Source: Candidatus Sabulitectum sp.
GTDB lineage: Bacteria; Fermentibacterota; Fermentibacteria; Fermentibacterales; JCC-6
Direction of reading: 5' to 3'
Length of the DNA stretch: 64,000 nucleotides
Assembly: GCA_023139045.1 (NCBI GenBank)
Contig: JAGLOJ010000038.1
Location: forward strand, 1 to 64,000
Positions within the stretch are counted from its first letter, which is position 1. Every line of letters starts with the position of its first letter. A program made the position numbers and the translations under genes. The notes beneath the pieces are model-generated. The model made no database searches and was not told the origin of the DNA. It was given only the letters and a program-made list of their open reading frames with translations. Of this stretch, positions 1 to 64,000 are shown piece by piece.

Positions 1-2
1 AA

Positions 3-752
3 CCTCAGACAGATCTCGGTGCCATATTTGGCGACAGTGAGCCGGAAACTCCAGAGCCCCAGAGCGCAGAAGCCCCAACAGAGGGCGTCCCGAGCGTCAG
101 CACGGGGGAAGCCCAAGATGTTTCAATCAAAGAGCCAGAGGAGGTAGAGTCCCCCGCTGAAATCACAGTGGAAGTGCCCATTGTGCAGGACAAAGCGGTT
201 AAAGATTCTGATGAAAAGGAAGAAACTTCTCCGGAACCAGTGGAAGAAGCTGTTGAATATTCTGACTCTTCTTGTTACACCCTGCTTCCTGGAGATGGTA
301 TTTCGCTATGTGTCATGAAGTTGGAAGATGGCGAAGTTAGGGTAATTAGGGGTCTCGTGACCGCTATGGACGGCTCTGTTTCACTGGATGGAGAAGTTCT
401 CAGTGGCAATGGTCTGGTGTGGATGGGGCAGGGGAATCTTACTCCCGTTGTGGTCAAATTTAAAGAGGGCATGACCGTTCGGATTGACCGGATGGCCGCC
501 AGACCAGTTCAGGTTACTCACGAAGCTTGCGGTATCGGTTCTGTCCCATCTTTATGCAAACTGAATGGAAGCGGAAACAGTAACCGTATTCTCATGTTCG
601 TTACCGGTAGAATCAGGAAGCTCACAGTAACACCAGGTTTGAGAGTTCGCGAAGGAAGTGTTGTTGTGGCAGATCCCGGGGTTTCTTTTACTGAAGAAAA
701 ACCAGGTTTTCTCTCTGTATCCGGTAAAGGCATGGTGATAATTACCGGCTGA
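3..752 (+). CDS. C-terminal part of an AIM24-like protein (5' end outside window)
   Basis: The frame is open from the first bases of the window, so the true start lies upstream; 249 residues are visible. The first 80 or so are acidic and rich in Pro, Glu and Ser and look like a disordered linker. The rest is a beta-rich domain ending in a Gly-rich strand (residues near GFLSVSGKG). The pattern of short strands, with a segment LMFVTGRIRKLTVTPG followed by a VVADPGV turn, resembles the AIM24/DUF124 family, whose molecular role is poorly known. The match is by eye only and the family call is tentative. It is followed by a tRNA gene and a PP2C-like gene on the same strand. Confidence 0.5.
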   Translation, partial: PQTDLGAIFGDSEPETPEPQSAEAPTEGVPSVSTGEAQDVSIKEPEEVESPAEITVEVPIVQDKAVKDSDEKEETSPEPVEEAVEYSDSSCYTLLPGDGISLCVMKLEDGEVRVIRGLVTAMDGSVSLDGEVLSGNGLVWMGQGNLTPVVVKFKEGMTVRIDRMAARPVQVTHEACGIGSVPSLCKLNGSGNSNRILMFVTGRIRKLTVTPGLRVREGSVVVADPGVSFTEEKPGFLSVSGKGMVIITG

Positions 753-755
753 GGC

Positions 756-785
756 TTGCGTAAAGAGTGCAGAATGTTCTATTAT
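756..785 (+). promoter_or_regulatory. Promoter of tRNA-Ala
   Basis: TTGCGT at 756-761 is separated by 18 bases from TATTAT at 780-785. Transcription would start near 792, a few bases before the mature tRNA at 799. It begins just after the stop codon of the preceding gene. Confidence 0.5.
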
Positions 786-798
786 CGGGGCTCATGGG

Positions 799-874
799 GG
801 GGATGTAGCTCAGTTGGGAGAGCGCTGCCTTCGCAAGGCAGAGGCCAGCGGTTCGATCCCGCTCATCTCCACCA
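799..874 (+). tRNA. tRNA-Ala (anticodon CGC)
   Basis: This is a 76-nt cloverleaf with a seven-pair acceptor stem (GGGGATG with CATCTCC), a five-pair anticodon stem (CTGCC/GGCAG) around loop TTCGCAA, and a GTTCGATCC T-arm. The 3' CCA is encoded. The acceptor contains the G3:U70 wobble pair that is the classic alanine identity element, which agrees with anticodon CGC reading GCG. Confidence 0.95.
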
Positions 875-899
875 CAACTCTCATGAAATGGTGTGATGG

Positions 900-2390
900 A
901 TGAAACGCCAATCAGGCGATCAGCCTGGTGCTGATTGCAGTGTAGCATGGCAGCTTCAGAATGGCCGCAGTCGTATCCAGCGTGACATGGCAGCCGATGG
1001 GTTCAAAGGCGATTACCCTTATGCAGGGGTGACCATTGTCGCCGAGAATCGGAATCAGGAAGATGATTCTTCTGCATCAATCACCGTTGAAACGGTAAGA
1101 GATGTTTTCGCCGAGGGTGTAGCCTTCGGAGTTGAAGATGCCCTGCGGGATTCTTTGCTGGAAGCTGCTGATATCATTCGCGACAAGAAACTTTCCGGCT
1201 GCAGTGCAGCAGCTATTGCATTCAGCGGAACTCATGTATGGTATGCAATAGCTGGAAATTGCAGGATTTATAGAATTGACTCCGATGGAGTGGATTGTAT
1301 AGTTCATGATCAATCTGCCGCAAATGAAGTGAGCATGTCTTCAGACCATCCAGACTACCATAAGAAAATCAGAGAGTTAAAGTGGTGGCTCGGAAGTCAG
1401 GCAACCGGCAAACCTGTTTGTGGTCATGCCCGGATCAAGCAAGACACGACTTATGTCATATTCACAGCAGGCGGATGGACTCAATTTGAAAGCAGTGCTG
1501 TTGTGGCTCACCGAAAGGGAAGAAAAAAAACCCTCGCGGGCTGGCTTTCCTCCCTGTCCAGAGATATGAAGCTTGCATACCGCCGACAGGGTGGTGCACT
1601 TGGCGCAGTATCCGGTATGAAGAATGGAAGTGGAAGCTCCATTCCTTGGAAATCCTGGGTTTATCTGGCTGCATTTCTCGGTTTGATAGGATTTCTTGTC
1701 TTTGCTAATCCATTTTCCAGCCAACCTCAAATTGAGGATAAGACCGATCTTTTTTCCTCCAGTTCAATTGAAGAAATTGTTCAACCAATTTTGGCAGATA
1801 CAGCATCCGGTAATGATGTTTCCCGGAAATCCGGAATGTTCAACACAATTGCAGACAGTATGTTCCTGCCGGAGCAGGAAACACTTGAGCCTGCAATTCC
1901 CGACATAACTGCTGATCTTCCTTTACAGATTATGCAGGTGGGTGGCTCTGTGTCATCCCTGAGCCCGGATTCATTTTATGTTAATTTGAATTCAGAACCG
2001 GATCTCCAGTGGGAGAATTTCGCACCGGGCATTTACGCAATCCGGGGAGATACAGCATCGTTCATGCTGGCCGTGGTTGTTAGTTCAGTTTATCCCGGAC
2101 TTGAAATAATAGAGCTTGACAGGATCATTACGGTCAGAGAGAACGGAGTAGCCGAATCTGCCAGATGGCTTTCCTCTCTTTCCCCGGATAGTGCAGCCGG
2201 CACAGGTGTTGTTGTGGAAACAAGAAGCAGTGTTGCCGGGGGTGCAGAATGGATAAGGAATTACCCACTTTTCGTAAATGGTAACAGAGCTGACCATTCA
2301 AGTGAAGCCGGTGGCTTCATGGGAGATTCCCTTCCCGGACTCCCTTCTTTGAGAAATACACATTGTTACAGGCTCGTGATTGTTCTCTGA
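900..2390 (+). CDS. Degenerate PP2C-like protein with one membrane helix and an extracytoplasmic domain
   Basis: This is a 496-residue protein. Residues about 40-230 follow the fold pattern of PPM/PP2C phosphatases: an N-terminal segment with NQEDD, then a CSAAAIAF strand, then YAIAGNCRIYRI at the position of the usual VGDSRAY motif. The metal-binding Asp of that motif is replaced by Asn (GN instead of GD), and the DGxGG signature is not recognisable, so it may be a pseudophosphatase. A single hydrophobic segment at about 248-270 is followed by some 225 residues without a recognised domain, predicted to lie outside the cytoplasm. By analogy with membrane PP2C proteins it could pass a signal across the membrane; that is inference. 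Confidence 0.55.
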   Translation: MKRQSGDQPGADCSVAWQLQNGRSRIQRDMAADGFKGDYPYAGVTIVAENRNQEDDSSASITVETVRDVFAEGVAFGVEDALRDSLLEAADIIRDKKLSGCSAAAIAFSGTHVWYAIAGNCRIYRIDSDGVDCIVHDQSAANEVSMSSDHPDYHKKIRELKWWLGSQATGKPVCGHARIKQDTTYVIFTAGGWTQFESSAVVAHRKGRKKTLAGWLSSLSRDMKLAYRRQGGALGAVSGMKNGSGSSIPWKSWVYLAAFLGLIGFLVFANPFSSQPQIEDKTDLFSSSSIEEIVQPILADTASGNDVSRKSGMFNTIADSMFLPEQETLEPAIPDITADLPLQIMQVGGSVSSLSPDSFYVNLNSEPDLQWENFAPGIYAIRGDTASFMLAVVVSSVYPGLEIIELDRIITVRENGVAESARWLSSLSPDSAAGTGVVVETRSSVAGGAEWIRNYPLFVNGNRADHSSEAGGFMGDSLPGLPSLRNTHCYRLVIVL

Positions 2391-2469
2391 TTTAACCCGT
2401 ATTCGTCAAAGCCTCCCATAGCAATACGTTGTAGACGGTAGACGACTGTACAGACAAGGCATTCGAGTG

Positions 2470-2508
2470 CAGCCCCCGCTGGCACAGCTGTTGGTGCGTC
2501 GGGGGCTG
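2470..2508 (+). terminator. Strong GC hairpin, possible terminator
   Basis: CAGCCCCCG at 2470-2478 pairs with CGGGGGCTG at 2500-2508, and an inner GCAC/GTGC stem extends the structure. No U-run follows, so it is either a weak intrinsic terminator of the PP2C-like gene or a structured RNA end. The surrounding 2391-2588 holds no gene I can support. Confidence 0.4.
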
Positions 2509-2588
2509 TTGCATGAGCATAACGCGGGCTGTTCAATCAGATACATAGTGTAGCGGGAAGCCTGTGATGGATTCGGATTGAGAGAGAC

Positions 2589-2617
2589 TTGAAAAAAAAA
2601 CTGTTTTTATCTATCTT
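2589..2617 (+). promoter_or_regulatory. Promoter of the SRP RNA
   Basis: TTGAAA at 2589-2594, 17 bases of spacer, then TATCTT at 2612-2617. The predicted start near 2623 coincides with the first paired base of the SRP RNA closing helix, which supports both calls. Confidence 0.6.
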
Positions 2618-2621
2618 TGCC

Positions 2622-2890
2622 TGCCGGCCACTCTAGGTGGGGAGCCAGCGGTGCCCTGTACTCGCAATCCGCTATAGCGGGGCCGAACACCTGGCGCGGC
2701 GTTGTTCTATTGAGTGCGCTTTGAACACTGGTTTAACAAACAGAACCCGCGCGACGTAGCCCCGCGAACCCGGTCAGGGCCGGAAGGCAGCAGCCGTAAG
2801 TGGAATGTTGCGGGTGATGCGGATCATTTTGTTTGTGCCTTTGTTTGATTCACTTTTTCGGACTCGTCAATCCAGGTTGAGTGGTCGGTA
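2622..2890 (+). ncRNA. ffs: Signal recognition particle RNA, long form with Alu domain
   Basis: The S-domain core is present: GTCAGGGCCGGAAGGCAGCA at about 2774-2793, containing the GGAA tetraloop and the asymmetric loop that bind Ffh. The 5' part carries AGCGGTGCCCTGTAC followed by CGCAATCCGCT and GGGCCGAA, which is the Alu-domain pattern of the long Bacillus-type RNA. The ends close in a helix: CCGGCCACTC at 2624-2633 pairs fully with GAGTGGTCGG at 2879-2888, and the adjacent bases extend it by two pairs. The length of about 269 nt fits the long class. The RNA ends about 27 bases before dnaX. Confidence 0.92.
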
Positions 2891-2916
2891 CTTCCAACAG
2901 CAGACGGGGGGGCATT

Positions 2917-4323
2917 TTGAGTTATCTTGTGTTTGCACGTAAGTGGAGACCTCAGACTTTTAGTGATGTTATTGCACAGGAGCATGTAACAAAGACTCTG
3001 TGCAACGCCATTGAGAGTGAACGGATCGGTCATGCTTATCTGTTTACCGGTCCTCGGGGTGTGGGTAAGACAACAACTGCCAGAATTCTTGCAAAAGCTT
3101 TGAATTGTGAAAGCGGGCCAACTTCGGATCCTTGTATGGAGTGTGAAGCCTGTGTAAGGATTGCAGCAGGAGGTCACCTTGATGTGCTTGAAATTGATGG
3201 TGCCAGCAACAGGGGAATTGATGAGATCAGAGATCTTCGGGAGAAAGCCAGATACGCCGCTGCCGAGGGTGGTTACAAGATATACATAATCGATGAGGTT
3301 CACATGCTTACCAGAGAGGCTTTCAACGCCCTTCTGAAAATACTTGAAGAACCGCCGGACAAGGTTATTTTCATATTTGCTACTACTGAACCGCGCAAGG
3401 TACCTGCGACCATCCTGAGTCGCTGTCAGAGGTTTGACTTCAGAAGGATACCTTCGTCTGTCATGGGAAAATACATTAGCGATGAGGCTGGTAAAGAAGG
3501 GATAACAATTGATTCGGATGCCTTGAGTCTGGTGTGCAGGGCATCAGGTGGAAGCATGAGGGATGCTCTCTCCATAATGGATCAGCTTGTGAGTTTCACC
3601 GGAAAACAAATTGCCGGTGAATCAGTTTCCAAACTTCTCGGCCTGGTTGAGGCGGATCTGCTCGCAGACATCTCAGCAGCGGTTTTGCATTCCAAGGGCG
3701 CCAGTGCTCTTGATCTTGTTGAGGATGCTCTTGTTCGAGGGTACAGTATTGAGGAATTAATTGATGCATTGGTTGGCTTTTTAAGAAACCTGCTTCTCGC
3801 TGCTTCCGGCGCCGAGAAGGGAATAACCGACCTTTCCGACAGCGAGATTGTTCTGATACAGCAGACTGTTGCCGGCGTTTCAGATGTGCACGTACTCAAC
3901 GTTTTGAGACTTGTTGGCGGCGCATCAGATCAGATTAGAACCGGAGCTTCCCCCAGAATATCTCTGGAAGCCGCTTTGATGACCGCATCCAAACTGGGCA
4001 TTGCATTCGGATTTGAGAATTTGCCTTCCGTAGTCGAAAAGGTCGCTGTTACTGCGGTGAAGGCTGGCGAGATAGCAGAAACGAAAGTGATTTCTCCAGT
4101 TGCTCAAATTGTTGAAGATGACAGTGATGGAAAAACAGGCATTGAGGTTGGTGCAGTAGGCGTTCCTGATGTCAGTATGACGAACATTCCGCCTTCAGTG
4201 GTATCCGATTTAGAAGAAGAGGAAAAAGTTGTTAAGGAAATAGGTTCCAGTGAAAAGGAGAAGGAGAATTCCTATGTAAGGAAAGTCTCCGGTCTCTTTG
4301 ACATGATCCCTGAAAACAGATAG
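2917..4323 (+). CDS. dnaX: DNA polymerase III subunit gamma/tau
   Basis: DnaX is the clamp-loader ATPase that loads the beta clamp at replication forks. Visible parts are the Walker A motif GPRGVGKTT near residue 45, the four-Cys zinc module (NCES...CMEC...C, about 63-79), the Walker B/DEVH region IIDEVH and the SRC sensor motif LSRCQRF. After the three clamp-loader domains the C-terminus is short, acidic and variable (468 residues in total), so the product is gamma-like and no long tau tail is present. I start it at TTG 2917 behind a G-rich stretch at 2906-2912, because earlier starts would lie inside the SRP RNA. ybaB and recR follow, the usual neighbours. Confidence 0.95.
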   Translation: MSYLVFARKWRPQTFSDVIAQEHVTKTLCNAIESERIGHAYLFTGPRGVGKTTTARILAKALNCESGPTSDPCMECEACVRIAAGGHLDVLEIDGASNRGIDEIRDLREKARYAAAEGGYKIYIIDEVHMLTREAFNALLKILEEPPDKVIFIFATTEPRKVPATILSRCQRFDFRRIPSSVMGKYISDEAGKEGITIDSDALSLVCRASGGSMRDALSIMDQLVSFTGKQIAGESVSKLLGLVEADLLADISAAVLHSKGASALDLVEDALVRGYSIEELIDALVGFLRNLLLAASGAEKGITDLSDSEIVLIQQTVAGVSDVHVLNVLRLVGGASDQIRTGASPRISLEAALMTASKLGIAFGFENLPSVVEKVAVTAVKAGEIAETKVISPVAQIVEDDSDGKTGIEVGAVGVPDVSMTNIPPSVVSDLEEEEKVVKEIGSSEKEKENSYVRKVSGLFDMIPENR

Positions 4324-4336
4324 GGACAGGTGGAAA

Positions 4337-4651
4337 ATGAACCGTCAGATGAAGAAAATGATGGCCCAGGCGCAGAAGATGCAGCAGGGCATGATGAAGG
4401 CTCAAGAGGAGCTGGCAGAAGAAAGAATCGAAGGCTCTGCCGGTGGTGGCATTGTGAAGGTGACTGTTACCGGACAGTCTGATGTGGTCGGTATCAAGAT
4501 TTCTGCAGAAGCAGTTGATCCGGAGGATGTAGAGATGCTTGAGGACCTGGTTCTTGTAGCTATTCATGATGCTGTTGAAAAAAGCAAAGCTGCAGCCGAG
4601 AAAAAAATGGGTGGGTTTGGAGTACCTGGAGGGCTCGGGGGATTGATGTGA
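4337..4651 (+). CDS. ybaB: YbaB/EbfC nucleoid-associated protein
   Basis: This is a 104-residue protein with the family layout: a Met/Gln-rich N-terminal helix, the strand pair GGGIVKVTVTGQ, and VDPEDVEMLEDLV leading to the second long helix. Family members are small dimeric DNA-binding proteins that are regularly encoded between dnaX and recR, as here. Its stop overlaps the GTG start of recR by four bases, which suggests translational coupling. Confidence 0.93.
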   Translation: MNRQMKKMMAQAQKMQQGMMKAQEELAEERIEGSAGGGIVKVTVTGQSDVVGIKISAEAVDPEDVEMLEDLVLVAIHDAVEKSKAAAEKKMGGFGVPGGLGGLM

Positions 4652-5235
4652 AAGAGTCCATTGTCGACTCTCTTGCACTGGCCCTTGGAAAACTTCCCGG
4701 GATAGGGAAGAAAACCGCCCTTCGGCTGGCTTTTTCTCTTGTTGACAACAGGGAGCTTGCCTCAGATCTTTCGACAGTGCTTGCTGATACTCTGACCGGT
4801 GTGAGGGAGTGTACATTGTGCAGGAATCTCACCGGTGAAGAGGTTTGTGAAACCTGTCTTGATGTATCCAGGCAGAATACTATCTGCGTGGTTCATACCC
4901 CTGCAGACCAGAGATCCATGGAAGATACCGGACTGTACAGAGGTTACTATTTTGTACTCCATGGCAGTCTTGCCCCTCTGGACGGTACGGGCCCGTCTGA
5001 TCTTGGAATTCCCAGGCTTGTAGAAAGAGCCACCGTTATCGCCGCTTCAGAGGTTATTCTGGCTCTGGATTCCACTACAGAGGGCGAGGCTACCTGCGCA
5101 TACATCGCCAACCAGCTCGAATCGAAGAGCATCAGGGTAACACAACTTGCCCGGGGGTTACCACCGGGAGCCCTTGTTGAATTTGCAGACTCACTTACAC
5201 TGTCTCAGGCTCTTAAGGGCCGCCGCGGGTACTGA
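4648..5235 (+). CDS. recR: Recombination mediator protein RecR
   Basis: RecR works with RecO (and RecF) to load RecA on gapped DNA. The 195-residue protein shows the helix-hairpin-helix motif LPGIGKKTALRLAF near the N-terminus, a CxxC...CxxC zinc finger (CTLC...CETC, about 57-72) and the Toprim domain with the PADQRSMEDTG and LAPLDG segments. The GTG start overlaps the ybaB stop. The stop overlaps the pgsA start (TGATG). Confidence 0.96.
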   Translation: MKESIVDSLALALGKLPGIGKKTALRLAFSLVDNRELASDLSTVLADTLTGVRECTLCRNLTGEEVCETCLDVSRQNTICVVHTPADQRSMEDTGLYRGYYFVLHGSLAPLDGTGPSDLGIPRLVERATVIAASEVILALDSTTEGEATCAYIANQLESKSIRVTQLARGLPPGALVEFADSLTLSQALKGRRGY

Positions 5236-5798
5236 TGGCTTTAAACTGGCCTAACAGGCTCACTATAGCAAGAATCATCATGGCTCCTGTAGTGATGATC
5301 CTTCTTCAGGTGAGAGAGCCTGAAGCCAGGTGGGCTGCTTTAATTGTTTTTGTAGTCGCTGCTCTAACTGATATGGTGGATGGTTACCTTGCCAGAAAGT
5401 ATGGTTGGATATCCAATCTGGGGAAATTCCTTGATCCGCTGGCAGACAAACTGCTTGTGTCTCTGGCATGGATCGGTCTGGCTGAACTGGGGCTTATGCC
5501 TCAGTGGACCGTCTATGTTATTGTGGGCAGGGAACTGCTCGTTTCCGGACTGAGGTCAATAGCGGCTTATGCAGGTGTTCTTATCCTTCCTTCCGGTATA
5601 GGAAAGTGGAAGGCTGCTGTACAGATGTTTTCGGTTTCATACTATATGCTTCTTTCTGTTCTTGAACTGAACACCACTCCCGGGGTTGCTTCACTGGTGG
5701 GAGAACTTTCCATGTGGATAGCTTTGATACTCACTGTAATTTCAGCATTTCATTATTTCTGGAGAAACCGAAGTGTTCTGCAAAGGCTGGGGATGTGA
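5235..5798 (+). CDS. pgsA: CDP-diacylglycerol-glycerol-3-phosphate 3-phosphatidyltransferase
   Basis: The enzyme makes phosphatidylglycerol phosphate in the cytoplasmic membrane, the committed step to phosphatidylglycerol. The CDP-alcohol phosphotransferase signature D-x2-DG-x2-AR-x8-G-x3-D-x3-D is complete in DMVDGYLARKYG followed by LGKFLDPLADK. The protein has 187 residues with several hydrophobic helices, typical for the family. The next gene encodes the phosphatase for its product and overlaps by four bases. Confidence 0.94.
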   Translation: MALNWPNRLTIARIIMAPVVMILLQVREPEARWAALIVFVVAALTDMVDGYLARKYGWISNLGKFLDPLADKLLVSLAWIGLAELGLMPQWTVYVIVGRELLVSGLRSIAAYAGVLILPSGIGKWKAAVQMFSVSYYMLLSVLELNTTPGVASLVGELSMWIALILTVISAFHYFWRNRSVLQRLGM

Positions 5799-6283
5799 AT
5801 ACCGCTTCCAGTCTCTGGCAGCACCGGCTTATCCGTTTTCTGGGGGGAGCCCTGGCTTCAACTCTGGGTACCGGTTTTTTCCCATGGGGGCCGGGTACAG
5901 TGGGCAGCATCATCGCAGCATTTGGTTTCTACTGTTCTCCTGTGAATCCTCTTGTTCTTCTTCCGTTTGTTCTTCTGTTGGGCTGGATCGGGTGTGAGGC
6001 AGGTAGAAAACTCTGGGGAGAAGACCCTTCCATTGTAACAATTGATGAGGTTGCAGGAACCTGGATTGCCTGTCTGGCAGCACCTTCCGCATGGGGTATC
6101 TGGGGAATTCTTGCAGCACTTGTTTTGTTTCGGATATTCGATATTGCCAAGCCATGGCCTGTCAACAAACTGGATGAAATGAAGAACGGAATCGGCATTC
6201 TTCTTGATGATGTTGCTGCCGGCTTGATGGCAGCAGGTGTTCTGTACATTGCCAGCTTGATTGATTCCTTAAATGTTTTCTGA
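5795..6283 (+). CDS. pgpA: Phosphatidylglycerophosphatase A
   Basis: PgpA dephosphorylates phosphatidylglycerol phosphate. Family signatures are visible: GTGFFPWGPGTVGS near the N-terminus, VTIDEVAGTW in the middle, and KPWPVNKLDE followed by GILLDDVAAG near the C-terminus. I start it at GTG 5795, which overlaps the pgsA stop (GTGA); the longer reading from 5714 would lie inside pgsA. The resulting 162 residues match the family size. The pgsA-pgpA pair covers two consecutive steps. Confidence 0.92.
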   Translation: MNTASSLWQHRLIRFLGGALASTLGTGFFPWGPGTVGSIIAAFGFYCSPVNPLVLLPFVLLLGWIGCEAGRKLWGEDPSIVTIDEVAGTWIACLAAPSAWGIWGILAALVLFRIFDIAKPWPVNKLDEMKNGIGILLDDVAAGLMAAGVLYIASLIDSLNVF

Positions 6284-7478
6284 AGCTGCGCTTGTTCTGG
6301 TGGGAGACGAGCTTCTAAGCGGTCGGACCAGAGATGTTAATCTTCATCGTTTTTCAGGATTGCTTGCAGAGATAGGTCTTCCTGTTGTTCTGGCAAAAGT
6401 TGTCCGTGATGTACCTCGGGAAATTTCTGCTGCGGTGAGGGATTCTCTTGCAGACAAAAGGGTAGTTATTGTTACAGGGGGTATGGGTCCCACCGATGAT
6501 GATCTGACTGTGCGTGCTGTGGCTGATGCCTTCAATCTTAGCCTTTTCAGGTCACCTGTCGCAGAGGAAATGGTCAGAAAAAAACAGCACGAGTATGGGC
6601 TTGGTTTGCCACTTTCTGCATTCAAGCAGGCTGATATACCAGAGGGAGCTTCACCGGTCTTGAATCCCGCCGGGATCGCTCCGGGAATTGTACTTCCTGT
6701 TGGTAAGGGTGTTGTAATCTGTATGCCCGGTGTTCCAGCAGAATCTTCCGCCCTTCTTATGCCTTGTCTTCGGGAGGCTGGTGTTCAACCCCGCAGAGCG
6801 AAGCAGGTTAGATTTATCAGAACATGGGGTTTGAAGGAGAATAATCTTTTCGATGCCCTGAGAGACCTGGCAAAAAAGAACAACATTATTCCTGCATTTC
6901 TTCCTTCTCCCGGCAGAGTTGATATAAAGGTTAGTGGTATTGGCGCCGATGTTTTCTGTCGCGGTGTGACTGAAAAACTGGGTAATCGGGTTTATTCCAC
7001 CCTGCGGGATGAAACTCTTGAGGAAGTTCTTGGCAGAAAACTGATTTCATCAGGATATTTTCTTGCCACTGCTGAATCATGTACAGGCGGGGGTATTGGC
7101 CGTGGAATCACCGCAGTAGCGGGCGCATCCTCCTGGTATTCAGGCGGGGTTATTACCTATTCCGATGATTTGAAAACCGGATTGCTTGGTGTTAAAAAGG
7201 AAACTCTTGAAGTACACGGGGCAGTCAGCAAGCAGACAGCGCTGGAGATGGCCAGGGGTGTGCGCAGAATTACAGGAGCAGACTGTTCTCTATCTGTGAC
7301 GGGAATTGCCGGCCCTGCCGGAGCCACTGACGGAAAACCTGTAGGAACTGTTTGGACTGCTGTTTGCTGTGGTGAAGTCGAAAGAGCTTACCTGTGGCGT
7401 TTGGGGGGAGACAGAGAATCAATAAGAGATGGAGCTTGTGCACGAGCTCTCGGAACTCTTTTTGAATTACTCTCGTGA
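6273..7478 (+). CDS. cinA: CinA-family nicotinamide-nucleotide amidohydrolase
   Basis: The 401-residue protein has the two domains of full-length CinA. The N-terminal MoCF-like domain carries GDELLSGRTRDVN and TGGMGPTDDDLT. The C-terminal amidase domain carries ATAESCTGGGIG and SYSDDLK-type sequence (here TYSDDLKTGLLGV). The family recycles pyridine nucleotides (ADP-ribose pyrophosphatase and NMN deamidase activities are known). The start overlaps pgpA by 11 bases. cinA-thpR-recA is a common gene order. Confidence 0.93.
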   Translation: MFSEAALVLVGDELLSGRTRDVNLHRFSGLLAEIGLPVVLAKVVRDVPREISAAVRDSLADKRVVIVTGGMGPTDDDLTVRAVADAFNLSLFRSPVAEEMVRKKQHEYGLGLPLSAFKQADIPEGASPVLNPAGIAPGIVLPVGKGVVICMPGVPAESSALLMPCLREAGVQPRRAKQVRFIRTWGLKENNLFDALRDLAKKNNIIPAFLPSPGRVDIKVSGIGADVFCRGVTEKLGNRVYSTLRDETLEEVLGRKLISSGYFLATAESCTGGGIGRGITAVAGASSWYSGGVITYSDDLKTGLLGVKKETLEVHGAVSKQTALEMARGVRRITGADCSLSVTGIAGPAGATDGKPVGTVWTAVCCGEVERAYLWRLGGDRESIRDGACARALGTLFELLS

Positions 7479-7987
7479 GATTGTTTGTTGCCCTCGCGCT
7501 TTCTGACAAAACTGTTCAGGCAATTGAAGAGTGGCGAAAGCCTCTTACAGAAAAATATCCAAGTCTTCGGTGGACCTGTGAGAGCCAGCTTCATGTTACT
7601 CTCCGATTCCTGGGCGACAGGGATCCTGATCAGGTTGCCTGTGAGATCAGGGCCTTGTCTCTGGAAGATCTCCTTCCGGCTGAATACACACTTTCAAAAA
7701 TTGGACAATTCGGGAATCCCCCCTCTGTTCTGTGGCTTTCCGGCAGGTTTTCTTCTGAAGTGTTCTCAATTGCCCGGCGTCTTGACTCAATTCCAGACGG
7801 GGATGGAAATGCAGGAGGAAGCAGATGTTTTGCTCCTCATATAACCATTGCCAGGGTCAGAGGAGGCACACAGTGCCCCGCCTTTACTTTTAACGGACAG
7901 ATAACAGGGATCGGGAATGCTGTCCATCTGATTAACAGCAGGCCTACTCCGAGTGGACATGTCTATTCAACTCTTTTCAGCATCTGA
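7475..7987 (+). CDS. thpR: RNA 2',3'-cyclic phosphodiesterase (2'-5' RNA ligase family)
   Basis: The protein has 170 residues and the two HxT catalytic motifs of the 2H phosphoesterase superfamily: LHVTLRFLGD near residue 40 and PHITIARVR near residue 125. Family enzymes open 2',3'-cyclic phosphates on RNA ends; the physiological role is unsettled. GTG at 7475 overlaps the cinA stop. Confidence 0.9.
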   Translation: MRLFVALALSDKTVQAIEEWRKPLTEKYPSLRWTCESQLHVTLRFLGDRDPDQVACEIRALSLEDLLPAEYTLSKIGQFGNPPSVLWLSGRFSSEVFSIARRLDSIPDGDGNAGGSRCFAPHITIARVRGGTQCPAFTFNGQITGIGNAVHLINSRPTPSGHVYSTLFSI

Positions 7988-8077
7988 TCATATTTCCGGA
8001 TATGGTGGTGTAACAGATCAGCAGTTTCTTCTGTCTTCTACAAAGTCATTCTTAACTTCAAATCCCAGAGGCGAATT

Positions 8078-8107
8078 TTGCCTTCAATAGAGTCGATTGC
8101 TTATAGT
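8078..8107 (+). promoter_or_regulatory. Candidate promoter of the 8147 lipoprotein gene
   Basis: TTGCCT at 8078-8083, an 18-base spacer and TATAGT at 8102-8107, about 40 bases upstream of the start codon. It lies in a 159-base intergenic stretch that otherwise shows nothing. Confidence 0.4.
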
Positions 8108-8146
8108 TAGAGGTTAAATGGGGCTATTCTTAACGGAAGGAAAATC

Positions 8147-9298
8147 ATGAAAAGATTGTGTTTGCTTCTATTTCCGGTATTACTTCTGGTCGCGTGCGGA
8201 CCGGGTGAATCGGCAGTTTCCGCAGTGGATGCGGATGCTGATGATGATGCAGATATGAATGCCGCAGGTGCAGAGCAGGTCAGGTCTCTGCTTATTGTGG
8301 ACTCAATTGGGGTTGAAATTGGAGATCCCGACTATGTATTCGGCTCTATAGAGGCCGTGTCTCATACTGATTATGGGAATATTCTAGTTCTGGACAGACC
8401 GGCATGCAGTGTTGTTGAGTACACACCCGAGGGTGAGTTTATGAACCGTATGGGCAGGAGCGGCTCAGGTCCCGGAGAGTTCCTGAATCCCCTTGCTATG
8501 GCCCGGCTTGGCGATGGGAGAATAGCGGTGTTTGATATCAATAACGGTGGACTGTTCACTTACCTTGCAGATGGGAATTATGAGGGCAAGACTGATGTAC
8601 AGTACAATGAGCCTGTTTTATTCCTCACATCTTCGGTTGAGAATACTTTCATTGGAACCATAAATTCGTTTGATTTTGTTGATGAAGAGCTTCTTATCAC
8701 TGCGACAGTTGCCCGCTTCGGGCTGGATTCTGCTGAACCTCTCTCTGTTTACTGGGAGAATTCGTTCTCCTGGGATTTCCGGGACTTAACTGTTCTGGTA
8801 ACAGGGTCGTATTTTGCTCAGACCTGGGCATCAGACAGGAACGGCAATGTATTCGTTGCTCCAAGATCCGCAGAGGAGTACATCATCAATGGTTACACTG
8901 CTGAAGGTGAGCCGACAATAACAATTGAACTCGATATTGACCCAGTTGGAAAAACTGATAATGAGATTGCTGAAGAGGCTTACTTCTGGAACCGACGAGC
9001 AGAAAACATGGGTGCCAACGGACCCTTCAACTATCAGCCTGATGAGTATCGCTGGATGGTGCATTCCATGGGGATAGATGGGGAAGAGAGGCTCTGGGTT
9101 CGCAGAGGTACCGAGGAAACGCCCACATTCGATGTATTTGATCTTGATGGTAATTACCTGTTCAAAGTTGAGCTTGCCGGAGTTGGTGGCCCGGGGGGAT
9201 TGTTCTGGGAGATCAAAATTGATGAGTTCGGCATTCTTGCGTATTCACTGGATCCTGAAGACGGTTATCAGAAACTGTATATTCTCGCACTGGAATAA
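8147..9298 (+). CDS. Six-bladed beta-propeller lipoprotein
   Basis: The signal peptide ends in the lipobox LLVAC-G at residues 13-17, so the 383-residue product is probably a lipid-anchored envelope protein. An acidic Asp/Ala stretch follows. The body has repeated propeller-like blades: SRSG-type GSGPGEFLNPLAMARLGDGR with VFD, then WASDRNGNVFVAPRS and MVHSMGIDGEERLWVRRG. This pattern is typical of NHL/6-bladed-propeller lipoproteins common in FCB-group bacteria. No catalytic residues are recognisable and the ligand is unknown. It stands alone with its own promoter. Confidence 0.75.
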   Translation: MKRLCLLLFPVLLLVACGPGESAVSAVDADADDDADMNAAGAEQVRSLLIVDSIGVEIGDPDYVFGSIEAVSHTDYGNILVLDRPACSVVEYTPEGEFMNRMGRSGSGPGEFLNPLAMARLGDGRIAVFDINNGGLFTYLADGNYEGKTDVQYNEPVLFLTSSVENTFIGTINSFDFVDEELLITATVARFGLDSAEPLSVYWENSFSWDFRDLTVLVTGSYFAQTWASDRNGNVFVAPRSAEEYIINGYTAEGEPTITIELDIDPVGKTDNEIAEEAYFWNRRAENMGANGPFNYQPDEYRWMVHSMGIDGEERLWVRRGTEETPTFDVFDLDGNYLFKVELAGVGGPGGLFWEIKIDEFGILAYSLDPEDGYQKLYILALE

Positions 9299-9411
9299 TG
9301 TTTTTGCCCTGGACTTGCCAGGGGAACATATGTTTACTATGATTGTTTCTGATGGCAGGAGAAGGTCCCCTCATCAGGGTCACATCAGAATATTTGCTGA
9401 AAGGTGTTGCC

Positions 9412-10464
9412 ATGGCAGACAGAAAAGGCAGTGAAACAGGTAAGAAGAAGGCTCTTGACGCAGCCTTCATGCAGATCCAGAAAAAATTCGGGCAGGGTGC
9501 TATCATGAAACTCGGGGAAGCCCCTGAGATGCAGGTGGAATTCTTTCCCACAGGTTCTCTATCCCTTGATATCGCTCTGGGAATTGGAGGAGTTCCACGG
9601 GGAAGAGTAATCGAAATCTACGGCCCTGAAAGCAGCGGCAAGACAACTCTCGCGCTTCATATGCTGACCAGTGCCCAGAAGGCCGGCGGGGAAGTCGCCT
9701 TTATTGATGCCGAACACGCCCTTGATCCAACTTATGCTGAGAAGCTCGGGTTGAACATCGATAAGCTCATGGTATCCCAGCCCAGTAACGGAGAACAGGC
9801 ACTTGAGATAACGGAAACTCTCGTGAGGTCGAACGCCGTTGACGCAATAGTAGTTGACTCGGTTGCAGCACTGGTTCCACGCGCAGAGATCGAGGGTGAA
9901 ATGGGTGACAGCCATGTTGGTCTTCAGGCGCGGCTCATGAGCCAGGCTCTGAGAAAGCTCACAGGTGCAGTGGCCCGTTCGAAATGCACAGTAATTTTCA
10001 TTAACCAGATCCGAATGAAAATCGGTGTGATGTTCGGCAATCCTGAAACTACAACCGGTGGAAGGGCACTTAAGTTCTATGCAAGTTTAAGGCTGGATGT
10101 AAGACGAGTTGCGTCAATAAAGGACGGCGAGGATGTTGTTGGAAGCAGAACCAGAGTCAAGGTTGTGAAGAACAAGATTGCCCCGCCGTTCAAGAAATGT
10201 GAATTTGATATCATGCACGGAGAGGGCATTTCCAGAACCGGAGAACTTATAGATCTCGGTCTTGACAAAGATATTGTTACAAGAAGGGGCACCTGGTATT
10301 CCATCGAAGGCACTCAGATCGGCCAGGGCAGAGAAAATGCCAAGAAGTACCTTGCAGCAAATCCTGAAGCAGCCGACAATCTGGAAAACAAATTGAGAAA
10401 GGCTTTTGGGCTGATTAAAGAAGACGAAATTAAGGAAGAAGCCATAAAAGAGGCAAAGACATAG
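9412..10464 (+). CDS. recA: Recombinase RecA
   Basis: RecA forms the nucleoprotein filament for homologous recombination and SOS signalling. The 350-residue product has Walker [10 protein letters not shown], the [16 protein letters not shown] region, the conserved [19 protein letters not shown] loop 2 segment in two parts, and [11 protein letters not shown] choose ATG 9412, preceded by AAAGGTG at a normal distance; the frame is open further upstream but those residues are not RecA-like. recX follows directly. Confidence 0.98.
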
Positions 10465-11030
10465 AAAAGGTTCTTGCAGTTGAGAAAATCAGAAGGGGCA
10501 GGGTGTCTGTAACCCTGCCTTCAGGTAGATACATTGTTTCGGTGTCCGGAGCACCTGAACCAGGCAGCGAGGTTGACCCTGATTACATTTCCTGCGTGCA
10601 AAAAGATTGTGCCAGAAATGACATTCAGCGTTTTCTCGCCCATTCCGAACGGTCTTCGGGTCAATTGAGGAAGAAAGTAACTGCTCTGGGGTATTCTGCT
10701 TCAGTTGCAGACACAACTGTGAGCTGGGCAGTAGAGTATGACCTGGTTGACGACAATCGTTTTTGCGCTCTCTTCATTTCTTCACGAACCATGGGCAGGG
10801 TCAGGCTTAAAATGGAACTGTCCAGAAGAGATGTACCAGAGTCAGTTATTGAGAAAGCTCTTGCCTCTGTTTCCGAGCGGGAAAGTTTCGATGAACTTGT
10901 TAAGCAGGTTTCAAGCAGGTACGGGCACATAGCAGATTACGAAACGGCAAGAAGGCGCGCTTCCGGCTGGCTTTTCAGAAGAGGTTTCTCAAGTGAGATT
11001 GTTCACTCTGTTCTCAAGGAGGCCCTGTGA
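10461..11030 (+). CDS. recX: Regulatory protein RecX (probable AUA start)
   Basis: RecX binds RecA filaments and restrains them. The helical repeats are visible: [20 protein letters not shown], then [14 protein letters not shown] and [17 protein letters not shown]. Family members often begin with a short beta segment of the type KIEKxKKGRVxVxL. Here that segment ([14 protein letters not shown]) begins upstream of the first conventional start (GTG 10503). In frame, the only plausible initiator is ATA at 10461. It overlaps the recA stop (ATAG) and sits 7 bases after AAAAGAGG (10446-10453). The GTG start would give 175 residues instead of 189. Confidence 0.85.
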
Positions 11031-11545
11031 AAAATCGAAACAACAGACTTTTCTGGACTGCTCTTGGGTCAGGGCTTCTTGGTGCGCATGACAGTTTTGA
11101 TATCAATGAATTGCCTCCTGAGATGCAGGAAGCCCTTTTAGCGCCAATCCGAATTCCCGAGGAAAGCAATGTGCTGCGCGGGCAAGATCTTGAAGGCAAA
11201 AGGGGAAGGCACATCTACATGCATGCATGGAAAATTCTGAGAGATTTGGGGTTCAGCCGCCCGTTTCGCTGTGAAGTACTTCCAGGTATCAAACTGTTTC
11301 TACCCTTCGTGAAAGGGAGTGTTGCAGTACTTCCACAGGGGTTCCAGAAAAGGATTCCCCTGAAACTGAGGGCTCAAGCACTTGTCGGTAAAAATGCTGC
11401 ATTGCGAGCCTTTGGTATACACCTGATTATCGTTGCAGCAATCCATGACAAAACAACTTGGGATATTCTTGAGCAGGGTGGTTGCTCGGTCTGTACTGCC
11501 GATAAATTAAGGCAGCTTGCTCAGACACTTGACTTATCCCAATGA
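11027..11545 (+). CDS. Hypothetical protein downstream of recX
   Basis: This is a 172-residue protein that I do not recognise. It is predicted soluble, with no signal peptide or membrane helix. A mid-section KRGRHIYMHAWKILRDLGFS and a C-terminal IHLIIVAAIHDKTTWDILEQ, which reads as a hydrophobic strand followed by a helix, are its most ordered-looking parts. Two Cys near the C-terminus are spaced CSVC. It overlaps the recX stop by four bases (GTGA), so it is probably translated from the recA-recX message, and a role near recombination is possible but unsupported. Confidence 0.7.
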   Translation: MKNRNNRLFWTALGSGLLGAHDSFDINELPPEMQEALLAPIRIPEESNVLRGQDLEGKRGRHIYMHAWKILRDLGFSRPFRCEVLPGIKLFLPFVKGSVAVLPQGFQKRIPLKLRAQALVGKNAALRAFGIHLIIVAAIHDKTTWDILEQGGCSVCTADKLRQLAQTLDLSQ

Positions 11546-11562
11546 ATTAAGCAGATTTGAGA

Positions 11563-11624
11563 CCCCTTGGCATCCATATGCTTGAAGGGAAGGGCTGAGA
11601 TACACCCGGTGAAAACCGGAGCCC
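11563..11624 (+). promoter_or_regulatory. Structured leader upstream of rplM
   Basis: Two consecutive hairpins can form. In the first, CCCTT (11564-11568) pairs with AAGGG (11585-11589) around an inner GCAT/ATGC stem. In the second, GGGCT (11592-11596) pairs with AGCCC (11620-11624) around CCGGT-GAAA-ACCGG (11606-11619), a GNRA-capped stem. They lie 60 bases before the L13 start and could be an autogenous ribosomal-protein leader; this is inference from folding by eye. Confidence 0.4.
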
Positions 11625-11684
11625 CGAGAGCTAATTGAAGTGAGATATAATAAAGAACCCCATCCTTTTCCGGAGGCTTGGATA

Positions 11685-12116
11685 GTGAAGACTTACTCTG
11701 CGAAAGCCGGAGAAATCAAGAGGGACTGGTGGCTGGTTGATGCCGCTGACCAGACCCTTGGAAGACTCTCGGCCAAACTTGCCATGATATTGCAGGGCAA
11801 GAACAAACCGGTGTATACACCTCATATTGACACCGGCGATTTTGTGGTAGTTGTTAATGTGGACAAGATGCGCATAACAGGGCGCAAACTTGACCAGAAG
11901 ATTTACTACCGTCACACCGGCTATGCCGGCGGTCAGAGGGCCACGTTGATGCGTGACATGATGAATGATCATCCCGAGAGGGTGCTTGCCCACGCTGTTA
12001 AGGGAATGCTTCCCAAGAACAGACTCAGCAGCACTCAGCTGAAAAAACTCAAGATATTTTCCGGTCCCGAGCATACCCATGCTGCGCAGCAGCCCAGGGT
12101 ACTTGAGATCAAGTAG
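11685..12116 (+). CDS. rplM: 50S ribosomal protein L13
   Basis: L13 is an early-assembly protein of the large subunit. Conserved parts are WWLVDAADQTLGRLS, GDFVVVVNVDKMRITGRKL, YRHTGYAGG and the AVKGMLPKNRL segment. I start it at GTG 11685, eight bases after GGAGG (11672-11676), giving 143 residues, the normal length. rpsI follows after 12 bases, the standard L13-S9 operon. Confidence 0.97.
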   Translation: MKTYSAKAGEIKRDWWLVDAADQTLGRLSAKLAMILQGKNKPVYTPHIDTGDFVVVVNVDKMRITGRKLDQKIYYRHTGYAGGQRATLMRDMMNDHPERVLAHAVKGMLPKNRLSSTQLKKLKIFSGPEHTHAAQQPRVLEIK

Positions 12117-12128
12117 TCAGGGGGCAGT

Positions 12129-12515
12129 ATGGAACAGTACATAGGAATCGGTAGAAGAAAATCTTCTACGGCCAGGTGCTACCTCAGACCTGGTTCTGGA
12201 AAAGTTGTTATCAATCATAAGGCACCCGGCGTTTACTTCAGCGTGCTTAGACAGAAGGATCATGCCCTTGAGCCACTGCAGACTATTAAAGTTGCAGCCT
12301 CTTATGACCTTGTTGTCAATGTTAAAGGCGGAGGAATTACCGGCCAGGCTGGAGCTGTCAGAATGGGTCTCGCAAGAGCTCTTGTTGAGGCAAATCCTGA
12401 GTACAGACACCCACTGAAGGCAGCGGGTATGCTTCGTCGTGATCCCAGAGTTGTTGAAAGAAAGAAATACGGACAGCCCAAAGCGAGAAAGCGTTTCCAG
12501 TTCTCCAAGCGTTAG
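12129..12515 (+). CDS. rpsI: 30S ribosomal protein S9
   Basis: The 128-residue product has the S9 hallmarks: GIGRRKSSTARCYLRPGSG at the N-terminus, GGGITGQAGAVRMGLARAL in the middle, and the basic tail ending KRFQFSKR, which reaches the P-site tRNA in the ribosome. It is cotranscribed with rplM. Confidence 0.98.
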   Translation: MEQYIGIGRRKSSTARCYLRPGSGKVVINHKAPGVYFSVLRQKDHALEPLQTIKVAASYDLVVNVKGGGITGQAGAVRMGLARALVEANPEYRHPLKAAGMLRRDPRVVERKKYGQPKARKRFQFSKR

Positions 12516-12546
12516 ACCGTATTTGTAAAACACACGATGGTATTTG

Positions 12547-12581
12547 GCGGGTGTCCGGTGTCCCAACGGGATGGCATCCGC
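12547..12581 (+). promoter_or_regulatory. Structured leader upstream of rpsB
   Basis: GCGGGTG (12547-12553) pairs with CATCCGC (12575-12581), with an inner TCCC/GGGA hairpin (12561-12571). The structure ends 35 bases before the S2 start. rpsB leaders are autoregulated by S2 in enterobacteria; whether this structure does the same is untested. Confidence 0.4.
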
Positions 12582-12616
12582 TTCCATCGGAGGAAGAACC
12601 GAAAGGACATATCTAA

Positions 12617-13480
12617 ATGCAGATCCCTTCAATTCAGGACCTGCTGGAGGCCGGTGTACACTTTGGCCACCAGGAGAAGAGATGGAACCCCCGCATGAAG
12701 GATTACATCTTCATGGCCAGAAATGGTATTCACATCATTGATCTCAAGAAAACCCAGAGAAATCTTGAAGATGCAATCAACCTTGTAAGTCGCATTGTTG
12801 CCGGTGGCAAGGATGTGCTTTTCGTTGCAACGAAGAAGCAGGGTAGAGAAAGCGTTCGTGAGCATGCTGAACGCTCAGGAATGTTCTTCATGACAGAACG
12901 CTGGCTTGGTGGAACGCTTACCAACTACAACACAATTTACAAGAGCATTCTTCGTCTTCAAGAGCTTGAGGACATGGAGAAAAAGGGTTGGCCTCAGGGT
13001 TTCAAGAAGCGTGAGATTCTCCAGAAAACTCGCGAAATGGAAAGAATCAACAAGTACCTCATGGGTATCAGGCACATGAAGGGTATTCCAGGTGCAGTGA
13101 TAGTTGTTGACATTAAAAAGGAATCCATCGCAGTCAAGGAAGCAAGGAAACTTGGAATCCCATGTATCGCACTTGTTGACACAAACTGTGATCCTACAGA
13201 AGTTGATTATCCCATTCCCGCTAATGATGATGCTATCAAGTCGATTGATCTCATCATAGGTGCACTGGCTGATGCCGCTCTTCTTGGAGCTGAAGGCAGA
13301 AAGCGCCGTGATGTGGAAGCACCCGCCGGGCATGATAAGCCGAAGCAGAGCAAAGAGCGCAAGTCTGCGCCGCGGAAAGCAGCAACTTCTGCAAGGGCTG
13401 AGCCTGCAGCAGTGGAGACCGCTCCTGTGAAAGGGAAGACTATTGAAGAAACCGCACCTGCAAAGGGCGAGGAGGAATAA
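12617..13480 (+). CDS. rpsB: 30S ribosomal protein S2
   Basis: S2 is recognised by [20 protein letters not shown], the [12 protein letters not shown] segment and [20 protein letters not shown]. At 287 residues it is longer than usual (about 230-260): after the core a tail of about 60 residues is rich in Lys, Ala, Pro and Glu and is probably disordered. rpsB-tsf-pyrH-frr is the standard order. Confidence 0.98.
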
Positions 13481-13482
13481 AG

Positions 13483-14079
13483 ATGGCTGTTGATGCAAAG
13501 ACAGTAAAAGAACTGAGAAAAATCTCAGGTGCCGGTATGATGGAATGCAAGAAGGCTCTTGACAAGAGTGATGGCGATCTTGAAGCCGCATTGAAGCACC
13601 TTCGTGAACAGGGCGTTAAAGTTGCAGCCAAGAGATCCTCAAGGCAGGCTAATGAAGGTCTTGTTTTCTCATACATCCACGGGCCAGGCAAGCTTGGAGT
13701 TCTTGTAGAGATCAACTGTGAGACTGATTTCGTAGCACGCACAGAAGCATTTCAGGATTTCTGCAAGCAGGTTGCCATGCATATTGCTGCAGCAGCACCT
13801 GACTTCGTTTCCCGTGAAAATGTACCAGCGGACAGAGTTGCAGAGGAGAAAGAATTTCTTCTTAAGCAGCTTGCGGAATCGAACAAGCCTGAGAATATTA
13901 AGGAGAAGATCGTAGAAGGCCGTATGGACAAATTCTTCAGCGAGATCTGCCTTCTTGATCAGGAATGGGTACATGATTCCGAGACAGGTAAGGTTTCGGA
14001 TGCTGTTACAAGCCTTATTGCAAAAATAGGAGAGAACACTGTTATAAACAGGTTCGCACGTTTTCAGATAGGCGGTTAG
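13483..14079 (+). CDS. tsf: Translation elongation factor Ts
   Basis: EF-Ts exchanges GDP on EF-Tu. The N-terminal module has KELRKISGAGMMECKKALD and the core has GVLVEINCETDFVART. At 198 residues it is the short form, like Thermus EF-Ts, with a single core subdomain instead of the two of E. coli. It begins two bases after rpsB. Confidence 0.97.
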   Translation: MAVDAKTVKELRKISGAGMMECKKALDKSDGDLEAALKHLREQGVKVAAKRSSRQANEGLVFSYIHGPGKLGVLVEINCETDFVARTEAFQDFCKQVAMHIAAAAPDFVSRENVPADRVAEEKEFLLKQLAESNKPENIKEKIVEGRMDKFFSEICLLDQEWVHDSETGKVSDAVTSLIAKIGENTVINRFARFQIGG

Positions 14080-14080
14080 C

Positions 14081-14803
14081 ATGGATGGCGGCTCCGGTAA
14101 AGCTCCCAGGGTTCTTCTTAAACTCAGTGGAGAGGTTCTGGCAGGTCCTGCCGGGAATGGTTTTCACCGGGATACCGTCTTCAGAATTGCCGAGGTTCTT
14201 GTAGAAGTTGCCTCTTCCGGTTACCAGCTTGGTGTTGTTACCGGCGGAGGTAATTTTGCCCGGGGCAGAGAGCTTTCTGCTTTCACCAGAACAAGGGCTG
14301 ATTACATCGGGATGCTTGCCACAGTTATGAATTGTCTGGCAGTATCTGATTCAGTAGAAAGGCACGGAGGCAAAGCCGCCGTGCTTTCTGCTATTCCAGT
14401 GCCTGAAGCAGGGGCTGAGCTGTTTGCTCCCACAAGAGCCGAGGAGTTGTTCTCTCAGGGGAAGATCATTTTCTTTGCCGGTGGAACCGGGAATCCGCTT
14501 TTATCAACCGACACAGCCGCAGCACTCAGAGCTGCTCAAACCGGCTGCAGTATTCTTTACAAAGGCACCAAGGTTGATGGAGTTTATGATTCAGATCCCA
14601 AAATTAACTCTGCTGCTTCACGGTTTGATGAATTGAGCTACAATGAGGTTCTCAGAAGAGACCTCAAGGTAATGGATGCTGCCGCCGTTGCTGTTGCCAG
14701 AGACAATCTGCTGCCAATAGTTGTATTTGATATAACAGACCCGTACAATTTTGTGAAAATCCTTAAGGATCACAGCCTTGGTACGGTTGTGAAAGGGGAA
14801 TGA
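14081..14803 (+). CDS. pyrH: UMP kinase
   Basis: The enzyme phosphorylates UMP for pyrimidine nucleotide supply and belongs to the amino acid kinase fold. Seen are LLKLSGEVLAG, VVTGGGNFARG, the RADYIGMLATVMNCLA helix, FFAGGTGNPLLSTDTAAALRA in two parts, and the KVDGVYDSDPK loop. The length of 240 residues is normal. The start follows the tsf stop by one base. Confidence 0.97.
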   Translation: MDGGSGKAPRVLLKLSGEVLAGPAGNGFHRDTVFRIAEVLVEVASSGYQLGVVTGGGNFARGRELSAFTRTRADYIGMLATVMNCLAVSDSVERHGGKAAVLSAIPVPEAGAELFAPTRAEELFSQGKIIFFAGGTGNPLLSTDTAAALRAAQTGCSILYKGTKVDGVYDSDPKINSAASRFDELSYNEVLRRDLKVMDAAAVAVARDNLLPIVVFDITDPYNFVKILKDHSLGTVVKGE

Positions 14804-14805
14804 TC

Positions 14806-15363
14806 ATGTTTGAGGAAATACTTCTCGATCTGGAAGAGCGTGCGGAGAAAACACAGCAAAATACTTCCAAAGAGATGTCGGTTGTGAGAACCGGCAAGGC
14901 AACTCCTGCTCTTCTGGACAACATTCGTGTTGAAGTATGGGGAGACAAGCTTCCTTTAAAGCAGGTTGCCGGCATCAGTGCCCCTGAACCAAGGCTTCTT
15001 GTAATTCAGCCATGGGATGCCTCCACAGCACCTGCTATTGCAAAGGCAATTGAATCCAGCGACCTTGGTCTCCAGGCAAGCATAGACGGACCTGTTATCA
15101 GAATTCCTATTCCCAAACTAAGTGATCAGCGCCGCAAGGACTTGATCAAGCATGTTAAAAAGCTTGCAGAGGTTGGCAGAACTGCTATCAGAAACATTCG
15201 TCGAGATGTTAATGATTCCCTGAAAAAGGCCTGCAAAAGTGGAACGATCACAGAGGATCAGGAGAAGAAATCCATGTCTGATGTTCAGATCATTGTTGAC
15301 AAGGCTGTTAAGGAAATTGACAGGCTTCTAAAGCTCAAAGAGGAAGACATACTTGAAGTCTGA
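14806..15363 (+). CDS. frr: Ribosome recycling factor
   Basis: RRF splits post-termination ribosomes with EF-G. Recognised by SVVRTGKATPALLDNIRVE, ISAPEPRLLVIQPWD, and the RRKDLIKHVKKLAE helix. ATG occurs at 14800 and 14806; I choose 14806 because AGGGG (14794-14798) is then seven bases away and the product is 185 residues, the same length as E. coli RRF. Confidence 0.97.
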   Translation: MFEEILLDLEERAEKTQQNTSKEMSVVRTGKATPALLDNIRVEVWGDKLPLKQVAGISAPEPRLLVIQPWDASTAPAIAKAIESSDLGLQASIDGPVIRIPIPKLSDQRRKDLIKHVKKLAEVGRTAIRNIRRDVNDSLKKACKSGTITEDQEKKSMSDVQIIVDKAVKEIDRLLKLKEEDILEV

Positions 15364-16081
15364 TTCTGGAGCTGTAACAGGAGCTGATTTGCGGCATATT
15401 GCCATTATCATGGACGGTAATGGACGGTGGGCCCGGAAACGGGGGCTTGCCCGGATAAAAGGGCACAGTGCTGCTGAGAAATCGATTCATGATGCTGTTG
15501 AAGTATGTGGAGAACTTGGTGTGAGCTACCTTACACTCTATGCATTTTCCACCGAGAACTGGTCTCGTCCAAAGGCGGAAGTAAATTTCATCATGAAGCT
15601 CCTCAGCCGCTTCATAAGTAGGAACATTGATGATCTTGACAGAAAGAATGTAAAGCTTCGCACCACGGGAAGGCTCACTGATATTCCTGATGGCCCTCGA
15701 AGAGACCTTGAACTTGCCATGGAAAGAACATCCGGTAACACCGGTCTTAATCTTATACTTGCCTTGAGCTACGGTGGTCGTGCAGAACTTCGCGATGCTT
15801 TTGTTGAAATTGCAGGCAGCATTGCCTCCGGTGATATCGTTCTCTCTGATGTTACAGAAGAACTGATATCCGCCCACCTGTACAATTCAGATGTTCCGGA
15901 TCCCGATGTGATTATAAGAACCAGTGGAGAGCAGAGACTCTCCAATTTTCTGTTGTGGCAATCCGCCTACAGCGAACTTGTTTTTACCCCGATTCTATGG
16001 CCGGATTTCCACGCTGAACAACTGCGTAACGCCTTAGAGGAGTACAGAACCCGAAAGAGAAGATTCGGGGGGCTGGAGTAG
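15353..16081 (+). CDS. uppS: Isoprenyl transferase (undecaprenyl diphosphate synthase)
   Basis: The enzyme builds the C55 lipid carrier for peptidoglycan and surface polysaccharides. The cis-prenyltransferase signatures are complete: IIMDGNGRWARKRG, GHSAAEKS, LYAFSTENWSRP and the C-terminal IIRTSGEQRLSNFLLWQ. A TTG at 15353 is the likely start, overlapping frr by 11 bases and giving 242 residues. Confidence 0.96.
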   Translation: MKSDSGAVTGADLRHIAIIMDGNGRWARKRGLARIKGHSAAEKSIHDAVEVCGELGVSYLTLYAFSTENWSRPKAEVNFIMKLLSRFISRNIDDLDRKNVKLRTTGRLTDIPDGPRRDLELAMERTSGNTGLNLILALSYGGRAELRDAFVEIAGSIASGDIVLSDVTEELISAHLYNSDVPDPDVIIRTSGEQRLSNFLLWQSAYSELVFTPILWPDFHAEQLRNALEEYRTRKRRFGGLE

Positions 16082-16084
16082 AAA

Positions 16085-16891
16085 ATGACTTTTCCCAAAC
16101 TCTCAGGTCGATTACTGATTGCTCTTCCGGGAATTGCAATGTTTCTTGTGGTTCTCTTCCGGCTGCCTGTGATCTGGGGGCTTTTTCTTTTTTCAACTCT
16201 TGCTCTGCTGGCAGGTTACGAGTCTGCTGAAATGTGTACTCCCCGGGGGTTGAATGATTTTGCAAGGATTCTCATTGCGCTTTTCTGCGGCATAAGCAGT
16301 TACTTTGTTGCAGTGGAGCATGTGCTTCAAATACCGGCCTTGATTCTGCCGGGAGCGGCTGTTGCCATCACAGTTCTTTACAGCTCGGGCCCGGAGCATT
16401 CCAGAAGGCGGATGGCAGGTACCGCAGGTCTGGCCTCTCTATATGCCATGGGATTCGGACTTATGGGCAGGCTTTTTCTAGGCATGGGCCCCTGGGTAGT
16501 GCTTGTAGTTCTTGCGATCTGCTGGGCAGGAGACAGCGCAGCATACTTCGTCGGGGTTTCAATGGGGAAAAACAAACTTATGCCCAGAGTCAGTCCGAAA
16601 AAATCCTGGGAAGGTTTTTTTGGTGGGCTCGCGGGATCTGTGGTTGGTTCTCTGGCGGTAGGGCATTTTACAGACATTCCCGTAGTTCCCCTGCTTGTTC
16701 TCGGTTTTGCCGGAGGGATTGCCGGTGTCTACGGAGATCTTTTTGAGTCTGCGTTGAAAAGAGATGCAGGTATCAAGGATTCAAGCAACATTCTTCTTGG
16801 TCATGGCGGGATACTCGACCGGTTTGACAGTGCCGTGGTAGTGGCACCGGTTGCAGTGGTAATACTGCACTTGTTCGGAATTATTACCTGA
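16085..16891 (+). CDS. cdsA: Phosphatidate cytidylyltransferase
   Basis: CdsA makes CDP-diacylglycerol in the membrane, the substrate of PgsA encoded 11 kb upstream. The 268-residue polytopic protein has the C-terminal signature SPKKSWEGFFGG, then DLFESALKRDAGIKDSS and GHGGILDRFDS. It sits between uppS and dxr in the usual order. Confidence 0.95.
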   Translation: MTFPKLSGRLLIALPGIAMFLVVLFRLPVIWGLFLFSTLALLAGYESAEMCTPRGLNDFARILIALFCGISSYFVAVEHVLQIPALILPGAAVAITVLYSSGPEHSRRRMAGTAGLASLYAMGFGLMGRLFLGMGPWVVLVVLAICWAGDSAAYFVGVSMGKNKLMPRVSPKKSWEGFFGGLAGSVVGSLAVGHFTDIPVVPLLVLGFAGGIAGVYGDLFESALKRDAGIKDSSNILLGHGGILDRFDSAVVVAPVAVVILHLFGIIT

Positions 16892-17985
16892 TGAGCAGAC
16901 GGGTGGCTGTACTTGGCTCCACTGGATCAATCGGACGCCAGGCTCTTGGGATCATAGAAAACAGCCCTGAGCTTAAGCTTCATTCAATCGTCTGCGGCTC
17001 GGCAAAAGAAAAACTTAAGAAACAATTGGACAGATATTTTCCGGCTTACGCAGCCTGTGTCAATTCAGGTGAAGAGGATGATATTCTCACAAGGGCAATG
17101 GACGGCGCTGATATTGTACTCAATGCTATTGTGGGAAGTGCCGGTCTCAAGGCTAGTCTTCTGGCTCAGGAAATGCAGATTCCTCTTGCTCTTGCAAACA
17201 AGGAAAGTCTTGTGGTGGGTAGTGATCTTCTTAAAACACACTTGTCATCCGGTCTGGTTATTCCTGTGGACAGCGAGCACAGCACTATTTTCCGGTGTCT
17301 TCAGGGTGAAGCAAGAAGAGTTAGAAGAATTACCATTACAGCTTCAGGTGGATCTCTAAGAGATACCCCGATGAACCTGGTTTATAACGCTTCTCCCGAG
17401 ATGGTTCTTGCTCATCCAACCTGGGAAATGGGTGGAAGAATAACCGTTGATTCTGCAAGCATGGTAAACAAAGCATTTGAGGTTCTTGAAGCCAGAGCCC
17501 TTTTCCCGAACATCCCGGTGGATGTGGTTATTCACAGAAGCAGCATTGTTCATTCTCTGATCGAATCTGCGGATGGAGCCTGGAAAGCCCTTCTCGGCTT
17601 TCCAGACATGAAGATTCCCATAGCCTGGGCTCTTCTTTACCCTGAGCTCCCTACCTGTGCAGTGGTTTCTGAGAATCCACTGAATTGGGGAGACCTTTCC
17701 TTCCAGTCAATGGAAAAGCGGCGCTATCCGGCGTTCTATTCCGTACTCGCTGCCGGCGATACGGGCGGTACAGCTCCAACAGTTGCCAACGCGGCAGATG
17801 AGATTGCTGTTGATGCGTTCTTAAAGGGAGAATTGCCCTTCGGAGCAATAGCCACAGTAATCGATGAGGTTGTAAATTCCACACAAACAGAACCGGTTGA
17901 AGATTTTGCCCACATTATGCGTGTGGATTCCACATCACGAAAGAATGCCCGAAAGGCGGTTGATCGTATATGCTCTCAGCAGTAG
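16891..17985 (+). CDS. dxr: 1-deoxy-D-xylulose 5-phosphate reductoisomerase
   Basis: This is the first committed enzyme of the MEP isoprenoid pathway, NADPH-dependent. Motifs: VLGSTGSIGRQAL for nucleotide binding, LANKESLVVG, IPVDSEHSTIFRCLQG, and HPTWEMGGRITVDSASMVNK with the metal and substrate ligands. At 364 residues it is slightly short for the family (about 380-400). It overlaps cdsA by one base and rseP by 16. Confidence 0.96.
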   Translation: MSRRVAVLGSTGSIGRQALGIIENSPELKLHSIVCGSAKEKLKKQLDRYFPAYAACVNSGEEDDILTRAMDGADIVLNAIVGSAGLKASLLAQEMQIPLALANKESLVVGSDLLKTHLSSGLVIPVDSEHSTIFRCLQGEARRVRRITITASGGSLRDTPMNLVYNASPEMVLAHPTWEMGGRITVDSASMVNKAFEVLEARALFPNIPVDVVIHRSSIVHSLIESADGAWKALLGFPDMKIPIAWALLYPELPTCAVVSENPLNWGDLSFQSMEKRRYPAFYSVLAAGDTGGTAPTVANAADEIAVDAFLKGELPFGAIATVIDEVVNSTQTEPVEDFAHIMRVDSTSRKNARKAVDRICSQQ

Positions 17986-19205
17986 CAGTTATAGTTGGTC
18001 TTGGAATGATCGTTTTCTTCCACGAGTTGGGTCATTTCTGGGTATCAAAGGCTGTGGGTCTTCCTGTGGAAAGATTCAGTATTGGTTTTCCCCCATTTAT
18101 TTTCAGAAAAAAAGCAGGCGAAACTGAATACTGCATAGGTTCTATCCCGCTGGGTGGCTATGTGAAGGTTGATCTTGGCGTGGGAACTGAAAATGTTTCA
18201 CCAATTGCCTGGTGGAAGAGAGCCATGGTTGTACTTGCAGGCCCTGCTATGAACCTTGTTCTTGCTTCTTTTTTAATGTTTGTTGTACTTGGCGTGGTAG
18301 GTACCGAGATTCCGGTGATTGATACCGTTGTGGGCAGCACTCACATGAGCGGCCTTGAAACAGGAGATGTTATTCTTGAGGTTTCAGGCACACCAGTTGA
18401 AAACTACTCAGATCTTCACCAGCTTGTTGAACAGCAGATCAGTGGAGAATTTCTTGTGCAGAGAGGATCCGAAACTCTTACAGTTCTCTTCGATCTTCCT
18501 CCAGACAGTATCCCGGGTTTTATCCCTCTGCTGCCAACCATCGTGGAGTCTTCCGTAGGCATGCCCGCTTATGAAGCTGGAATCAGATCGGGAGACAGCA
18601 TTATCTCTGTTAACGCAGTACCGGTTATTGATTTTTCAGAGCTGCAGAATGAAGTGCTGCGATTCGAGGGGCAATTCCTGGAACTTGTCTACATAAGGAA
18701 CGGCTCACTGGATACCGCATGGGTTGAACCGATGAAGTATGATGGAAGAAATCTTATTGGCGTAACAGCACTAAGTGAAACCCGAACCATTAAACTTCCA
18801 TTCGATAGGGCAATTGTTGTTAGTGTTCAGGCTTCGATTGATGGTGCTGTAACCTTCTTCACCAGCCTGATTCAGATGGCAGCCAGACCCGCTGAACTAA
18901 TTGAGATGTCAGGTGGTCCTGTTTTTGTAGCAGAAACCCTTGGGCAGCAGGCTGCGTTCGGCCTCTCAAGATTTCTTGAAACTATTGCTTTCTTCTCTCT
19001 GGCTATTATGGGTTTCAACCTGCTTCCTCTACCCATTCTAGATGGTGGACAGTTCCTGTTCATCCTTTACGAAGGTATTCGCGGTAAACCCGCATCCCCC
19101 AAAGTAATTCAGGTTGCTCAGCATATCGGCATTATGCTTCTGCTTCTTCTCTTTGCCGCAGTGATCTTCAAAGACATTGCAAGAGTGGTAACTCGAGTCC
19201 GGTAA
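17970..19205 (+). CDS. rseP: RIP metalloprotease (site-2 protease family)
   Basis: An intramembrane zinc protease. HELGH is at residues 18-22 in the first membrane helix, and the second catalytic motif NLLPLPILDGG is near residue 350. Two PDZ-like regions lie between (around VGSTHMSGLETGDVILEVSG and MPAYEAGIRSGDSIISVN). In E. coli RseP cleaves anti-sigma E; no sigma or anti-sigma gene is visible here. The length of 411 residues is normal. Confidence 0.95.
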   Translation: MLSAVAVIVGLGMIVFFHELGHFWVSKAVGLPVERFSIGFPPFIFRKKAGETEYCIGSIPLGGYVKVDLGVGTENVSPIAWWKRAMVVLAGPAMNLVLASFLMFVVLGVVGTEIPVIDTVVGSTHMSGLETGDVILEVSGTPVENYSDLHQLVEQQISGEFLVQRGSETLTVLFDLPPDSIPGFIPLLPTIVESSVGMPAYEAGIRSGDSIISVNAVPVIDFSELQNEVLRFEGQFLELVYIRNGSLDTAWVEPMKYDGRNLIGVTALSETRTIKLPFDRAIVVSVQASIDGAVTFFTSLIQMAARPAELIEMSGGPVFVAETLGQQAAFGLSRFLETIAFFSLAIMGFNLLPLPILDGGQFLFILYEGIRGKPASPKVIQVAQHIGIMLLLLLFAAVIFKDIARVVTRVR

Positions 19206-19379
19206 GCGTGATGCATGCAGGGAAATGAAGCTGTAACTGAAAAATAGTTGCATGAAGAGCAGGTATCGATATTGCAGCAGGTAAAGAGTTGCGTACCGTT
19301 AAACACAATCGAACTGAGATATGATACATGTGCTGGGTATAGTAGAACGCTCTGTATGTTTAAGAACAGGAGAGGGTTG

Positions 19380-19601
19380 ATGAAGGTAGCAGAGATTCCA
19401 GCAATTTACCGGCTGAGCATCTCGGAAAGAATCATTCTCGTTGAGGATATCTGGGACAGTATTTCTTCGGAAGAGGCAAGTGTTTCTGTTCCGGGAATCC
19501 ATGAAGAGTAAATTGAGAAACGGTTTTTAAGATATAAATCAAATCCTGAGAATCTTCTGTCCCTCGAACAACTTCAGCAGAGGATCGAGCGCAGGAAGTG
19601 A
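19380..19601 (+). pseudogene. Interrupted addiction-module antitoxin (TIGR02574-like)
   Basis: From ATG 19380, behind AGGAGAGGG, the protein MKVAEIPAIYRLSISERI continues with LVEDIWDSI and SVPGIHEE, the pattern of the putative addiction module component family. A TAA at 19509-19511 then interrupts it. The same frame continues with IEKRFLRYKSNPENLLS and LEQLQQRIERRK to TGA at 19599-19601, which matches the expected family C-terminus. It looks like a recent nonsense mutation of a once complete 73-residue antitoxin. Confidence 0.7.
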
Positions 19602-19697
19602 CTTTCCAGTTACGCTTCATTCCAGAGATAGAGCATGATGTGATATGACAAATATGCCTCTTTGGCAGAAATACTCCGTATTGTCTTGCGTTATTGA
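19598..19697 (+). pseudogene. Remnant of the partner RelE/ParE-type toxin
   Basis: GTG 19598 overlaps the antitoxin end (GTGA). It begins VTFQLRFIPEIEHDVI, which looks like a ParE/RelE N-terminus, and stops at 19646-19648. A +1 frame then continues YDKYASLAEILRIVLRY to a stop at 19695-19697, reminiscent of the next part of these toxins. Short frames and stops make this a decayed toxin. The call rests on position and weak similarity. Confidence 0.45.
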
Positions 19698-19850
19698 TGT
19701 TGATGATGAGGGGTATGTGTACTACACCAGCATCTGGCAATCTGGTGTATGCCGTTGAAGGAGAAACTCCTTTGGAAGCCACTTGGGAACCTCAACCACC
19801 TTATGGTCAGCGCACAGTGTGGGATCTATAGACAATACAGAACAGCATTC
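19698..19850. other. Intergenic remainder after the decayed module
   Basis: I see no supportable gene here. A 43-codon frame from 19698 ends at a TAG near 19830 and includes NLVYAVEGETPLEATWEPQ; it could be another toxin fragment, but the similarity is too weak to call. Confidence 0.3.
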
Positions 19851-20174
19851 TTACAGCATTTCCGCCTGAATCGCTTCCTGCTGAGCCTGTAATTCAAGCT
19901 GATCCAGTTTCATGGCAGTGTCGGCTGCTGCCCTGAAGAATGTGGGCCAGGCTTCAGTGTGTTCAACCGACATCAGTTCAAGTTCTGATAGGAACTCTTT
20001 GTCTGGAGCCTCTGACCAGTTGGAGTCAGCGGGAAGATAAGCCAGGTTGCGGGCCAGCATACCGGCTCCGGTTGATATTGTACTCAACTGCTCAGGCGTC
20101 AGTTCTGTGCTTGAACTTCCACCACAGGCAAGCAGGAGAATTATTGATATCAGTAAAATCGCTGTCTTCTTCAT
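19851..20174 (-). CDS. Small lipoprotein of unknown function
   Basis: This is a 107-residue product with a signal peptide MKKTAILLISIILLLAC-G and a lipobox LLAC. The mature part is mostly helical and acidic, with a Gln/Glu-rich C-terminal helix (LELQAQQEAIQAEML). I choose ATG 20174; a longer frame to 20210 would put 12 charged residues before the signal peptide. It is divergent from the large metalloprotease gene at 20271. No family recognised. Confidence 0.7.
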   Translation of the reverse strand: MKKTAILLISIILLLACGGSSSTELTPEQLSTISTGAGMLARNLAYLPADSNWSEAPDKEFLSELELMSVEHTEAWPTFFRAAADTAMKLDQLELQAQQEAIQAEML

Positions 20175-20223
20175 GCCCCTAATATGCAAAGGAAGACGGA
20201 TCGGGCACATTCCCGGCTTACAT

Positions 20224-20232
20224 TGCTATAAT
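20224..20232 (+). promoter_or_regulatory. Extended -10 promoter of the 20271 gene
   Basis: TGCTATAAT at 20224-20232 is a perfect extended -10 element (TGnTATAAT). No convincing -35 is seen, as is usual for this class. Transcription would start near 20239, about 32 bases before the TTG start. Confidence 0.5.
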
Positions 20233-20270
20233 ACATAGATTGAGAGGTGGTTTCTGCTGAAGGGAGAACT

Positions 20271-23099
20271 TTGAAGTTATTTATTTTATTACCACTATTG
20301 CTTTCTGTATCGGTGTTTGCCACCGAGTACGGGCGAACCAAGATAACTGGAACCGATGAAGACTGGTGGGTCATTCATTCCACGCATTTTGATGTTTATT
20401 TTGAAGAAGGTACTGAGAGTGCAGCAGAGAGCACCGTTGTTATTGCAGAGAGAGAAATTCGTCTGCTGGGGAACACCTTTGACTATCTGCCATCCAATCC
20501 AATTTCAGTAATTGTGTACCGTTCACCTGCGAGATTCAGGCAAACCACACTTCTGCCTGGTGATATGGGGGAGGGTGTCGGTGGATTTACCGAATTTTAC
20601 AAGGGCAGGATTGCTGTGCCTTTTACGGGGATATGGAGTGAATTCAGACATGTTCTGGCTCATGAGCTGAACCATGCCTATGTGTTTGATATGATGTACC
20701 AGAGAGAACTGACTGACATTGTAAGAAGCAGAGCACCTCTGTGGGTAATGGAGGGTCTTGCCGAGTACACATCTTTGGGCTGGGATACTGCGAGTGAGAT
20801 TGAATTCAGAGACATGGTTATCAACAATATGATTGTAAGTATCGGAGAACTCAGCCGCAGAGGAGACTACCTTGTCTACCGTGAGGGACAAGCTATCTAT
20901 CACTTCATGAACGAGCGATATGGTCAGGATAGATTTCACGATTTTGTAAGACACATGAAAAACCGTGACGGTATCGATGGTGCCATTGATGAAGCATTCG
21001 GTATGACTGTTAATCAATTCAGTGAAAGGTTTATAGAATGGGCCAGAGAAACCTACTGGGCAGATGTAGCCTATGGAGAAAGCCCGTCTGATATTGGCAC
21101 ACCGATCATGCAGGGAGAGGGTCGCAGGTCTTCCAGAGTCAATCTGGCAGGGCCTGTCATCTCACCTGATGGTTCCAAAGTAGCTGGATGCGAATACTAT
21201 CACGCCCGTTTTTCAGGAGTAGTTCGTTCTGCTGTGGATGGAGAGGAGATATTCAGACCCATTGGTGGAGGTGGTGTTTTTGAGGAAGCAGTTTCGCCTA
21301 TGTACCGTACAATGGCTTTTTCACCGGGCTCCGACTCTATTGCTGTTGCTTTCCACCTTGTAACAAACGACGGAATTAAGATAGCGGCTATTGGTGGAGA
21401 TCCGGTAACCCTTCCGCTTGGGTTTGAGATGATCCGTGATCCAGTGTGGAATCCCTGTGGAGGTCAGATTGCTTTCAGTGCTCTTCAGGATGGCTCTCTT
21501 GATATCTGGCTGTATGACATTGGTTCTGAGAGTCTTTCCAGAATCAGCGATAATGAACAGGGAGAATTTGATCTCTGGTGGGGAAAGAGTGGTATATGGT
21601 GTGTCTCTGAAAACCCTGCGGAAAGAGAGAGAACCATCCAGTGCTGGCAGATTGACGGAACCTTTGATGTAGTTCATACCTGTATAGAAGATCTATCTGC
21701 TCCGGTGGAAACTCCTGACGGTGTGATCTTCATCTCATCAGAACATGGAGATCCCAACTTCTACCTGCTGCAGGGAGACTCCCTTCCAATTATCAGACTC
21801 ACTGATCTTTACATCACACCTCAGTCACCCTCCTGGGCTGATTCATCGGGAATTGCTCTGTTCCAGTCTTCCGACTGGTCCGGCTCCGGGTTGTTTGTAG
21901 TACACGATCTGAGCGCAAGAAAAATTGAAACACCCTACTCTGTTCATGAGTGCGGAGACAGGGAATTATCGGAAGATATTTATCAGTATGAGACAGGCAG
22001 TTGGAGGATATCGTCATATCAGCCGGAGTTTTCACTGGATCGGGTGTCAGCCAATGCAGGATTTGATTCTTACTCAGGACTGACAGGTAATTCCTACTTC
22101 ATTTTCAGTGATGTGCTTGCTCGGCACCAGATGAGTATTCTGGCCAACTTCAGCGGTCAGATCAGTGACATGGATCTTGCTGTAATGTACAGCAACATGC
22201 AGCATCGATACCAGACTGGTGGTGCCGTTTACCGTTTTGTGTCGCGATATGTATTTAAAGATTCTCTGCGTCACTATGTGCGGGACATCAATCTGGGTGG
22301 CATGCTGGAAGTTGACTATCCCTTCACAAAAGCACTTAGAGCAGGTGTTTCCGGCAATTACAGAAGAGTGTCACGAGAAGGTCTCTGGTCAAATGATATG
22401 CTTTTCCGGGAAAACATTTTTTCCGTCCGAACCAACCTTGTTTTTGACAATGCACTCTGGGGTGCAGTCGGACCCCGTGTAGGAAGCCGGATGAGTCTTG
22501 ACTTTGATTACGCCCCGGGGTTGTGGGATAATTCCGAGTATTTTACCGCTACGATGGATCTGCGGGACTACATCTGGGTATCCTCAGAGGTTACTCTGGC
22601 CACCAGATTGGCCGGAGGTATAAGCTTCGGCAGGGACAAGCAGAGTTTTTTCCTTGGTGGTGCCCTCCCCCACAGAAGAAGCATTGGATATGTTGAAGGC
22701 GTGGGAGATGTTTACCGGTTCTATACCAGCTATGCCGATCTTCTTCGCGGCTGGGATTATGTTTCACTGAATGGAACCAGATACGGAGTTGGATCTATTG
22801 AGTTCAGGTTCCCTGTTCTCAACTACCTCAGCCTTGCTGCTCCCATACCCATGACCCTTACCAGGGGAAGAGGTGTTATTTTTACCGATCTGGGATTCGT
22901 CTCTGACGACCTGAGTACATTCAAAGGCGCCAGAGGTCACGGAGGGTACAGGCTGGAGGATATCAAGATGTCCTTCGGAACTGGTTTCCGCCTGAATGTG
23001 GGCTACTTTGTATTGAGAACGGATATAGCCTGGAGGACGGATCTGGCCAGTGTGAGCCAGAAACCTGAGTATTATTTCACAATGTCTACGGAATTTTAA
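20271..23099 (+). CDS. Secreted gluzincin metalloprotease-propeller-beta-barrel protein
   Basis: A three-part envelope protein of 942 residues. After a signal peptide (MKLFILLPLLLSVSVFA) comes a peptidase-MA-like domain with HELNH near residue 131 and the downstream Glu in WVMEGLAEYTS. The middle third has TolB/WD40-like blades (ISPDGSKVAG, WNPCGGQIAFSALQDGS, SPSWADSSGIALFQSS). The last 300 residues alternate aromatic and polar residues in beta strands and end in YYFTMSTEF, like an outer-membrane barrel. TTG 20271 follows AGGGAG by four bases and gives a clean signal peptide; GTG 20247 is an alternative. It would act at the outer membrane; the substrate is unknown. Confidence 0.75.
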   Translation: MKLFILLPLLLSVSVFATEYGRTKITGTDEDWWVIHSTHFDVYFEEGTESAAESTVVIAEREIRLLGNTFDYLPSNPISVIVYRSPARFRQTTLLPGDMGEGVGGFTEFYKGRIAVPFTGIWSEFRHVLAHELNHAYVFDMMYQRELTDIVRSRAPLWVMEGLAEYTSLGWDTASEIEFRDMVINNMIVSIGELSRRGDYLVYREGQAIYHFMNERYGQDRFHDFVRHMKNRDGIDGAIDEAFGMTVNQFSERFIEWARETYWADVAYGESPSDIGTPIMQGEGRRSSRVNLAGPVISPDGSKVAGCEYYHARFSGVVRSAVDGEEIFRPIGGGGVFEEAVSPMYRTMAFSPGSDSIAVAFHLVTNDGIKIAAIGGDPVTLPLGFEMIRDPVWNPCGGQIAFSALQDGSLDIWLYDIGSESLSRISDNEQGEFDLWWGKSGIWCVSENPAERERTIQCWQIDGTFDVVHTCIEDLSAPVETPDGVIFISSEHGDPNFYLLQGDSLPIIRLTDLYITPQSPSWADSSGIALFQSSDWSGSGLFVVHDLSARKIETPYSVHECGDRELSEDIYQYETGSWRISSYQPEFSLDRVSANAGFDSYSGLTGNSYFIFSDVLARHQMSILANFSGQISDMDLAVMYSNMQHRYQTGGAVYRFVSRYVFKDSLRHYVRDINLGGMLEVDYPFTKALRAGVSGNYRRVSREGLWSNDMLFRENIFSVRTNLVFDNALWGAVGPRVGSRMSLDFDYAPGLWDNSEYFTATMDLRDYIWVSSEVTLATRLAGGISFGRDKQSFFLGGALPHRRSIGYVEGVGDVYRFYTSYADLLRGWDYVSLNGTRYGVGSIEFRFPVLNYLSLAAPIPMTLTRGRGVIFTDLGFVSDDLSTFKGARGHGGYRLEDIKMSFGTGFRLNVGYFVLRTDIAWRTDLASVSQKPEYYFTMSTEF

Positions 23100-23119
23100 T
23101 AAGGAGGTAGTTTGCACTT

Positions 23120-23911
23120 ATGAGATTGGTTCTTCTGGCATTGGTGTCCTTTACCATGGTAGCCATTGCCTGGCAATGTCCCGCTTGTGGCGGGGAGAAT
23201 GATGGATCCTTCTGTGTTGATTGTTATCTTCCCCAGCCACCCGGAGGCATGGTGTATGTGCCTGCCACCACAGTGGAAGTTAACGGTGTCATGGTAGATG
23301 TATCACCTTTCTTTCTAGACGAGCAGCCTGTTACATACAGGGATTTTATTCCCTGGCTTAACGGATCAGGATTCGGTGTTAATGAGATGGGTATTATTAT
23401 TACAGGTGGCGGGGATGAAACGATGCAATTCCTCGCATTCACACCGTTTATCGGTGATCAGGGCGGGGGTATCACAGTTCCTTCACAGTGCCTGGAGAAC
23501 CCGGTTGCTTCAATCACATGGAGCGGAGCTCAGTCGTTCCTTTCAGACACAGGAAAGCGTCTGCCCACTCTGGCAGAGATAGAAGCAGCTGCTTCGCACG
23601 GTTTGATTGATGTCTGGGATTCTTATGAAACCATGCAGGCTTTTGCAGGGCAGATGCAATCTTCCATGGGGGAGATGCTGGGTACTTTGAATGCCCAGGC
23701 AATGTTTGCTGGCTACAGTTCTGCAAATGAACGAATCATGTGGGAGCTTACCGGAACAGTTTTTGATGGGAATCCTACGGCAACAGCAGTTTCCATTGAT
23801 GTTAGTTACATCACCCTTTTCAAGGCTCTCAGTGAGCCTCTGGTTTCATCAACGAGCAGAGATATGGGTTATTTCAATGTGATATTTCGAGGAGCCATAG
23901 AGGTTCCTTAG
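23120..23911 (+). CDS. Secreted zinc-ribbon / FGE-sulfatase-domain protein
   Basis: A 263-residue protein with an N-terminal signal-like helix ending near residue 18. It is followed at once by a four-Cys zinc-ribbon (CPACGGEN...FCVDC) and then a formylglycine-generating-enzyme-like domain: GGMVYVPATTVEVNG, DEQPVTYRDFIPWLN, NPVASITWSGAQSFL and GKRLPTLAEIEAAA, ending in SRDMGYFNVIFRG. The catalytic Cys pair of true FGE enzymes is not visible, so it is probably a binding or structural member of the fold. AAGGAGG lies 12 bases upstream of ATG 23120. It follows the metalloprotease gene by 20 bases and precedes lpoB. Confidence 0.7.
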   Translation: MRLVLLALVSFTMVAIAWQCPACGGENDGSFCVDCYLPQPPGGMVYVPATTVEVNGVMVDVSPFFLDEQPVTYRDFIPWLNGSGFGVNEMGIIITGGGDETMQFLAFTPFIGDQGGGITVPSQCLENPVASITWSGAQSFLSDTGKRLPTLAEIEAAASHGLIDVWDSYETMQAFAGQMQSSMGEMLGTLNAQAMFAGYSSANERIMWELTGTVFDGNPTATAVSIDVSYITLFKALSEPLVSSTSRDMGYFNVIFRGAIEVP

Positions 23912-23934
23912 CTATTTCTGAAAGGAGTCAGGAA

Positions 23935-24528
23935 ATGAAAGTATTTCTCATTGCATTTGTTTTTGTCCTTCTTGCTGTTACGGCTTGTGGAAGCAGGGAA
24001 GTTACAAGAACTGACACTGATACTGTTACCGATCTCAGTGGATACTGGAATGATACAGACGCCAGAATCGTTGCAGATTCAATCGTTGATCAGTGCCTCA
24101 CAGGACGCTGGTTTGATACACGGGCTGTCAGGGGAGACAGTAGAGTAAGCGATATTCCTGTTATCGTCGTGGGCGGTGTTCGCAATCAGAGTACTGAGCA
24201 CATAAATGTAGATGTGTTCATGTCGGAAATTGAAAGATCCCTTCTGAACTCCGGACGGTTCCAGATTGCTGCCGGAGGCCGTGAGCGTGACGAAGTTCGT
24301 GGCGAAAGAAGAGACCAGTCAATATTTGCATCTCCCGCAACTGCTGCAGAATTCGGCCGCGAGGTTGGTGCAGACTATGTAATGACAGGAACCGTTAACT
24401 CAATTGAAGACCAGGAAGATGATACAAGAGTTATTTTCTACCAGGTGAATATTGAACTAATCGATGTAGAGACTGCCCTCAAGGTCTGGATGGGGTCGGC
24501 TGAGATCAAAAAAGTCATAGAGTGGTAA
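23935..24528 (+). CDS. lpoB: LpoB-family penicillin-binding-protein activator lipoprotein
   Basis: The protein has 197 residues with lipobox VTAC-G at about 15-19. The LpoB pattern is clear: SGYWNDTDARIVADSIVDQCL, IPVIVVGGVRNQSTEHI, FMSEIERSLLNSGRF, then GREVGADYVMTGTVNSIED and a C-terminal strand VETALKVWMGSAEIKK. In E. coli LpoB is an outer-membrane lipoprotein that stimulates PBP1b. It supports a diderm envelope. The next gene starts two bases later and is its usual partner. Confidence 0.88.
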   Translation: MKVFLIAFVFVLLAVTACGSREVTRTDTDTVTDLSGYWNDTDARIVADSIVDQCLTGRWFDTRAVRGDSRVSDIPVIVVGGVRNQSTEHINVDVFMSEIERSLLNSGRFQIAAGGRERDEVRGERRDQSIFASPATAAEFGREVGADYVMTGTVNSIEDQEDDTRVIFYQVNIELIDVETALKVWMGSAEIKKVIEW

Positions 24529-24529
24529 A

Positions 24530-25831
24530 ATGAGAATCATCCTGCTTCTTTCCGGGTTTCTTCTTGTCATGTCTTGCGCTGTGGCGTACACAAACACAAT
24601 GGCACCTGTGATAATGGACATGGATCACGGCCACAACTCGGAAGCCATCACAAGGCTGAAAGATGTATTCCCTGACAGCACTGGCAGGGATCGTCTTCTT
24701 TATCTGATGGAGCTTGGAAATCTCGCCAGATATGCCAGGCAGCATAGCATTGCCCAGACTGTTCTCCTTCGGGCAGACAGGCTCAGTGATAATCTGAGGG
24801 GGACTGATATAGGGCAGCAGGCTCAGTCAATGGTCACCAGTGATCTGGCTCTGGATTTTCGGGGTGCAGATTACGAGAAAGTCTTCATCAACTACTGTCT
24901 GGCTTCCAGTTATGCAGCATCCGGAGACCTTGAAGATGCTCTTGTTGAAGCCAGGCGGGTGAACGAAAAGCTGAAGGAAATCAACAGCAGATACGAGGGT
25001 AATCCCAACAGGTATACTGATGATGCCTTTGTCCGGTACTTCATGGGAGTTCTGTACGAAATGGACGGCGACTATGACGATGCCCTTGTCAGTTATCGTT
25101 ATGCTCTTGCCACCTACGACTCTACTTATGCTGAAGATTACAACCTCCCTGCTCCTCAGCAGCTCAAGTCAGATGCTATGCGTCTGGCCAACTACAACGG
25201 ATTTGAGAGTCTTCTCTCTACCTTTGAGAAACAATGGCCCGGTTTAAGCTGGCGGGGATCGGGGCCCACAGCTGATATGGGCGAGATCGTTGCGGTGATT
25301 GAGCTTGGCAACATTTCATCAAGAAGATCTGCGGATTTTGCTGTATATTTAGATGACAGAGTTTACAGTCTTGCACTTCCCACAATCCCGGACTTCTCCC
25401 GTCGACGGGTAACTGGCTCACTCTCTGCCGGAGGAAGAACCACCGGCATGTTCCTGGTGGAAGATCTAAACGGAATTGCCAGGAAGAATCTTGAAGATGG
25501 GGCTGGAAGAAATGTTGTTAGAGCAGCTGCAAGGCTGGCTGTAAAGGCAGGATTGGCAAATCTGGGTGAGAACATCACAGAACAGCTTACCGACAATGAA
25601 AATGTGAGTTCAGGAGTAGGCCTGATCCTCAGTATTATTGGTGCAGCCACCGAGCAGGCCGATCTCAGGGCGTGGCTTACGCTGCCTGCACAGATACAGA
25701 TGGCTCGCCTGCAGGTACCTCCGGGAACCTGGCCGGTGAGTGTTACAGTTAACGGCAGAAGCTTCACCCACGATCCTGTGACAGTACAGGCCGGTGAGAT
25801 CACCCTTGTCTTCCTGAGAGAGGACATATAG
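24530..25831 (+). CDS. COG3014-like tetratricopeptide lipoprotein next to LpoB
   Basis: This is a 433-residue protein with lipobox LVMSC-A near residue 15. Helical repeats follow: LLYLMELGNLARYARQ, NYCLASSYAASGDLEDALVE, and FMGVLYEMDGDYDDALVSY with the TPR spacing. The C-terminal part is beta-rich (PPGTWPVSVTVNGRSF). Lipoproteins of this type are often encoded with LpoB homologues. The function is unknown; a role in envelope assembly is inferred from the neighbour. Confidence 0.7.
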   Translation: MRIILLLSGFLLVMSCAVAYTNTMAPVIMDMDHGHNSEAITRLKDVFPDSTGRDRLLYLMELGNLARYARQHSIAQTVLLRADRLSDNLRGTDIGQQAQSMVTSDLALDFRGADYEKVFINYCLASSYAASGDLEDALVEARRVNEKLKEINSRYEGNPNRYTDDAFVRYFMGVLYEMDGDYDDALVSYRYALATYDSTYAEDYNLPAPQQLKSDAMRLANYNGFESLLSTFEKQWPGLSWRGSGPTADMGEIVAVIELGNISSRRSADFAVYLDDRVYSLALPTIPDFSRRRVTGSLSAGGRTTGMFLVEDLNGIARKNLEDGAGRNVVRAAARLAVKAGLANLGENITEQLTDNENVSSGVGLILSIIGAATEQADLRAWLTLPAQIQMARLQVPPGTWPVSVTVNGRSFTHDPVTVQAGEITLVFLREDI

Positions 25832-25895
25832 TGTCATGCCAGGCACCAGCAGACGTATCTTACTTCTGCCTTTCAGCCTGTGACCGGGTTGTAGT

Positions 25896-26537
25896 ATGAA
25901 TATTGCTTCCCTTATTGATCACACCCTGTTAAAGCCTGATGCGACTGGATTCATGATAGAAAAACTCTGCGCTGAAGCTGCGGAGTATCATTTCTATTCA
26001 GTTTGTGTGAATCCAGTCTGGGTTCCTTTCGCAAGAGAGCTTCTTGCTGGAGAAACTCCGCTTGTCTGTTCCGTTGTCGGTTTTCCCCTGGGTTCAACAC
26101 CACTTGTTGCAGAAGAAGCAGAATGGGTGGTTTCAAGAGGTGCAGGTGAGGTTGATATGGTTCTTCCAATTGGCCTGCTCAAGCAGGGAGATACCGCTGA
26201 GGTTTTCAGGGTTATCCATGAGGTTGTCGCAGCAGTCCCGGAAGTTCCCGTGAAGGTTATTCTTGAAACCTGTCTTCTTACAGATGAAGAAAAGGTGGCT
26301 GCCTGTTCCATTTCAATGGACGCAGGTGCCGCTTTTGTGAAAACCAGCACAGGCTTTTCAAAGGGCGGTGCCACCCTGGCAGACATCAGGCTTATGCGGG
26401 AAACTGTGGGTTCTCTCATGGGAGTGAAAGCCTCCGGTGGAGTACGTGATTTTAACACAGCAATTGCAATGGTAGAGGCTGGAGCCTCAAGAATCGGCAC
26501 CAGTAGCAGTATAGTGATAGTGAATGGTAATAAATAG
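25896..26537 (+). CDS. deoC: Deoxyribose-phosphate aldolase
   Basis: The enzyme cleaves deoxyribose 5-phosphate to glyceraldehyde 3-phosphate and acetaldehyde. The 213-residue TIM barrel shows IDHTLLKPDAT, CSVVGFPLGS, GAGEVDMVLPIGLL, the Schiff-base segment FVKTSTGFSKGGAT, and GVKASGGVRDF. The product feeds the pentose-phosphate enzymes encoded downstream. Confidence 0.96.
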   Translation: MNIASLIDHTLLKPDATGFMIEKLCAEAAEYHFYSVCVNPVWVPFARELLAGETPLVCSVVGFPLGSTPLVAEEAEWVVSRGAGEVDMVLPIGLLKQGDTAEVFRVIHEVVAAVPEVPVKVILETCLLTDEEKVAACSISMDAGAAFVKTSTGFSKGGATLADIRLMRETVGSLMGVKASGGVRDFNTAIAMVEAGASRIGTSSSIVIVNGNK

Positions 26538-26545
26538 AAAAGTCT

Positions 26546-26589
26546 GCAAAAAGAGAGTGGGCAATCGGAGGGGTCGCCCAATTGCCCAC
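26546..26589 (-). terminator. Terminator of the small minus-strand gene
   Basis: GTGGGCAAT (26557-26565) and ATTGCCCAC (26581-26589) form a nine-pair stem. Read on the minus strand it is followed by CTCTCTTTTTG (to 26546), a U-rich tract, so it fits an intrinsic terminator of the 26649-26738 gene. A second hairpin (GTTGGGCAAA/TTTGTCCAAC, 26605-26627) lies between them. Confidence 0.5.
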
Positions 26590-26648
26590 AGAGAACCCGG
26601 ACTAGTTGGGCAAAGCTTTTGTCCAACTTGACCGATCAGGGAGGGGTT

Positions 26649-26738
26649 TCAGATCGGCCATGCAATCAGGATGAAAATCGGCAGTGCTGCGATCGCCATC
26701 GTCAACATCAGCCAGCTCCTGAATCCGGGTTTGTACAT
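26649..26738 (-). CDS. Small membrane protein, 29 residues
   Basis: ATG at 26738 is preceded on the minus strand by AAGGTGAGGATACAAG, a good ribosome-binding site. The product begins MYKPGFRSWLML and continues as one hydrophobic helix (AIAALPIFILIAWPI) with Arg and Lys only at the N-terminus, as expected for a small single-span protein. A terminator-like hairpin follows. It lies alone in the 260-base gap between deoC and the helicase gene. No homologue recognised. Confidence 0.55.
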   Translation of the reverse strand: MYKPGFRSWLMLTMAIAALPIFILIAWPI

Positions 26739-26797
26739 CTTGTATCCTCACCTTCGCAAATACTTTTTCTCAAACGCAAATATAGGAAGCAATAACA

Positions 26798-28972
26798 GTG
26801 CCACAAAAAACAGACATTACACTTAACAAAGACCAACAAGAAGCAGTACAATATAATAGCGGCCATCTTCTTGTTCTTGCCGGTGCAGGAAGCGGGAAAA
26901 CCAGAGTGCTTACTGCGAAGATTGCCCGGATTATTGACACGGGCCTCGCCAAACCCTGGCAGATACTTGCCATGACATTTACAAACAAAGCAGCCGGTGA
27001 GATGCGTGAGCGGATCTATAAACAGTTGAACGACGATACTATCAGGCTTCGCATGGGCACTTTTCACAGCATCTGTGCATGGATACTGAGAAGGGAAGCC
27101 AGGGCGCTTGGTTTTCCTGAGAACTTCTCGATTTACGATGGAGATGACCAGAAAACACTAATAAGAAGAATTCTTAAAACTGCCGAACTTCCCATGAAGA
27201 TTACTCCCGGGGCGATTAAGGGATACATTTCAAATTCAAAGAATGACCTTATTACGGTGGAAGAAGCCCTTTCCAGCGCATCAACTCCTTATCAGGAATC
27301 TCTGGCTATTGTCTACCGGGACTACGATAAGGAACTGCAGAAATGTGGTGCTTTTGACTTCGACGATTTACTGACACAAGTTTTGATAGCATTGCGTCAA
27401 AATAGTGACACCGGTAAACACTACAAAAATATGTTTACAAGAATTCTTGTTGATGAGTACCAGGATACCAACAGGGTGCAGAACGAAATTCTGAAAGAGT
27501 TTACCGGAGAGAACACGGTGGTAACTGTCGTAGGTGATGATGATCAATCAATTTACGGCTGGCGTGGAGCCAGGGTAGAGAATATTCTTCAGTTCCCGCA
27601 GGAATACCCTGACGCAAAAACTGTAAGGCTGGAGACCAATTACCGTTCCACAGGGAATATTCTTCATGCAGCTTCTTCACTGGTGAAACACAACCGTAGC
27701 AGACACGGAAAAACACTCCGTCCTATTCTTGGGCCAGGTGAAAAAGTTCAGGTACGGCAGACCGTTACGCCGGATGATGAGGCACACTTCATACTGTCAA
27801 CAGCAAGAGATCTGAACAGTGACGGTACTCCATGGAATGAGATTGCAGTACTTTTCAGAACAAACGCTCAATCCCGTCCTCTTGAAACAATGTGCAGAAG
27901 GATGAGAATACCGTACGAAGTTGTCGGTACTATCAGATTCTTCGAGAGGGCTGAAATAAAAGATATTGTTTCCTATCTCAGGGTGATAGTAAACCCCGCT
28001 GATGCCGGCAGCTTCAGAAGGGTGCTGAACAAGCCCACCCGGGGTGTGGGCGCAAAGGGGCAATTGAATTTTTTTCACTGGTCGGATCAGAATGGTACCG
28101 ATGTGGTCACAACTCTTGAGAAAAGTGGCTCTGTTCCCGGTATAGCAAAAAGAGCTCAAACTGTTCTAGAGACCCTTGGCAGAAACATGCGCTCATGCAT
28201 GGACGGTGTAAACGCAGGAGACACTGCCAGCGATATTGTTGACCGGGTACTGGATTTTACAGGGCTTCTTGATCTTTATGGAACCGGTGAGGTTGCTGAC
28301 GAAACCCGCCTGGAGAACATCAGAGAATTGAGAAGTTACGCTGCCGAATATGATGGCAGAAACCCCGAAGGCGGACTGCCGGGCTTCCTTGCAGAGCAAA
28401 GCCTGCTCTCAAGCTCAGATTCATATTCCGGTGATGAGAAACTTGTACTGATGACTCTTCACAGTGCCAAGGGGCTGGAGTTCGACTGTGTTTTTGTCTC
28501 CGGTCTCGAGGAGGGGATGCTGCCTTACATCAGACCTCAGGAGTATTCGCCCAAGGATGTGGAAGAAGAAAGAAGATTGCTCTATGTTGGAATGACCCGG
28601 GCCAGAAAGAGACTTTTTCTGACATGGTGTACAAACAGGCCACGCCCGGGAAGCTTTCCCATAGGTCCCAGCCGGTTTCTGGCGGAAGTTGCCGACGATG
28701 AGAGCTACGATACTCACATGCCCCGGATCCCGGCGCAAAAGCCTTCAGCAGCCGCTGTCGATGCACCAGCGCAGTCTGCTTCAACCTACACCAGAGGTAA
28801 TCTGGTAAAACATCCCCGTTACGGTAAGGGTGTTGTGATATCAGCCAAGAGAAGGGGAAGCGAGTGGGAACTGAAGATCAATTTCGGTTTTGACGAACCC
28901 AAAACATTACTTACCGGTTATGTTCCAATACCCGTATTGAAAGAAAAAGCTCAGAGATCAGACCTGGAATAG
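26798..28972 (+). CDS. pcrA: ATP-dependent 3'-5' DNA helicase, UvrD/PcrA family
   Basis: A superfamily 1 helicase of 724 residues. Motifs in order: Q-motif LNKDQQEAVQ, Walker A LAGAGSGKTRVL, Ia MTFTNKAAGEMRERI, II ILVDEYQDTN, III VVGDDDQSIYGWRGA, IV LETNYRSTGNIL, V LMTLHSAKGLEFDCVFV, VI RRLLYVGMTRARKRLFL. The C-terminal part ends with a Tudor-like segment (VKHPRYGKGVVISA), which binds RNA polymerase in PcrA. The start is GTG 26798. It heads a tight run with three carbohydrate genes. Confidence 0.93.
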   Translation: MPQKTDITLNKDQQEAVQYNSGHLLVLAGAGSGKTRVLTAKIARIIDTGLAKPWQILAMTFTNKAAGEMRERIYKQLNDDTIRLRMGTFHSICAWILRREARALGFPENFSIYDGDDQKTLIRRILKTAELPMKITPGAIKGYISNSKNDLITVEEALSSASTPYQESLAIVYRDYDKELQKCGAFDFDDLLTQVLIALRQNSDTGKHYKNMFTRILVDEYQDTNRVQNEILKEFTGENTVVTVVGDDDQSIYGWRGARVENILQFPQEYPDAKTVRLETNYRSTGNILHAASSLVKHNRSRHGKTLRPILGPGEKVQVRQTVTPDDEAHFILSTARDLNSDGTPWNEIAVLFRTNAQSRPLETMCRRMRIPYEVVGTIRFFERAEIKDIVSYLRVIVNPADAGSFRRVLNKPTRGVGAKGQLNFFHWSDQNGTDVVTTLEKSGSVPGIAKRAQTVLETLGRNMRSCMDGVNAGDTASDIVDRVLDFTGLLDLYGTGEVADETRLENIRELRSYAAEYDGRNPEGGLPGFLAEQSLLSSSDSYSGDEKLVLMTLHSAKGLEFDCVFVSGLEEGMLPYIRPQEYSPKDVEEERRLLYVGMTRARKRLFLTWCTNRPRPGSFPIGPSRFLAEVADDESYDTHMPRIPAQKPSAAAVDAPAQSASTYTRGNLVKHPRYGKGVVISAKRRGSEWELKINFGFDEPKTLLTGYVPIPVLKEKAQRSDLE

Positions 28973-28995
28973 TGGAACAGAAAGAGAGAAACCTG

Positions 28996-29640
28996 ATGGA
29001 ACTTTATATTGATACTGCCAATGTTGACGAGATACGGGAAATCGCAGGCTGGGGTGTTCTTTCCGGCGTTACGACCAATCCAACACTTATAGCCCGTGAG
29101 GGTAGAGATTTTCTTGAAGTAATTCGAGAGATATGCGAACTGGTTGATGGTCCTGTCAGTGCTGAGGTTATCAGCGAGGATATGGATGGAATGATCAAAG
29201 AGGGCAGGAAGAAGAAGGACTGGCATGAGAATGTGATTATCAAGCTGCCTTGTACTCCTGCTGGAATAGGGGCCTGTGCTGTTCTCGAGGATGAGGGAAT
29301 TCCCTGTAATGTTACACTTGTTTTCAGCGCAGGGCAGGGCTTCCTTGCAGCCAGTGCCGGTGCCACTTTTGTAAGCCCCTTTGTCGGGAGACTTGACGAT
29401 GCCGGTACAGATGGAATGCAGGTTGTAGAAGACCTCGCTGAAATGTTTGAAACGCACGGATTCCGTACAAGAATAATTGCCGCCTCCATCAGAACACCCA
29501 ACCACATGACAGAAGCAGCCCTTGCAGGAGCTCACATTGCAACGGTTCCTTATTCCGTGATCAAAAAATCAATCCTGCATCCGCTTACCGATAAAGGACT
29601 TGACTCATTCAGAAAAGACTGGAAAGCAGCGCGGAAGTAA
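28996..29640 (+). CDS. Small transaldolase / fructose-6-phosphate aldolase family protein
   Basis: A 214-residue TalC/MipB-type TIM barrel: MELYIDTANVDEIREI, GVTTNPTLIAREG, the Lys-containing strand VIIKLPCTPAG, ASAGATFVSPFVGRLDD, and TVPYSVIKKSILHPLTDKGL. Members act either as transaldolase or as fructose-6-phosphate aldolase; the adjacent transketolase genes favour transaldolase. I start at ATG 28996, which matches family N-termini; a GTG or ATG at 28972 would overlap the helicase stop. Confidence 0.9.
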   Translation: MELYIDTANVDEIREIAGWGVLSGVTTNPTLIAREGRDFLEVIREICELVDGPVSAEVISEDMDGMIKEGRKKKDWHENVIIKLPCTPAGIGACAVLEDEGIPCNVTLVFSAGQGFLAASAGATFVSPFVGRLDDAGTDGMQVVEDLAEMFETHGFRTRIIAASIRTPNHMTEAALAGAHIATVPYSVIKKSILHPLTDKGLDSFRKDWKAARK

Positions 29641-30422
29641 TGATATCTTCGAGGGTTATCAGAGAAGACATTCTCCGGATGATACACAGCGCCGGCAGTG
29701 GTCATCCCGGTGGAAGTCTTTCTCTTGTGGAAATTCTTCTACACCTTTACTGGAAAGAAATGCGGATTGATCCGGAAAGACCGCAGTGGGAAGATCGAGA
29801 TCGCCTTGTTCTATCAAAGGGACACGGTGCCCCTGCATTGTATTCTATTCTTTCAAGGCGGGGTTATTTCCCAATTGAAAAACTTGATACCCTCAGAAAA
29901 TTCGGTTCCGGGCTTGAAGGCCACCCGCACATGCAGAGTCTTCCCGGTCTCGACTGCTCTACGGGAAGTCTCGGCCAGGGTCTGGGTATCGCAGCCGGTC
30001 TGGCTCTGGGGCTTTCGATCAGGAAAAGTTCCGCCAGAGTCTTCTGCATCCTGGGCGACGGAGAGCTTCAGGAAGGCAGTATCTGGGAATCCGCCATGTC
30101 TATACCAGCTCTGAAGCAAATGAACATTACGGTTATTGTGGATCGTAACCATGTTCAGCTGGATGACGCGGTTGACAAAGTAATACCCATTGAGCCTCTC
30201 ACATACAAGTGGAGGGCATTCGGCTGGGCAGTTGCCATCTGTAATGGTCATGACAGCGATGACATAGAAAAGGCTTTTTCAACAAAATCCGATAAGCCGC
30301 TGGTGATAATTGCTGAGACTGTAAAGGGGAAAGGTGTTTCCTTCATGGAGAATCAGGCCTTGTGGCACGGCAAGGCACCGGATGAAGATCAACTTCAGAA
30401 AGCTCTGGAGGAACTGGAATGA
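29640..30422 (+). CDS. Transketolase, N-terminal subunit
   Basis: The TPP-binding half of a split transketolase, 260 residues. Seen: SAGSGHPGGSLSLVEIL, VLSKGHGAPALYSIL, CSTGSLGQGLGIAAGLALG, and the TPP/metal motif GDGELQEGSIWESAM ending in the Asn of VDRNHVQL. The start ATG shares its A with the transaldolase stop. Split transketolases are common outside the proteobacteria. Confidence 0.95.
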   Translation: MISSRVIREDILRMIHSAGSGHPGGSLSLVEILLHLYWKEMRIDPERPQWEDRDRLVLSKGHGAPALYSILSRRGYFPIEKLDTLRKFGSGLEGHPHMQSLPGLDCSTGSLGQGLGIAAGLALGLSIRKSSARVFCILGDGELQEGSIWESAMSIPALKQMNITVIVDRNHVQLDDAVDKVIPIEPLTYKWRAFGWAVAICNGHDSDDIEKAFSTKSDKPLVIIAETVKGKGVSFMENQALWHGKAPDEDQLQKALEELE

Positions 30423-31348
30423 GGGCTACACGGGAAGGCTATGTTGAGGGTCTCCTGGATGCCGGAGAAAAAGATGAGAGAGTCGTTGTAGTTGATGGTG
30501 ATGTAAGCAGGTCGACAGGAACAACAGCATTCAAGAAGAGATTCCCGGACAGATTCTTCAACCTGGGCATTGCAGAGCAGAACATGGCTGAGTATTCCGC
30601 AGGCCTTGCTCTGGCGGGGTTCATGCCCTTTTACAGTACATATGCTGTGTTTGCTGCTGGAAGAGCCTGGGATCAGATCCGTACTTCAATCTGCAACATG
30701 AACCTTGATGTTCGCATTGGTGGAGCCCATGGTGGAACCAGTGCAGGGCCGGACGGAGCTACTCATCAGGCTCTTGAGGATATTGCAATTACAAGAGTTA
30801 TTCCCAACATGACGGTACTTGTTCCTGCTGATGCCAACCAGACCAGGCAGGCTGTTCTTTCCTCCCTGGATATTGATGGCCCGGTGTATATCAGGTACGG
30901 CAGAAATCCGGTAGCAGAGCTGTACGACAGGGATGAAACAGTTGTTCCAGGCAGGGGCAGGTTGCTCCGAGAGGGCAGACACGCTTCCATCATAGCGGTC
31001 GGAGCCATGGTAGCCATTTCAATTGAAGCGGCAAAGATGCTCTCCAGAAAAGGTATCGAGGTTTCCGTAGCTGATATGGTGAGCATTAAACCTCTTGATG
31101 TCAAGTTGATAAATTATTTGTCGGATATCACGGAACTTGTTGTAACAGCGGAGGATCATCAGATAGCAGGAGGTCTTTTTGGAGCAGTATCTGAATACAT
31201 GTCGGAAAACTGTCCCCGAAAAATCATTCCCGTTGGTGTTAACAACAGGTTCGGTTGCAGTGGTTCTCCGGAAGAGGTAATGGCCCACTGCGGTCTCACC
31301 GCTGCAATTATTGCAGGAAAGGTGGAAAAAACTTTAAAAAACAGGTAA
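30419..31348 (+). CDS. Transketolase, C-terminal subunit
   Basis: The pyrimidine-binding half plus the C-terminal domain, 309 residues. Seen: VVVDGDVSRSTGTTAF, NLGIAEQNMAEYSAGLAL with the catalytic Glu, AHGGTSAGPDGATHQALEDI, and VTAEDHQIAGGLFGAVSEYM. It overlaps the N-terminal subunit gene by four bases (ATGA), so the two chains are probably made in equal amounts. Confidence 0.95.
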   Translation: MRATREGYVEGLLDAGEKDERVVVVDGDVSRSTGTTAFKKRFPDRFFNLGIAEQNMAEYSAGLALAGFMPFYSTYAVFAAGRAWDQIRTSICNMNLDVRIGGAHGGTSAGPDGATHQALEDIAITRVIPNMTVLVPADANQTRQAVLSSLDIDGPVYIRYGRNPVAELYDRDETVVPGRGRLLREGRHASIIAVGAMVAISIEAAKMLSRKGIEVSVADMVSIKPLDVKLINYLSDITELVVTAEDHQIAGGLFGAVSEYMSENCPRKIIPVGVNNRFGCSGSPEEVMAHCGLTAAIIAGKVEKTLKNR

Positions 31349-31442
31349 ATCCATTGACTTCCGGCTGTCTGTTCAATAGCTTTCACGAGCTAGGGCTACC
31401 TTATTATCAATTAACAAAATAACCTCAAAGCGGAGGATTAAA

Positions 31443-32360
31443 GTGGCAAAGATTCTTGTTTGTGATGCAGTTGCTGATTCTGCACTTGATATGCTCAGAA
31501 ATGCAGGGCACGAAGTAACTGTAAAAACCGGTATGGACCAGGATGGTCTTCTTGAAACTGTGCCTGCTTATGACGCAATGATTGTCAGAAGCGCAACAAA
31601 GGTCAGAGTACCTGTTCTTGAGCATTGCAGGAACACCCTGAAGCTCATCGTACGCGGTGGAGTGGGTCTTGATAATATTGATGTGAAAGATGCTGAAGAG
31701 CGCGGAATCTCCGTACGCAACACACCCAGCGCCAGCTCTGTAGCGGTTGCTGAACTTGCTCTCGGGCACATGCTTGCCTGTTGTCGCTACATTCCCATCG
31801 CAGACAGAACCATGAAGCAGGGCGAATGGAACAAGAAGCAGTACGGCAAGGGTCTTGAACTCTGGCACGGAACACTTGGACTTATCGGTTTCGGTCGCAT
31901 TGCAAAAGAAGTCGCAAAACGTGCAAAAGCATTTGATATGGATGTTGTCTTTTACGATCCCTTCATCCAGGACGAAACAGTTGACGGAGCGAAAAAGGTT
32001 AACCTTGAAACTCTCTGCAAAGAGTCCACAGTTATCAGCCTGCACATCCCACACAATGATGCAACTCATTACATTCTTGACAAACCACAGTTCGACATGA
32101 TGAAAGACAATGTTATTATCGTTAACTGTGCCCGTGGCGGCACAATTAATGAAGCCGCACTGGTTGAAGCTCTTGATTCCGGCAAAGTTTTTGCAGCCGG
32201 TGTTGATGTTTACGAGAAAGAGCCTTCCACCTCTGAAAATTGCCCGCTTATAGCTCATCCCAGAGCAGTCGCCACGCCCCATATCGGTGCAGGCAGCAAG
32301 GGTGCTTCCGGAAGAGTCGGTTCAGAAGTCGCAAGCATAATTATTGATTTCTTCAAATAG
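31443..32360 (+). CDS. serA: D-3-phosphoglycerate dehydrogenase, short form
   Basis: This is a D-2-hydroxyacid dehydrogenase of 305 residues. Seen: VRSATKVRVPVLEHC, RGGVGLDNIDVKDAEERGI, NAD motif LGLIGFGRIAKEVAKRAKAF, NCARGGTINEAALVEAL with the catalytic Arg, and ATPHIGAGSKGA with the catalytic His. There is no C-terminal ACT domain, so serine feedback of the usual kind is not expected. Specificity within this superfamily is hard to fix by sequence alone. GGAGG precedes the GTG start. Confidence 0.82.
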   Translation: MAKILVCDAVADSALDMLRNAGHEVTVKTGMDQDGLLETVPAYDAMIVRSATKVRVPVLEHCRNTLKLIVRGGVGLDNIDVKDAEERGISVRNTPSASSVAVAELALGHMLACCRYIPIADRTMKQGEWNKKQYGKGLELWHGTLGLIGFGRIAKEVAKRAKAFDMDVVFYDPFIQDETVDGAKKVNLETLCKESTVISLHIPHNDATHYILDKPQFDMMKDNVIIVNCARGGTINEAALVEALDSGKVFAAGVDVYEKEPSTSENCPLIAHPRAVATPHIGAGSKGASGRVGSEVASIIIDFFK

Positions 32361-32392
32361 ATGAAACTTATCCCAAACCGAAAGGTAGAAAC

Positions 32393-33712
32393 ATGCTGAG
32401 AAAGGTACCAGCGCTGCTTCTTGCACTGCTGCTGGCCACCGGTCTTGCGTGGGCACAGGCGGAGGAACCTCCTCCGACAGAGCCTGCAGACACCGGAGAA
32501 GCAGCAGAAACCGCAGAGGAAGCTGTGGTGATGGAGGAGGTGGCTGAGATAGAGTTATCAGCCCTGTCTGCCGCCGTTGGTGACGGTATGATCTCCCCCG
32601 GTGGTATTGTTGTGTCCGACTGGCCCAATGATGCCGGTGATGCCCTCTTGATTTCTTTTGAGCCGGGCAGCGAGATCGGTAACGATAACTTTGCAGGTTA
32701 TGCCATTTACCGCAGAACCCAGGGTGAGGAAGAATTAGTCCTCGTGGGAACCATGGAAACTGATGAGGGAACCTCTTTCATTGACGGTTACGACCCTGAC
32801 TTCATTGTAGAACCCGGTGTTCAGTACGAGTACCAGGTAGCTGCTGTGTATCTCAGCGGTTCTGAAGTTGCCAGTGACCTGGTCACAGCTCAAGTCACTG
32901 CAGAAGGGCAACTTTTTCACACAGGTAAGGTACGAGTTCTTGTTGGTTGTGTCCTTTTCCTTGGTCTGATTCTCTTCTACTTCCATGCCGCGCAGCGTGG
33001 AGTTGAGATGTACCTCCGGCCCATCGCCGGTATTGAGGCCATCGATGAGGCCATCGGCCGTGCTACAGAGATGGGCAAGCCAATTCTTTACGTACCCGGT
33101 CTTGGAGCCATTAGTGATGTTGCCACCATTGCCAGTATTACCATTCTCGGCCGTGTTGCCAAGAAGGTTGCTGAATACGGTACACCACTTCTTGTTCCCA
33201 ACCGTGACCCTATTGTGTACACCATAGTCGAGGAAACCGTAAAACAGGCTTACATGGAGGCAGGAAGACCTGATGCCTTCGATAAGGACAGTGTCTTCTT
33301 TCTTACACAGAGCCAGTTTGCATTTGTCGCCGGTGTTAACGGTATCATGATGCGTGAAAAACCTGCAACGAACTTCTACCTTGGATTGTTCTGGGCAGAG
33401 TCACTGATTCTTGCAGAAACAGGTTCACTTTCCGGTGCCATCCAGATCGCAGGAACAGATGCTGTTACCCAGCTTCCTTTCTTCATCACAACCTGTGATT
33501 ACACCCTGATAGGCGAGGAACTCTACGCTGCCAGTGCTTATCTTGGCCGTGAGCCCAAACAGCTTGGATCAATCAAAGGACAGGACGCCTGCAAGGGAAT
33601 AATCATGGCAGTTATTACTCTTGGTTTACTTCTTGCTCTTACGGATATAATTACCGGGACAGAAACTCTGGACTGGCTTAAGAATGTCATAACCATGCCT
33701 ATAGTGGACTAA
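32393..33712 (+). CDS. Membrane protein of an uncharacterised four-gene cassette (large subunit A)
   Basis: This 439-residue protein starts with a signal peptide (LLLALLLATGLAWA) and a Glu/Pro/Ala-rich linker. A beta-sandwich of fibronectin-III type follows (residues about 70-170, YAIYRRTQGEEELVLVGTM). A membrane helix near residue 180-200 (GCVLFLGLILFYFHAA) leads to a cytoplasmic alpha/beta domain beginning RPIAGIEAIDEAIGRATEMG. This domain ends in TDAVTQLPFFITTCDYTLIG and ELYAASAYLG, then a last helix. From memory this resembles a Pfam DUF (possibly DUF6754), not verified. It starts a run of four membrane proteins and has a paralogue at 49035-50186. Confidence 0.75.
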   Translation: MLRKVPALLLALLLATGLAWAQAEEPPPTEPADTGEAAETAEEAVVMEEVAEIELSALSAAVGDGMISPGGIVVSDWPNDAGDALLISFEPGSEIGNDNFAGYAIYRRTQGEEELVLVGTMETDEGTSFIDGYDPDFIVEPGVQYEYQVAAVYLSGSEVASDLVTAQVTAEGQLFHTGKVRVLVGCVLFLGLILFYFHAAQRGVEMYLRPIAGIEAIDEAIGRATEMGKPILYVPGLGAISDVATIASITILGRVAKKVAEYGTPLLVPNRDPIVYTIVEETVKQAYMEAGRPDAFDKDSVFFLTQSQFAFVAGVNGIMMREKPATNFYLGLFWAESLILAETGSLSGAIQIAGTDAVTQLPFFITTCDYTLIGEELYAASAYLGREPKQLGSIKGQDACKGIIMAVITLGLLLALTDIITGTETLDWLKNVITMPIVD

Positions 33713-33734
33713 CCCACCGAAAGGAGAGGACTTA

Positions 33735-34403
33735 ATGAAAAGATCGATTCCTCTTGCGATAGTCATGGTGGGCGGAATACTGTTCATGATACAGTATTTC
33801 ATTCCCCACCAGCATTCGCAGACGCTGTTTGATTACTACACTCAATGGGCACCTATCGTTGGTGCATTTGCTCTTGTTCTTGGTGTTGGAAGTCTTTACA
33901 GGCTTCACTCCCACAAGATCAAAAGGAAAGCAAAGAACTGGCAGTACAGTTATGCAGTTCTTGTGCCCCTCTTCCTGATTCCTATCTTCGCCCTAATTAT
34001 GCCAGAGAGTCTTGGCGGAGGAATTATGCAGAACATGGGGGGAGACAGAGTTACCCAGGGAGTGTTCGACTTTGCGTATTTGAATGTTCAGGTTCCTATC
34101 CAGGCCACAATGTTCAGCCTTCTGGCGTTCTACATCGCCAGTGCAGCTTTCCGTGCGTTCAGAGCCAAGTCTGCTCTTGCTTCTATTCTGCTTATTGCAG
34201 CAGTAATTGTGATGCTTGGTCAGGTACCCATTGGTGAACTTATAGGCAAGTGGTTCCCGAAAATAGGGCTCTGGATCCTCAGGTATCCAAATCTTGGCGC
34301 AAAGCGAGCCATCGCCCTTGGCGTTGGTTTCGGTATGCTTGCAACACAACTTAAAATAATCTTCGGCGTCGAGCGTAACTGGCTCGGCGGAGCCGGCAAG
34401 TAA
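33735..34403 (+). CDS. Polytopic membrane protein of the four-gene cassette (B)
   Basis: A 222-residue protein with about six hydrophobic segments and no recognised family. Notable pieces are the first helix IPLAIVMVGGILFMIQYFIP, a basic cytoplasmic loop LHSHKIKRKAKNWQYSY, and a C-terminal amphipathic stretch near WILRYPNLGAKRAIALGVG. A good Shine-Dalgarno (AAAGGAGAGG) lies 22 bases after gene A. It is probably a membrane scaffold for A and C; that is inference from synteny. Confidence 0.7.
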   Translation: MKRSIPLAIVMVGGILFMIQYFIPHQHSQTLFDYYTQWAPIVGAFALVLGVGSLYRLHSHKIKRKAKNWQYSYAVLVPLFLIPIFALIMPESLGGGIMQNMGGDRVTQGVFDFAYLNVQVPIQATMFSLLAFYIASAAFRAFRAKSALASILLIAAVIVMLGQVPIGELIGKWFPKIGLWILRYPNLGAKRAIALGVGFGMLATQLKIIFGVERNWLGGAGK

Positions 34404-34415
34404 GGGGGGGTGAAT

Positions 34416-35408
34416 ATGAACATCTGGGAAAAAATGCTGAATGTTGACAGACGGTGGATATTCCTTCTCATAGGAATTGCTTGTGTTGTTCCTTTTTTTA
34501 ATCCCCTTGGTCTGCCCATTCTGCCTTCGGCCGAAGTGATGGGCATATATGATCACATTGAAGGGCTGGGACCGGACAATGCAATCATAGTTTCTTTTGA
34601 TTTCGAACCAGGTACGGCAGCAGAAAATCAACCCATGAGTGTGGCAGCACTTCGTCATGCCTTTGCCAGGAACATTCCTGTGTACGTTACATCGTACTGG
34701 CCGCTGGGTCAGGCCATGGCCGCCATGGCCATCAGTGAACTTACTGATGAGAGTTTAGAGGATTACTTCAAGTATGTAGAATGGGAAGACTGGGCATCAA
34801 TCCGTGATCAGGGAATTGTCGACAGAGCTGGAATAGAGGAAGCATGGACCGCAGAAGGCAATACTCTTCCGGAGAATGCCCGTGGATGGGTTTTTGAGGG
34901 CAGGGATATTGCTTTCCTGGGGTATCTTCCTTACTTCCATCTGGTAATTCTGGGCATGACCAGTTCCATTGCATCACAGTTCCCAACTGATGTCAGTGGC
35001 ACACCACTTGAAGAAATGCCGATTTATCAGGATCATAAGAGCCTTAGAGATATAGATCTGGCAGTAACCAGTGCAGGTGGTAGTGCCTGTGTGTCATGGA
35101 TAACCTATGGCCGTGAGAAGATCGGCCTCCCAATCGCTTTTGGTGTAACAGCAGTTATGGCAACTGATTACTATATTTTCATACAGTCCGGACAGATCGT
35201 TGGCCAGATGGGTGGCCTCCGAGGCGCAGCCGAGTACGAAGTTCTTTTGAAGGAGAACGGATACAACAAGGGTTATGGTAAAGCATTCATTGGAATGGAT
35301 GTTCAGAACATAGCGCATCTTCTGATCATTTTCCTTGTTGTTCTTGGGAATATTGCTTTCTTCGCCGGAGGTTTCCACAAAAAGACTAAACTGAAAGGAA
35401 GGAGGTAG
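34416..35408 (+). CDS. Membrane protein of the four-gene cassette (C), distantly like A
   Basis: This 330-residue protein has an N-terminal membrane helix (WIFLLIGIACVVPFFNPLG), a soluble alpha/beta domain and a C-terminal helix (LIIFLVVLGNIAFFAGGF) with a basic tail. Segments ALRHAFARNIPVYVTSYWPLG and FGVTAVMATDYYIFIQSGQI with GGLRGAAEYE recall, in order, pieces of protein A (AIGRATEMGKPILYVPGLG and FITTCDYTLIG with AASAYLG). I infer a shared fold. ATG 34416 is preferred to GTG 34410, because the G-run at 34404-34410 is the ribosome-binding site. It lies 12 bases after B. Confidence 0.7.
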   Translation: MNIWEKMLNVDRRWIFLLIGIACVVPFFNPLGLPILPSAEVMGIYDHIEGLGPDNAIIVSFDFEPGTAAENQPMSVAALRHAFARNIPVYVTSYWPLGQAMAAMAISELTDESLEDYFKYVEWEDWASIRDQGIVDRAGIEEAWTAEGNTLPENARGWVFEGRDIAFLGYLPYFHLVILGMTSSIASQFPTDVSGTPLEEMPIYQDHKSLRDIDLAVTSAGGSACVSWITYGREKIGLPIAFGVTAVMATDYYIFIQSGQIVGQMGGLRGAAEYEVLLKENGYNKGYGKAFIGMDVQNIAHLLIIFLVVLGNIAFFAGGFHKKTKLKGRR

Positions 35409-35411
35409 ATC

Positions 35412-36047
35412 ATGACTGAGACCATTGGACTTTGGGTAGCGGCTCTTTTTACCATAGGTATCTACTCTTTCCTGTATAAGGAGAATCCTCTCTACCGACT
35501 GGCAGAGCATCTGGTTATTGGAGTATCTCTTGGGTACAACATTGCCATTACCTATACAAATGTTATTCAACCCAAGCTTCTTGACCCGATTTCTAGCGGA
35601 GAGCAGGGAGCATGGCTGCTTTTGGTACCAGCCATTCTTGGCCTCCTTTATATCACCAGATTCTTCCCCGGTGTGGGCTGGCTTTCCAGGTATCCCATGG
35701 CATTCCTCATGGGAGCTGGCATGGGTGTGGGTTTCCCGCTGTCCATGAAAGCTCAGGTCTTAAGACAGCTGGAAGCATCACTTATTCCACTGTACGAGAC
35801 AGGAATGGCCTGGGACGTGGTGATCGGTAATGTTGTAATGGTTCTGGGAACACTGGCGGCGCTTATCTACTTCTTCTTCAGCAAGCCCCACAAAGGGCTG
35901 TTCTTCGGAACAGGATCAAAGATAGGTATCTGGGTTATCATGATCGGTTTCGGAGCCACCTTCGGCTTCACCGTCATGGGTCGTATCAGCCTTCTGATCG
36001 GTCGTATCCAGTTCCTTCTGGGAGACTGGCTGCACATAATAGAGTAG
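35412..36047 (+). CDS. Polytopic membrane protein of the four-gene cassette (D)
   Basis: The 211-residue protein has about six to seven hydrophobic helices (TIGLWVAALFTIGIYSFLY at the start, IWVIMIGFGATFGFTVMG near the end). A short Arg-Tyr loop after LYITRFFPGVGWLS is shared in style with protein B. AAGGAGG lies upstream of ATG 35412, four bases after C. A strong hairpin follows the stop, so the cassette ends here. Family not recognised. Confidence 0.7.
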   Translation: MTETIGLWVAALFTIGIYSFLYKENPLYRLAEHLVIGVSLGYNIAITYTNVIQPKLLDPISSGEQGAWLLLVPAILGLLYITRFFPGVGWLSRYPMAFLMGAGMGVGFPLSMKAQVLRQLEASLIPLYETGMAWDVVIGNVVMVLGTLAALIYFFFSKPHKGLFFGTGSKIGIWVIMIGFGATFGFTVMGRISLLIGRIQFLLGDWLHIIE

Positions 36048-36067
36048 CCTGATCCATCGCAGATAAG

Positions 36068-36097
36068 CGAAGCCCCCGGCATCTGTCGGGGGCTTCG
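36068..36097 (+). terminator. Terminator after the four-gene cassette
   Basis: CGAAGCCCCCG (36068-36078) and CGGGGGCTTCG (36087-36097) form an 11-pair stem with an eight-base loop, 20 bases after the stop codon. The following sequence is not a clean U-run, but the stem is very stable. Confidence 0.65.
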
Positions 36098-36187
36098 TCG
36101 TGCATTGACCTGTCCCGAATTCAGTCTGGAACCCGCGAGAGATGCGGTACAGCAGAGGGTGAGGTTCTCCTGAAGGATTCCCTAACG

Positions 36188-36337
36188 ATGGCAACATTCT
36201 TCACTTTATGGTTTTGGTTGATCCTTGGCTGGAAATGGGGGCTTGCAGGTGGACTGTTTACCGTATGAGACCTTGCAGTTTTTACGCTGTTGATTATCTC
36301 TTTTTCGGTTCTTTTTCCAGAGATCCTTTCTTCCTGA
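36188..36337 (+). pseudogene. Possible decayed small membrane protein
   Basis: ATG 36188 opens MATFFTLWFWLILGWKWGLA to a TGA at 36266-36268. The same frame continues with a second hydrophobic stretch (DLAVFTLLIISFSVLFPEIL) to a TGA at 36335. Two hydrophobic halves around one stop suggest a broken two-helix protein. No homologue is recognised and the ribosome-binding site is poor. The rest of 36098-36643 (546 bases) holds nothing I can support as a gene. Confidence 0.25.
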
Positions 36338-36474
36338 TCTTTGCTTCTCCAGGGTTTTTATATCTCTATCCGGGGGGGGCGAAGGAGGAATAATTAGTTA
36401 TTTTCTCTACCTTGAAAACAGTTAGTGACTCAGCTTTTGCCTGAAAAAATAGTCTTGTGTGCTTGTGAAATCCG

Positions 36475-36503
36475 TTGACAACCCAGGTTTCTATGTGCAT
36501 ATC
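36475..36503 (+). promoter_or_regulatory. Weak candidate promoter upstream of mntA
   Basis: A consensus TTGACA at 36475-36480 is followed after 17 bases by CATATC at 36498-36503. The -10 is poor. It lies about 140 bases before the mntA start. Confidence 0.3.
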
Positions 36504-36643
36504 ATTGCAAAGAAGCAGTCGGATGATTGTTGTAGTGTCTGTAAGCAACTATTATCGTGGGGTATGGATCGCTCTACATGTATAGCAATGGCTGTTGAAT
36601 TGTCAGATACTGGATGGTTGGATACAGGAGAGGGTATTGTACA

Positions 36644-36940
36644 ATGGACAAGGATAGGGTTATTGAAATTCTTCGGATGAATCAGCTGCTTTTGCGTCAG
36701 TTTCACGTAAGCTCTCTTTCCATTTTTGGCTCAATTGCCAGAGGAGACGCTGGGCAGAAGAGCGATATCGACATTCTGGTGGAATTTGAACCTGGTGCTA
36801 CTATTGGATTCTTTGCGTTTTCACGACTACAGAAATCACTTTCTGAACTTTTTGGTAGACCAGTTGATCTCGTAACAGCGGATGCATTGCACATGGCATT
36901 AAAGCAAAATATTCTGAAGGAAGCAATTCATGTCGTCTAG
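36644..36940 (+). CDS. mntA: MntA-type nucleotidyltransferase antitoxin
   Basis: A 98-residue minimal nucleotidyltransferase with the signature FGSIARGDAGQKSDIDILVEF (G-S-x-A-R-G-D...S-D-I-D). In characterised MntA/HepT systems this enzyme transfers AMP to a Tyr of the HepT toxin and neutralises it. GGAGAGGG precedes ATG 36644; a longer frame to 36614 adds ten residues without support. It overlaps hepT by 11 bases. Confidence 0.9.
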   Translation: MDKDRVIEILRMNQLLLRQFHVSSLSIFGSIARGDAGQKSDIDILVEFEPGATIGFFAFSRLQKSLSELFGRPVDLVTADALHMALKQNILKEAIHVV

Positions 36941-37283
36941 AAGCTGGATTTTTAGGGTTCAGGATATTCTGGATGCTATTGAAGTAGCAACAGAGTATAT
37001 CCAAGGTATGATGATTGATGATTTTGCAGGTGATCAGCGTACTATTGATGCAGTTGTACGTCGCCTCACTATCATAGGAGAAGCTTCTTCTCATATTCCA
37101 GAATTCTTGCTTCAGGAGAACCCTGATATACCTTGGATTGAGATGAGGGCACTACGCAATTTTGTGGTTCATGAGTATTTCGGAGTAAGCGTAAATATCA
37201 TTTGGAATACTGTCCAGATTGATCTTCCAACCGTTGTAGAGCCCCTGAAGAAACTTCTTGAGAAGTTCTCAGAAACCTCATAA
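36930..37283 (+). CDS. hepT: HepT-type (DUF86) RNase toxin
   Basis: A 117-residue HEPN-family protein. The catalytic R-x4-H-x-Y motif is intact in RALRNFVVHEYFG, and its Tyr is the residue modified by MntA in studied systems. The N-terminal helix pair (SSRSWIFRVQDILDAIEVATEYI) fits DUF86. Intact motifs in both genes suggest a working toxin-antitoxin pair. Confidence 0.9.
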   Translation: MSSRSWIFRVQDILDAIEVATEYIQGMMIDDFAGDQRTIDAVVRRLTIIGEASSHIPEFLLQENPDIPWIEMRALRNFVVHEYFGVSVNIIWNTVQIDLPTVVEPLKKLLEKFSETS

Positions 37284-37381
37284 CAGATAATTTCAGACTA
37301 CTTTAGAAAATAATGTACGCGATGATAGTCACCTTTGAATTTAACCGAATAATGTAGTTGTGATATGTATCAACAGGTTTC

Positions 37382-37404
37382 AGTCAGAACGGACCGTTCT
37401 GACT
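37382..37404. repeat. 23-bp palindrome, likely terminator of the small lipoprotein gene
   Basis: AGTCAGAACGG, a single central base, then CCGTTCTGACT: a perfect palindrome with 11-bp arms. It lies 14 bases past the stop of the minus-strand gene at 37418-37510 and 99 bases past hepT, so it may end both transcripts or be an operator. No U-run on either side. Confidence 0.5.
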
Positions 37405-37417
37405 CATTGCAGGCTCC

Positions 37418-37510
37418 TCAACCGGGGTTGCTTTCAGGCATCTCGCAGGATGAGTTTAGAAGTAACACAGACGATACAAACAGAATCATAATCCATTTTG
37501 TTGTTTTCAT
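37418..37510 (-). CDS. Small lipoprotein, 30 residues
   Basis: On the minus strand AAGGAG lies four bases before ATG 37510. The product starts MKTTKWIMILFVSSVLLL and continues NSSCEMPESNPG: a lysine-led signal peptide, a Cys at position 22 in a lipobox-like context (NSSC; the -3 Asn is not ideal), then a short polar tail. It resembles entericidin-sized lipoproteins in size only. It sits between HepT and the DUF4160 pair in an otherwise empty 346-base gap. Confidence 0.55.
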   Translation of the reverse strand: MKTTKWIMILFVSSVLLLNSSCEMPESNPG

Positions 37511-37629
37511 TTTTCTCCTTATCCATCAGACTATACTTGATTTTGATATTTGTTCCAGTGGAGAGTTGCACCTGCCATGGGAATAAACAATAATAATGTA
37601 AATGGAGGTAGTGTATTGGAAGATATGTT

Positions 37630-37899
37630 ATGCCTGTAATATCAATGTTCTACGGAATAATTGTTCACATGTATTTTGCTGATAATCGCAGACATCGGAA
37701 ACCGCACATTCATGTTTCGTACCAGGACAAGGAAGCTGTTATCGCATTGCCGGATGGAGATCTTCTTGCAGGTTCTTTACCTTCGAACAAAATGAAGCTT
37801 CTTCAGGCATGGATTGAAATCCACAGAGATGAGTTGATTGCCGACTGGGAATTGGCCGTCAGTGGGCAGCAGCCATACAAAATAGAACCACTGAGGTGA
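37630..37899 (+). CDS. DUF4160 protein
   Basis: An 89-residue protein with the family core FYGIIVHMYFADNRRHRKPHIHVSYQDKEAVIAL (read in two parts) and the C-terminal LLQAWIEIHRDELIADWELA. DUF4160 proteins are small, carry a conserved HxxPHIHV-type motif and are typically paired with a DUF2442 gene, as here. The pair is suspected to be toxin-antitoxin-like, but to my knowledge unproven. A second, broken DUF4160 gene is at the right end of the window. Confidence 0.85.
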   Translation: MPVISMFYGIIVHMYFADNRRHRKPHIHVSYQDKEAVIALPDGDLLAGSLPSNKMKLLQAWIEIHRDELIADWELAVSGQQPYKIEPLR

Positions 37900-37903
37900 T
37901 ATT

Positions 37904-38149
37904 GTGAATCCAAGAGTTGAAAGCGTCACTGCTAAAGAGAACTATCGGCTTGTTATCGTGTTTACAAATGGTGAAAAAGCTGTTTTTGATTGCTCGTACC
38001 TTCTTGATTGTGGCGTTTTTAAAGAATTCAAGGATATTAATTATTTTAAGCAGGCGAGAGTTGAATACGGAACAGTGACATGGCCACACGAGCAGGATAT
38101 ATGCCCCGATACTCTTTATGAAGATTCCACAAGGGAAGCTCAATACTGA
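37904..38149 (+). CDS. DUF2442 protein, partner of DUF4160
   Basis: An 81-residue protein with the DUF2442 pattern: VESVTAKENYRLVIVFTNGE, KAVFDCSYLL, FKEFKDINYFKQARVEYGTV and the closing TWPHEQDICPDTLYE. GAGGTGAT precedes the GTG start at 37904, four bases after the DUF4160 stop, so the two are cotranslated. Confidence 0.87.
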   Translation: MNPRVESVTAKENYRLVIVFTNGEKAVFDCSYLLDCGVFKEFKDINYFKQARVEYGTVTWPHEQDICPDTLYEDSTREAQY

Positions 38150-38150
38150 A

Positions 38151-38603
38151 ATGAGACTTAGCTTCAGAAGTCGTTCTCAATCAGTTTTCCTTCTCGCTCT
38201 TTTCTGGTCTGCATGTGGCGGGAACTATCACCAGGACTATTTTGAAAGAGCTGCCTGCATCAAACTTCCCGCAGGTATCTCTGATGTCGAACATTTTACA
38301 GGATCCGATATTGCTTTCACTTCCCACTACACAATTCCAGCGGATTCCCTTGAGGTAATTGTTGCACGGCTTGATCTTCTGCCCGTGCTTCCTGACGACT
38401 GGCAGCCGATTCTCTTCACAGAGAAGCTGTCAGCTCCCTGGAATGACATACCCGAAGACGGATTAATATTGTATTGTACAGGAACTAACAACTGGAACAG
38501 TTGGGACATCCTGCTGCATACTGAATCAGCCGGTTTGTGGGTAACTGTGTATTACACCGATGCACCAGGGGGGCCGGTACCGGGACTCGTTGACAGGAAT
38601 TGA
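38151..38603 (+). CDS. Lipoprotein ahead of the ABC-MutS pair
   Basis: A 150-residue protein with an Arg-rich n-region, a hydrophobic core and lipobox WSAC-G near residue 20. The mature part is beta-rich and acidic with Trp-rich turns (NNWNSWDILLHTES) and no recognised domain. I start at ATG 38151, one base after the DUF2442 stop; an ATG at 38118 would lie inside that gene. The ABC exporter gene follows after 47 bases, and a joint role is possible. Confidence 0.65.
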   Translation: MRLSFRSRSQSVFLLALFWSACGGNYHQDYFERAACIKLPAGISDVEHFTGSDIAFTSHYTIPADSLEVIVARLDLLPVLPDDWQPILFTEKLSAPWNDIPEDGLILYCTGTNNWNSWDILLHTESAGLWVTVYYTDAPGGPVPGLVDRN

Positions 38604-38650
38604 TCTGAATCTGAATCCGATCTATATTTTCCCCAGGAATGGAAGGGCTG

Positions 38651-40417
38651 ATGACGCATATTTCTGAAAGAACAGAGAAATTCAGAGTATTGGTCGGCAA
38701 ATACAATACTGCCTTCGGGGCTTATTACTGCAGATACAGGAAGCAGTTGATAATTGCTTCTCTGCTGCTGCTGCTGAATGCATTTCTGATCATGCCGGCC
38801 CCGATGATTATTCGAAGAATAGTGGATATTGCTATTCCCAACGCAGACAGCAGCATGCTTCTGAAGCTGGCTCTTCTTTGTGTTTCAATCTACGTAACTA
38901 TGGGAGTTACCGGTTATGTCGCCGGTATCATGTTCTATAATCTGAATTCTCAGATAATGATTGACTTGAGGTTAAGGTTGCTGAAAAAGTACGCGTATTC
39001 CCAATTTGAAATATTCAATCAGCACAGTGCAGATTACATGCTGTCTCGAATCAGCCAGGATCCAGGTTACATAAATACTCTGTTCGGTGATCAGCTTGTT
39101 ATTCTGCTGAGGGATGTACTGATTTTCATGGCAAGTATTACAGGAATGTTTCTTGTCAGCATAAGGCTTGCTGTTGCTGCGGCTGTTCTGTTTCCTCTTC
39201 TTGCTGTGCTGACAGTCAGGTACAGTTCCAGGATGAAACAGATATTTACAGAATTCCTTGAGAACAGAGCTCTTGAAATTTCAACTTTGCAGGAATCATT
39301 GAGATTCCTGGGATTTCTTAAGAGGTCAAACCGGGAAAGTGCAGCAGCAAAGCGCTATTTCAGATCTGCAATTCCTGCACTCAGGAATCATATTGAGTAT
39401 GGAAAGCATGACCAGGCGCACAAGGCTCTCACAGCGTTTTTCGCATCGATTATCCCACTTCTCACTTTTGTTTATGGCGGTGTTCTCGTCATAAATGGAA
39501 GCCTTACTATCGGTGCACTGGTTGCCTTTAACGCATACATAGTTTTCCTGTACACTGCAGTTAACTCGCTACTGAACACCAATATTACAATGCAGGTTGC
39601 AACATCTGCTCTGGACAGAGTGATAGATGTGCTGAAGTTTGAAAGCGAATCTGTTGACGGTAGTTTCTGTCCGGAGAAAATTGAAATTCGTTTTGAAAAT
39701 GTGCATTTCCGGTACAGTGATGAAACACAGGTATTTCACAATCTGAATATCTCATTCGAGAAGGATAATTTAATTGGCCTGGTTGGAGAATCCGGAGCTG
39801 GAAAGACCACGCTGTTCGATATCATACTGGGAGTTTATAAAATTCAGGAAGGCAAGTATCTGGTGAATGGAGAGGAAGTTGACAGCAGCCGGATATCTGC
39901 CCTGAGAAGCTCAATTGCCCTTGTGGAACAGGAACCTTTGTTGCTGAAGTCATCAATCAGGGAGAACATCATGTTGTTGAATCCCGGTGCCACATTTGAA
40001 GAGGTCGTCTGCGCTGCAAGGGAAATGAACCTGCATGAGCTGATAATGAGTCAGCAGAATCAATATGAAACAATAGTTGACAAGGCCAGTTTCGACTTTT
40101 CTGTGGGGCAGAAGCAGAGGCTTGCCATTGGCAGAGCAATACTTCGGAAACCAAAAATACTGCTGCTTGACGAGATCACATCAAGCCAGGACACGGGTCA
40201 TGAGAGTATGATAGTAGAGCATGTTAAAAAGCTGTCAGAATCTATGAAAGTAATTGTGATAGCCCACAGGCTGTCAACAATGAAGTATTGTGACAGAATC
40301 CATGTAATTGCAGACGGGTGTGTTGCAGAGAGTGGCACACACAGTTCACTGATGGCAATGCCTGATAAATACTATAAATTTGTAAAAGCAAATACTGAAT
40401 CAGATCTGGAGGGCTGA
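38651..40417 (+). CDS. ABC exporter half-transporter (membrane domain plus ATPase)
   Basis: The 588-residue type IV exporter has six hydrophobic helices over the first 310 residues. The ATPase follows: Walker A LVGESGAGKTTLF, Q-loop VEQEP, signature FSVGQKQRLAIGRA (the usual LSGGQ is FSVGQ), Walker B ILLLDEITSSQD and the H-loop IAHRLS. It probably works as a homodimer exporting a lipid, peptide or drug. The start at ATG 38651 has GGAAGGG upstream; ATG 38639 lacks spacing. The stop overlaps the next start (TGATGG). Confidence 0.88.
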   Translation: MTHISERTEKFRVLVGKYNTAFGAYYCRYRKQLIIASLLLLLNAFLIMPAPMIIRRIVDIAIPNADSSMLLKLALLCVSIYVTMGVTGYVAGIMFYNLNSQIMIDLRLRLLKKYAYSQFEIFNQHSADYMLSRISQDPGYINTLFGDQLVILLRDVLIFMASITGMFLVSIRLAVAAAVLFPLLAVLTVRYSSRMKQIFTEFLENRALEISTLQESLRFLGFLKRSNRESAAAKRYFRSAIPALRNHIEYGKHDQAHKALTAFFASIIPLLTFVYGGVLVINGSLTIGALVAFNAYIVFLYTAVNSLLNTNITMQVATSALDRVIDVLKFESESVDGSFCPEKIEIRFENVHFRYSDETQVFHNLNISFEKDNLIGLVGESGAGKTTLFDIILGVYKIQEGKYLVNGEEVDSSRISALRSSIALVEQEPLLLKSSIRENIMLLNPGATFEEVVCAAREMNLHELIMSQQNQYETIVDKASFDFSVGQKQRLAIGRAILRKPKILLLDEITSSQDTGHESMIVEHVKKLSESMKVIVIAHRLSTMKYCDRIHVIADGCVAESGTHSSLMAMPDKYYKFVKANTESDLEG

Positions 40418-41994
40418 TGGGGAAGATTGATTATCCTGCACTTATTCAAAGAATCTGGCGAGGCGGGGAAGCCTTTAAGTTGAATGCGGAAGATACAGTC
40501 CGGTATCACTCCGCAAAGGGTGAGAATACATGTGAGCCTGTTCCTGATTCAACCTGGAGCGATCTTGACATGGATGATGTGTTTCACCGGCTTAACAGAA
40601 CCTGCAGTGTGGTAGGTGCTCAGTACCTATATCACGAAATGCACCGATACAGGAAGGATCTGGAATTTCCGCGGAAGCGGTTTCTCGACTACCGGAATTT
40701 TCAGGAGAATCAGGCTTCTTCACAAGTGTTTGCAAAGATTCTTCTGCGACTTCGGGATAAAAAAGCTGCTTACATTTCCGGTGTTCTTTTCGGCCCACTT
40801 CCGTCAAAACCAGCCTACTTTCCGCTCCTCATTCTTATGTCTCTGCTGTTTTTAGTCAGCATTGCCGGTTTGATTTTCGTCAGCAAGGAATTTATTCTGG
40901 GAGTTCTTGCAGTCGGGTTCCTGAATACGCTGATTCACCACATATTGTCATTCCGTATCTATGTTCCCGATATGGGCAGTCTTGGAAGAATGCTTGGCGT
41001 AGCGGCTTCACTGGCCGATACAGGTGAAACCAGCTTCAGAGAGATTGAAGTACTTAAAACACACAGGAAATTCATAAAGCATCTTCAGAAAAAATTCAGT
41101 TGGATTCTCATCGACCTGACCCGCCTGAATGAACTGAGTGCATCCTTTATTTCATACATGAATCATCTGCTTCTTGTGAACCTGATCGTGTTTTTCTCTG
41201 CGGCTAAGTTTGTGGAGAAGCATAAGAGTGATCTCATAGAGATATTTGAGGCTATTGGTTCTCTGGATGCATCCATGGCGGTTACCGGGTACCTTGCTTC
41301 CGAATCATGCTGTTGTCCGGAGCTGGTGGATGAGAATCGTATTGAAGTTACTTCTCTTTACCACCCTGTTCTTGAAAACCCCGTTGCCAATTCTTTCAGC
41401 CTGACTGATCACTCGTGTCTGATAACAGGTTCCAACATGGCCGGAAAGACCACTTTTATAAAGACGATCGGTGTGAACCTGCTTCTTGCAAGAACACTGG
41501 GTTTCTGCCATGGCGAAAGTGTTGTTTTTCCAGCGGCATCAGTGTTGAGCACCATCCGCAGAAGAGATGATCTTCAACACGGCAAGAGCTATTACTACGT
41601 TGAGATAGAGACCATACTGGAATTTATCAAAGCATCGGACAGTGGGGAGAGGTATCTCTTTCTCATTGATGAGATATTCAGAGGGACCAACACCATAGAG
41701 AGACTGGCTGCATCTTCTTCAGTTCTCAAGTATCTCGGAAGGCATGGAATGGTTCTTGTTACCACCCATGATATTGAGCTTGAGCATATGCTGAATGAAA
41801 AGTATAGAATGTACCATTTTCAGGAGCAGATAGAAGATGATCGTCATTATTTTGATTACAGAATAAAGCCCGGCCCGTGCAGGTCCCGAAATGCAATCCG
41901 TCTGCTGGAGATTACCGGATATCCCGCAGAGATAACCTCTGAAGCACATTCGATCTCGGGCAGGCTATCAGGAGAAAACACCGACAGTTATTGA
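40417..41994 (+). CDS. Membrane-anchored MutS-like ATPase
   Basis: This is a 525-residue protein. The C-terminal third is a MutS domain-V ATPase: Walker A GSNMAGKTTFIKT, RRRDDLQHGKSYYYVE, Walker B LFLIDEIFRGTN and the TTHD motif. The mismatch-binding N-terminal domains of MutS are absent. Instead there are two hydrophobic helices around residues 130-170 (FPLLILMSLLFLVSIAGLIF and ILGVLAVGFLNTLIHHIL) and a helical lever region. Such membrane MutS paralogues are known in Bacteroidetes and relatives with unknown function. It is translationally coupled to the ABC exporter. Confidence 0.82.
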   Translation: MGKIDYPALIQRIWRGGEAFKLNAEDTVRYHSAKGENTCEPVPDSTWSDLDMDDVFHRLNRTCSVVGAQYLYHEMHRYRKDLEFPRKRFLDYRNFQENQASSQVFAKILLRLRDKKAAYISGVLFGPLPSKPAYFPLLILMSLLFLVSIAGLIFVSKEFILGVLAVGFLNTLIHHILSFRIYVPDMGSLGRMLGVAASLADTGETSFREIEVLKTHRKFIKHLQKKFSWILIDLTRLNELSASFISYMNHLLLVNLIVFFSAAKFVEKHKSDLIEIFEAIGSLDASMAVTGYLASESCCCPELVDENRIEVTSLYHPVLENPVANSFSLTDHSCLITGSNMAGKTTFIKTIGVNLLLARTLGFCHGESVVFPAASVLSTIRRRDDLQHGKSYYYVEIETILEFIKASDSGERYLFLIDEIFRGTNTIERLAASSSVLKYLGRHGMVLVTTHDIELEHMLNEKYRMYHFQEQIEDDRHYFDYRIKPGPCRSRNAIRLLEITGYPAEITSEAHSISGRLSGENTDSY

Positions 41995-42023
41995 GTAGTG
42001 GCTGAATGCAATCTCATTCACTA

Positions 42024-42052
42024 TTGACAATGCAGTACTATGGCAGTACTAT
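42024..42052 (+). promoter_or_regulatory. Strong promoter of hicAB
   Basis: TTGACA at 42024-42029 matches consensus exactly; after 17 bases TACTAT follows at 42047-42052 (five of six). The predicted start of transcription falls at 42058-42060, on the hicA ATG itself (42059), which implies a leaderless message. Confidence 0.75.
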
Positions 42053-42053
42053 G
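42032..42053. repeat. Tandem 11-bp operator-like repeats in the hicAB promoter
   Basis: GCAGTACTATG occurs twice back to back (42032-42042 and 42043-42053), each copy holding the palindrome AGTACT. They fill the -35/-10 spacer and the -10 element. HicB antitoxins repress their own promoter, so this is the likely operator. Confidence 0.65.
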
Positions 42054-42058
42054 CGATT

Positions 42059-42262
42059 ATGTCAAGAAAAATAAGGGAACTCATTCAGATGCTCAGCAAA
42101 GCCGGGTTTATTGATAGAGGTGGTAAGGGAAATCATCGCAACTTCAAACACCCCATGGGTGTCCGTATCACGATCAGCGGTAATCCCGGAGCCGATGCTA
42201 AGAAGTATCAGGAACGATCTGTTGAAATGGCTATTTGTGAGGTGAATAATGAAAGCAAGTGA
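42059..42262 (+). CDS. hicA: HicA-type mRNA interferase toxin
   Basis: A 67-residue HicA: SRKIRELIQMLSKAGF, the catalytic-His segment GGKGNHRNFKHP and a double-stranded-RNA-binding-like fold with VRITISGNPGADAKKYQ. Family members cleave mRNA and tmRNA during translation. The N-terminus matches the subfamily at ATG 42059, which supports this start even though no ribosome-binding site can fit between promoter and ATG. It overlaps hicB by 14 bases. Confidence 0.9.
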   Translation: MSRKIRELIQMLSKAGFIDRGGKGNHRNFKHPMGVRITISGNPGADAKKYQERSVEMAICEVNNESK

Positions 42263-42602
42263 TCGATACATCAAATTAGTTGAGTGGTCCGATGAGGACC
42301 AGTGCTATGTGGGGACATGCCCCGGGCTTATGCTTGGTGGTGTTCACGGGGATGATGAAGCAATGGTGTATAAGGAGCTTTGTCGCACTGTTGAGGAGTG
42401 GGTCGAAGTATATGCAGTCGATGGAGATCCCGTGCCGGAACCAACTGCAGGTAAAGAGTACTCCGGCAAATTTGTAGTTCGAGTTGGCAAGGATCTGCAC
42501 AAGATACTGGCTCTTAATGCTCTGCGTTCAGGAGAAAGTCTGAACTCTCACTGCGTACATCTACTCCGGGAAGATATTGCTTCCTGCGACCATAACCGAT
42601 GA
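42249..42602 (+). CDS. hicB: HicB-type antitoxin
   Basis: A 117-residue HicB: N-terminal RNase H-like domain (YIKLVEWSDEDQCYVGTCPG, GGVHGDDEAMVYKELCRTVEEW) and a C-terminal ribbon-helix-helix-like segment (FVVRVGKDLHKILALNALRS). It neutralises HicA and probably binds the repeats in the promoter. GAGGTG inside hicA is its ribosome-binding site. Confidence 0.9.
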   Translation: MKASDRYIKLVEWSDEDQCYVGTCPGLMLGGVHGDDEAMVYKELCRTVEEWVEVYAVDGDPVPEPTAGKEYSGKFVVRVGKDLHKILALNALRSGESLNSHCVHLLREDIASCDHNR

Positions 42603-42668
42603 CCCAATGTTCTTATTCGTATGTATCAGAAAACTGTTGGAGCAGAACTTATACTGTTGGAGGGTGTT

Positions 42669-45419
42669 ATGACTGATCGCCTGCTTGTTAGTGATGTGGG
42701 AAGTACAACTACAAAACTTCTTCTTCTTGAGGTTGGTAACAGAGAGTTTAAAGCCCTTGGTTCAGTGGCTATCGGCACTACAGTTGAGAAACCTTCAGAG
42801 GATGTCTGCATTGGCTTTTTCAAGGGGCTTGAAGAACTTTCAGGAAAAACAGGGATAGAGCTTCTTGATGAAGGTGGTTCTCTGACTGTTCCCTACTACA
42901 CCACCAGTTCCGCTGGGGGTGGTCTTCAGATACTTGTAATCGCTCTTGCATCATCCGACTCCGGCAGCATGGCCAAGGCAGTTGCTTTCAGCGCAGGCGG
43001 TGTTGTTCTTGATTCCTTTGCCATCGATGATGATATGCCCAGAGTAGAGAAGATCCGGCGGATGAAACATCTCTCTCCCGACCTGGTTGTAATGGCAGGA
43101 GGCTATGATAACGGGGCAATAGCCGGTGTTGTGAACATGGCGCAGCTTGTTGCTTTTTCCAAACCGAAATCCAAATTCGGTGGTGGCAAACTGCCCCTGG
43201 TTTTTTGTGGTAATCCGCAGGTAAGACCATTCATTACCGGTATGCTCGGAGACTTGTTTTCACTTTCGTTTACTGACAATATCCGGCCTGATGGCTTGAA
43301 CTTCAATCTGAAGCCTGCGATTTCCGAGGTTCACAGGTTATTCATGGATCATGTGATGCAGATGGCGCCGGGATATTCCAGGCTCTCAGAAATGACAACA
43401 TCACCCATCATACCCACACCTGCCGGCGTTGACAGAATTCTTGAAAGGTACACCTCTCATATTAAAGGTAATGTGGTTCTTGCGGATATGGGTGGTGCTA
43501 CAACCGATATTTTCAGCAACATCCGGAGTGGATTCCAGAGAACTGTCGCTGCCAATACCGGTATGAGTTACAGCCTTTCAAACATTATCAGGGAGGCCGG
43601 CCCCGACAGGGTCTTTGTTCACATTCCAAATGTTGATGAGGGAGTTGCCAGAAACTGGATACTCAGTAAAACTCTTTTTCCAACAACAGTCCCGGCGGAT
43701 GAGACCTCGGAAGCAGTTGAATGCGCTGCTGCCGCAGAGGGAATGCAACTGGCATGGAGACACCATCTGGAGATCGGTTACGACAGATCCAGGGTCGGGT
43801 TCACCGAACGGGCAAAACGGCTTGGCAAATGCAAATTCGATGAAGCATTCAAGACGGTCGAGGGGGATCCCTTCAGAATATCTGACATCTCAACCATAAT
43901 CGGTGCCGGCGGTGTTATGGCGCATGCCACACCAAGAAGGGCTGCATGGATTCTTGCGTCGGGCTTCCGTCCTAAAGGCCTTACCGCTCTCATGGTTGAC
44001 AGGCATTTTCAGAGCCCTCACATGGGCGTTCTGGCAGAGAAATACCCCCATGAGGCTCTCAAGTACTACAGAGAACAATGCCTTTACACTGTGTGCCGGG
44101 TTTACTCTCCGCTGAACAAGGTAAGAAGCCTTAAGGTAAAAACAGCTGACTCTGTTGTGAAAGTCGATTCCGGCAGATGTTTCTACCTCGAGAGCTGCCG
44201 AGGGGTGAGTATTCCAGGAGCTTCCCTTCCAGATGATGATGTGCCATTGCTTATTGACTTGCGTTTTGGAGATGAGCTTCTTCCCATGGACTTTCTTGAA
44301 GAACCGGCAGAATTCAAGGAGCAACCAGCCCTGCCGTCTGCACCAGTTCCAGAAATGAGAGAAAGAGAAATCAACAGGGAGTTCAGCCTTGCATATGCCG
44401 GTGAGATACAGGTAAAAGAAGGTGATTCCGTGGTTCCAGGTGATATTCTTGGAACCAATAGACTGGTGCCGCCAAGGGTGTATTTCGTTGATGCCAGAGG
44501 GCATGTTGGGTACGACAGGAATGACATTTCTGATGAAGTTGTAATGGGTGGAATCAAGGTAAAAGAGGGGGACAGGGTAAATATTAACAGTGAAGTCTTT
44601 GCTCTTTCTATTGGCCACGGCATAACAGGGTATCGAAGCTCAATGCGAAGCCCTGTTCGAGGAATTGTTCACTCCATAGTTTCTCCGGGAATGATAATCC
44701 TCAGGGAAATACAGGATTATGACGGTAAGCCGCATTATGTGAATGTTGCCAGGCTGCTTGGCCTGAAACCAAAAAGGATTACCGCCAACATGAAGGTGCG
44801 TCTTGGAGACTTTGTTGAACACTCTCAGACGATTGCGATAGGGGAAAAGCTCAAGAGAGTGGAATCACCTGCAACAGGCACAGTACTGGAAATAGACAGG
44901 AAAACAGGCATTGTAACCATTCAGTACATTTTGAAACCGGTTTATATCCATTCTCCAATGCAGGGAGTGGTTACTGAAGCCGATCGTGTGATGTCTGCAA
45001 GTGTAAGGTCCAGAGGTCTTATCGTTCCCGGTATTGCCGGATTCGGAAGGATGTGCTGGGGCAGGCTCACAATTGATTCCCTGGAGAAAGATGCTGTTGT
45101 TCTGCTTGACAGGCCTCTTTCCTCTTCCTTCCTTGAAAAAGCGGTAGAGGCCGGAGTGTCCGGCATAATCGCCCCCTCTATGAAAGGAAAAGACCTGGTC
45201 GATTTTCTTGGTGAAGAACCGGGTGTGATACTTACCGGCTCCGAAGATATTCCCCTTTCACTGATTCTGCTGAACGGGATGGGTAGTGTATCAATGGATA
45301 GGGTACTTTTTGAGTCTCTTTCCACCAATGCCGGCAGGAATTGCGTCATGTTTACAACAACCAGGCTTAGAGCCGGGGTGGAAAGACCCTTTGTTCTTTT
45401 GCAGACAGAGGGGGAGTAA
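42669..45419 (+). CDS. Large MutL/GlmL-like ASKHA ATPase with C-terminal extension
   Basis: The first 450 residues match the GlmL/MutL family, an actin-fold ATPase found with glutamate mutase and other B12 mutases: LLVSDVGSTTTKLLLLEVG, YTTSSAGGGLQILV, LVVMAGGYDNG, and VLADMGGATTDIFS. Here it continues to 916 residues. The C-terminal half has three beta-rich barrel-sandwich-like stretches (VKEGDSVVPGDILGTN, VKEGDRVNINSEVF, HSPMQGVVTEADRVM) of the biotinyl-domain type. No mutase is encoded nearby, so the client is unknown. GGAGGGTG precedes ATG 42669; earlier starts add 16 residues. Rubredoxin overlaps its stop. Confidence 0.75.
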   Translation: MTDRLLVSDVGSTTTKLLLLEVGNREFKALGSVAIGTTVEKPSEDVCIGFFKGLEELSGKTGIELLDEGGSLTVPYYTTSSAGGGLQILVIALASSDSGSMAKAVAFSAGGVVLDSFAIDDDMPRVEKIRRMKHLSPDLVVMAGGYDNGAIAGVVNMAQLVAFSKPKSKFGGGKLPLVFCGNPQVRPFITGMLGDLFSLSFTDNIRPDGLNFNLKPAISEVHRLFMDHVMQMAPGYSRLSEMTTSPIIPTPAGVDRILERYTSHIKGNVVLADMGGATTDIFSNIRSGFQRTVAANTGMSYSLSNIIREAGPDRVFVHIPNVDEGVARNWILSKTLFPTTVPADETSEAVECAAAAEGMQLAWRHHLEIGYDRSRVGFTERAKRLGKCKFDEAFKTVEGDPFRISDISTIIGAGGVMAHATPRRAAWILASGFRPKGLTALMVDRHFQSPHMGVLAEKYPHEALKYYREQCLYTVCRVYSPLNKVRSLKVKTADSVVKVDSGRCFYLESCRGVSIPGASLPDDDVPLLIDLRFGDELLPMDFLEEPAEFKEQPALPSAPVPEMREREINREFSLAYAGEIQVKEGDSVVPGDILGTNRLVPPRVYFVDARGHVGYDRNDISDEVVMGGIKVKEGDRVNINSEVFALSIGHGITGYRSSMRSPVRGIVHSIVSPGMIILREIQDYDGKPHYVNVARLLGLKPKRITANMKVRLGDFVEHSQTIAIGEKLKRVESPATGTVLEIDRKTGIVTIQYILKPVYIHSPMQGVVTEADRVMSASVRSRGLIVPGIAGFGRMCWGRLTIDSLEKDAVVLLDRPLSSSFLEKAVEAGVSGIIAPSMKGKDLVDFLGEEPGVILTGSEDIPLSLILLNGMGSVSMDRVLFESLSTNAGRNCVMFTTTRLRAGVERPFVLLQTEGE

Positions 45420-45592
45420 TGGTTTGGGAGTGCCAGGCATGCAGCTATATCTACGATTCAAGGAAGGTTGGCGAAACGGCAGAAGATCCTGTAAAGGTAC
45501 CATCACCTGCTGATCTTCCGGAAGACTGGGTGTGTCCTGTTTGCGGTGTGGGGTCTGAATTTCTGGAAGAGGTTTCAGGCAGGAGCAGCTAA
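45419..45592 (+). CDS. Rubredoxin-like protein
   Basis: The product has 57 residues with the two rubredoxin knuckles, CQAC at residues 5-8 and CPVCG near residue 41, plus the aromatic W3 and the ADLPEDWVCP segment. It binds a single iron and transfers electrons, typically in anaerobes for oxygen or peroxide detoxification. The ATG shares its A with the stop of the preceding gene (TAATG), so the two are coupled. Confidence 0.9.
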   Translation: MVWECQACSYIYDSRKVGETAEDPVKVPSPADLPEDWVCPVCGVGSEFLEEVSGRSS

Positions 45593-45625
45593 TTGAGTGC
45601 TGTCTATTTGCTTCGGTTTCAGGGG

Positions 45626-45654
45626 TTGACCGATTGCTGAAAACCGTTTAAATT
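45626..45654 (+). promoter_or_regulatory. Promoter of tRNA-Phe
   Basis: TTGACC at 45626-45631, a 17-base spacer and TAAATT at 45649-45654. Transcription would begin near 45661, six bases before the tRNA. Confidence 0.6.
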
Positions 45655-45666
45655 ACTGCCTCCGGT

Positions 45667-45742
<76 letters not shown>

Positions 45743-45749
45743 TTCTTTT

Positions 45750-46157
45750 TTATTTTCCGGGGGAGTTTTCTTCTTTAAGCTCCTCCAGCATCTTTTCGAT
45801 CCTCCTTATTCTCACTGCAGAATTGTTCATCTGAAACTCAATGGTGTTCAGTATCCAGAATTGAAAGTGTTCAACTTTCTGCTGTCTGTGTATCATCCAG
45901 ATTATCTTCATGGAGACAAGCAGAAGAGCAATTTCAACACTGAACAGTTCGGGTATGAAGTCGATACTGATGTGAAGAGCATGGCGCATTACATCAAAGG
46001 AGAAGAAAAGAACAACAAGAGTCGCGAATGCAATGTTAATTGCTTTTTCCTTCCTTGCTGTGGCTGTACCTCCTATCTGTCCAAGAACTTTCCTGACGGA
46101 TTCTTTCTCATTCTTGTACTGATTAATTTCATTCTGCATGCTGTTGGAGTCTGTCAT
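45750..46157 (-). CDS. Small membrane protein with two helices and a C-terminal coiled coil
   Basis: A 135-residue protein with a charged N-terminal helix, two hydrophobic segments (AINIAFATLVVLFFSFDVM and LFSVEIALLLVSMKIIWMI) and a C-terminal helix with heptad-like spacing (MNNSAVRIRRIEKMLEELKE). No family recognised. It is convergent with tRNA-Phe, seven bases away. Confidence 0.6.
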   Translation of the reverse strand: MTDSNSMQNEINQYKNEKESVRKVLGQIGGTATARKEKAINIAFATLVVLFFSFDVMRHALHISIDFIPELFSVEIALLLVSMKIIWMIHRQQKVEHFQFWILNTIEFQMNNSAVRIRRIEKMLEELKEENSPGK

Positions 46158-46229
46158 ATTCTTCCTTTCTCTTCTATTTCAAATAGATATATTCCTTGAA
46201 GCATAAACATATTAAGGACAGTATTCGCA

Positions 46230-47303
46230 TTGAAGATAGTACAAATAGTCAACAGCATTACAGCCGGTGGAGCAGAACGACTTGTTCTGGATCTTCATCG
46301 GGAGTATCGGCGGATGGGACATCAATCGTATGTTGCTGCTCTGTCCGGCAGTGAGCGGGTTGAGGGGGAAGATGGTTTCTGGTGTACAGGGTGCAAATCT
46401 CCGTATGCCCCTCCTGCTTCAGGCAGGCTTTCCAGTTTTTTCAGATGTGAACCACTGGCCAGTGCAGACATTGCTCATGTTCATCTGTTCCCATCTCTTC
46501 TTCGGGTTCCCGGAGCGCTTCTGCGGGCTGGCTGGAGGGGCAGACTTTTTGCCTCGGAGCACAGCACATCCAACCGAAGACGAGGAACCTTGTGGGGAAA
46601 CGTTGCCGACAACTTCACATACCGGCGTTATGAAAAGATTGTGTGTGTAAGTGAAGCGGTAAGAGAAGCTGTTGTAACCTGGAAGCCTGTTCTGCAGAAT
46701 AAAGCTGTTGTAATTCCCAATGGGGCGAGACTTGACCTATTCAAATCTGAGGGGAGAACCGGTTTTCACGATCCTCCTGTAATTCTCTCTGTTGGTAGAT
46801 TAGCTCCCGCAAAAAACTACCGCACGGCTTTGAAGGCGGTTGCCGATCTGATTGATCGAACAGATCATGCGTTTAAATGGATGATAGCCGGAGACGGCGG
46901 CATGCGTACTGAACTGGAGGAGCTGGTCTCAGATTTGTCCCTGAACGGTGTTGTCGAGTTTCTCGGTACCTGTGATGACATTCCTCAGTTGATGAGAGAT
47001 TCCGACATTTTCTTCATCCCCTCTCTCTGGGAGGGCTTTGGTATCGCCGCAGTGGAAGCCATGGCATCCGGGCTGCCGGTCGTTGCAAGTGATGTTTCCG
47101 GACTGAGGGAAGTCGTCGGGAGTGAAGCTGGTCTGCTTGTTGATCCTGCATCTGTTGAAGATATGTCTGTGGCATTGAAAAAACTGATTTGCGACTCGGA
47201 TACAGCACTCGAAATGGGTTCACACGGACCGGAAAAGGCATCAAACTATTCGCTTGAAGCCTGCGCTGTATCACACATTAATTTGTTCAGGGATAGACAA
47301 TAA
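46230..47303 (+). CDS. Glycosyltransferase family 4 protein
   Basis: The product has 357 residues and the GT-B fold. The N-terminal VNSITAGGAERLVLDLHREY matches the acceptor domain of GT4 enzymes. The C-terminal domain has ILSVGRLAPAKNYRTAL and the nucleotide-sugar EX7E motif in PSLWEGFGIAAVEAMASGLP. The acceptor cannot be told; a polysaccharide or glycolipid is usual. The start is TTG 46230. The 3' end overlaps selD on the other strand by 17 bases. Confidence 0.88.
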   Translation: MKIVQIVNSITAGGAERLVLDLHREYRRMGHQSYVAALSGSERVEGEDGFWCTGCKSPYAPPASGRLSSFFRCEPLASADIAHVHLFPSLLRVPGALLRAGWRGRLFASEHSTSNRRRGTLWGNVADNFTYRRYEKIVCVSEAVREAVVTWKPVLQNKAVVIPNGARLDLFKSEGRTGFHDPPVILSVGRLAPAKNYRTALKAVADLIDRTDHAFKWMIAGDGGMRTELEELVSDLSLNGVVEFLGTCDDIPQLMRDSDIFFIPSLWEGFGIAAVEAMASGLPVVASDVSGLREVVGSEAGLLVDPASVEDMSVALKKLICDSDTALEMGSHGPEKASNYSLEACAVSHINLFRDRQ

Positions 47304-48318
47304 GTCTGGGCTGACCTTTACCGGGATCTTCCACTACTCGACCGATTATGGTTGTCTCTTCATTGCCGCATTCTCGAAGGGCAGAAACTGCCTCTTCCAC
47401 CTGATCGGCGCGGACAGCGGCAAGGAGCCCTCCGGAAGTCTGGGCATCAAACAGAATGTCAGCCAGATTTTCACTGATATCTGAATCGATGTAGGCGTTC
47501 TCACCAACATATTTGCGATTCTGGGCAGAGCCACCGGGGAAGTAATCCTCTACATAGTTCATCACACCGGCGAAGAGAGGAATGTCTTCAGCATTGAACA
47601 CAAGCCCCACATTCGCTGATTTTGCGAACGCCAGAGAATGTCCCATAAGACCGAAGCCGGTGATATCCGTCATAGCACTCACATCGTACTCGTTCAGTAC
47701 ATCGGAGGCGTACATGTTCAATCTTTCCATGGAGGCGATCAGCGGCCCCATTATCTCAGGTTTCAGAGGTGCAGCTTTGTTTGCAGTGGTCAGAATACCT
47801 GAGCCGATGGGTTTTGTGAGGATCAGGATGTCTCCAGGCCTTGCCATGGAGTTTGTCATCACTTTTTCCGGGTGAATTATGCCGGTTACGCTGAGACCGA
47901 AAACAACCTCATCCTGCTCGGCCGTGTGGCCTCCAACAAGAACCACGCCAGCTTCAACAAGCTTCTCGCTGGAACCTGTCATTATCTCCTCGATAACTTC
48001 GACTTTAAGCTTTCCTCCGGGGAAGCAGAGGAGGTTCATTGCAGTGAGGGCTTTTCCACCCATGGCCCATATATCTGACAGGGAATTGGCCGCCGCAATT
48101 CTTCCATAGGTCCGTGGATCGCCCACTACAGGGGAAAAGAAGTCCACTGTCTGAACCAGAGCAGTTGTCTCATTGATTCTGTACACCCCTGCGTCGTCCA
48201 TAGTGTCCATTCCCACAATAAGATCAGGACTGGATATTCTGGGGAGCTTTTCAAGTATTCCCGACAGCCTGCCGGGAGCCATTTTACCTGCTCAACCGGC
48301 GCAGGCGGCGTAATCCAT
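47287..48318 (-). CDS. selD: Selenide, water dikinase, predicted selenoprotein (in-frame UGA = Sec)
   Basis: SelD makes selenophosphate for selenocysteine and selenouridine synthesis. The core is typical (DAGVYRI, TVDFFSPVVGDPRTYG, VLVGGHTAEQDEVVFG, SAMTDITGFGLMGH, DAQTSGGLL). The conventional ATG at 48282 would start after the active site. Reading upstream gives MDYAACAG-TGA-AGKMAPGRLSGILEKL: the TGA at 48292-48294 stands exactly where E. coli has Cys17, with the essential Lys three residues later (Cys17/Lys20 spacing). A SECIS-like hairpin follows. From ATG 48318 the product is 343 residues, near E. coli's 347. No stop separates it from the upstream Cys-rich segment. Confidence 0.9.
48259..48277 (-). 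promoter_or_regulatory. SECIS-like hairpin after the selD UGA
   Basis: On the minus strand, 14 bases after the UGA, TCCCG (48277-48273) pairs with CGGGA (48263-48259). The apical part GC-AGGCT-GT closely resembles the E. coli fdhF element GC-AGGTCT-GC, including the conserved GG in the loop. Spacing and loop fit a bacterial SECIS that binds SelB. Confidence 0.75.
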
Positions 48319-48468
48319 CAGGTTTACACCTGTGGAATTAACTCGCGCTGTTTCTGATATCCTCTCACAGTAAGTGGAAGATTTTGTCCGCCGGTGAAAA
48401 TCTCTGCACTCGGTACAATTACCGTACCTTCTGCAGGAAATGTTGGGGCAGGGACAACTGGTTTTCAA
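48292..48468 (-). CDS. Cys-rich segment in frame with selD (possible N-terminal fusion)
   Basis: From a TTG at 48468 the frame reads LKTSCPCPNISCRRYGNC, then TECRDFHRRTKSSTYCER, then about 20 linker residues, and runs without a stop into the selD Sec codon. The spacing CPCPNxxC...GNCxxC...YC is that of small zinc-binding proteins of 35-60 residues. Either SelD carries an N-terminal Cys-rich domain here (about 393 residues in total), or a separate small gene overlaps. No good start lies between the two parts except ATG 48318. Confidence 0.5.
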   Translation of the reverse strand: MKTSCPCPNISCRRYGNCTECRDFHRRTKSSTYCERISETARVNSTGVNLMDYAACAG

Positions 48469-48565
48469 AGCACTTCTTTCTTTTCGACACAACACGATAC
48501 AACACAACAATGACGAAGGAAGGAATATACATCTTTTCTTCGTTTTATAAAACTCGGATTATCGT

Positions 48566-48919
48566 TCAGTAACTGTTTCCGTTTTGCATGAAAAATATGG
48601 AATCATCCTCAATTGAAATTCGAATTCGATCCCCGGTAATTCCATGGGTTACATATCCGAAGCTGCCTTCCAGTGATCTTCCGTCGGCAGGCTCCATACT
48701 AACGTGAAAGGCATCGTCTTTTGTGTATATGACAGAGAACTCCCGTTGTTCACCGGGGGCCATGTTCTGAATGGTCCAGCTGCTGTCACAGACTGCAATT
48801 GTTACAGATGTGCAGATCATATCTGAATTGTTTTCAATCAGAATCAGATTCCTGCTCCTGCGACATCCTGTGACTGCAAGAAGTACGATTATGATAACAG
48901 GAGTAAGTGCCCTTCTCAT
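48566..48919 (-). CDS. Small lipoprotein
   Basis: A 117-residue protein with signal peptide and lipobox AVTGC-R near residue 19. The mature part is beta-rich (LILIENNSDMICTSVTIAV, EQREFSVIYTKDD) and ends without a membrane anchor. AAGGAGG lies upstream of ATG 48919. It is divergent from the paralogue gene at 49035. Function unknown. Confidence 0.7.
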   Translation of the reverse strand: MRRALTPVIIIVLLAVTGCRRSRNLILIENNSDMICTSVTIAVCDSSWTIQNMAPGEQREFSVIYTKDDAFHVSMEPADGRSLEGSFGYVTHGITGDRIRISIEDDSIFFMQNGNSY

Positions 48920-48934
48920 ATGACCCTCCTTTTT

Positions 48935-49008
48935 CCGATTATGCAGAGACTTGAGAACATGTCAATACTTCTGCTCTGTACTGCGGGACATTTCCGTTGC
49001 ATAATCGG
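48935..49008. promoter_or_regulatory. Divergent promoter region with an 11-bp inverted repeat
   Basis: CCGATTATGCA (48935-48945) and TGCATAATCGG (48998-49008) are perfect inverted copies. Each contains CATAAT, a five-of-six -10 element, pointing outwards to the lipoprotein gene (minus) and the 49035 gene (plus). The start sites would lie a short distance before each ribosome-binding site. The two genes may share one regulator. Confidence 0.5.
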
Positions 49009-49034
49009 TAATCACTTACTTGGGGAGGTATATC

Positions 49035-50186
49035 TTGATCACTGTCTTTATGATCTGCGCAACACTTTTCTCAACGGCGGAGATAATTTCTGTTACCAAT
49101 GCTCCTGAAGATGATGGTTCTCTGCTTCTTGTTGAGTTTGACGGTGTGATGGAAACGCCTGATAACCTGATCGGTCTGCTTGTACAGCGAAGAGAGCCCG
49201 ATTCTGAGGAAGTAATCTGGGAAACGGTCATAGCAGAGGCGCTTCCACTGGAGAGCACAGAAATCATGGACGGTTATGATCCGGATTATCCAATATCTCC
49301 TATGACCTCATACCAGTACAGAACTGTTGTTCTTACAGCTGATGGAGATTCTCTTCACAGTGATATCTTCACGGGTGCTGAACTGGCCAGGGGGGAGTGG
49401 TTCAGCCCGAGCGAGATGCCAACCATGATTGGTAGTGCGCTTTTTCTCGGACTGATCTTTTTCTACTTCCACAAGGCGAAAAGGGGTGCAGAATTCTACC
49501 TCCGTCCAATTGCCGGTATCGAAGCTATTGATGAGGCAATAGGCAGAGCAACAGAAATGGGAAAACCTATTCTGTATGTACCCGGGCTTTCAACTATCAG
49601 CGATGTTGCAACAATTGCGAGTATTACCATACTTGGCAGGGTAGCCAAAAAGGTGGCTGAATACGGAACTCCGCTGCTGGTTCCAAACTGTGATCCCATT
49701 GTTTTCACCGTTTGTGAAGAAACAGTTCGCCAGGGGTATCTGGAGGCAGGAAGACCGGACGCATACGATAATGACAGTGTTTTCTTTCTCACCCAGAGCC
49801 AGTTCGCCTATGTGGCCGGTGTGAACGGAATCATGATGCGTGAAAAACCGGCAACAAACTTTTATCTGGGAATGTTCTGGGCAGAATCTTTGATTCTGGC
49901 TGAGACAGGTGCGCTGTCAGGGGCTATCCAGATCGCAGGTACTGATGCTGTTACTCAGCTTCCATTCTTCATAACAACCTGTGATTACACACTGATCGGT
50001 GAAGAACTCTATGCTGCAAGTGCTTACCTGGGCCGTGAGCCAAAGCAGCTTGGATCCATCAAAGGGCAGGATTCGTGCAAAGCTGTTATGATGAGTTTCA
50101 TTGCGCTGGGTATAGTTCTGAGCATTATCTATGCCATCACAGGGAATGAATCAGTGATGTTTCTTAGCCGCTTTATAAGTCTGTAA
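49035..50186 (+). CDS. Paralogue of cassette protein A (stand-alone)
   Basis: The protein has 383 residues: signal peptide (ITVFMICATLFSTA), a short fibronectin-III-like domain, a membrane helix (MIGSALFLGLIFFYFHKA), and a cytoplasmic alpha/beta domain about 90 percent identical by eye to that of the 32393 protein. The N-terminal half is strongly diverged and lacks the Glu/Pro-rich linker. I start at TTG 49035, seven bases after GGGGAGG; TTG 49020 would precede that site. No B, C or D partner is nearby; two acetyltransferase genes follow directly. Confidence 0.72.
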   Translation: MITVFMICATLFSTAEIISVTNAPEDDGSLLLVEFDGVMETPDNLIGLLVQRREPDSEEVIWETVIAEALPLESTEIMDGYDPDYPISPMTSYQYRTVVLTADGDSLHSDIFTGAELARGEWFSPSEMPTMIGSALFLGLIFFYFHKAKRGAEFYLRPIAGIEAIDEAIGRATEMGKPILYVPGLSTISDVATIASITILGRVAKKVAEYGTPLLVPNCDPIVFTVCEETVRQGYLEAGRPDAYDNDSVFFLTQSQFAYVAGVNGIMMREKPATNFYLGMFWAESLILAETGALSGAIQIAGTDAVTQLPFFITTCDYTLIGEELYAASAYLGREPKQLGSIKGQDSCKAVMMSFIALGIVLSIIYAITGNESVMFLSRFISL

Positions 50187-50187
50187 G

Positions 50188-50646
50188 ATGCCTGATCTTC
50201 TCGTTCCACTCTACAGCCTGCCAGAGAAGTTCCGGTGTGATGGATTTACAGTTCGAAGACCGATGGCTCACGAAAGTGAGACCATCCGGAACTGGATAGA
50301 GGTTAGCTTCTCAACAGGGTGGGCCTCGGAGGTGCTTTCCGCAATCAGCAGAACTCCATCAACAATGATAATTGCTCTTGAGAAATCAACAGGAAAGCTT
50401 GCAGGATTCTGCGGATGGGATTGTACTGCTCTGGGATTTCTCGGGCCGGTTGGAGTTGCAGAGGAATACAGAGGAGCCGGTGTTGGGAAGGCTGTTACCC
50501 TTGAGGTGCTGCACTGCATGCGGCAGCAGGGCTACGGGTACGGGGTCGTTGGAGCAGCAGGACCAGTTGATTTCTTCCAGTCGATCTGCAAAGCATCGGT
50601 GATTCCCGGGAGTACACCCGGGATCTATCCGGTGCCTATTACATGA
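50188..50646 (+). CDS. GNAT-family N-acetyltransferase
   Basis: A 152-residue GNAT protein. The acetyl-CoA loop is in VGVAEEYRGAGVGKAVTLEVL (RGAGVG), preceded by strand LAGFCGWDC. The C-terminal strand is short. The substrate is unknown. ATG 50188 lies one base after the preceding stop. Confidence 0.82.
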   Translation: MPDLLVPLYSLPEKFRCDGFTVRRPMAHESETIRNWIEVSFSTGWASEVLSAISRTPSTMIIALEKSTGKLAGFCGWDCTALGFLGPVGVAEEYRGAGVGKAVTLEVLHCMRQQGYGYGVVGAAGPVDFFQSICKASVIPGSTPGIYPVPIT

Positions 50647-51092
50647 TTATTCGATCTATGACACCTGAACACTACAATGCTCTCGTAAAGCTGTGGAGCA
50701 GTTTCCCTGGTAATACCATGACAGGAGCAGATTCAGCAGATGGTTTTTCTCTTTTTCTGAAGAGAAACCAGGCATACTGTTTTACTGCTTTTGAAAGTGA
50801 TGAGGTCGTGGGGTCGGTAATGGCCGGGGAAGATGCCAGACGGGGTTACATATACCATCTGTCTGTGAGAAAGGATCTGCACCACTCCGGCACAGGCAAG
50901 GCTCTGATGGATAAAACAGAAACAGCCCTTTACAATGCAGGCATTGAGAAGATCCATCTGTTCATTTTCTCTGACAATCCTGCAATTGAGTTTTACAGAA
51001 GAGCCGGATGGCATCTCAGGGACGATATCAAAGTAATGAGCAAGGTTCTTAAGGGGAACAGGTACATGGGAACCAGGAACCTTAATCAATAA
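50643..51092 (+). CDS. GNAT-family N-acetyltransferase
   Basis: A 149-residue GNAT protein: MIIRSMTPEHYNALVKLW at the start, VGSVMAGEDARRGYIYHLSV, the acetyl-CoA loop HHSGTGKALMDK, and the C-terminal NPAIEFYRRAGW, typical of RimI/YpeA-like enzymes. It overlaps the preceding gene by four bases (ATGA). Confidence 0.87.
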   Translation: MIIRSMTPEHYNALVKLWSSFPGNTMTGADSADGFSLFLKRNQAYCFTAFESDEVVGSVMAGEDARRGYIYHLSVRKDLHHSGTGKALMDKTETALYNAGIEKIHLFIFSDNPAIEFYRRAGWHLRDDIKVMSKVLKGNRYMGTRNLNQ

Positions 51093-51828
51093 GTAATTTC
51101 ACAGTCATTCCCGTCAGGGCCACTGCCAGAATTACCTTGATCCATTTCGGGTTCATTTTCTGACTGAAGTTGCTTCCCAGAATGCCGCCAATACTGTTTC
51201 CAGCCGCAAGAATCAATCCTGGAACAATCTGAATGTTTCCTTTCACAGCGAAGATGAAGATGGATGGAACAAGATAGACCGCCACAACGATGACCTTGAT
51301 ACTGTTGGTTTTTGCCAGCCCGAGACCACCGATCATCGTGAGGCTGAAAATAATCAGGTAGCCGGTACCAGCCTGGATCAGCCCGCCGTAAAAACCGATG
51401 AAGAGAAAAAGTGCAGCCTGCAGCCATTTCCGCCTGAGCTTTGACTCGACGGCTTCTGATTGCCTGTGAAAGAATATCACGGAAAGCCCCAGTAGAATTG
51501 CTCCTGCCAGTATACATTTGAATGCAGAATCAGAGAGATTCACTGCAGTTAAAGCCCCTGCTACAGCTCCCGGCACCGCAGCCAACCCCAGAAAAAGACC
51601 CTGCCTGAGATCTCTTCTGCCGTGGCGACGAAAATTACCGGAAGCGATAATGTTCTGGATCAGAACCGCGATGCGGTTGGTGCCATTGGCTACAACCGGA
51701 GGCATACCTGCGAGAATGAGTATGGGGAGAGTTATCAGAGACCCTCCCCCGGCGGTTACATTCATGAACCCTCCGCAGATTCCGGCAGCCAGAAGCATTG
51801 CATTGTATGACATCCGGTAAGTATACAA
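51082..51828 (-). CDS. TSUP (TauE/SafE) family membrane transporter
   Basis: This 248-residue protein has about eight hydrophobic helices and the TSUP repeats: GICGGFMNVTAGGGSLITLPIL near the N-terminus and GFYGGLIQAGTGYLIIF in the second half. Known members export or import small organosulfur or sulfite anions, but specificity is not predictable. It overlaps the acetyltransferase gene on the other strand by 11 bases. Confidence 0.88.
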   Translation of the reverse strand: MYTYRMSYNAMLLAAGICGGFMNVTAGGGSLITLPILILAGMPPVVANGTNRIAVLIQNIIASGNFRRHGRRDLRQGLFLGLAAVPGAVAGALTAVNLSDSAFKCILAGAILLGLSVIFFHRQSEAVESKLRRKWLQAALFLFIGFYGGLIQAGTGYLIIFSLTMIGGLGLAKTNSIKVIVVAVYLVPSIFIFAVKGNIQIVPGLILAAGNSIGGILGSNFSQKMNPKWIKVILAVALTGMTVKLLID

Positions 51829-51845
51829 GCCGGCATCTTCTTAAA

Positions 51846-52292
51846 CTACTCTCCGGATGCTTCTGGTTGAATGAGACCCATTCGTTCAAGCCTTGCAAGC
51901 AATGCACCGGAGCTTCTTCCGAAAGACTTTGAGATGGTTTCAATATCTACACCACTCTTGAACTGCTTCTCCAGCTTCTCTTCCTCTTCAGGTTCCCACT
52001 TCATGAATGCTTTCGGGTGGGTTTTTCTGGCCTCTGTTATTTCTTCGTCTCTTCTGGCCTCTGACAGTTTCTCCAGCATTTCACAGGCCTCTGTGATTTT
52101 TTCCCTGAATCCCTTGAAGGACTCCTCGAAGAGAATCACTTTCTTCTGCTCAAACGTACCATCCGCCTGCCTGCGGGAATCGGTGATGGAAATGTAGTAG
52201 TGATCGTTCTTTGCCTGCTTCCCATCGATGAAGAAGGTGTTCCTTCCGGCGGATACCCTTGCTGTGTAGAGTGTTGTTCTTTCTTCAGACAT
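51846..52292 (-). CDS. DUF3276 / PUR-domain protein with a C-terminal helical motif
   Basis: A 148-residue protein. The N-terminal TARVSAGRNTFFIDGKQAKNDHYYISITDSRR and KVILFEESFKGFREKI (read in parts) fit the DUF3276 PUR-alpha-like single-stranded nucleic acid binding fold. The C-terminal part KAFMKWEPEEEEKLEKQFKSG, ending GRSSGALLARLERMGLI, looks like a Myb/SANT-type helical motif. The start at ATG 52292 has GGAGAG upstream. It could be a nucleic-acid-binding regulator; inference. Confidence 0.72.
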   Translation of the reverse strand: MSEERTTLYTARVSAGRNTFFIDGKQAKNDHYYISITDSRRQADGTFEQKKVILFEESFKGFREKITEACEMLEKLSEARRDEEITEARKTHPKAFMKWEPEEEEKLEKQFKSGVDIETISKSFGRSSGALLARLERMGLIQPEASGE

Positions 52293-52386
52293 CTTTCTCT
52301 CCTTTTTTCTCTGTCGAGCTTGAGGTTGCAATCTGCGACTTCAAGTTTTCGAATAATTCTTCTACCAATCCGGGAACTTCCTGCAT
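52285..52386 (-). CDS. Possible 33-residue coupled small gene
   Basis: From ATG 52386 the minus strand reads MQEVPGLVEELFENLKSQIA, then a Ser/Lys-rich tail, and stops inside the start of the DUF3276 gene (GATGTCTGA). The helix is amphipathic. The overlap suggests translational coupling, but the ribosome-binding site is poor and the frame could be chance. Confidence 0.3.
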   Translation of the reverse strand: MQEVPGLVEELFENLKSQIATSSSTEKKGEKDV

Positions 52387-52513
52387 TGTGTCTCAATCCT
52401 TTCACGGTTAGGGAAACATGTGTTTACTTTAATAGCAACCTCCATTATCCACTGTTTTTCAAGTGCCAGTTCCAAAGCTTGACAAACTGCTTCTTAAAAG
52501 ACACACTAGGAGC

Positions 52514-54283
52514 ATGAGAAAACCTCTTCCTATGACTGCCCGGGAAATGCGTGACCGCGGATGGGATCAGCTGGACGTGCTGATTGTCACCGGTGACGCT
52601 TATGTGGATCATCCTTCTTTTGGTGCTGCTGTCATCGGAAGGGTTCTTGAGAGCAGAGGATACAAGGTTGGTATTGTTGCCCAGCCGGACTGGAAGGATC
52701 TTGAGTCTTTTACCGTTATGGGGAAGCCCAGACTATTTGCAGGGGTAACTTCAGGCAACATGGATTCCATGGTGAACCACTACACATCCAACAACAGACT
52801 ACGTTCAGATGACGCTTACACTCCTGACGGGATGCCGGGGAAAAGACCCGACAGAGCTGTACTGAAGTACACTAACTGTCTGCAGAGAAGCATGAAGGGT
52901 GTTCCTGTTGTACTCGGTGGTATTGAGGCAAGCTTGAGAAGAGTAACTCACTATGATTTCTGGAGTGACAGGCTGAAGAAGTCTATTCTTCTCGACAGCA
53001 AAGCATCAATTCTCGTTTACGGAATGGGTGAAAAACAGATAGTTGAGATCGCCAGGCGCATTGATGCAGGTGAAACTCTTGCCGGTATTCCGGGAACCGC
53101 TACAGCGGTTCATCACGGAAAGTATCAGGCACAGGGCAGCGATGTTGTGCTGCCCTCCCACGAATCCCTTAACTCCAACCCTGTGGAAATGCTGGAACTT
53201 TCAAGACTGCTTGAAGCAAATCAGAATCCATGGTGCGGTTCCAGGTTGATCCAGCGTGCTGATTCCAGGATTGTGATCGTTGAGCCACCGGCAGAGCCTC
53301 TGTCCCCGGAAGAAATGGATGCGGTGTATGACCTTCCTTACACCCGGCTGCCTCATTCCGCATACAGAGGTGAAATACCGGCGCTGACCATGATAAAGGA
53401 TTCCATCACAGTGGTGAGAGGTTGCAGCGGCGGGTGTACATTCTGTGCCATTGGTCTTCATCAGGGGAAGTTTATCACAAGCAGATCAGCGGGGTCAGTT
53501 CTTCGCGAGACAGAAAAGATTGCCTCTTCATCGGCATTCAGGGGAACAATCTCCGATCTCGGCGGCCCCACTGCCAACATGTACGGGCTGGGTTGCAACG
53601 ACCCTGAACAGATGAAGCGGTGCAGAAGACCATCATGCCTCTACCCTGATATCTGCGCTCACTTCCGAACGGATCATAGCAGCTATATAAACCTTCTTAC
53701 AAAAACCGGGACTGTTTCCGGAGTGAAAAATGTGTTCATATCCAGCGGTATCAGGCATGATGTTGCCCTCAGGGATCCTCATTTCATGGCCAGGCTTACA
53801 TCAAAGAATATTTCAGGTCACTTGAGAATTGCCCCCGAGCATACCCACGACAGAATACTGGCACTCATGCGCAAACCCACCCGTGAGGTGTGGGAAAGAT
53901 TTGCTGCGGAATTCAAGAAGAGTGCTGAAAGATCCGGAAGAAAACAGTACATCGTTCCATACATCATTGCAGCTTTCCCGGGGTGTACTATCGGGGACAT
54001 GCAGGCGGCCAGGTCCTTCCTTGAAACCCAGGGAGCCATCCCGAGGCAGGTCCAGATATTTCTGCCCACCCCTATGACGGTGGCAACCGCGATGTACTTC
54101 TGTGGCAGATCATACCCCGACTGTGAGCCTCTGCGGATTCCCAGAAAACCGTCAGACAAGCAGCAGCAGAAGGATATGATTCTATATGGTATTCACGGCA
54201 TGAAGAACACAGACCGCAAGGATGCAGTGAATCGCAACATCAATCACAGGCAGGGCCCTTCCGGTAAACCTCCCCGACATTAG
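52514..54283 (+). CDS. YgiQ-family radical SAM protein
   Basis: The 589-residue YgiQ-type protein begins with the B12-like N-terminal domain (WDQLDVLIVTGDAYVDHPSF, GAAVIGRVLESRGYKVGIV), then PVVLGGIEASLRRVTHYDFW, and the [4Fe-4S] motif RGCSGGCTFCAIG with Cys spacing CxxxCxxC. GHLRIAPEHTHD and the QIFLPTPMT segment follow. The reaction of the family is unknown. ATG 52514 is preceded by AGGAG at only one base, and GTG 52463 gives 17 more residues, so the start is uncertain. The 3' end overlaps the convergent gene by 102 bases. Confidence 0.9.
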   Translation: MRKPLPMTAREMRDRGWDQLDVLIVTGDAYVDHPSFGAAVIGRVLESRGYKVGIVAQPDWKDLESFTVMGKPRLFAGVTSGNMDSMVNHYTSNNRLRSDDAYTPDGMPGKRPDRAVLKYTNCLQRSMKGVPVVLGGIEASLRRVTHYDFWSDRLKKSILLDSKASILVYGMGEKQIVEIARRIDAGETLAGIPGTATAVHHGKYQAQGSDVVLPSHESLNSNPVEMLELSRLLEANQNPWCGSRLIQRADSRIVIVEPPAEPLSPEEMDAVYDLPYTRLPHSAYRGEIPALTMIKDSITVVRGCSGGCTFCAIGLHQGKFITSRSAGSVLRETEKIASSSAFRGTISDLGGPTANMYGLGCNDPEQMKRCRRPSCLYPDICAHFRTDHSSYINLLTKTGTVSGVKNVFISSGIRHDVALRDPHFMARLTSKNISGHLRIAPEHTHDRILALMRKPTREVWERFAAEFKKSAERSGRKQYIVPYIIAAFPGCTIGDMQAARSFLETQGAIPRQVQIFLPTPMTVATAMYFCGRSYPDCEPLRIPRKPSDKQQQKDMILYGIHGMKNTDRKDAVNRNINHRQGPSGKPPRH

Positions 54284-54559
54284 CATCATAGTTATTCTGA
54301 TAAGCCATTCAAAAGTATAGACTGCCAGAAAAAGCTGGAAACTGGTGTTGATCCTGTCCTGTTTCCTGTCTCCGGAGAGAACACAGTTCATGTCTCTTGT
54401 AAGGCCGCAGAACGGGCATGCATCCCCCGTGAAGTCCTCGTAGTAGCAGCGCATGACTGAAGGGAAAAGTTTTTCCATCACCGGGGAGATCAGCGGAAAA
54501 ACAAGCACATACAGAAGAAGCCCCAGAACAACCAGGTTGAATATTCTGTATGCTCCCAT
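54182..54559 (-). CDS. DUF2752-like membrane protein
   Basis: The 125-residue product has three hydrophobic segments and the DUF2752 hallmark CPFCGLTRDMNCVLSGD (family form CPxCGxTR...GD), followed by the Asn/Ser/helix segment INTSFQLFLAVYTF. Function unknown. The last 34 codons overlap the YgiQ gene on the opposite strand. Confidence 0.72.
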   Translation of the reverse strand: MGAYRIFNLVVLGLLLYVLVFPLISPVMEKLFPSVMRCYYEDFTGDACPFCGLTRDMNCVLSGDRKQDRINTSFQLFLAVYTFEWLIRITMMLMSGRFTGRALPVIDVAIHCILAVCVLHAVNTI

Positions 54560-54563
54560 TGAA

Positions 54564-54833
54564 CTAATTGATAATCATCTCATTTATGGTGTAAGCATCT
54601 CCGGTGAACATCGCAAGCAGAAGAAAAGATGTCATGATCACCAGTGGAAGAGCGTTCAGAATAATTCCAGCAAGGGCAATGCCCGATGGCAGCCCTTCCG
54701 CCCGTTTACTGCGGAAAGAGATGATTCCCAGTATCAGACCAACTATGGCCGGCAGGATCACAAAGAGATTAACACACGGGATAAACCCCAGCACTGCCGA
54801 AATGATTCCGATTACAAGAGAAGCTGTATCCAC
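54564..54833 (-). CDS. DUF4190-like two-helix membrane protein
   Basis: An 89-residue protein with the pattern SLVIGIISAVLGFIPCVNLF, LPAIVGLILGIISF, and GIALAGIILNALPLVI of DUF4190 domains. It lies four bases before the DUF2752-like start, so the two small membrane proteins are probably cotranscribed with the M16C protease gene upstream. Confidence 0.72.
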   Translation of the reverse strand: MDTASLVIGIISAVLGFIPCVNLFVILPAIVGLILGIISFRSKRAEGLPSGIALAGIILNALPLVIMTSFLLLAMFTGDAYTINEMIIN

Positions 54834-54843
54834 AATAACCTCC

Positions 54844-57726
54844 TCAGAGTTCAGTTCTGTTATCTATGTTCAATGAATTGAGAACATCTTTATTCCCAAC
54901 GACACAAACCCTTATTTCAGACGAACGGCTTTTCAGAATATCTGCAAATTCTCTGATAGAGTCGGCACTGACAGCCAGCAGATGTGCTCTGTGCTCTACA
55001 ATCAGATTGATGCTTATTCCTTTCAACTTTCTGAGGATTGCCAGTCCGTTGGCCATGGACGGGCGAATAGCGGGATCCATTCCCTTCACGCTGGCGATTA
55101 TTGAATCTTCCACTGCCCTCGGGCTCAGATCAACCTCTTCAATGCCTTTCAATATTGCATTCTGAAAAGTCTGCAGGCTGCTGGATGGGGAGGGGTCCCT
55201 GTAAGAATAGAAGGTTATTGCCGTGCCACCCAGGTTTGCTCCTGCTCCGTAGGCACCTTTCTTTACCCTGATCTCATCCCAGAGAAAACCCTCAGAGAGC
55301 ATTCTCATCATTACTGTACCTGATCCTGACAGAGGGTGATTGGAAGGTATACCAGGCAGTGCCATTGCCGCAAACGAGGTACCGCCCTTAATAACCACTC
55401 CGGTGGTATCCGGTACAGTTGTGAAGACCGGCGGTCTGTGGATCTTTATTCCCTGTCTTGATCCCGGAAGCCTGTCCAGCCAGTTTGAAACTGTGTTTTC
55501 TCTGTCTGCCGGACCGCACCAGGCCAGAATCTGAGAAGCTTTCTCTGTTAGATGTTTATGGATTGCTTTCATCGCGCTGATTTCTTTTTCAACAGTTTCT
55601 TCGCTGATTGCCGCAACCTGTTGCAATACAGGTATACCATGGAGCAGGTTGTTGGCATAGGTGGCTGCAGAAAGGCCTGCCTGTGCTTTTATTGAGGCGA
55701 AAACCTGGCCTCCCGGGATGAGGGAACTTCGGGCATGTTCTGCAAGCTCGCCGGCAACTATGATGATCCTCTCAGTATTATCAAGCTCCGGGCTGAAGAG
55801 CCTTCTCTTCATTACTTCAAGCATTCCCGACAGGTCTTCTTCCAGACATTGGCTGCCTGTCTTCAGTATAATCCGGAACTCATTGATTGAAGTTGCGGTG
55901 GAAGATATGGAAGTAACAGAAGTGCCAAGACCTCCTGAACAGGCAAGTTCAGCCTCGGCCATTTCAAGGTAATCCATACCCGCTGCACCTGTTCTTGTCA
56001 GGAAGCTGGTGAAGAATGGCAGGTGTGAAATGAGATCCACAGGCAGCTCTGACATATCGAAGCACAGATCAACATAGCAGACTCCTGCTGTCTGTATCTG
56101 CGTCGGAAGAAAGAGTTTTCCGTTGACTATTCTATCTTTGTGAAATATTGATGGAGGATCGGTGGAAACATCGGAAATGCTCAGTTTGGGCAGCGTTGCC
56201 AGTGCTTCCTTTGTACTGGGAGTCTCCATTGATCTGGCCAGTTCTTCTGACCGAATCGCCAGTTTTTCCAGATCGGCCGGTGACATGGCCTCTTTTCTCG
56301 TCTGAAGATCAGCGGCGATGGTTTCATCCTCTTCCTGGAAATGTTTCTCGTCGGGATAGAACACACAGTCAATGCGGTGAGTGTTCTTCAGCAGATGCCT
56401 GTTAATCATGTCCTCAAGGAATCGGGGATTCCTGCTCATGCTTTCTTTAAGACTTTTCAGAAGAAAGTTCAGATCAAGTGACTGCAATATATCTTCGCCA
56501 TGGGTCCAGGCAGCGCAGACTGAGGACATTACAGAGTACGGCCAGTTGGATCCTATTGCTCTCAGGTGCAGCTCTTTCCGGTGCAGCATGTTTTTTACGA
56601 GATCTGAATTCAGTCCGTTATCAACCAGCGATTTGAGGCTTGTCTGGATCAGACCAAAGACGGTATCGGCGTCTTTTCTTTCCACACCCTTGAGACCGAT
56701 CACGAAATTTCTCTGTTCAGGATCGGAATCATATCCGCATCCGGACAGTCCTGTTCCAAGTTCTGAGTTAAGCAGTACTGCTTTCACCGGCGAGGAGTCA
56801 TCGTCGAGCAGCACATCTTCCAGAAGGGAAAATGCAAGGGTTTCAACAGGATTTCCTGCATCGTTTACCATCCAGGCACTGGTAACTGTGCAGTTGTTTT
56901 CTGCACCACCGGGGACGGGAGCATCCTTCCGCTGAGGTTCTTTCAGGCGAGGTTGTTCCACCATTTCGATAGAAACTCCGGAGGCTTTGAACCCGGAGAG
57001 TGTTTCTTCGAGGAATTTCGCCATTTCCGGGAAAGGAATTTTTGTCAGGGTGAAAAGACAGCAGTTTGAAGGATGGTAGTGATCGGTGTGAAATTTCATG
57101 AACTGCTTGTAAGTGAGTGATGGAATAGCCAGGGGGTCGCCTCCGGAATCCTTGCCGCATGAAGCATCCGGGTAAAGGAATCTGGCAAGTTCCCGTTCCA
57201 TGTAGCTGTCAGGATCAGAGTATGCACCCTTCATCTCATTGTATACAACACCGTTGTGAACCAGAGGGCTTTCGATATTTCCTGGTTCCTCAAAATCCAG
57301 ACGGTAGCCTTCCTGCAGAAAAAACTCTTCTTTCAGAAGAGGATGAAATATTGCATCCATGTAGATTGAGACCAGGTTTCGGAAGTCTTTCTCATTAAGG
57401 CTTCCGCAGGGATAAAGCGTTCTGTCTCCATAGGTCATGGCGTTAATGAAAGTTGCCATACTGCTTTTAACCATCTCCATGAAGGGGTCCTTCACCGGGT
57501 ACTTGTCAGACCCGTTAAGTACGGTGTGCTCAATTATGTGAGGAACACCTGTATCATCGGATGGCGGTGATTTGAAACATGCAGTAAAGAAATTCTCACG
57601 CTCTTCCTCACAATGAACATGAATTAATTCGGCACCGTTTTCTGTGTGAATTGCTCTTGTTACGGTGCTTCTTACAGAGGGTATAAATTCTGACTGTACT
57701 ATCTTGAAAGATGATTCCTGATTCAT
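54844..57726 (-). CDS. M16C-family zinc metalloprotease (PreP/Cym1-like)
   Basis: A 960-residue protein with the inverted zinc motif HIIEH near residue 64 (HIIEHTVLNGS), then YPVKDPFMEMVKSSMATF, INAMTYGDRTLYP and the distal Glu in GVVYNEMKGAYSD. The four-domain length is that of the presequence-protease subfamily M16C, which degrades peptides in a closed chamber. There is no signal peptide, so it is cytoplasmic. It is divergent from the molybdenum cluster. Confidence 0.92.
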   Translation of the reverse strand: MNQESSFKIVQSEFIPSVRSTVTRAIHTENGAELIHVHCEEERENFFTACFKSPPSDDTGVPHIIEHTVLNGSDKYPVKDPFMEMVKSSMATFINAMTYGDRTLYPCGSLNEKDFRNLVSIYMDAIFHPLLKEEFFLQEGYRLDFEEPGNIESPLVHNGVVYNEMKGAYSDPDSYMERELARFLYPDASCGKDSGGDPLAIPSLTYKQFMKFHTDHYHPSNCCLFTLTKIPFPEMAKFLEETLSGFKASGVSIEMVEQPRLKEPQRKDAPVPGGAENNCTVTSAWMVNDAGNPVETLAFSLLEDVLLDDDSSPVKAVLLNSELGTGLSGCGYDSDPEQRNFVIGLKGVERKDADTVFGLIQTSLKSLVDNGLNSDLVKNMLHRKELHLRAIGSNWPYSVMSSVCAAWTHGEDILQSLDLNFLLKSLKESMSRNPRFLEDMINRHLLKNTHRIDCVFYPDEKHFQEEDETIAADLQTRKEAMSPADLEKLAIRSEELARSMETPSTKEALATLPKLSISDVSTDPPSIFHKDRIVNGKLFLPTQIQTAGVCYVDLCFDMSELPVDLISHLPFFTSFLTRTGAAGMDYLEMAEAELACSGGLGTSVTSISSTATSINEFRIILKTGSQCLEEDLSGMLEVMKRRLFSPELDNTERIIIVAGELAEHARSSLIPGGQVFASIKAQAGLSAATYANNLLHGIPVLQQVAAISEETVEKEISAMKAIHKHLTEKASQILAWCGPADRENTVSNWLDRLPGSRQGIKIHRPPVFTTVPDTTGVVIKGGTSFAAMALPGIPSNHPLSGSGTVMMRMLSEGFLWDEIRVKKGAYGAGANLGGTAITFYSYRDPSPSSSLQTFQNAILKGIEEVDLSPRAVEDSIIASVKGMDPAIRPSMANGLAILRKLKGISINLIVEHRAHLLAVSADSIREFADILKSRSSEIRVCVVGNKDVLNSLNIDNRTEL

Positions 57727-57815
57727 GTATTACTCTTCCGCTGGTTCGACACGGCAGTATTCCCTTATGTTTAAGGGTCATACCGGAACTGATTGTAAAT
57801 ACTGGAGGTGATTTC

Positions 57816-58622
57816 ATAGCTCTGAATATAGTCGTTGCAGCAGCAGGCAGAAAACTTGGAAAGACTCTCTTCTGCACTGAGCTGGTGAGGGTACTTCATG
57901 ACAAAGGGTATTCTGTAGCTTTTTATAAGCTGAAAAAACACGGCGAAGAGGGAATTGAGTTTCTTCCCGGCCCGGGCAGAAAAGACAGCGATACCTGGAG
58001 AATCCACAGTGCAGGTGCCGAAGAAGTTGCAATACTGAAATTCCCGGCAGGGTGGGACTTGAGGGACTATCTTCCCAGACCGTCCTCGGGATTCGATGTG
58101 ATAATCTGGGAAACAAATTCCGCAGCTCTTCTTATAGAGGATTCTACACTTGTTTACATTGACGGGGATGTTTCCGATCCCAAGAACCCTGAGCTTACAG
58201 ATCATGCCAGTGTGCTTCTGGAGGGTCCTTTTGAGGTTGTTCCAGCGGAGACCGTTGGCCTGACCCTTTCAGTGGCGGGTATGCCAGGTTTCAACCCGGT
58301 GCGTCCGGGATGGAAACTATGGCTTGAGAGCGGGGGAAATCCTGTATTCGGCAGGGGCGTGGCGTCTCTACTGGAGGCGATTCGTGATGTCGGTTCGATT
58401 CTGGCTGCATCCAGGGCAACTGGAATACAGTACAGAAGGGTATGGACTCTTATTTCAAATACAGAGGAGAAGCTTGGTGTCAAACTTATCCGCAGGAGCC
58501 GGGGAGGCGCAGGCGGTGGCGGCAGCTCTCTGACACCTGTGGCAACCATGCTTCTGAAGAGGTACCATTTTCTTGAGAATGCCATGGCTGACGCCGCAAA
58601 GCGCCTGGAGGAAGATAATTAA
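57816..58622 (+). CDS. MobB-ModE fusion protein (probable AUA start)
   Basis: The N-terminal 150 residues are a MobB-like GTPase: LNIVVAAAGRKLGKTLFCTEL (P-loop GRKLGKT) and VAFYKLKKHG. MobB assists guanylation of molybdopterin. The C-terminal 110 residues are a ModE-type winged helix: PGWKLWLESGGNPVFGRGVA, LLEAIRDVGSILAASRATG, QYRRVWTLISNTEE and RRSRGGAGGGGSSLT, a molybdate-responsive DNA-binding domain. GGAGGTG (57804-57810) points to ATA 57816 as start, seven bases after GGAGG; the frame to ATG 57711 would overlap the divergent protease gene. The length is 268 residues. Confidence 0.82.
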   Translation: MALNIVVAAAGRKLGKTLFCTELVRVLHDKGYSVAFYKLKKHGEEGIEFLPGPGRKDSDTWRIHSAGAEEVAILKFPAGWDLRDYLPRPSSGFDVIIWETNSAALLIEDSTLVYIDGDVSDPKNPELTDHASVLLEGPFEVVPAETVGLTLSVAGMPGFNPVRPGWKLWLESGGNPVFGRGVASLLEAIRDVGSILAASRATGIQYRRVWTLISNTEEKLGVKLIRRSRGGAGGGGSSLTPVATMLLKRYHFLENAMADAAKRLEEDN

Positions 58623-59837
58623 ATGATCAGTGTTTCCGATGCCTTGAAAACAATTTTTGAAAATACTCCTTCTGTTGCAGTAGAGTCGCTGGTTCTGGAA
58701 AAGACTGCAGGCAGAATACTTGCGGAGGATATAGTAAGTGATATTGCAATGCCCCCGTTTGACCGCAGTGCCATGGACGGTTTTGCCATCCGCGGAGTTT
58801 GTAATGAATACCAGTTGATGGATGAGATACCTGCCGGTGTAGAACCCCGACCAATACAACAGGATGGAATTGCTGCTGCAATAATGACAGGGGCAAAGGT
58901 TCCGGAAGGTGCCGACAGAGTAGTTATGGTGGAAGTAACCAGTGTGACAGGCGACAGACTTACCATAAAGAAAATGCCTGTCGAGGGTGCCAATATCTGC
59001 TGGAAAGCCGAGGACATTACCAGGGGCCAGACTGTACTTGCGAAAGGTACACTGATCACCCCTGCGGAAATTGGTATTGCAGCAATGGCAGGCAGGGAAA
59101 TACTTCCAGTTTACAGAAGGCCTGTGGTGAGCGTTCTTACAACCGGTTCAGAGGTTATTCCACCTGTTCATATTCCCCGCTCCGGGCAGGTAAGAAATGC
59201 CAATGGTGTTCTCATCTTTTCGTTTCTAACACAGGCCGGTTTTTCTCCTGTAAAGGTTTTTCATTCGGCCGATGATCCTGAATCTCTCAGGAATGCTGCT
59301 GCCCAGGCTCTCAGTGTTTCGGATATTCTTGTTACCGCCGGCGGGGTTTCCATGGGAACACATGATTATGTGCCTTCAGTTCTTGAGGATATCGGCTTCA
59401 AATTCCATTTCAGAACAGTGGCCCAGAAGCCGGGCAAACCATTTTCTTTCGCCACAAATCCTGATAACGGGAAAATGATGTTCGGACTTCCAGGAAACCC
59501 TGTAAGCGTTCTTGTGGGCCTGGAGATGTATGTGCTTGCCTGCTTGAGACTTTTTTCCGGGCATGTCAGGTATCAGAGGAAAGAACTTACCGGAAGGCTC
59601 ACCGATTCTCTCAAGAAAAAACCTGGAAGGTTGAATTTCTTTCGAACCATTGCAGCGCTCACCGATGAAGGATGGACACTGAGAATTCCAGCCACATCGG
59701 GTTCCGGAGATCTGATGAGTACAAGGGGAACAAACAGTATTGCATGGCTTCCCCCCGAAAGCATCGGAGCAGAGGCGGGAACCTCTGTGCCATTCACGCT
59801 CATGTCCTGGGCCGGGGGAGAAAGCTTCTGGGAATGA
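58623..59837 (+). CDS. moeA: Molybdopterin molybdenumtransferase
   Basis: MoeA inserts molybdate into adenylated molybdopterin. The 404-residue protein shows DIAMPPFDRSAMDGFAI, MTGAKVPEGADRVVMVE, VSVLTTGSEVIPP, VTAGGVSMGTHDYVPSVL and FGLPGNPVSVLVGLEMYV, in order. It starts directly after the MobB-ModE stop. Confidence 0.96.
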   Translation: MISVSDALKTIFENTPSVAVESLVLEKTAGRILAEDIVSDIAMPPFDRSAMDGFAIRGVCNEYQLMDEIPAGVEPRPIQQDGIAAAIMTGAKVPEGADRVVMVEVTSVTGDRLTIKKMPVEGANICWKAEDITRGQTVLAKGTLITPAEIGIAAMAGREILPVYRRPVVSVLTTGSEVIPPVHIPRSGQVRNANGVLIFSFLTQAGFSPVKVFHSADDPESLRNAAAQALSVSDILVTAGGVSMGTHDYVPSVLEDIGFKFHFRTVAQKPGKPFSFATNPDNGKMMFGLPGNPVSVLVGLEMYVLACLRLFSGHVRYQRKELTGRLTDSLKKKPGRLNFFRTIAALTDEGWTLRIPATSGSGDLMSTRGTNSIAWLPPESIGAEAGTSVPFTLMSWAGGESFWE

Positions 59838-60769
59838 ACGACAGCTATGGCAGAAGAATTGACTATCTGAGAGTATCCGTTACGGATAGATGCAATCTCA
59901 GATGTATCTACTGCATGCCGGAATCAGGCATTCCACATATTGATCATTCTTCCATTCTTCGACTGGAGGAGATACAGCAGCTTACAGGATTGATACACCA
60001 TGCTCTTGATCTCAGGAAGATCAGAATCACAGGAGGGGAACCTCTGGTGCGCCGGGGTATTGTTTCGCTGGTGAAAGGAATTTCCCCGCTGGCAGAAACC
60101 GTGATGACAACCAACGGTATTCTTCTTCCGGAACTTGCTTCCGACCTGCATGCAGCGGGTCTTTCCAGGATAAACATCAGCATTGACAGCCTGAAGGATG
60201 AGGTTATCAGAGAGGTTACCAGACGGAATGTAACCCTCAGTATGGTTGAGAAAGCAATTGAGGCGGCAAAAGAAAACAACCTTGATCCGGTGAAGGTGAA
60301 CTGTGTTGTTCTGAAGGGTGTTAATTCCGGAGAGCTTGCAGCAATGGTCAGGTGGGCACAGAGCATGAGCATCACCATGAGATTCATTGAACACATGCCC
60401 ATGACCGGTTCCATGTGCAGCCATATACCCAGGGATGAGATTCTTCGGGAAATAAGTGCCGACCTTGGCAAGGCAGAATTTATTGTCACAGAGGGTACTG
60501 CAGATATGTATGTCACCGGCTCCGGAACCCGGTTTGGAATAATAGCTCCGGTAGACGGAGGAATGTGTGCAAACTGCACCAGACTGAGGCTCACAGCCGA
60601 GGGTGAACTGCTGCCGTGCCTTGCAGGGGGAGAATCACTCAACCTCAGGGACATGCTAAGATCGGGAAGCAAAGACGGTGAAATCATAAAGGCAGTGCAT
60701 GACCTTGTTTCAAAGAAACCTCACCACGGTGCGTGCGGTGGAGTGAGTATGTGGAGAATTGGCGGATGA
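59834..60769 (+). CDS. moaA: GTP 3',8-cyclase
   Basis: This radical SAM enzyme performs the first step of molybdopterin synthesis. The N-terminal cluster motif is CNLRCIYC within RVSVTDRCNLRCIYCMPE; the C-terminal cluster has CANC and a third Cys 13 residues on (ELLPCL). The C-terminal Gly-Gly (MWRIGG) needed for activation is present. I start at ATG 59834 overlapping the moeA stop (ATGA), giving 311 residues; the longer frame lies inside moeA. Confidence 0.96.
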   Translation: MNDSYGRRIDYLRVSVTDRCNLRCIYCMPESGIPHIDHSSILRLEEIQQLTGLIHHALDLRKIRITGGEPLVRRGIVSLVKGISPLAETVMTTNGILLPELASDLHAAGLSRINISIDSLKDEVIREVTRRNVTLSMVEKAIEAAKENNLDPVKVNCVVLKGVNSGELAAMVRWAQSMSITMRFIEHMPMTGSMCSHIPRDEILREISADLGKAEFIVTEGTADMYVTGSGTRFGIIAPVDGGMCANCTRLRLTAEGELLPCLAGGESLNLRDMLRSGSKDGEIIKAVHDLVSKKPHHGACGGVSMWRIGG

Positions 60770-60790
60770 CTTCGCTAATCCCGGAGCGAC

Positions 60791-60819
60791 TTGCCATATC
60801 AACCCGTTGTAACTATACT
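60791..60819 (+). promoter_or_regulatory. Promoter of the 60916 gene, with long leader
   Basis: TTGCCA (60791-60796), 17 bases, TATACT (60814-60819): five of six matches in each box. The leader to ATG 60916 is about 90 bases and contains an eight-pair hairpin CTGGTAAC/GTTATCAG (60866-60891). The leader could carry regulation. Confidence 0.6.
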
Positions 60820-60915
60820 GGTTTCGGGAACGAATGCTGGAAGAGACAAAGGCGGCATTGTGATTCTGGTAACAGGCGTGCAGGTTATCAGGGGGCTTGA
60901 TGGTGGAGGCAGCCT

Positions 60916-61785
60916 ATGTATTATTCTCTTGACATAAGAACACTGTCACTTGCCTCTGCTGTTGTTAACCTGATTCTCTGTTTTTGCATGCTCCATGTCT
61001 ATCACCGCCGAAAGGTCTACCCGGGATTTAAGCAATGGACGCTGGCTTCTGTTCTGTACTGCCTGGGTATGGGATTTATGAGCCTGAGAGCTGTTTTGCC
61101 TGATTTTATTACGATCGTGATTGCGAATTCACTTTTTTCCGCAGGAGCCGGATTAATTGCATACGGAATACAGCTGTTCACAGGCAGTACGAAGAGAAAA
61201 AGCCTCTTCATTGCAATTACGGCAATAACAATGCTTACATTCATCTACTATACATATTTCAGCACAAGCACTAATGCTCGTATTGTTATTATCTCGATAG
61301 TATTGGCTGTACTATCCGGGTACAGCGGTTATATAATCTACCACTACATACCATCTGCGACAAACGGCAGAAATCTATTGCTGACGTACGTGTTCAGCAT
61401 CCAGGCAGTCTGGTTCGGGTTTCGAATTTTTCCAACTGTATTTCTTGAAGGTCCCATTGCCGACTTCATGCAGGCTTCAGCCTTCCATGGGGTGTCATTT
61501 CTGGTATCCTTCATTGCGAATATGTTTATTGTGATAGGTTTAATTGTTCTCAACTTTCAAAGGATCGAGGGAGATCTTTTACACTCTCTGGAAGAAATCA
61601 AGAGGTTGAAGGGAATTATCCCCATCTGTGCATACTGCAAAAAAATCAGGGATGATGAGGGATACTGGAGCCAGATCGAAGAATACATTCGGGAGCATTC
61701 TGAAGCAGAATTCACTCATGGTATATGCCCGGAGTGTACGAAGAAGCTCTATCTGGATTCTAAACGGGGGAACGGGCAGCAATAA
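60916..61785 (+). CDS. Seven-helix membrane protein with a C-terminal zinc-type motif
   Basis: A 289-residue protein. The first 215 residues form about seven hydrophobic helices, a layout seen in membrane sensor domains. The C-terminal 60 residues, LKGIIPICAYCKKIRDDEGYW followed by HGICPECTKKLY, repeat a Cys4 motif that commonly ends response regulators and PAS proteins (ICAxCKKIRD...GYW). No kinase or cyclase domain is attached. It is probably a membrane sensor or adaptor; the ligand is unknown. It lies inside the molybdenum-cofactor cluster. Confidence 0.65.
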   Translation: MYYSLDIRTLSLASAVVNLILCFCMLHVYHRRKVYPGFKQWTLASVLYCLGMGFMSLRAVLPDFITIVIANSLFSAGAGLIAYGIQLFTGSTKRKSLFIAITAITMLTFIYYTYFSTSTNARIVIISIVLAVLSGYSGYIIYHYIPSATNGRNLLLTYVFSIQAVWFGFRIFPTVFLEGPIADFMQASAFHGVSFLVSFIANMFIVIGLIVLNFQRIEGDLLHSLEEIKRLKGIIPICAYCKKIRDDEGYWSQIEEYIREHSEAEFTHGICPECTKKLYLDSKRGNGQQ

Positions 61786-61881
61786 AATACATCAAACCCG
61801 GCTGATTCGCTGTGTGTTGAAAATTTAATTCTGATCAGAGAAGGAACAGGATTGCAATAGAGTGAATATATGGAGGACAAG

Positions 61882-62268
61882 ATGATACCGCATCGAATTG
61901 AGAATGATTTGTCTGGTGTAAACAGGCAGAATGAGTCGAGACGCCGAACAATTGTAAAGTCAATTCTGTGGCGGTTTATAGGAGTGATATGGACATGGAT
62001 CGGGGCGTACATCATTGTTCTGCTGGTTCCGCCTTCCAGGAACACAGCAGTGCTTATTGCCACATTGATTGTGATTTATCACCACTCTACAAGAATGATT
62101 ATGTACTATTTTTATGAGAGGTTGTGGGTTTCTATTTCCTGGGGTCGAGCGGAAACAGAAAATTCAATGCCGAGGCGTGAGAAAGCGTTATGGATTTGCG
62201 GTACAGTAATATCGATTCTGCTGATTCTCTTTTTAATCATCTACATTACACCTCTGATAAAAGGTTGA
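61882..62268 (+). CDS. DUF2061-like membrane protein
   Basis: A 128-residue protein: NESRRRTIVKSILWRFIGVIW, TLIVIYHHSTRMIMYYFYER and LWVSISWGR match the DUF2061 pattern (SxxKAxxWRxxG...YYxHERxWxxIxWG). A further hydrophobic helix ends the protein. GGAGG (61872-61876) selects ATG 61882 over ATG 61870. Function unknown; in some genomes the domain is linked to sulfate metabolism genes. Confidence 0.72.
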   Translation: MIPHRIENDLSGVNRQNESRRRTIVKSILWRFIGVIWTWIGAYIIVLLVPPSRNTAVLIATLIVIYHHSTRMIMYYFYERLWVSISWGRAETENSMPRREKALWICGTVISILLILFLIIYITPLIKG

Positions 62269-62340
62269 AAACTTGAAAACAATCTATCGATCCAACTGGA
62301 ATCACGAACACATTGGAATTAGCATGCGGAGGATCAGCTG

Positions 62341-62829
62341 ATGAGTTTAACACATTTGAATGATGAAGGATATGCCAGAATGGTTGATGTTTCAGACAAG
62401 CAACCGACACATAGAACTGCCCTCGCTGAAGGGGTAATCAGGCTTGGTGATGTGGTGCTGGATACTCTCACCGCTGGGAATTCTCCCAAGGGTAATGTGC
62501 TTAACACCGCAATTGTTGCCGGGATTCAGGCAGTAAAGAAAACCTCAGAGCTGATACCCATGTGTCACCCGCTTCCCCTGCATGGCGTTGACATTAAGTT
62601 TGAGTTTAACGACAGTAACTTGAAATGTCTCTGTGCAGTCTCAGCTGAGGCAAAAACCGGTTTCGAAATGGAAGCTCTTGTTGGAGTGACCACTGCACTG
62701 CTCACTGTTTACGACATGCTTAAAGCAATAGACAAGTCAATGGTGATTACAGGCATACGTCTTCTGGAAAAATCCGGCGGTAAATCCGGAACCTTCAGGC
62801 TCGATGGGCGGAATGGCGAAAGGCATTAA
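62341..62829 (+). CDS. moaC: Cyclic pyranopterin monophosphate synthase
   Basis: MoaC completes cyclic pyranopterin monophosphate after MoaA. The 162-residue protein has MVDVSDKQPTHRTALAEG, PMCHPLPLHGVDIKFEF, and FEMEALVGVTTALLTVYDM with LKAIDKSM, the active-site segments. GGAGG precedes ATG 62341. Confidence 0.96.
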   Translation: MSLTHLNDEGYARMVDVSDKQPTHRTALAEGVIRLGDVVLDTLTAGNSPKGNVLNTAIVAGIQAVKKTSELIPMCHPLPLHGVDIKFEFNDSNLKCLCAVSAEAKTGFEMEALVGVTTALLTVYDMLKAIDKSMVITGIRLLEKSGGKSGTFRLDGRNGERH

Positions 62830-62841
62830 TGTTGGAGGAAC

Positions 62842-63327
62842 ATGGCTACTTTCAGCGTACTGACAGTTAGTGACAGTTGCAAAGAGGGCACTCGTACTGA
62901 TACCAGTGGCCCCGCAATCACTGGAATAATGAAAGATGCAGGTTACACACAGGTTGATTACAGGATAACCGAAGATGGGGTTGAACCGGTGTCCGCCTGT
63001 ATTGAAGAGATGTGCCATGAGGATGTTGATCTTCTGCTTACAACCGGTGGAACCGGATTCAGCCCCAGAGACTTTACTCCCGAGGCTACCGGGATGGTCT
63101 GTGACAGAATAGTTCCGGGAATACCGGAGATGCTCAGGTATCGCTCAAGTGAAAAGGTAAAAGCGGCCTGGCTCAGTCGTGGAACGGCAGGAATCAGGGG
63201 AAATACTCTTGTGGTTAATCTTCCCGGAAGTGTGAAAGCTGTTACCGAGTGCGTTGAATTTCTGCTGCCGATTCTTCCCCATGCCCTTGAAGTACTGCGG
63301 GGATCTGCCGGTCAGTGCGGCGGATAG
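62842..63327 (+). CDS. Molybdopterin adenylyltransferase, MogA/MoaB family
   Basis: A 161-residue MoCF-domain protein: VLTVSDSCKEGTRTDTSGPA, LLLTTGGTGFSPRDFTPEAT and NTLVVNLPGSVKAVTECVEF. It adenylates molybdopterin for MoeA. MogA and MoaB cannot be separated by eye. GGAGG lies five bases before the start. It ends the molybdenum set. Confidence 0.93.
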   Translation: MATFSVLTVSDSCKEGTRTDTSGPAITGIMKDAGYTQVDYRITEDGVEPVSACIEEMCHEDVDLLLTTGGTGFSPRDFTPEATGMVCDRIVPGIPEMLRYRSSEKVKAAWLSRGTAGIRGNTLVVNLPGSVKAVTECVEFLLPILPHALEVLRGSAGQCGG

Positions 63328-63357
63328 CTGGAATCTCAATTCGAACATGGAGAATTC

Positions 63358-63462
63358 ATGGTTCGCAGAGCACGAATCAGCGATGCCGAGTCGATTGCCG
63401 GGATAATAGTCAGCGCCTGGCAGAACGCCTATGCGGGGATTGTTGATAGGGGATGTCTGTAA
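63358..63462 (+). pseudogene. Truncated GNAT acetyltransferase
   Basis: The 34-codon frame reads VRRARISDAESIAGIIVSAW followed by QNAYAGIVDRG, the N-terminal helix-strand of a GNAT enzyme, and then stops. No GNAT sequence continues in any frame downstream. The DUF4160 unit begins about 15 bases later, so insertion of that unit probably removed the rest of the gene. Confidence 0.65.
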
Positions 63463-63476
63463 GAGAAAACAGCAAC

Positions 63477-63505
63477 TTGACAATTTATGAACAAATGGCT
63501 ATTCA
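63477..63505 (+). promoter_or_regulatory. Promoter of the broken DUF4160 gene
   Basis: Consensus TTGACA at 63477-63482, 17 bases, TATTCA at 63500-63505. It lies about 80 bases before the DUF4160 start. Confidence 0.5.
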
Positions 63506-63584
63506 ATTTACTGGCATAGTGAAGTTTATTGCATTTAGTGGTGCTTGGCTTCAGGGTTTGCTGCAGCGATGGAAAGGGAGCATT

Positions 63585-63707
63585 ATGAGTCCAACAGTGT
63601 TCAGGGAGAAAGGATTCAGGTTCTTTTTCTTTTCTCGCGAGGAGCCCAGAATGCACATTCATGTGCGGTGTTCTGATGGTGAAGCAAAGTTCTGGCTTAC
63701 ACCATAG
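63585..63707 (+). pseudogene. 5' part of a DUF4160 gene split by an insertion
   Basis: After AAAGGGAG, ATG 63585 opens SPTVFREKGFRFFFFSREEP then RMHIHVRCSDGEAKFWLTP, the first 40 residues of a DUF4160 protein. It ends at TAG 63705-63707, which belongs to the duplicated ATAG at the insertion point. The missing C-terminal part is found beyond the element at 63916. Confidence 0.82.
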
Positions 63708-63911
63708 TACTCTGTCAGGTATTAAGTGTCGGTATAATGCGCCGCTATTCTGAGTTCCATACTAACGTTTGGGACGCATTCGGTTACTGGCTATGCTGCT
63801 TTCCAGCAAGGCACTGGTTTATGCGCATAGCACCGCTATGTAATCGAACCAGTAACGCCGCTGGGGCTCTGAAGAGCCAGCAGAATACGACAGCTATTGC
63901 TTGACAGAGTA
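63708..63911. mobile_element. MITE-like element, 204 bp, inserted in a DUF4160 gene
   Basis: The ends are perfect 10-bp terminal inverted repeats, TACTCTGTCA (63708-63717) and TGACAGAGTA (63902-63911). They are flanked by a 4-bp direct repeat ATAG (63704-63707 and 63912-63915). Inside are further inverted repeats (TATTCTG with CAGAATA; GTTACTGG with CCAGTAAC), so it can fold into a long hairpin. It has no coding capacity, as expected of a non-autonomous element. Confidence 0.82.
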
Positions 63912-63915
63912 ATAG

Positions 63916-64000
63916 ATTGAATTGGCAAGAAATTACAAATTGTCACGAGCACAGCTTCATGATATAGAAAAGATAGTTGAGGAACATTATGAGCAGATCA
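63916..64000 (+). pseudogene. 3' part of the split DUF4160 gene (runs off the window)
   Basis: Starting right after the second ATAG the frame reads IELARNYKLSRAQLHDIEKI then VEEHYEQI, the expected C-terminal helix region of DUF4160. Removing the element plus one ATAG (208 bp) brings both parts into one frame, leaving a TAG codon at the joint. Confidence 0.8.

Follow-up and report, generated by a model that had tools for sequence, protein, structure and literature searches.

One product of the operon analysed here belongs to Pfam PF20539 (DUF6754), a catalogued family of no known function, and full-text searches of the open literature for DUF6754 and PF20539 found no paper. Other systems that invite comparison are the proton-motive ExbB–ExbD–TonB (Ton) motor, which powers outer-membrane transport through TonB-dependent receptors, the type IX secretion system with its PorV and sorting-tail cargo proteins, and, at the level of fold only, DHS-like/SLOG-like and binding-protein Rossmann folds. 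The operon lies in a stretch of 64,000 nucleotides from Candidatus Sabulitectum sp. (contig JAGLOJ010000038.1, hereafter the window), and consists of four co-oriented genes, A–D, separated by 22, 6, and 3 bases (Table 1). The observation in the initial annotation, that these four consecutive genes encode a membrane system, is confirmed, and its interpretation is partly supported. It had proposed that the layout suggests one membrane complex of no recognised family, in which A and C could form a cytoplasmic assembly. The first of these proposals is supported, in that A–D are one conserved unit and probably one complex; the absence of a recognised family is true for B, C, and D, but not for A, which carries DUF6754; and the cytoplasmic A–C assembly is contradicted by charge statistics.

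Table 1. Predicted features of the A–D operon and of related or flanking sequences (positions in the window).
Feature	Position	Strand	Length	Description	Evidence
Upstream gene	31443–32360			3-phosphoglycerate-dehydrogenase-like	
Gene A	32393–33712	+	439 aa	Signal peptide, extracytoplasmic Fn3, TM1, cytoplasmic DUF6754 alpha/beta domain, TM2	PF20539 E 1.3e-115; model pLDDT 87.5; charge bias
Fn3 domain of A	32573–32911	+	about residues 61–173	Fn3	PDB profile match to titin Fn3 chains, E 3e-30; VIA Z up to 12.8, rmsd 2.5, 98 aligned
DUF6754 domain of A	32903–33661	+	residues 171–423	Includes both TM segments	Pfam profile match
Shine-Dalgarno-like stretch before B	33720–33729			aaaggagagg	Read from sequence
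Gene B	33735–34403	+	222 aa	Polytopic, about 6 TM, N-in/C-in by charge	Hydrophobic segments and charge; no Pfam/NCBIfam family over cut-off
Gene C	34410–35408	+	332 aa	TM, about 265-aa alpha/beta domain predicted extracytoplasmic, TM, basic C-terminus	Model pLDDT 95; charge bias
Shine-Dalgarno-like stretch before D	35400–35405			aggagg	Read from sequence
Gene D	35412–36047	+	211 aa	Polytopic, about 6 TM, conserved E32, R191, R198	Hydrophobic segments and charge
Hairpin after D	36067–36098	+	14-bp stem	Candidate terminator or mRNA end, without a T-run	Folding: -32.7 kcal/mol for the 68-nt stretch, z -4.7
Lone paralogue of A	49020–50186	+		DUF6754 without B, C, D	

In front of C, a G-run abuts the GTG at 34410, so the start may instead be the in-frame ATG at 34416, which is the likelier of the two. 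The strong terminator proposed in the initial annotation is only partly right, since the hairpin following D has no T-run and was not listed by a terminator scan. Gene A lies 32 bases after the upstream gene, and transcription may therefore begin further upstream. The N-terminus of A is signal-peptide-like, and the match to DUF6754 covers the whole domain with 385 bits against a gathering cut-off of 27, whereas Pfam fn3 was not listed for this protein at E ≤ 1. B, C, and D match no family over a cut-off, and as far as the searches show, neither these three proteins nor the four-gene unit are part of the Pfam entry.

Lack of conserved synteny and clear homology to a characterised complex had been set beforehand as findings that would count against the proposal. 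As for synteny, 96 of 120 A genes in 80 related loci plus the window are followed directly by B, C, and D in order, and the same order is found in more than ten named lineages and recurs across many phyla, which excludes a chance arrangement. Among the 16 A genes without a clean BCD, those of the related loci L125 and L131 are probably calling artefacts, and in locus L063 a divergent A'B'C'D' occurs in the same order. DUF6754 is present in 42/42, 56/58, 58/58, 40/40, and 36/40 sampled genomes of five phyla. Two genomes that lack A also lack C, while the 32 others tested have both. Copies in tandem arrays co-diverge as cassettes, with r 0.68–0.76, above the best of 300 within-locus shuffles for all six protein pairs. 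Of the de-duplicated candidate rows, those left out of the sequence sets (A5–A8) were L063:14646 (divergent A), L133:2-847 (C, cut at a locus end), and the L054 copies of A, B, and D, which are close to those of the window and were replaced by them. As for homology, searches of Pfam, NCBIfam, PADLOC, and PDB sequences returned no characterised complex, apart from the Fn3 module. PADLOC gave 0 families for all four proteins at E ≤ 0.01, which does not support an anti-phage defence system, and no match was found in plasmids or viral contigs that would suggest a mobile element or virus.

The distribution of positive charge places the alpha/beta domain of A in the cytoplasm and that of C outside. 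In A, K+R is 0.77 before and 4.09 after TM1, and 3.19 before and 0.65 after TM2, while C has 3.84 at the N-terminus and 4.17 after TM2, against 1.63 and 2.53 on the domain side, and the domain loop of C is acidic. This predicted topology suggests a membrane-spanning complex. A relationship between the alpha/beta domains of A and C, suggested by visual comparison, is not supported: hhalign gave a probability of 1–3%, and with model secondary structure 2.2%, with a forward score of 19.9 against 16.3 and 18.3 for reversed profiles. No homology was found between B and D. The domain of C appears to have the general arrangement of DHS-like/SLOG-like and binding-protein Rossmann folds, with the ACDS epsilon subunit as best match (VIA Z 9.2, rmsd 3.1, 142 aligned), but at 6% identity and with no Foldseek match at E ≤ 1e-3; this may be a common arrangement only. 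A fold search of C in viral structures also gave nothing at E ≤ 1e-3, and the fold matches of full-length A are filled by its Fn3 domain.

A tree of 128 cassettes splits into two types with an edge support of 1.0. All 21 Ton-adjacent copies (20 distinct) are type 2, located beside ExbB-ExbD-ExbD-TonB, often with a TonB-dependent receptor. These cassettes lie in the same clusters as the Ton genes in three lineages and within 10 kb in a fourth. In 23 of 42 genomes of the window's phylum, ExbB is found 5.6–9.1 kb from the A gene designated A2, downstream and on the same strand, where random placement expects 2.4 genomes (maximum 9 in 2000 runs), and in the WOR-3 sample ExbB lies within 8 kb in 13 of 36 DUF6754 genomes (expected 1.9, maximum 9). 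Both counts are based on related genomes and on a simple null that ignores contig ends and phylogeny. Loci L150–L169 were chosen because ExbB was near, and their gene orders describe the link without measuring its frequency; L106 and L163 are one place, and L094/L170 and L088/L176 come from the same genomes. The window operon, by contrast, is type 1 and has no ExbB on its contig, although the type-2 paralogue in the same genome has ExbB about 9 kb downstream of A. A–D themselves match none of the Ton domains MotA_ExbB, ExbD, and TonB_C (PF01618, PF02472, PF03544), which are not among their matches at E ≤ 1. In the part of the Cloacimonadota sample that was inspected by eye, no ExbB lies near a DUF6754 gene, and in 26 further genomes only a few pairs are close, not clearly above chance, three of which look like Tol-Pal. 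An ExbB near Zixibacteria arrays (L171–L173) resembled a Ton link, but reads as a divergent ExbB-ExbD plus a Tol-Pal-like set and was not counted. Most type-1 loci have only metabolic or housekeeping neighbours that change between phyla, and a fixed neighbour that would explain type 1 was therefore rejected as functional evidence.

Some type-2 clusters also hold a PorV-family protein (E 3.6e-66 in L150) and a cargo with a type IX-like sorting tail. The cargo tails match C-terminal domains of PorZ/PorU only weakly (E 3.5e-5 and 0.0013), far below curated cut-offs. Cargo homologues occur near the cassette in three lineages, and in L170 the order is ABCD-receptor-cargo-PorV-PorV-...-ExbB-ExbD-ExbD-TonB. 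PorV and cargo were noted only in some type-2 clusters, in a search that did not extend to type-1 flanks. None of A–D matches PorL/M/K/N or any other type IX model among NCBIfam matches at E ≤ 1. The unknown c55 protein gave only E 0.2 in PDB.

Based on these observations, our preferred but tentative interpretation is that A–D form an unrecognised hetero-oligomeric inner-membrane complex, in which B and D would make up the membrane core, A would place an Fn3 module in the periplasm and the DUF6754 domain in the cytoplasm, and C would place its alpha/beta domain in the periplasm. In this view, the complex handles traffic or coupling across the cell envelope, the type-2 form works with the Ton motor and TonB-dependent receptors, and the type-1 form of the window is a paralogue that does a related job, in several lineages encoded next to type 2. 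The gene order, the split into two types, the near-universality in five phyla, the co-divergence of the copies, and the Ton synteny of type 2 follow directly from the data. Topology and complex formation, on the other hand, are inferred from genomic evidence, sequence, or charge, and the role in Ton-linked envelope transport, as well as the assumption that type 1 shares it, rests on inference only. Against this interpretation, no catalytic motif or channel homology was found.

A less likely alternative is a self-contained inner-membrane transporter or channel, where B and D form the pore, the periplasmic domain of C is a tethered substrate-binding domain, and the cytoplasmic domain of A has a regulatory role; the Ton genes beside type 2 would then bring the same substrate across the outer membrane, as partners in a pathway and not as one machine. 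The model of C weakly resembles ribose/glucose binding-protein lobes among other Rossmann-like folds (VIA Z 7–8), B and D have conserved charged residues at membrane segments, and a TonB-dependent-receptor-like gene follows the two-cassette array in L088, L094, and L112. However, the best fold matches of C are generic, the cassette contains no ATPase, PTS, or other energising subunit, and the unit is near-universal in several phyla, unlike most single-substrate transporters. An envelope biogenesis, quality-control, or surface-protein assembly complex, by analogy with the inner-membrane parts of the type IX system, is also considered unlikely; it is suggested by the PorV-family and cargo genes, but weakened by the poor tail matches, the lack of type IX homology in A–D, and the restriction of the noted PorV and cargo genes to some type-2 clusters. 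That the four proteins are unrelated and kept together by operon inheritance only, without a physical complex, is highly improbable in view of the shared gene order, the co-divergence of tandem copies, and the co-absence of A and C, although the samples contain related genomes and the case for a complex is genomic only. A more far-reaching possibility, which we regard as unlikely on present evidence, is that A–D are a previously unrecognised core machine of the envelope in a broad set of uncultured phyla, a membrane-spanning complex coupled in the type-2 form to the ExbB-ExbD-TonB motor to move proteins or ligands through TonB-dependent receptors and PorV-like proteins, with type 1 as a second, paired engine.

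A probable complex whose marker gene is found in nearly every sampled genome of these little-studied phyla is likely to do something basic there, yet three of its four proteins have no family over a cut-off, and the fourth has only a number. The Ton-adjacent sister form provides a concrete, testable handle on what such complexes do, and on how envelope transport is built outside the well-studied diderms.

Gene A of the four-gene unit contains the Pfam domain PF20539 (DUF6754), with a score of 385 bits, whereas B, C and D have no Pfam or NCBIfam match over a cut-off. The four genes are spaced by 22, 6 and 3 bases, and D is followed by a 14-bp hairpin that lacks a T-run. By gene A, the nearest relatives (83–87% identity) are Candidatus Sabulitectum/Fermentibacteraceae MAGs, and the source is therefore taken to belong to Fermentibacterota. 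The genome has three DUF6754 genes, i.e., that of the window operon, that of a full second A-B-C-D operon, and a lone A. The stretch of genes immediately upstream runs closely together up to 32 bases before gene A, and much of this order recurs upstream of the type-1 operon (see below for the two types) in the same phylum.

Coordinates of the A-B-C-D operons, their paralogues and adjacent features (L numbers denote individual retrieved loci)
Feature	Location	Strand	Remarks
A-B-C-D operon	window 32393-36047	+	type 1
Second A-B-C-D operon	L034 5533-8838 (contig C46 of the same genome)		full operon
Lone A	window 49020-50186		DUF6754 gene
UvrD-like, transaldolase-like, two transketolase-half and phosphoglycerate-dehydrogenase-like genes	window 26798-32360		upstream of gene A
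Two small gene pairs downstream	window 36614-37283 and 37630-38149		look like a nucleotidyltransferase/HEPN pair and a DUF4160/DUF2442 pair, toxin-antitoxin-like
Strongly diverged A'B'C'D' cassette	L063:14646-17730		GRATEMG motif of A lost, order and layout kept
DUF4388 protein and four conserved unknown proteins (c55-c58)	L106:13147-15992		between D and ExbB in WOR-3; same place in L105, L128, L158, L159, L162-L166
Cargo with type IX-like tail, PorV-family protein and two GWxTD proteins	L150:1054-7001		downstream of TonB, outside Bacteroidota

DUF6754 is present in 42 of 42 genomes of the same phylum. A scan of GTDB contigs returned at least 576 relatives, of which the best 80 were kept, and these are labeled in their records as Fermentibacteria, Stahlbacteria/WOR-3, Latescibacterota, Edwardsbacteria, Zixiibacteriota, Poribacteria, Cloacimonadota, Coatesbacteria, Eisenbacteria, CSSED10-310, TA06 and Mcinerneyibacteriota. 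When the phyla of four of these MAGs were sampled, DUF6754 was found in 56 of 58 (Cloacimonadota MAG), 58 of 58 (Poribacteria MAG), 40 of 40 (Zixiibacteriota MAG), and 36 of 40 (WOR-3 MAG) genomes, while the 14 named control genomes have none. Of the 34 genomes tested for C, 24 belong to the phylum of the window and all 24 have it; the two Cloacimonadota genomes that are negative for DUF6754 also lack C, and the other 32 genomes tested have it.

In the 80 loci plus the window, 120 A genes were called, of which 96 are followed directly by B, C and D on the same strand, 8 are cut by a contig end in a consistent state, and 16 are other cases (lone A genes, divergent or broken copies). The median gaps are 10.5, −1 and 1 bases, and seven loci hold two, and nine hold three, consecutive cassettes. 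The gene order is kept even in the strongly diverged set of locus L063, where the scores fall to 74.8 bits for A', 41.2 for D', 25.2 for C' and 8.8 for B'. Over 96 cassettes, the pairwise distances of A, B, C and D correlate at r 0.68–0.76, whereas shuffling of copies within multi-cassette loci (300 shuffles) gives at most 0.588–0.658, always below the observed value of the pair in question. The four proteins therefore diverge together, as expected of an obligate complex.

Protein A has a signal-peptide-like start, an Fn3 domain, TM1, an α/β domain and TM2 (model pLDDT 87.5), and C has TM1, an α/β domain and TM2 (model pLDDT 95). The mean number of Lys and Arg residues over 91 A sequences is 0.77 before and 4.09 after TM1, and 3.19 before and 0.65 after TM2, which places the domain on the inside. 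Over 89 C sequences, the corresponding mean is 3.84 in the N-terminus and 4.17 after TM2, against 1.63 and 2.53 on the domain side, and the domain loop is acidic, which places the domain on the outside. Judged by these charge statistics, the two α/β domains would then lie on opposite faces of the membrane. B (predicted N-in, C-in) and D have about six hydrophobic segments with conserved charged residues, such as Arg140, Arg191 and Arg214 in B, and Glu32, Arg191 and Arg198 in D. Sequence searches of the PDB gave nothing for B and D, and only a riboflavin kinase at an E value of 1 for C, the fold matches of which are generic. In Cloacimonadota and some others (loci L102, L104, L122, L123, L127, L116 and L129), the A proteins are about 910–1160 amino acids long, with a very long N-terminal region before DUF6754 that has no clear Pfam domain in the three that were scanned (L102, L116 and L129).

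In three WOR-3 loci from the unselected scan (L105, L106 and L128), the cassette runs into a DUF4388 gene, four unknown ORFs, ExbB, ExbD, ExbD and TonB, with a receptor-like gene after these in L106 and L128. One of the four unknown proteins, c55, looks roadblock-like by eye, but this resemblance is tentative. We then tested the positions of ExbB (PF01618). In the WOR-3 sample, 13 of 36 DUF6754 genomes have ExbB within 8 kb, 11 of them on the same strand, whereas random placement gives 1.9, with a maximum of 9 in 2000 runs. In the phylum of the window, 23 of 42 genomes have ExbB 5.6–9.1 kb downstream of the A copy termed A2, on the same strand, as compared with 2.4 (maximum 9) for the null. 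Among 30 DUF6754 loci of this phylum for which the extent of the contig was known, the 11 without ExbB on their contig all end within 7.7 kb downstream.

The gene order was read in eight of the 23 loci from this phylum, and all eight read A-B-C-D, receptor (in some after one to four small or opposite ORFs), ExbB, ExbD, ExbD, TonB, with the domains confirmed in L150. Of the 13 WOR-3 genomes, twelve were read in the same way: nine (L158–L166) have the cassette (A cut off in L166) followed by ExbB-ExbD, and three (L167–L169) differ. Over these 20 loci plus L105, L106 and L128, 14 show the receptor. An Eisenbacteria-like genome (L170) reads A-B-C-D, two opposite ORFs, receptor, cargo, PorV, PorV, two opposite genes, ExbB, ExbD, ExbD, TonB, and a Zixibacteria-type genome (L174) has the Ton set about 7 kb after D. 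The PorV-family protein of L150 was matched at an E value of 3.6e-66. The cargo proteins of L150, L161 and L170 are related to each other, and tails match PorZ/PorU C-terminal domains, but only weakly.

Two samples count against the Ton link. In the part of the Cloacimonadota sample inspected by eye, no ExbB is seen near DUF6754. In a mixed set of 26 genomes, only about six have a pair within some 9 kb (by eye), which is not clearly above chance, and three of those look like Tol-Pal. In the Zixibacteria loci L171–L173, the ABCD arrays are accompanied by a divergent ExbB-ExbD and a probable Tol-Pal operon about 5.6 kb upstream.

A concatenated tree of 128 cassettes (FastTree, 949 columns) has an edge with support 1.0 that separates 50 "type 2" from 78 "type 1" cassettes. 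All 21 Ton-adjacent cassettes (20 distinct) are type 2. In the loci with two cassettes before the Ton genes (L158, L159, L164 and L165), the one next to Ton is type 2 and the other type 1. Mixed arrays are common, and are arranged as 1-2 in ten loci, 2-2-1 in seven, and 2-1 in three, where these counts include L088 and L176, which represent one genome twice.

Full-text searches for DUF6754, PF20539 and GWxTD found no paper, and combined searches listed none on such a system, as judged from titles and the beginnings of abstracts in a literature that did not include preprints and subscription journals. While the domain of A is already catalogued, the four-protein unit fits no known kind among those tested, and with that caveat we regard it as categorically new. 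The four-gene unit and its synteny are established by the analysis, whereas the sidedness of the domains rests on charge statistics, and the function is inferred from the neighborhood of the sister type and may not carry over to type 1, to which the window operon belongs. With these reservations, the assembly is most likely a membrane-spanning inner-membrane complex with domains on both faces, serving envelope traffic, with type 2 tied to the Ton motor.

Follow-up and report, generated by a model that had tools for sequence, protein, structure and literature searches.

A predicted selenocysteine-containing selenophosphate synthetase with a fused, DUF6485-like Cys-rich N-terminal domain in Candidatus Sabulitectum and other Fermentibacterota

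The selD gene described here occupies positions 47287..48468 of the minus strand in the window, that is, the whole 64,000-nt stretch of Candidatus Sabulitectum sp. DNA that was analysed. It encodes a protein of 393 aa with selenocysteine (Sec) at residue 59 (residue 58 if counted from the Lys after the start). Comparison with homologues makes it highly probable that the product is a SelD, that it contains Sec specified by a UGA codon and a SECIS element, and that it is fused to an additional N-terminal domain. Sec-containing SelD proteins are known already; what appears to be new, judging from the literature covered, is the small Cys-rich N-terminal domain fused to one. The features of the locus are listed in Table 1.

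Table 1. Features of the selD locus, in window coordinates
Feature	Position	Strand	Basis
selD start codon, TTG	48468-48466	-	Similarity onset at 48468; TTG shared by genus relatives
selD stop codon, TGA	47289-47287	-	Sequence
Probable Shine-Dalgarno stretch GAAAGAA ahead of TTG	48474..48480	-	Inferred from sequence; genus relatives have a comparable purine-rich stretch
Cys-rich N-terminal domain, DUF6485-like, CPC-x4-C-x5-C-x2-C-x3-H-x8-C	48367..48456	-	Invariant columns; hhalign
Cys codon three before Sec (CxxU motif)	48301..48303	-	Invariant in alignments A2 and A3
UGA = Sec, at E. coli Cys17 position	48292..48294	-	phmmer alignment; UGA in 44/44 fusion loci
Catalytic Lys, equivalent of E. 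coli Lys20	48283..48285	-	phmmer alignment; invariant
Bacterial SECIS hairpin; arms 48276-48271 and 48265-48260, loop AGGCU 48270-48266, extra pair 48277/48259	48259..48277	-	Covariation, energies, synonymous null, third-position conservation minimum
Neighbour, glycosyltransferase-like gene, convergent, 17 bp overlap with selD end; outside the system	46230..47303	+	ORF; name read from translation
Neighbour, small putative lipoprotein gene, upstream of selD; outside the system	48566..48919	-	ORF; lipobox-like N-terminus by reading

Selenocysteine site and identity of SelD

The minus-strand frame reads ...STGVNLMDYAACAG-UGA-AGKMAPGRLSGIL..., with the UGA at 48294-48292 and the in-frame flanks ...LMDYAACAG and AGKMAPGRL.... 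When E. coli SelD (3u0o) was aligned with the window protein by phmmer, the UGA fell on Cys17 and Lys61 on Lys20. The protein matches the SelD equivalog model TIGR00476 over its full length (357 bits vs a cut-off of 125, E 6e-107), and a domain scan of it (P0001) returned AIRS and AIRS_C only. Its AlphaFold model fits the SelD structures of Aquifex and E. coli (2yye, 3u0o), with a TM score by target length of about 0.9, and its closest relatives at the protein level (76-90% identity) come from Candidatus Sabulitectum and other Fermentibacterota MAGs. An earlier note on this DNA had placed a UGA at the active-site Cys with a Lys three residues later. Both assignments stand: the UGA lies in frame at the Cys17 position and is conserved in 44 loci, the Lys is invariant, and at this site homologues have, in the same frame, either a UGA or a Cys codon. 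Sec at the SelD active site, decoded from UGA, is confirmed by these sequence comparisons.

The same note proposed that the organism decodes Sec, and named the genes whose absence would speak against this. All of them were found in the genome: selA (436 bits) and selB (309 bits) lie side by side on one contig (C186), and a tRNA-Sec with a UCA anticodon (71.5 bits) is on another (C185). In addition, 38 of 42 Fermentibacterota genomes have selA, including all 24 of high quality. A non-exhaustive search of the genome, covering few families, found no selenoproteins beyond the SelD copies. A search with a covariance model built from the selD SECIS recovered the two selD genes only, its weaker matches having no convincing frames, and the formate dehydrogenase alpha relative lacks a UGA. 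A chimeric GrdA/Trx/IscA/Bcp/GPx query, composed of approximate sequences and weak as evidence of absence, returned only UGA-free thioredoxin-like matches.

SECIS hairpin

The hairpin UCCCGGC-AGGCU-GUCGGGA begins 14-15 nt past the TGA, about where the earlier note had seen one, and has 6-8 bp and a 5-nt apical loop located 21 nt from the UGA. Its energy in the window is -11.1 kcal/mol, a value matched by just 0.38% of 5000 synonymous-codon shuffles. With this loop distance, energy and stem length it falls within the published limits for bacterial SECIS elements (PMC13188914).

Across 43 loci, the UGA and the next 54 nt can be aligned gap-free. In this alignment the 6-bp stem is paired in 94% of cells, and the covariation score is 0.379; shuffles gave 0.078, and slid controls did not exceed 0.095. 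Three stem pairs show changes of both bases (GC/CG/UA and CG/GU/AU among them); one subgroup has an A-C mismatch within the stem. RNAalifold predicted the same hairpin with one further compensated pair. Meanwhile, third-codon-position divergence among genus orthologues reaches its minimum for the gene (0.09 vs a mean of 0.50) in the 13-codon windows whose first codon is the UGA or the one before it. The fold of the whole 55-nt region was not significant against plain dinucleotide shuffles (z -0.24), and Rfam scans of the hairpin region matched no family; therefore, the case for a SECIS rests on comparative data, and the covariation and synonymous-shuffle tests were used in place of the plain-shuffle fold.

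Gene start and Cys-rich N-terminal domain

The frame stays open upstream of the UGA and encodes KTSCPCPNISCRRYGNCTECRDFHRRTKSSTYCER, followed by a linker. Nucleotide similarity with two relatives that carry selD at non-syntenic sites (L055 and L058) starts at 48468, and genus relatives have a TTG at the same place, preceded by a purine-rich stretch. The start of selD is thus placed about 60 codons upstream of the apparent one. The earlier note had given the gene as 47287-48318, with a start too far downstream; it overlooked the upstream domain and the continuation of the frame that encodes it. It also expected automated annotation to lose "12 or more residues", whereas the naive ATG at 48282 costs 62 codons. 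In genes of this kind, such annotation would remove about 60 residues and with them the active site as well as the N-terminal domain; the start given here corrects this.

The upstream domain adds about 43 residues to SelD, among them six Cys and one His in an invariant pattern. Nine columns are invariant in 35 aligned rows of fused and stand-alone DUF6485-like sequences, namely the six Cys, the His, Pro5 and Gly15. Synonymous sites in the domain are saturated, and codon-position divergence was used in place of NG86 dN/dS. Divergence at positions 1/2/3 is 0.16/0.16/0.51 in the domain vs 0.32/0.37/0.60 in the linker. The domain is in frame, coding and under purifying selection.

In an hhalign comparison, the domain matched small stand-alone proteins of the phylum at 98.6% with E 1.1e-15. 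No Pfam or NCBIfam model matches the domain of the window protein, which shows no match at all to DUF6485 (PF20095) and so misses its gathering cut-off. As for other fused domains, two had no match in Pfam and a third had unrelated weak matches only; the scores of the stand-alone relatives are close to the DUF6485 cut-off. We call the domain DUF6485-like, rather than a member of the family, because it shares profile homology and the Cys/His pattern with these proteins but lies below Pfam detection. Within the AlphaFold model of SelD it has no confident fold (pLDDT about 35-56), and a model of the stand-alone small domain (pLDDT 78) matched no solved structure in Foldseek. In the loci inspected, the stand-alone genes (found at L106-L114) lie near rplQ, phosphofructokinase and phosphatase genes, as read from translations, and no selenium link was found in these neighbourhoods, suggesting that the DUF6485-like domain is not selenium-specific by context. 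A literature search under the name DUF6485 found no paper; the fusion would be the first link of this family to selenium.

Distribution and copies of the fusion

The DUF6485-like/SelD-Sec fusion is present in 35 of the 42 Fermentibacterota genomes, truncated in one of them. The other seven have an unfused SelD-Sec (G014), a SelD fragment only (G011), or no SelD that was found, mostly in bins that are incomplete. Beyond the phylum, the fusion occurs in three MAGs, one labelled Phycisphaerae and two others, all with selA; the latter two belong to a phylum in which none of the other genomes, 82 in all, showed the fusion. The fusions group together in the SelD tree, in one cluster that includes the outside MAGs and is interrupted only by a long-branch unfused sequence (L052). 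The simplest reading of these sequences would be a single origin of the fusion followed by transfer, with binning error possible in MAG data.

A second fused Sec-SelD gene is located elsewhere in the genome (L104:1051-2250, minus strand, G000:C194). It is 49% identical to the window selD, and the sequences indicate that it stems from a duplication predating the genus. In addition, a decayed selD remnant lies beside selA (L103; G000:C186:751-1053, minus strand), with 87% nucleotide identity to window positions 47436-47740; three relatives (G029, G032 and G034) have an intact selD at that position, adjoining selA. The site of the window selD is common to five relatives, and in the selD found there in G037 (L102) about 0.9 kb is missing from within the gene, shortly past the SECIS region. 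No plasmid match was found.

A further SelD variant was observed in G004, whose second SelD (L100, nt 170-955, plus strand) is of the Cys type. Its N-terminus (MDRSIKLGHCVCDPRKHCPCPLFKEKNICTCAGE) is also Cys-rich but different, and the protein appears to be a further fusion with a small module; this gene is frameshifted further along.

Alternative readings and proposed function

Two readings would remove Sec from the protein. One of them takes the Cys-rich ORF as a small gene of its own, terminated by the TGA, with SelD translated from the ATG at 48282 and containing no Sec. TGA is a legal stop, and the ATG stands three codons on in an open frame; however, a SelD starting there would be deprived of both Cys17/Sec and Lys20, which are catalytic. 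The ATG is moreover not conserved, being replaced by CTN or TTG in many relatives, while CAG-UGA-(A/V)GK is kept on both sides of the UGA. Third-position divergence is minimal across the UGA and the hairpin, and the UGA is the sole stop between the two parts in every locus, all of which makes separate genes very improbable. Hardly credible at all is a genome-wide reassignment of TGA to Trp or another residue, or a sequencing error at this codon: this explanation has the in-frame TGA itself in its favour and nothing more, whereas TGA ends 11 of the 37 large non-overlapping ORFs in the window (selD among them), the same in-frame TGA recurs across many assemblies, and a tRNA-Sec is present.

The third alternative keeps Sec and adds a second product. 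Depending on how much selenium is available, ribosomes would either stop at the UGA, releasing a free 58-residue DUF6485-like protein, or read through it to give full SelD, so that the locus acts as a switch or sensor. The UGA lies just past domain and linker in every fusion locus, and the phylum also has stand-alone proteins related to the domain in sequence. Published Sec recoding in E. coli is just 30-40% efficient and varies with selenium (PMC4513850); the free domain may therefore also be made. Any Sec-SelD, however, gives some short product, the 58-residue form need not be stable or used, and the genus of the window retains the fusion, with no stand-alone copy found there. We consider such a switch unlikely. 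Doubtful to a somewhat greater degree is its more specific form, in which low selenium would yield a free metal- or selenium-binding Cys-rich protein, and high selenium a SelD whose tethered domain captures selenide and hands it over.

On the preferred reading, a single fused Sec-SelD, translation would begin at the TTG, so that the enzyme would carry the DUF6485-like domain immediately ahead of the Sec loop, with a variable linker between them. SelB would bring Sec-tRNA to the UGA, directed by the downstream hairpin, and Sec59 with the downstream Lys would carry out the chemistry giving selenophosphate for SelA. The protein is most likely an active selenophosphate synthetase, as predicted from its sequence. 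The invariant Cys/His set and the position ahead of the Sec loop suggest metal or selenium binding by the N-terminal domain; tentatively, and at somewhat less than an even chance, it binds zinc through this set, or holds or shields selenium or redox equivalents near Sec59. The route by which selenium reaches SelD in cells is still open (PMC13188914), and a Cys-rich domain ahead of the catalytic Sec, found throughout the phylum and in three outside MAGs, is a candidate delivery, metal or redox module. Counting against this reading, at least one family member (G014) has an unfused Sec-SelD as its only form.

Comparison with known SelD proteins

The window protein shares with other Sec-containing SelD proteins (TIGR00476) the catalytic core, Sec at the Cys17 position, a Lys three residues on (UxxK) and a SECIS directly downstream, and with the unfused Nitrospirota SelD (L064 and L065) the CAGU motif. 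It differs from Sec-containing SelD in its DUF6485-like domain and TTG start, and in the two diverged copies in the genome. The stand-alone DUF6485 (PF20095) relatives of the phylum likewise have six Cys and one His; they are unfused, with a C-terminal tail and a non-selenium neighbourhood, whereas the SelD version is below Pfam detection.

The N-terminal partners described for SelD in the literature are Ndh-like and NifS-like enzymes, in most cases attached to SelD-Cys, and a methyltransferase-SelD fusion is known from Naegleria (PMC4561486, PMC2398784). In common with Ndh-SelD and NifS-SelD, the present protein has an extra module on the N-terminal side, and the active site in the published cases is CxxC or CxxU. 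In contrast to those modules, which are large enzymes nearly always joined to SelD-Cys, the one described here is a Cys-rich stretch of about 40 residues joined to SelD-Sec; no Ndh-like or NifS-like N-terminal module is present in the window SelD. A DUF6485-like fusion was not found in the SelD literature covered. Among the loci compared, five SelD-Cys sequences (L154, L155 and L160-L162) have about 400 residues upstream that resemble the C-terminus of a NifS-like cysteine desulfurase, and many genomes of their phylum also have a separate Sec-type SelD.
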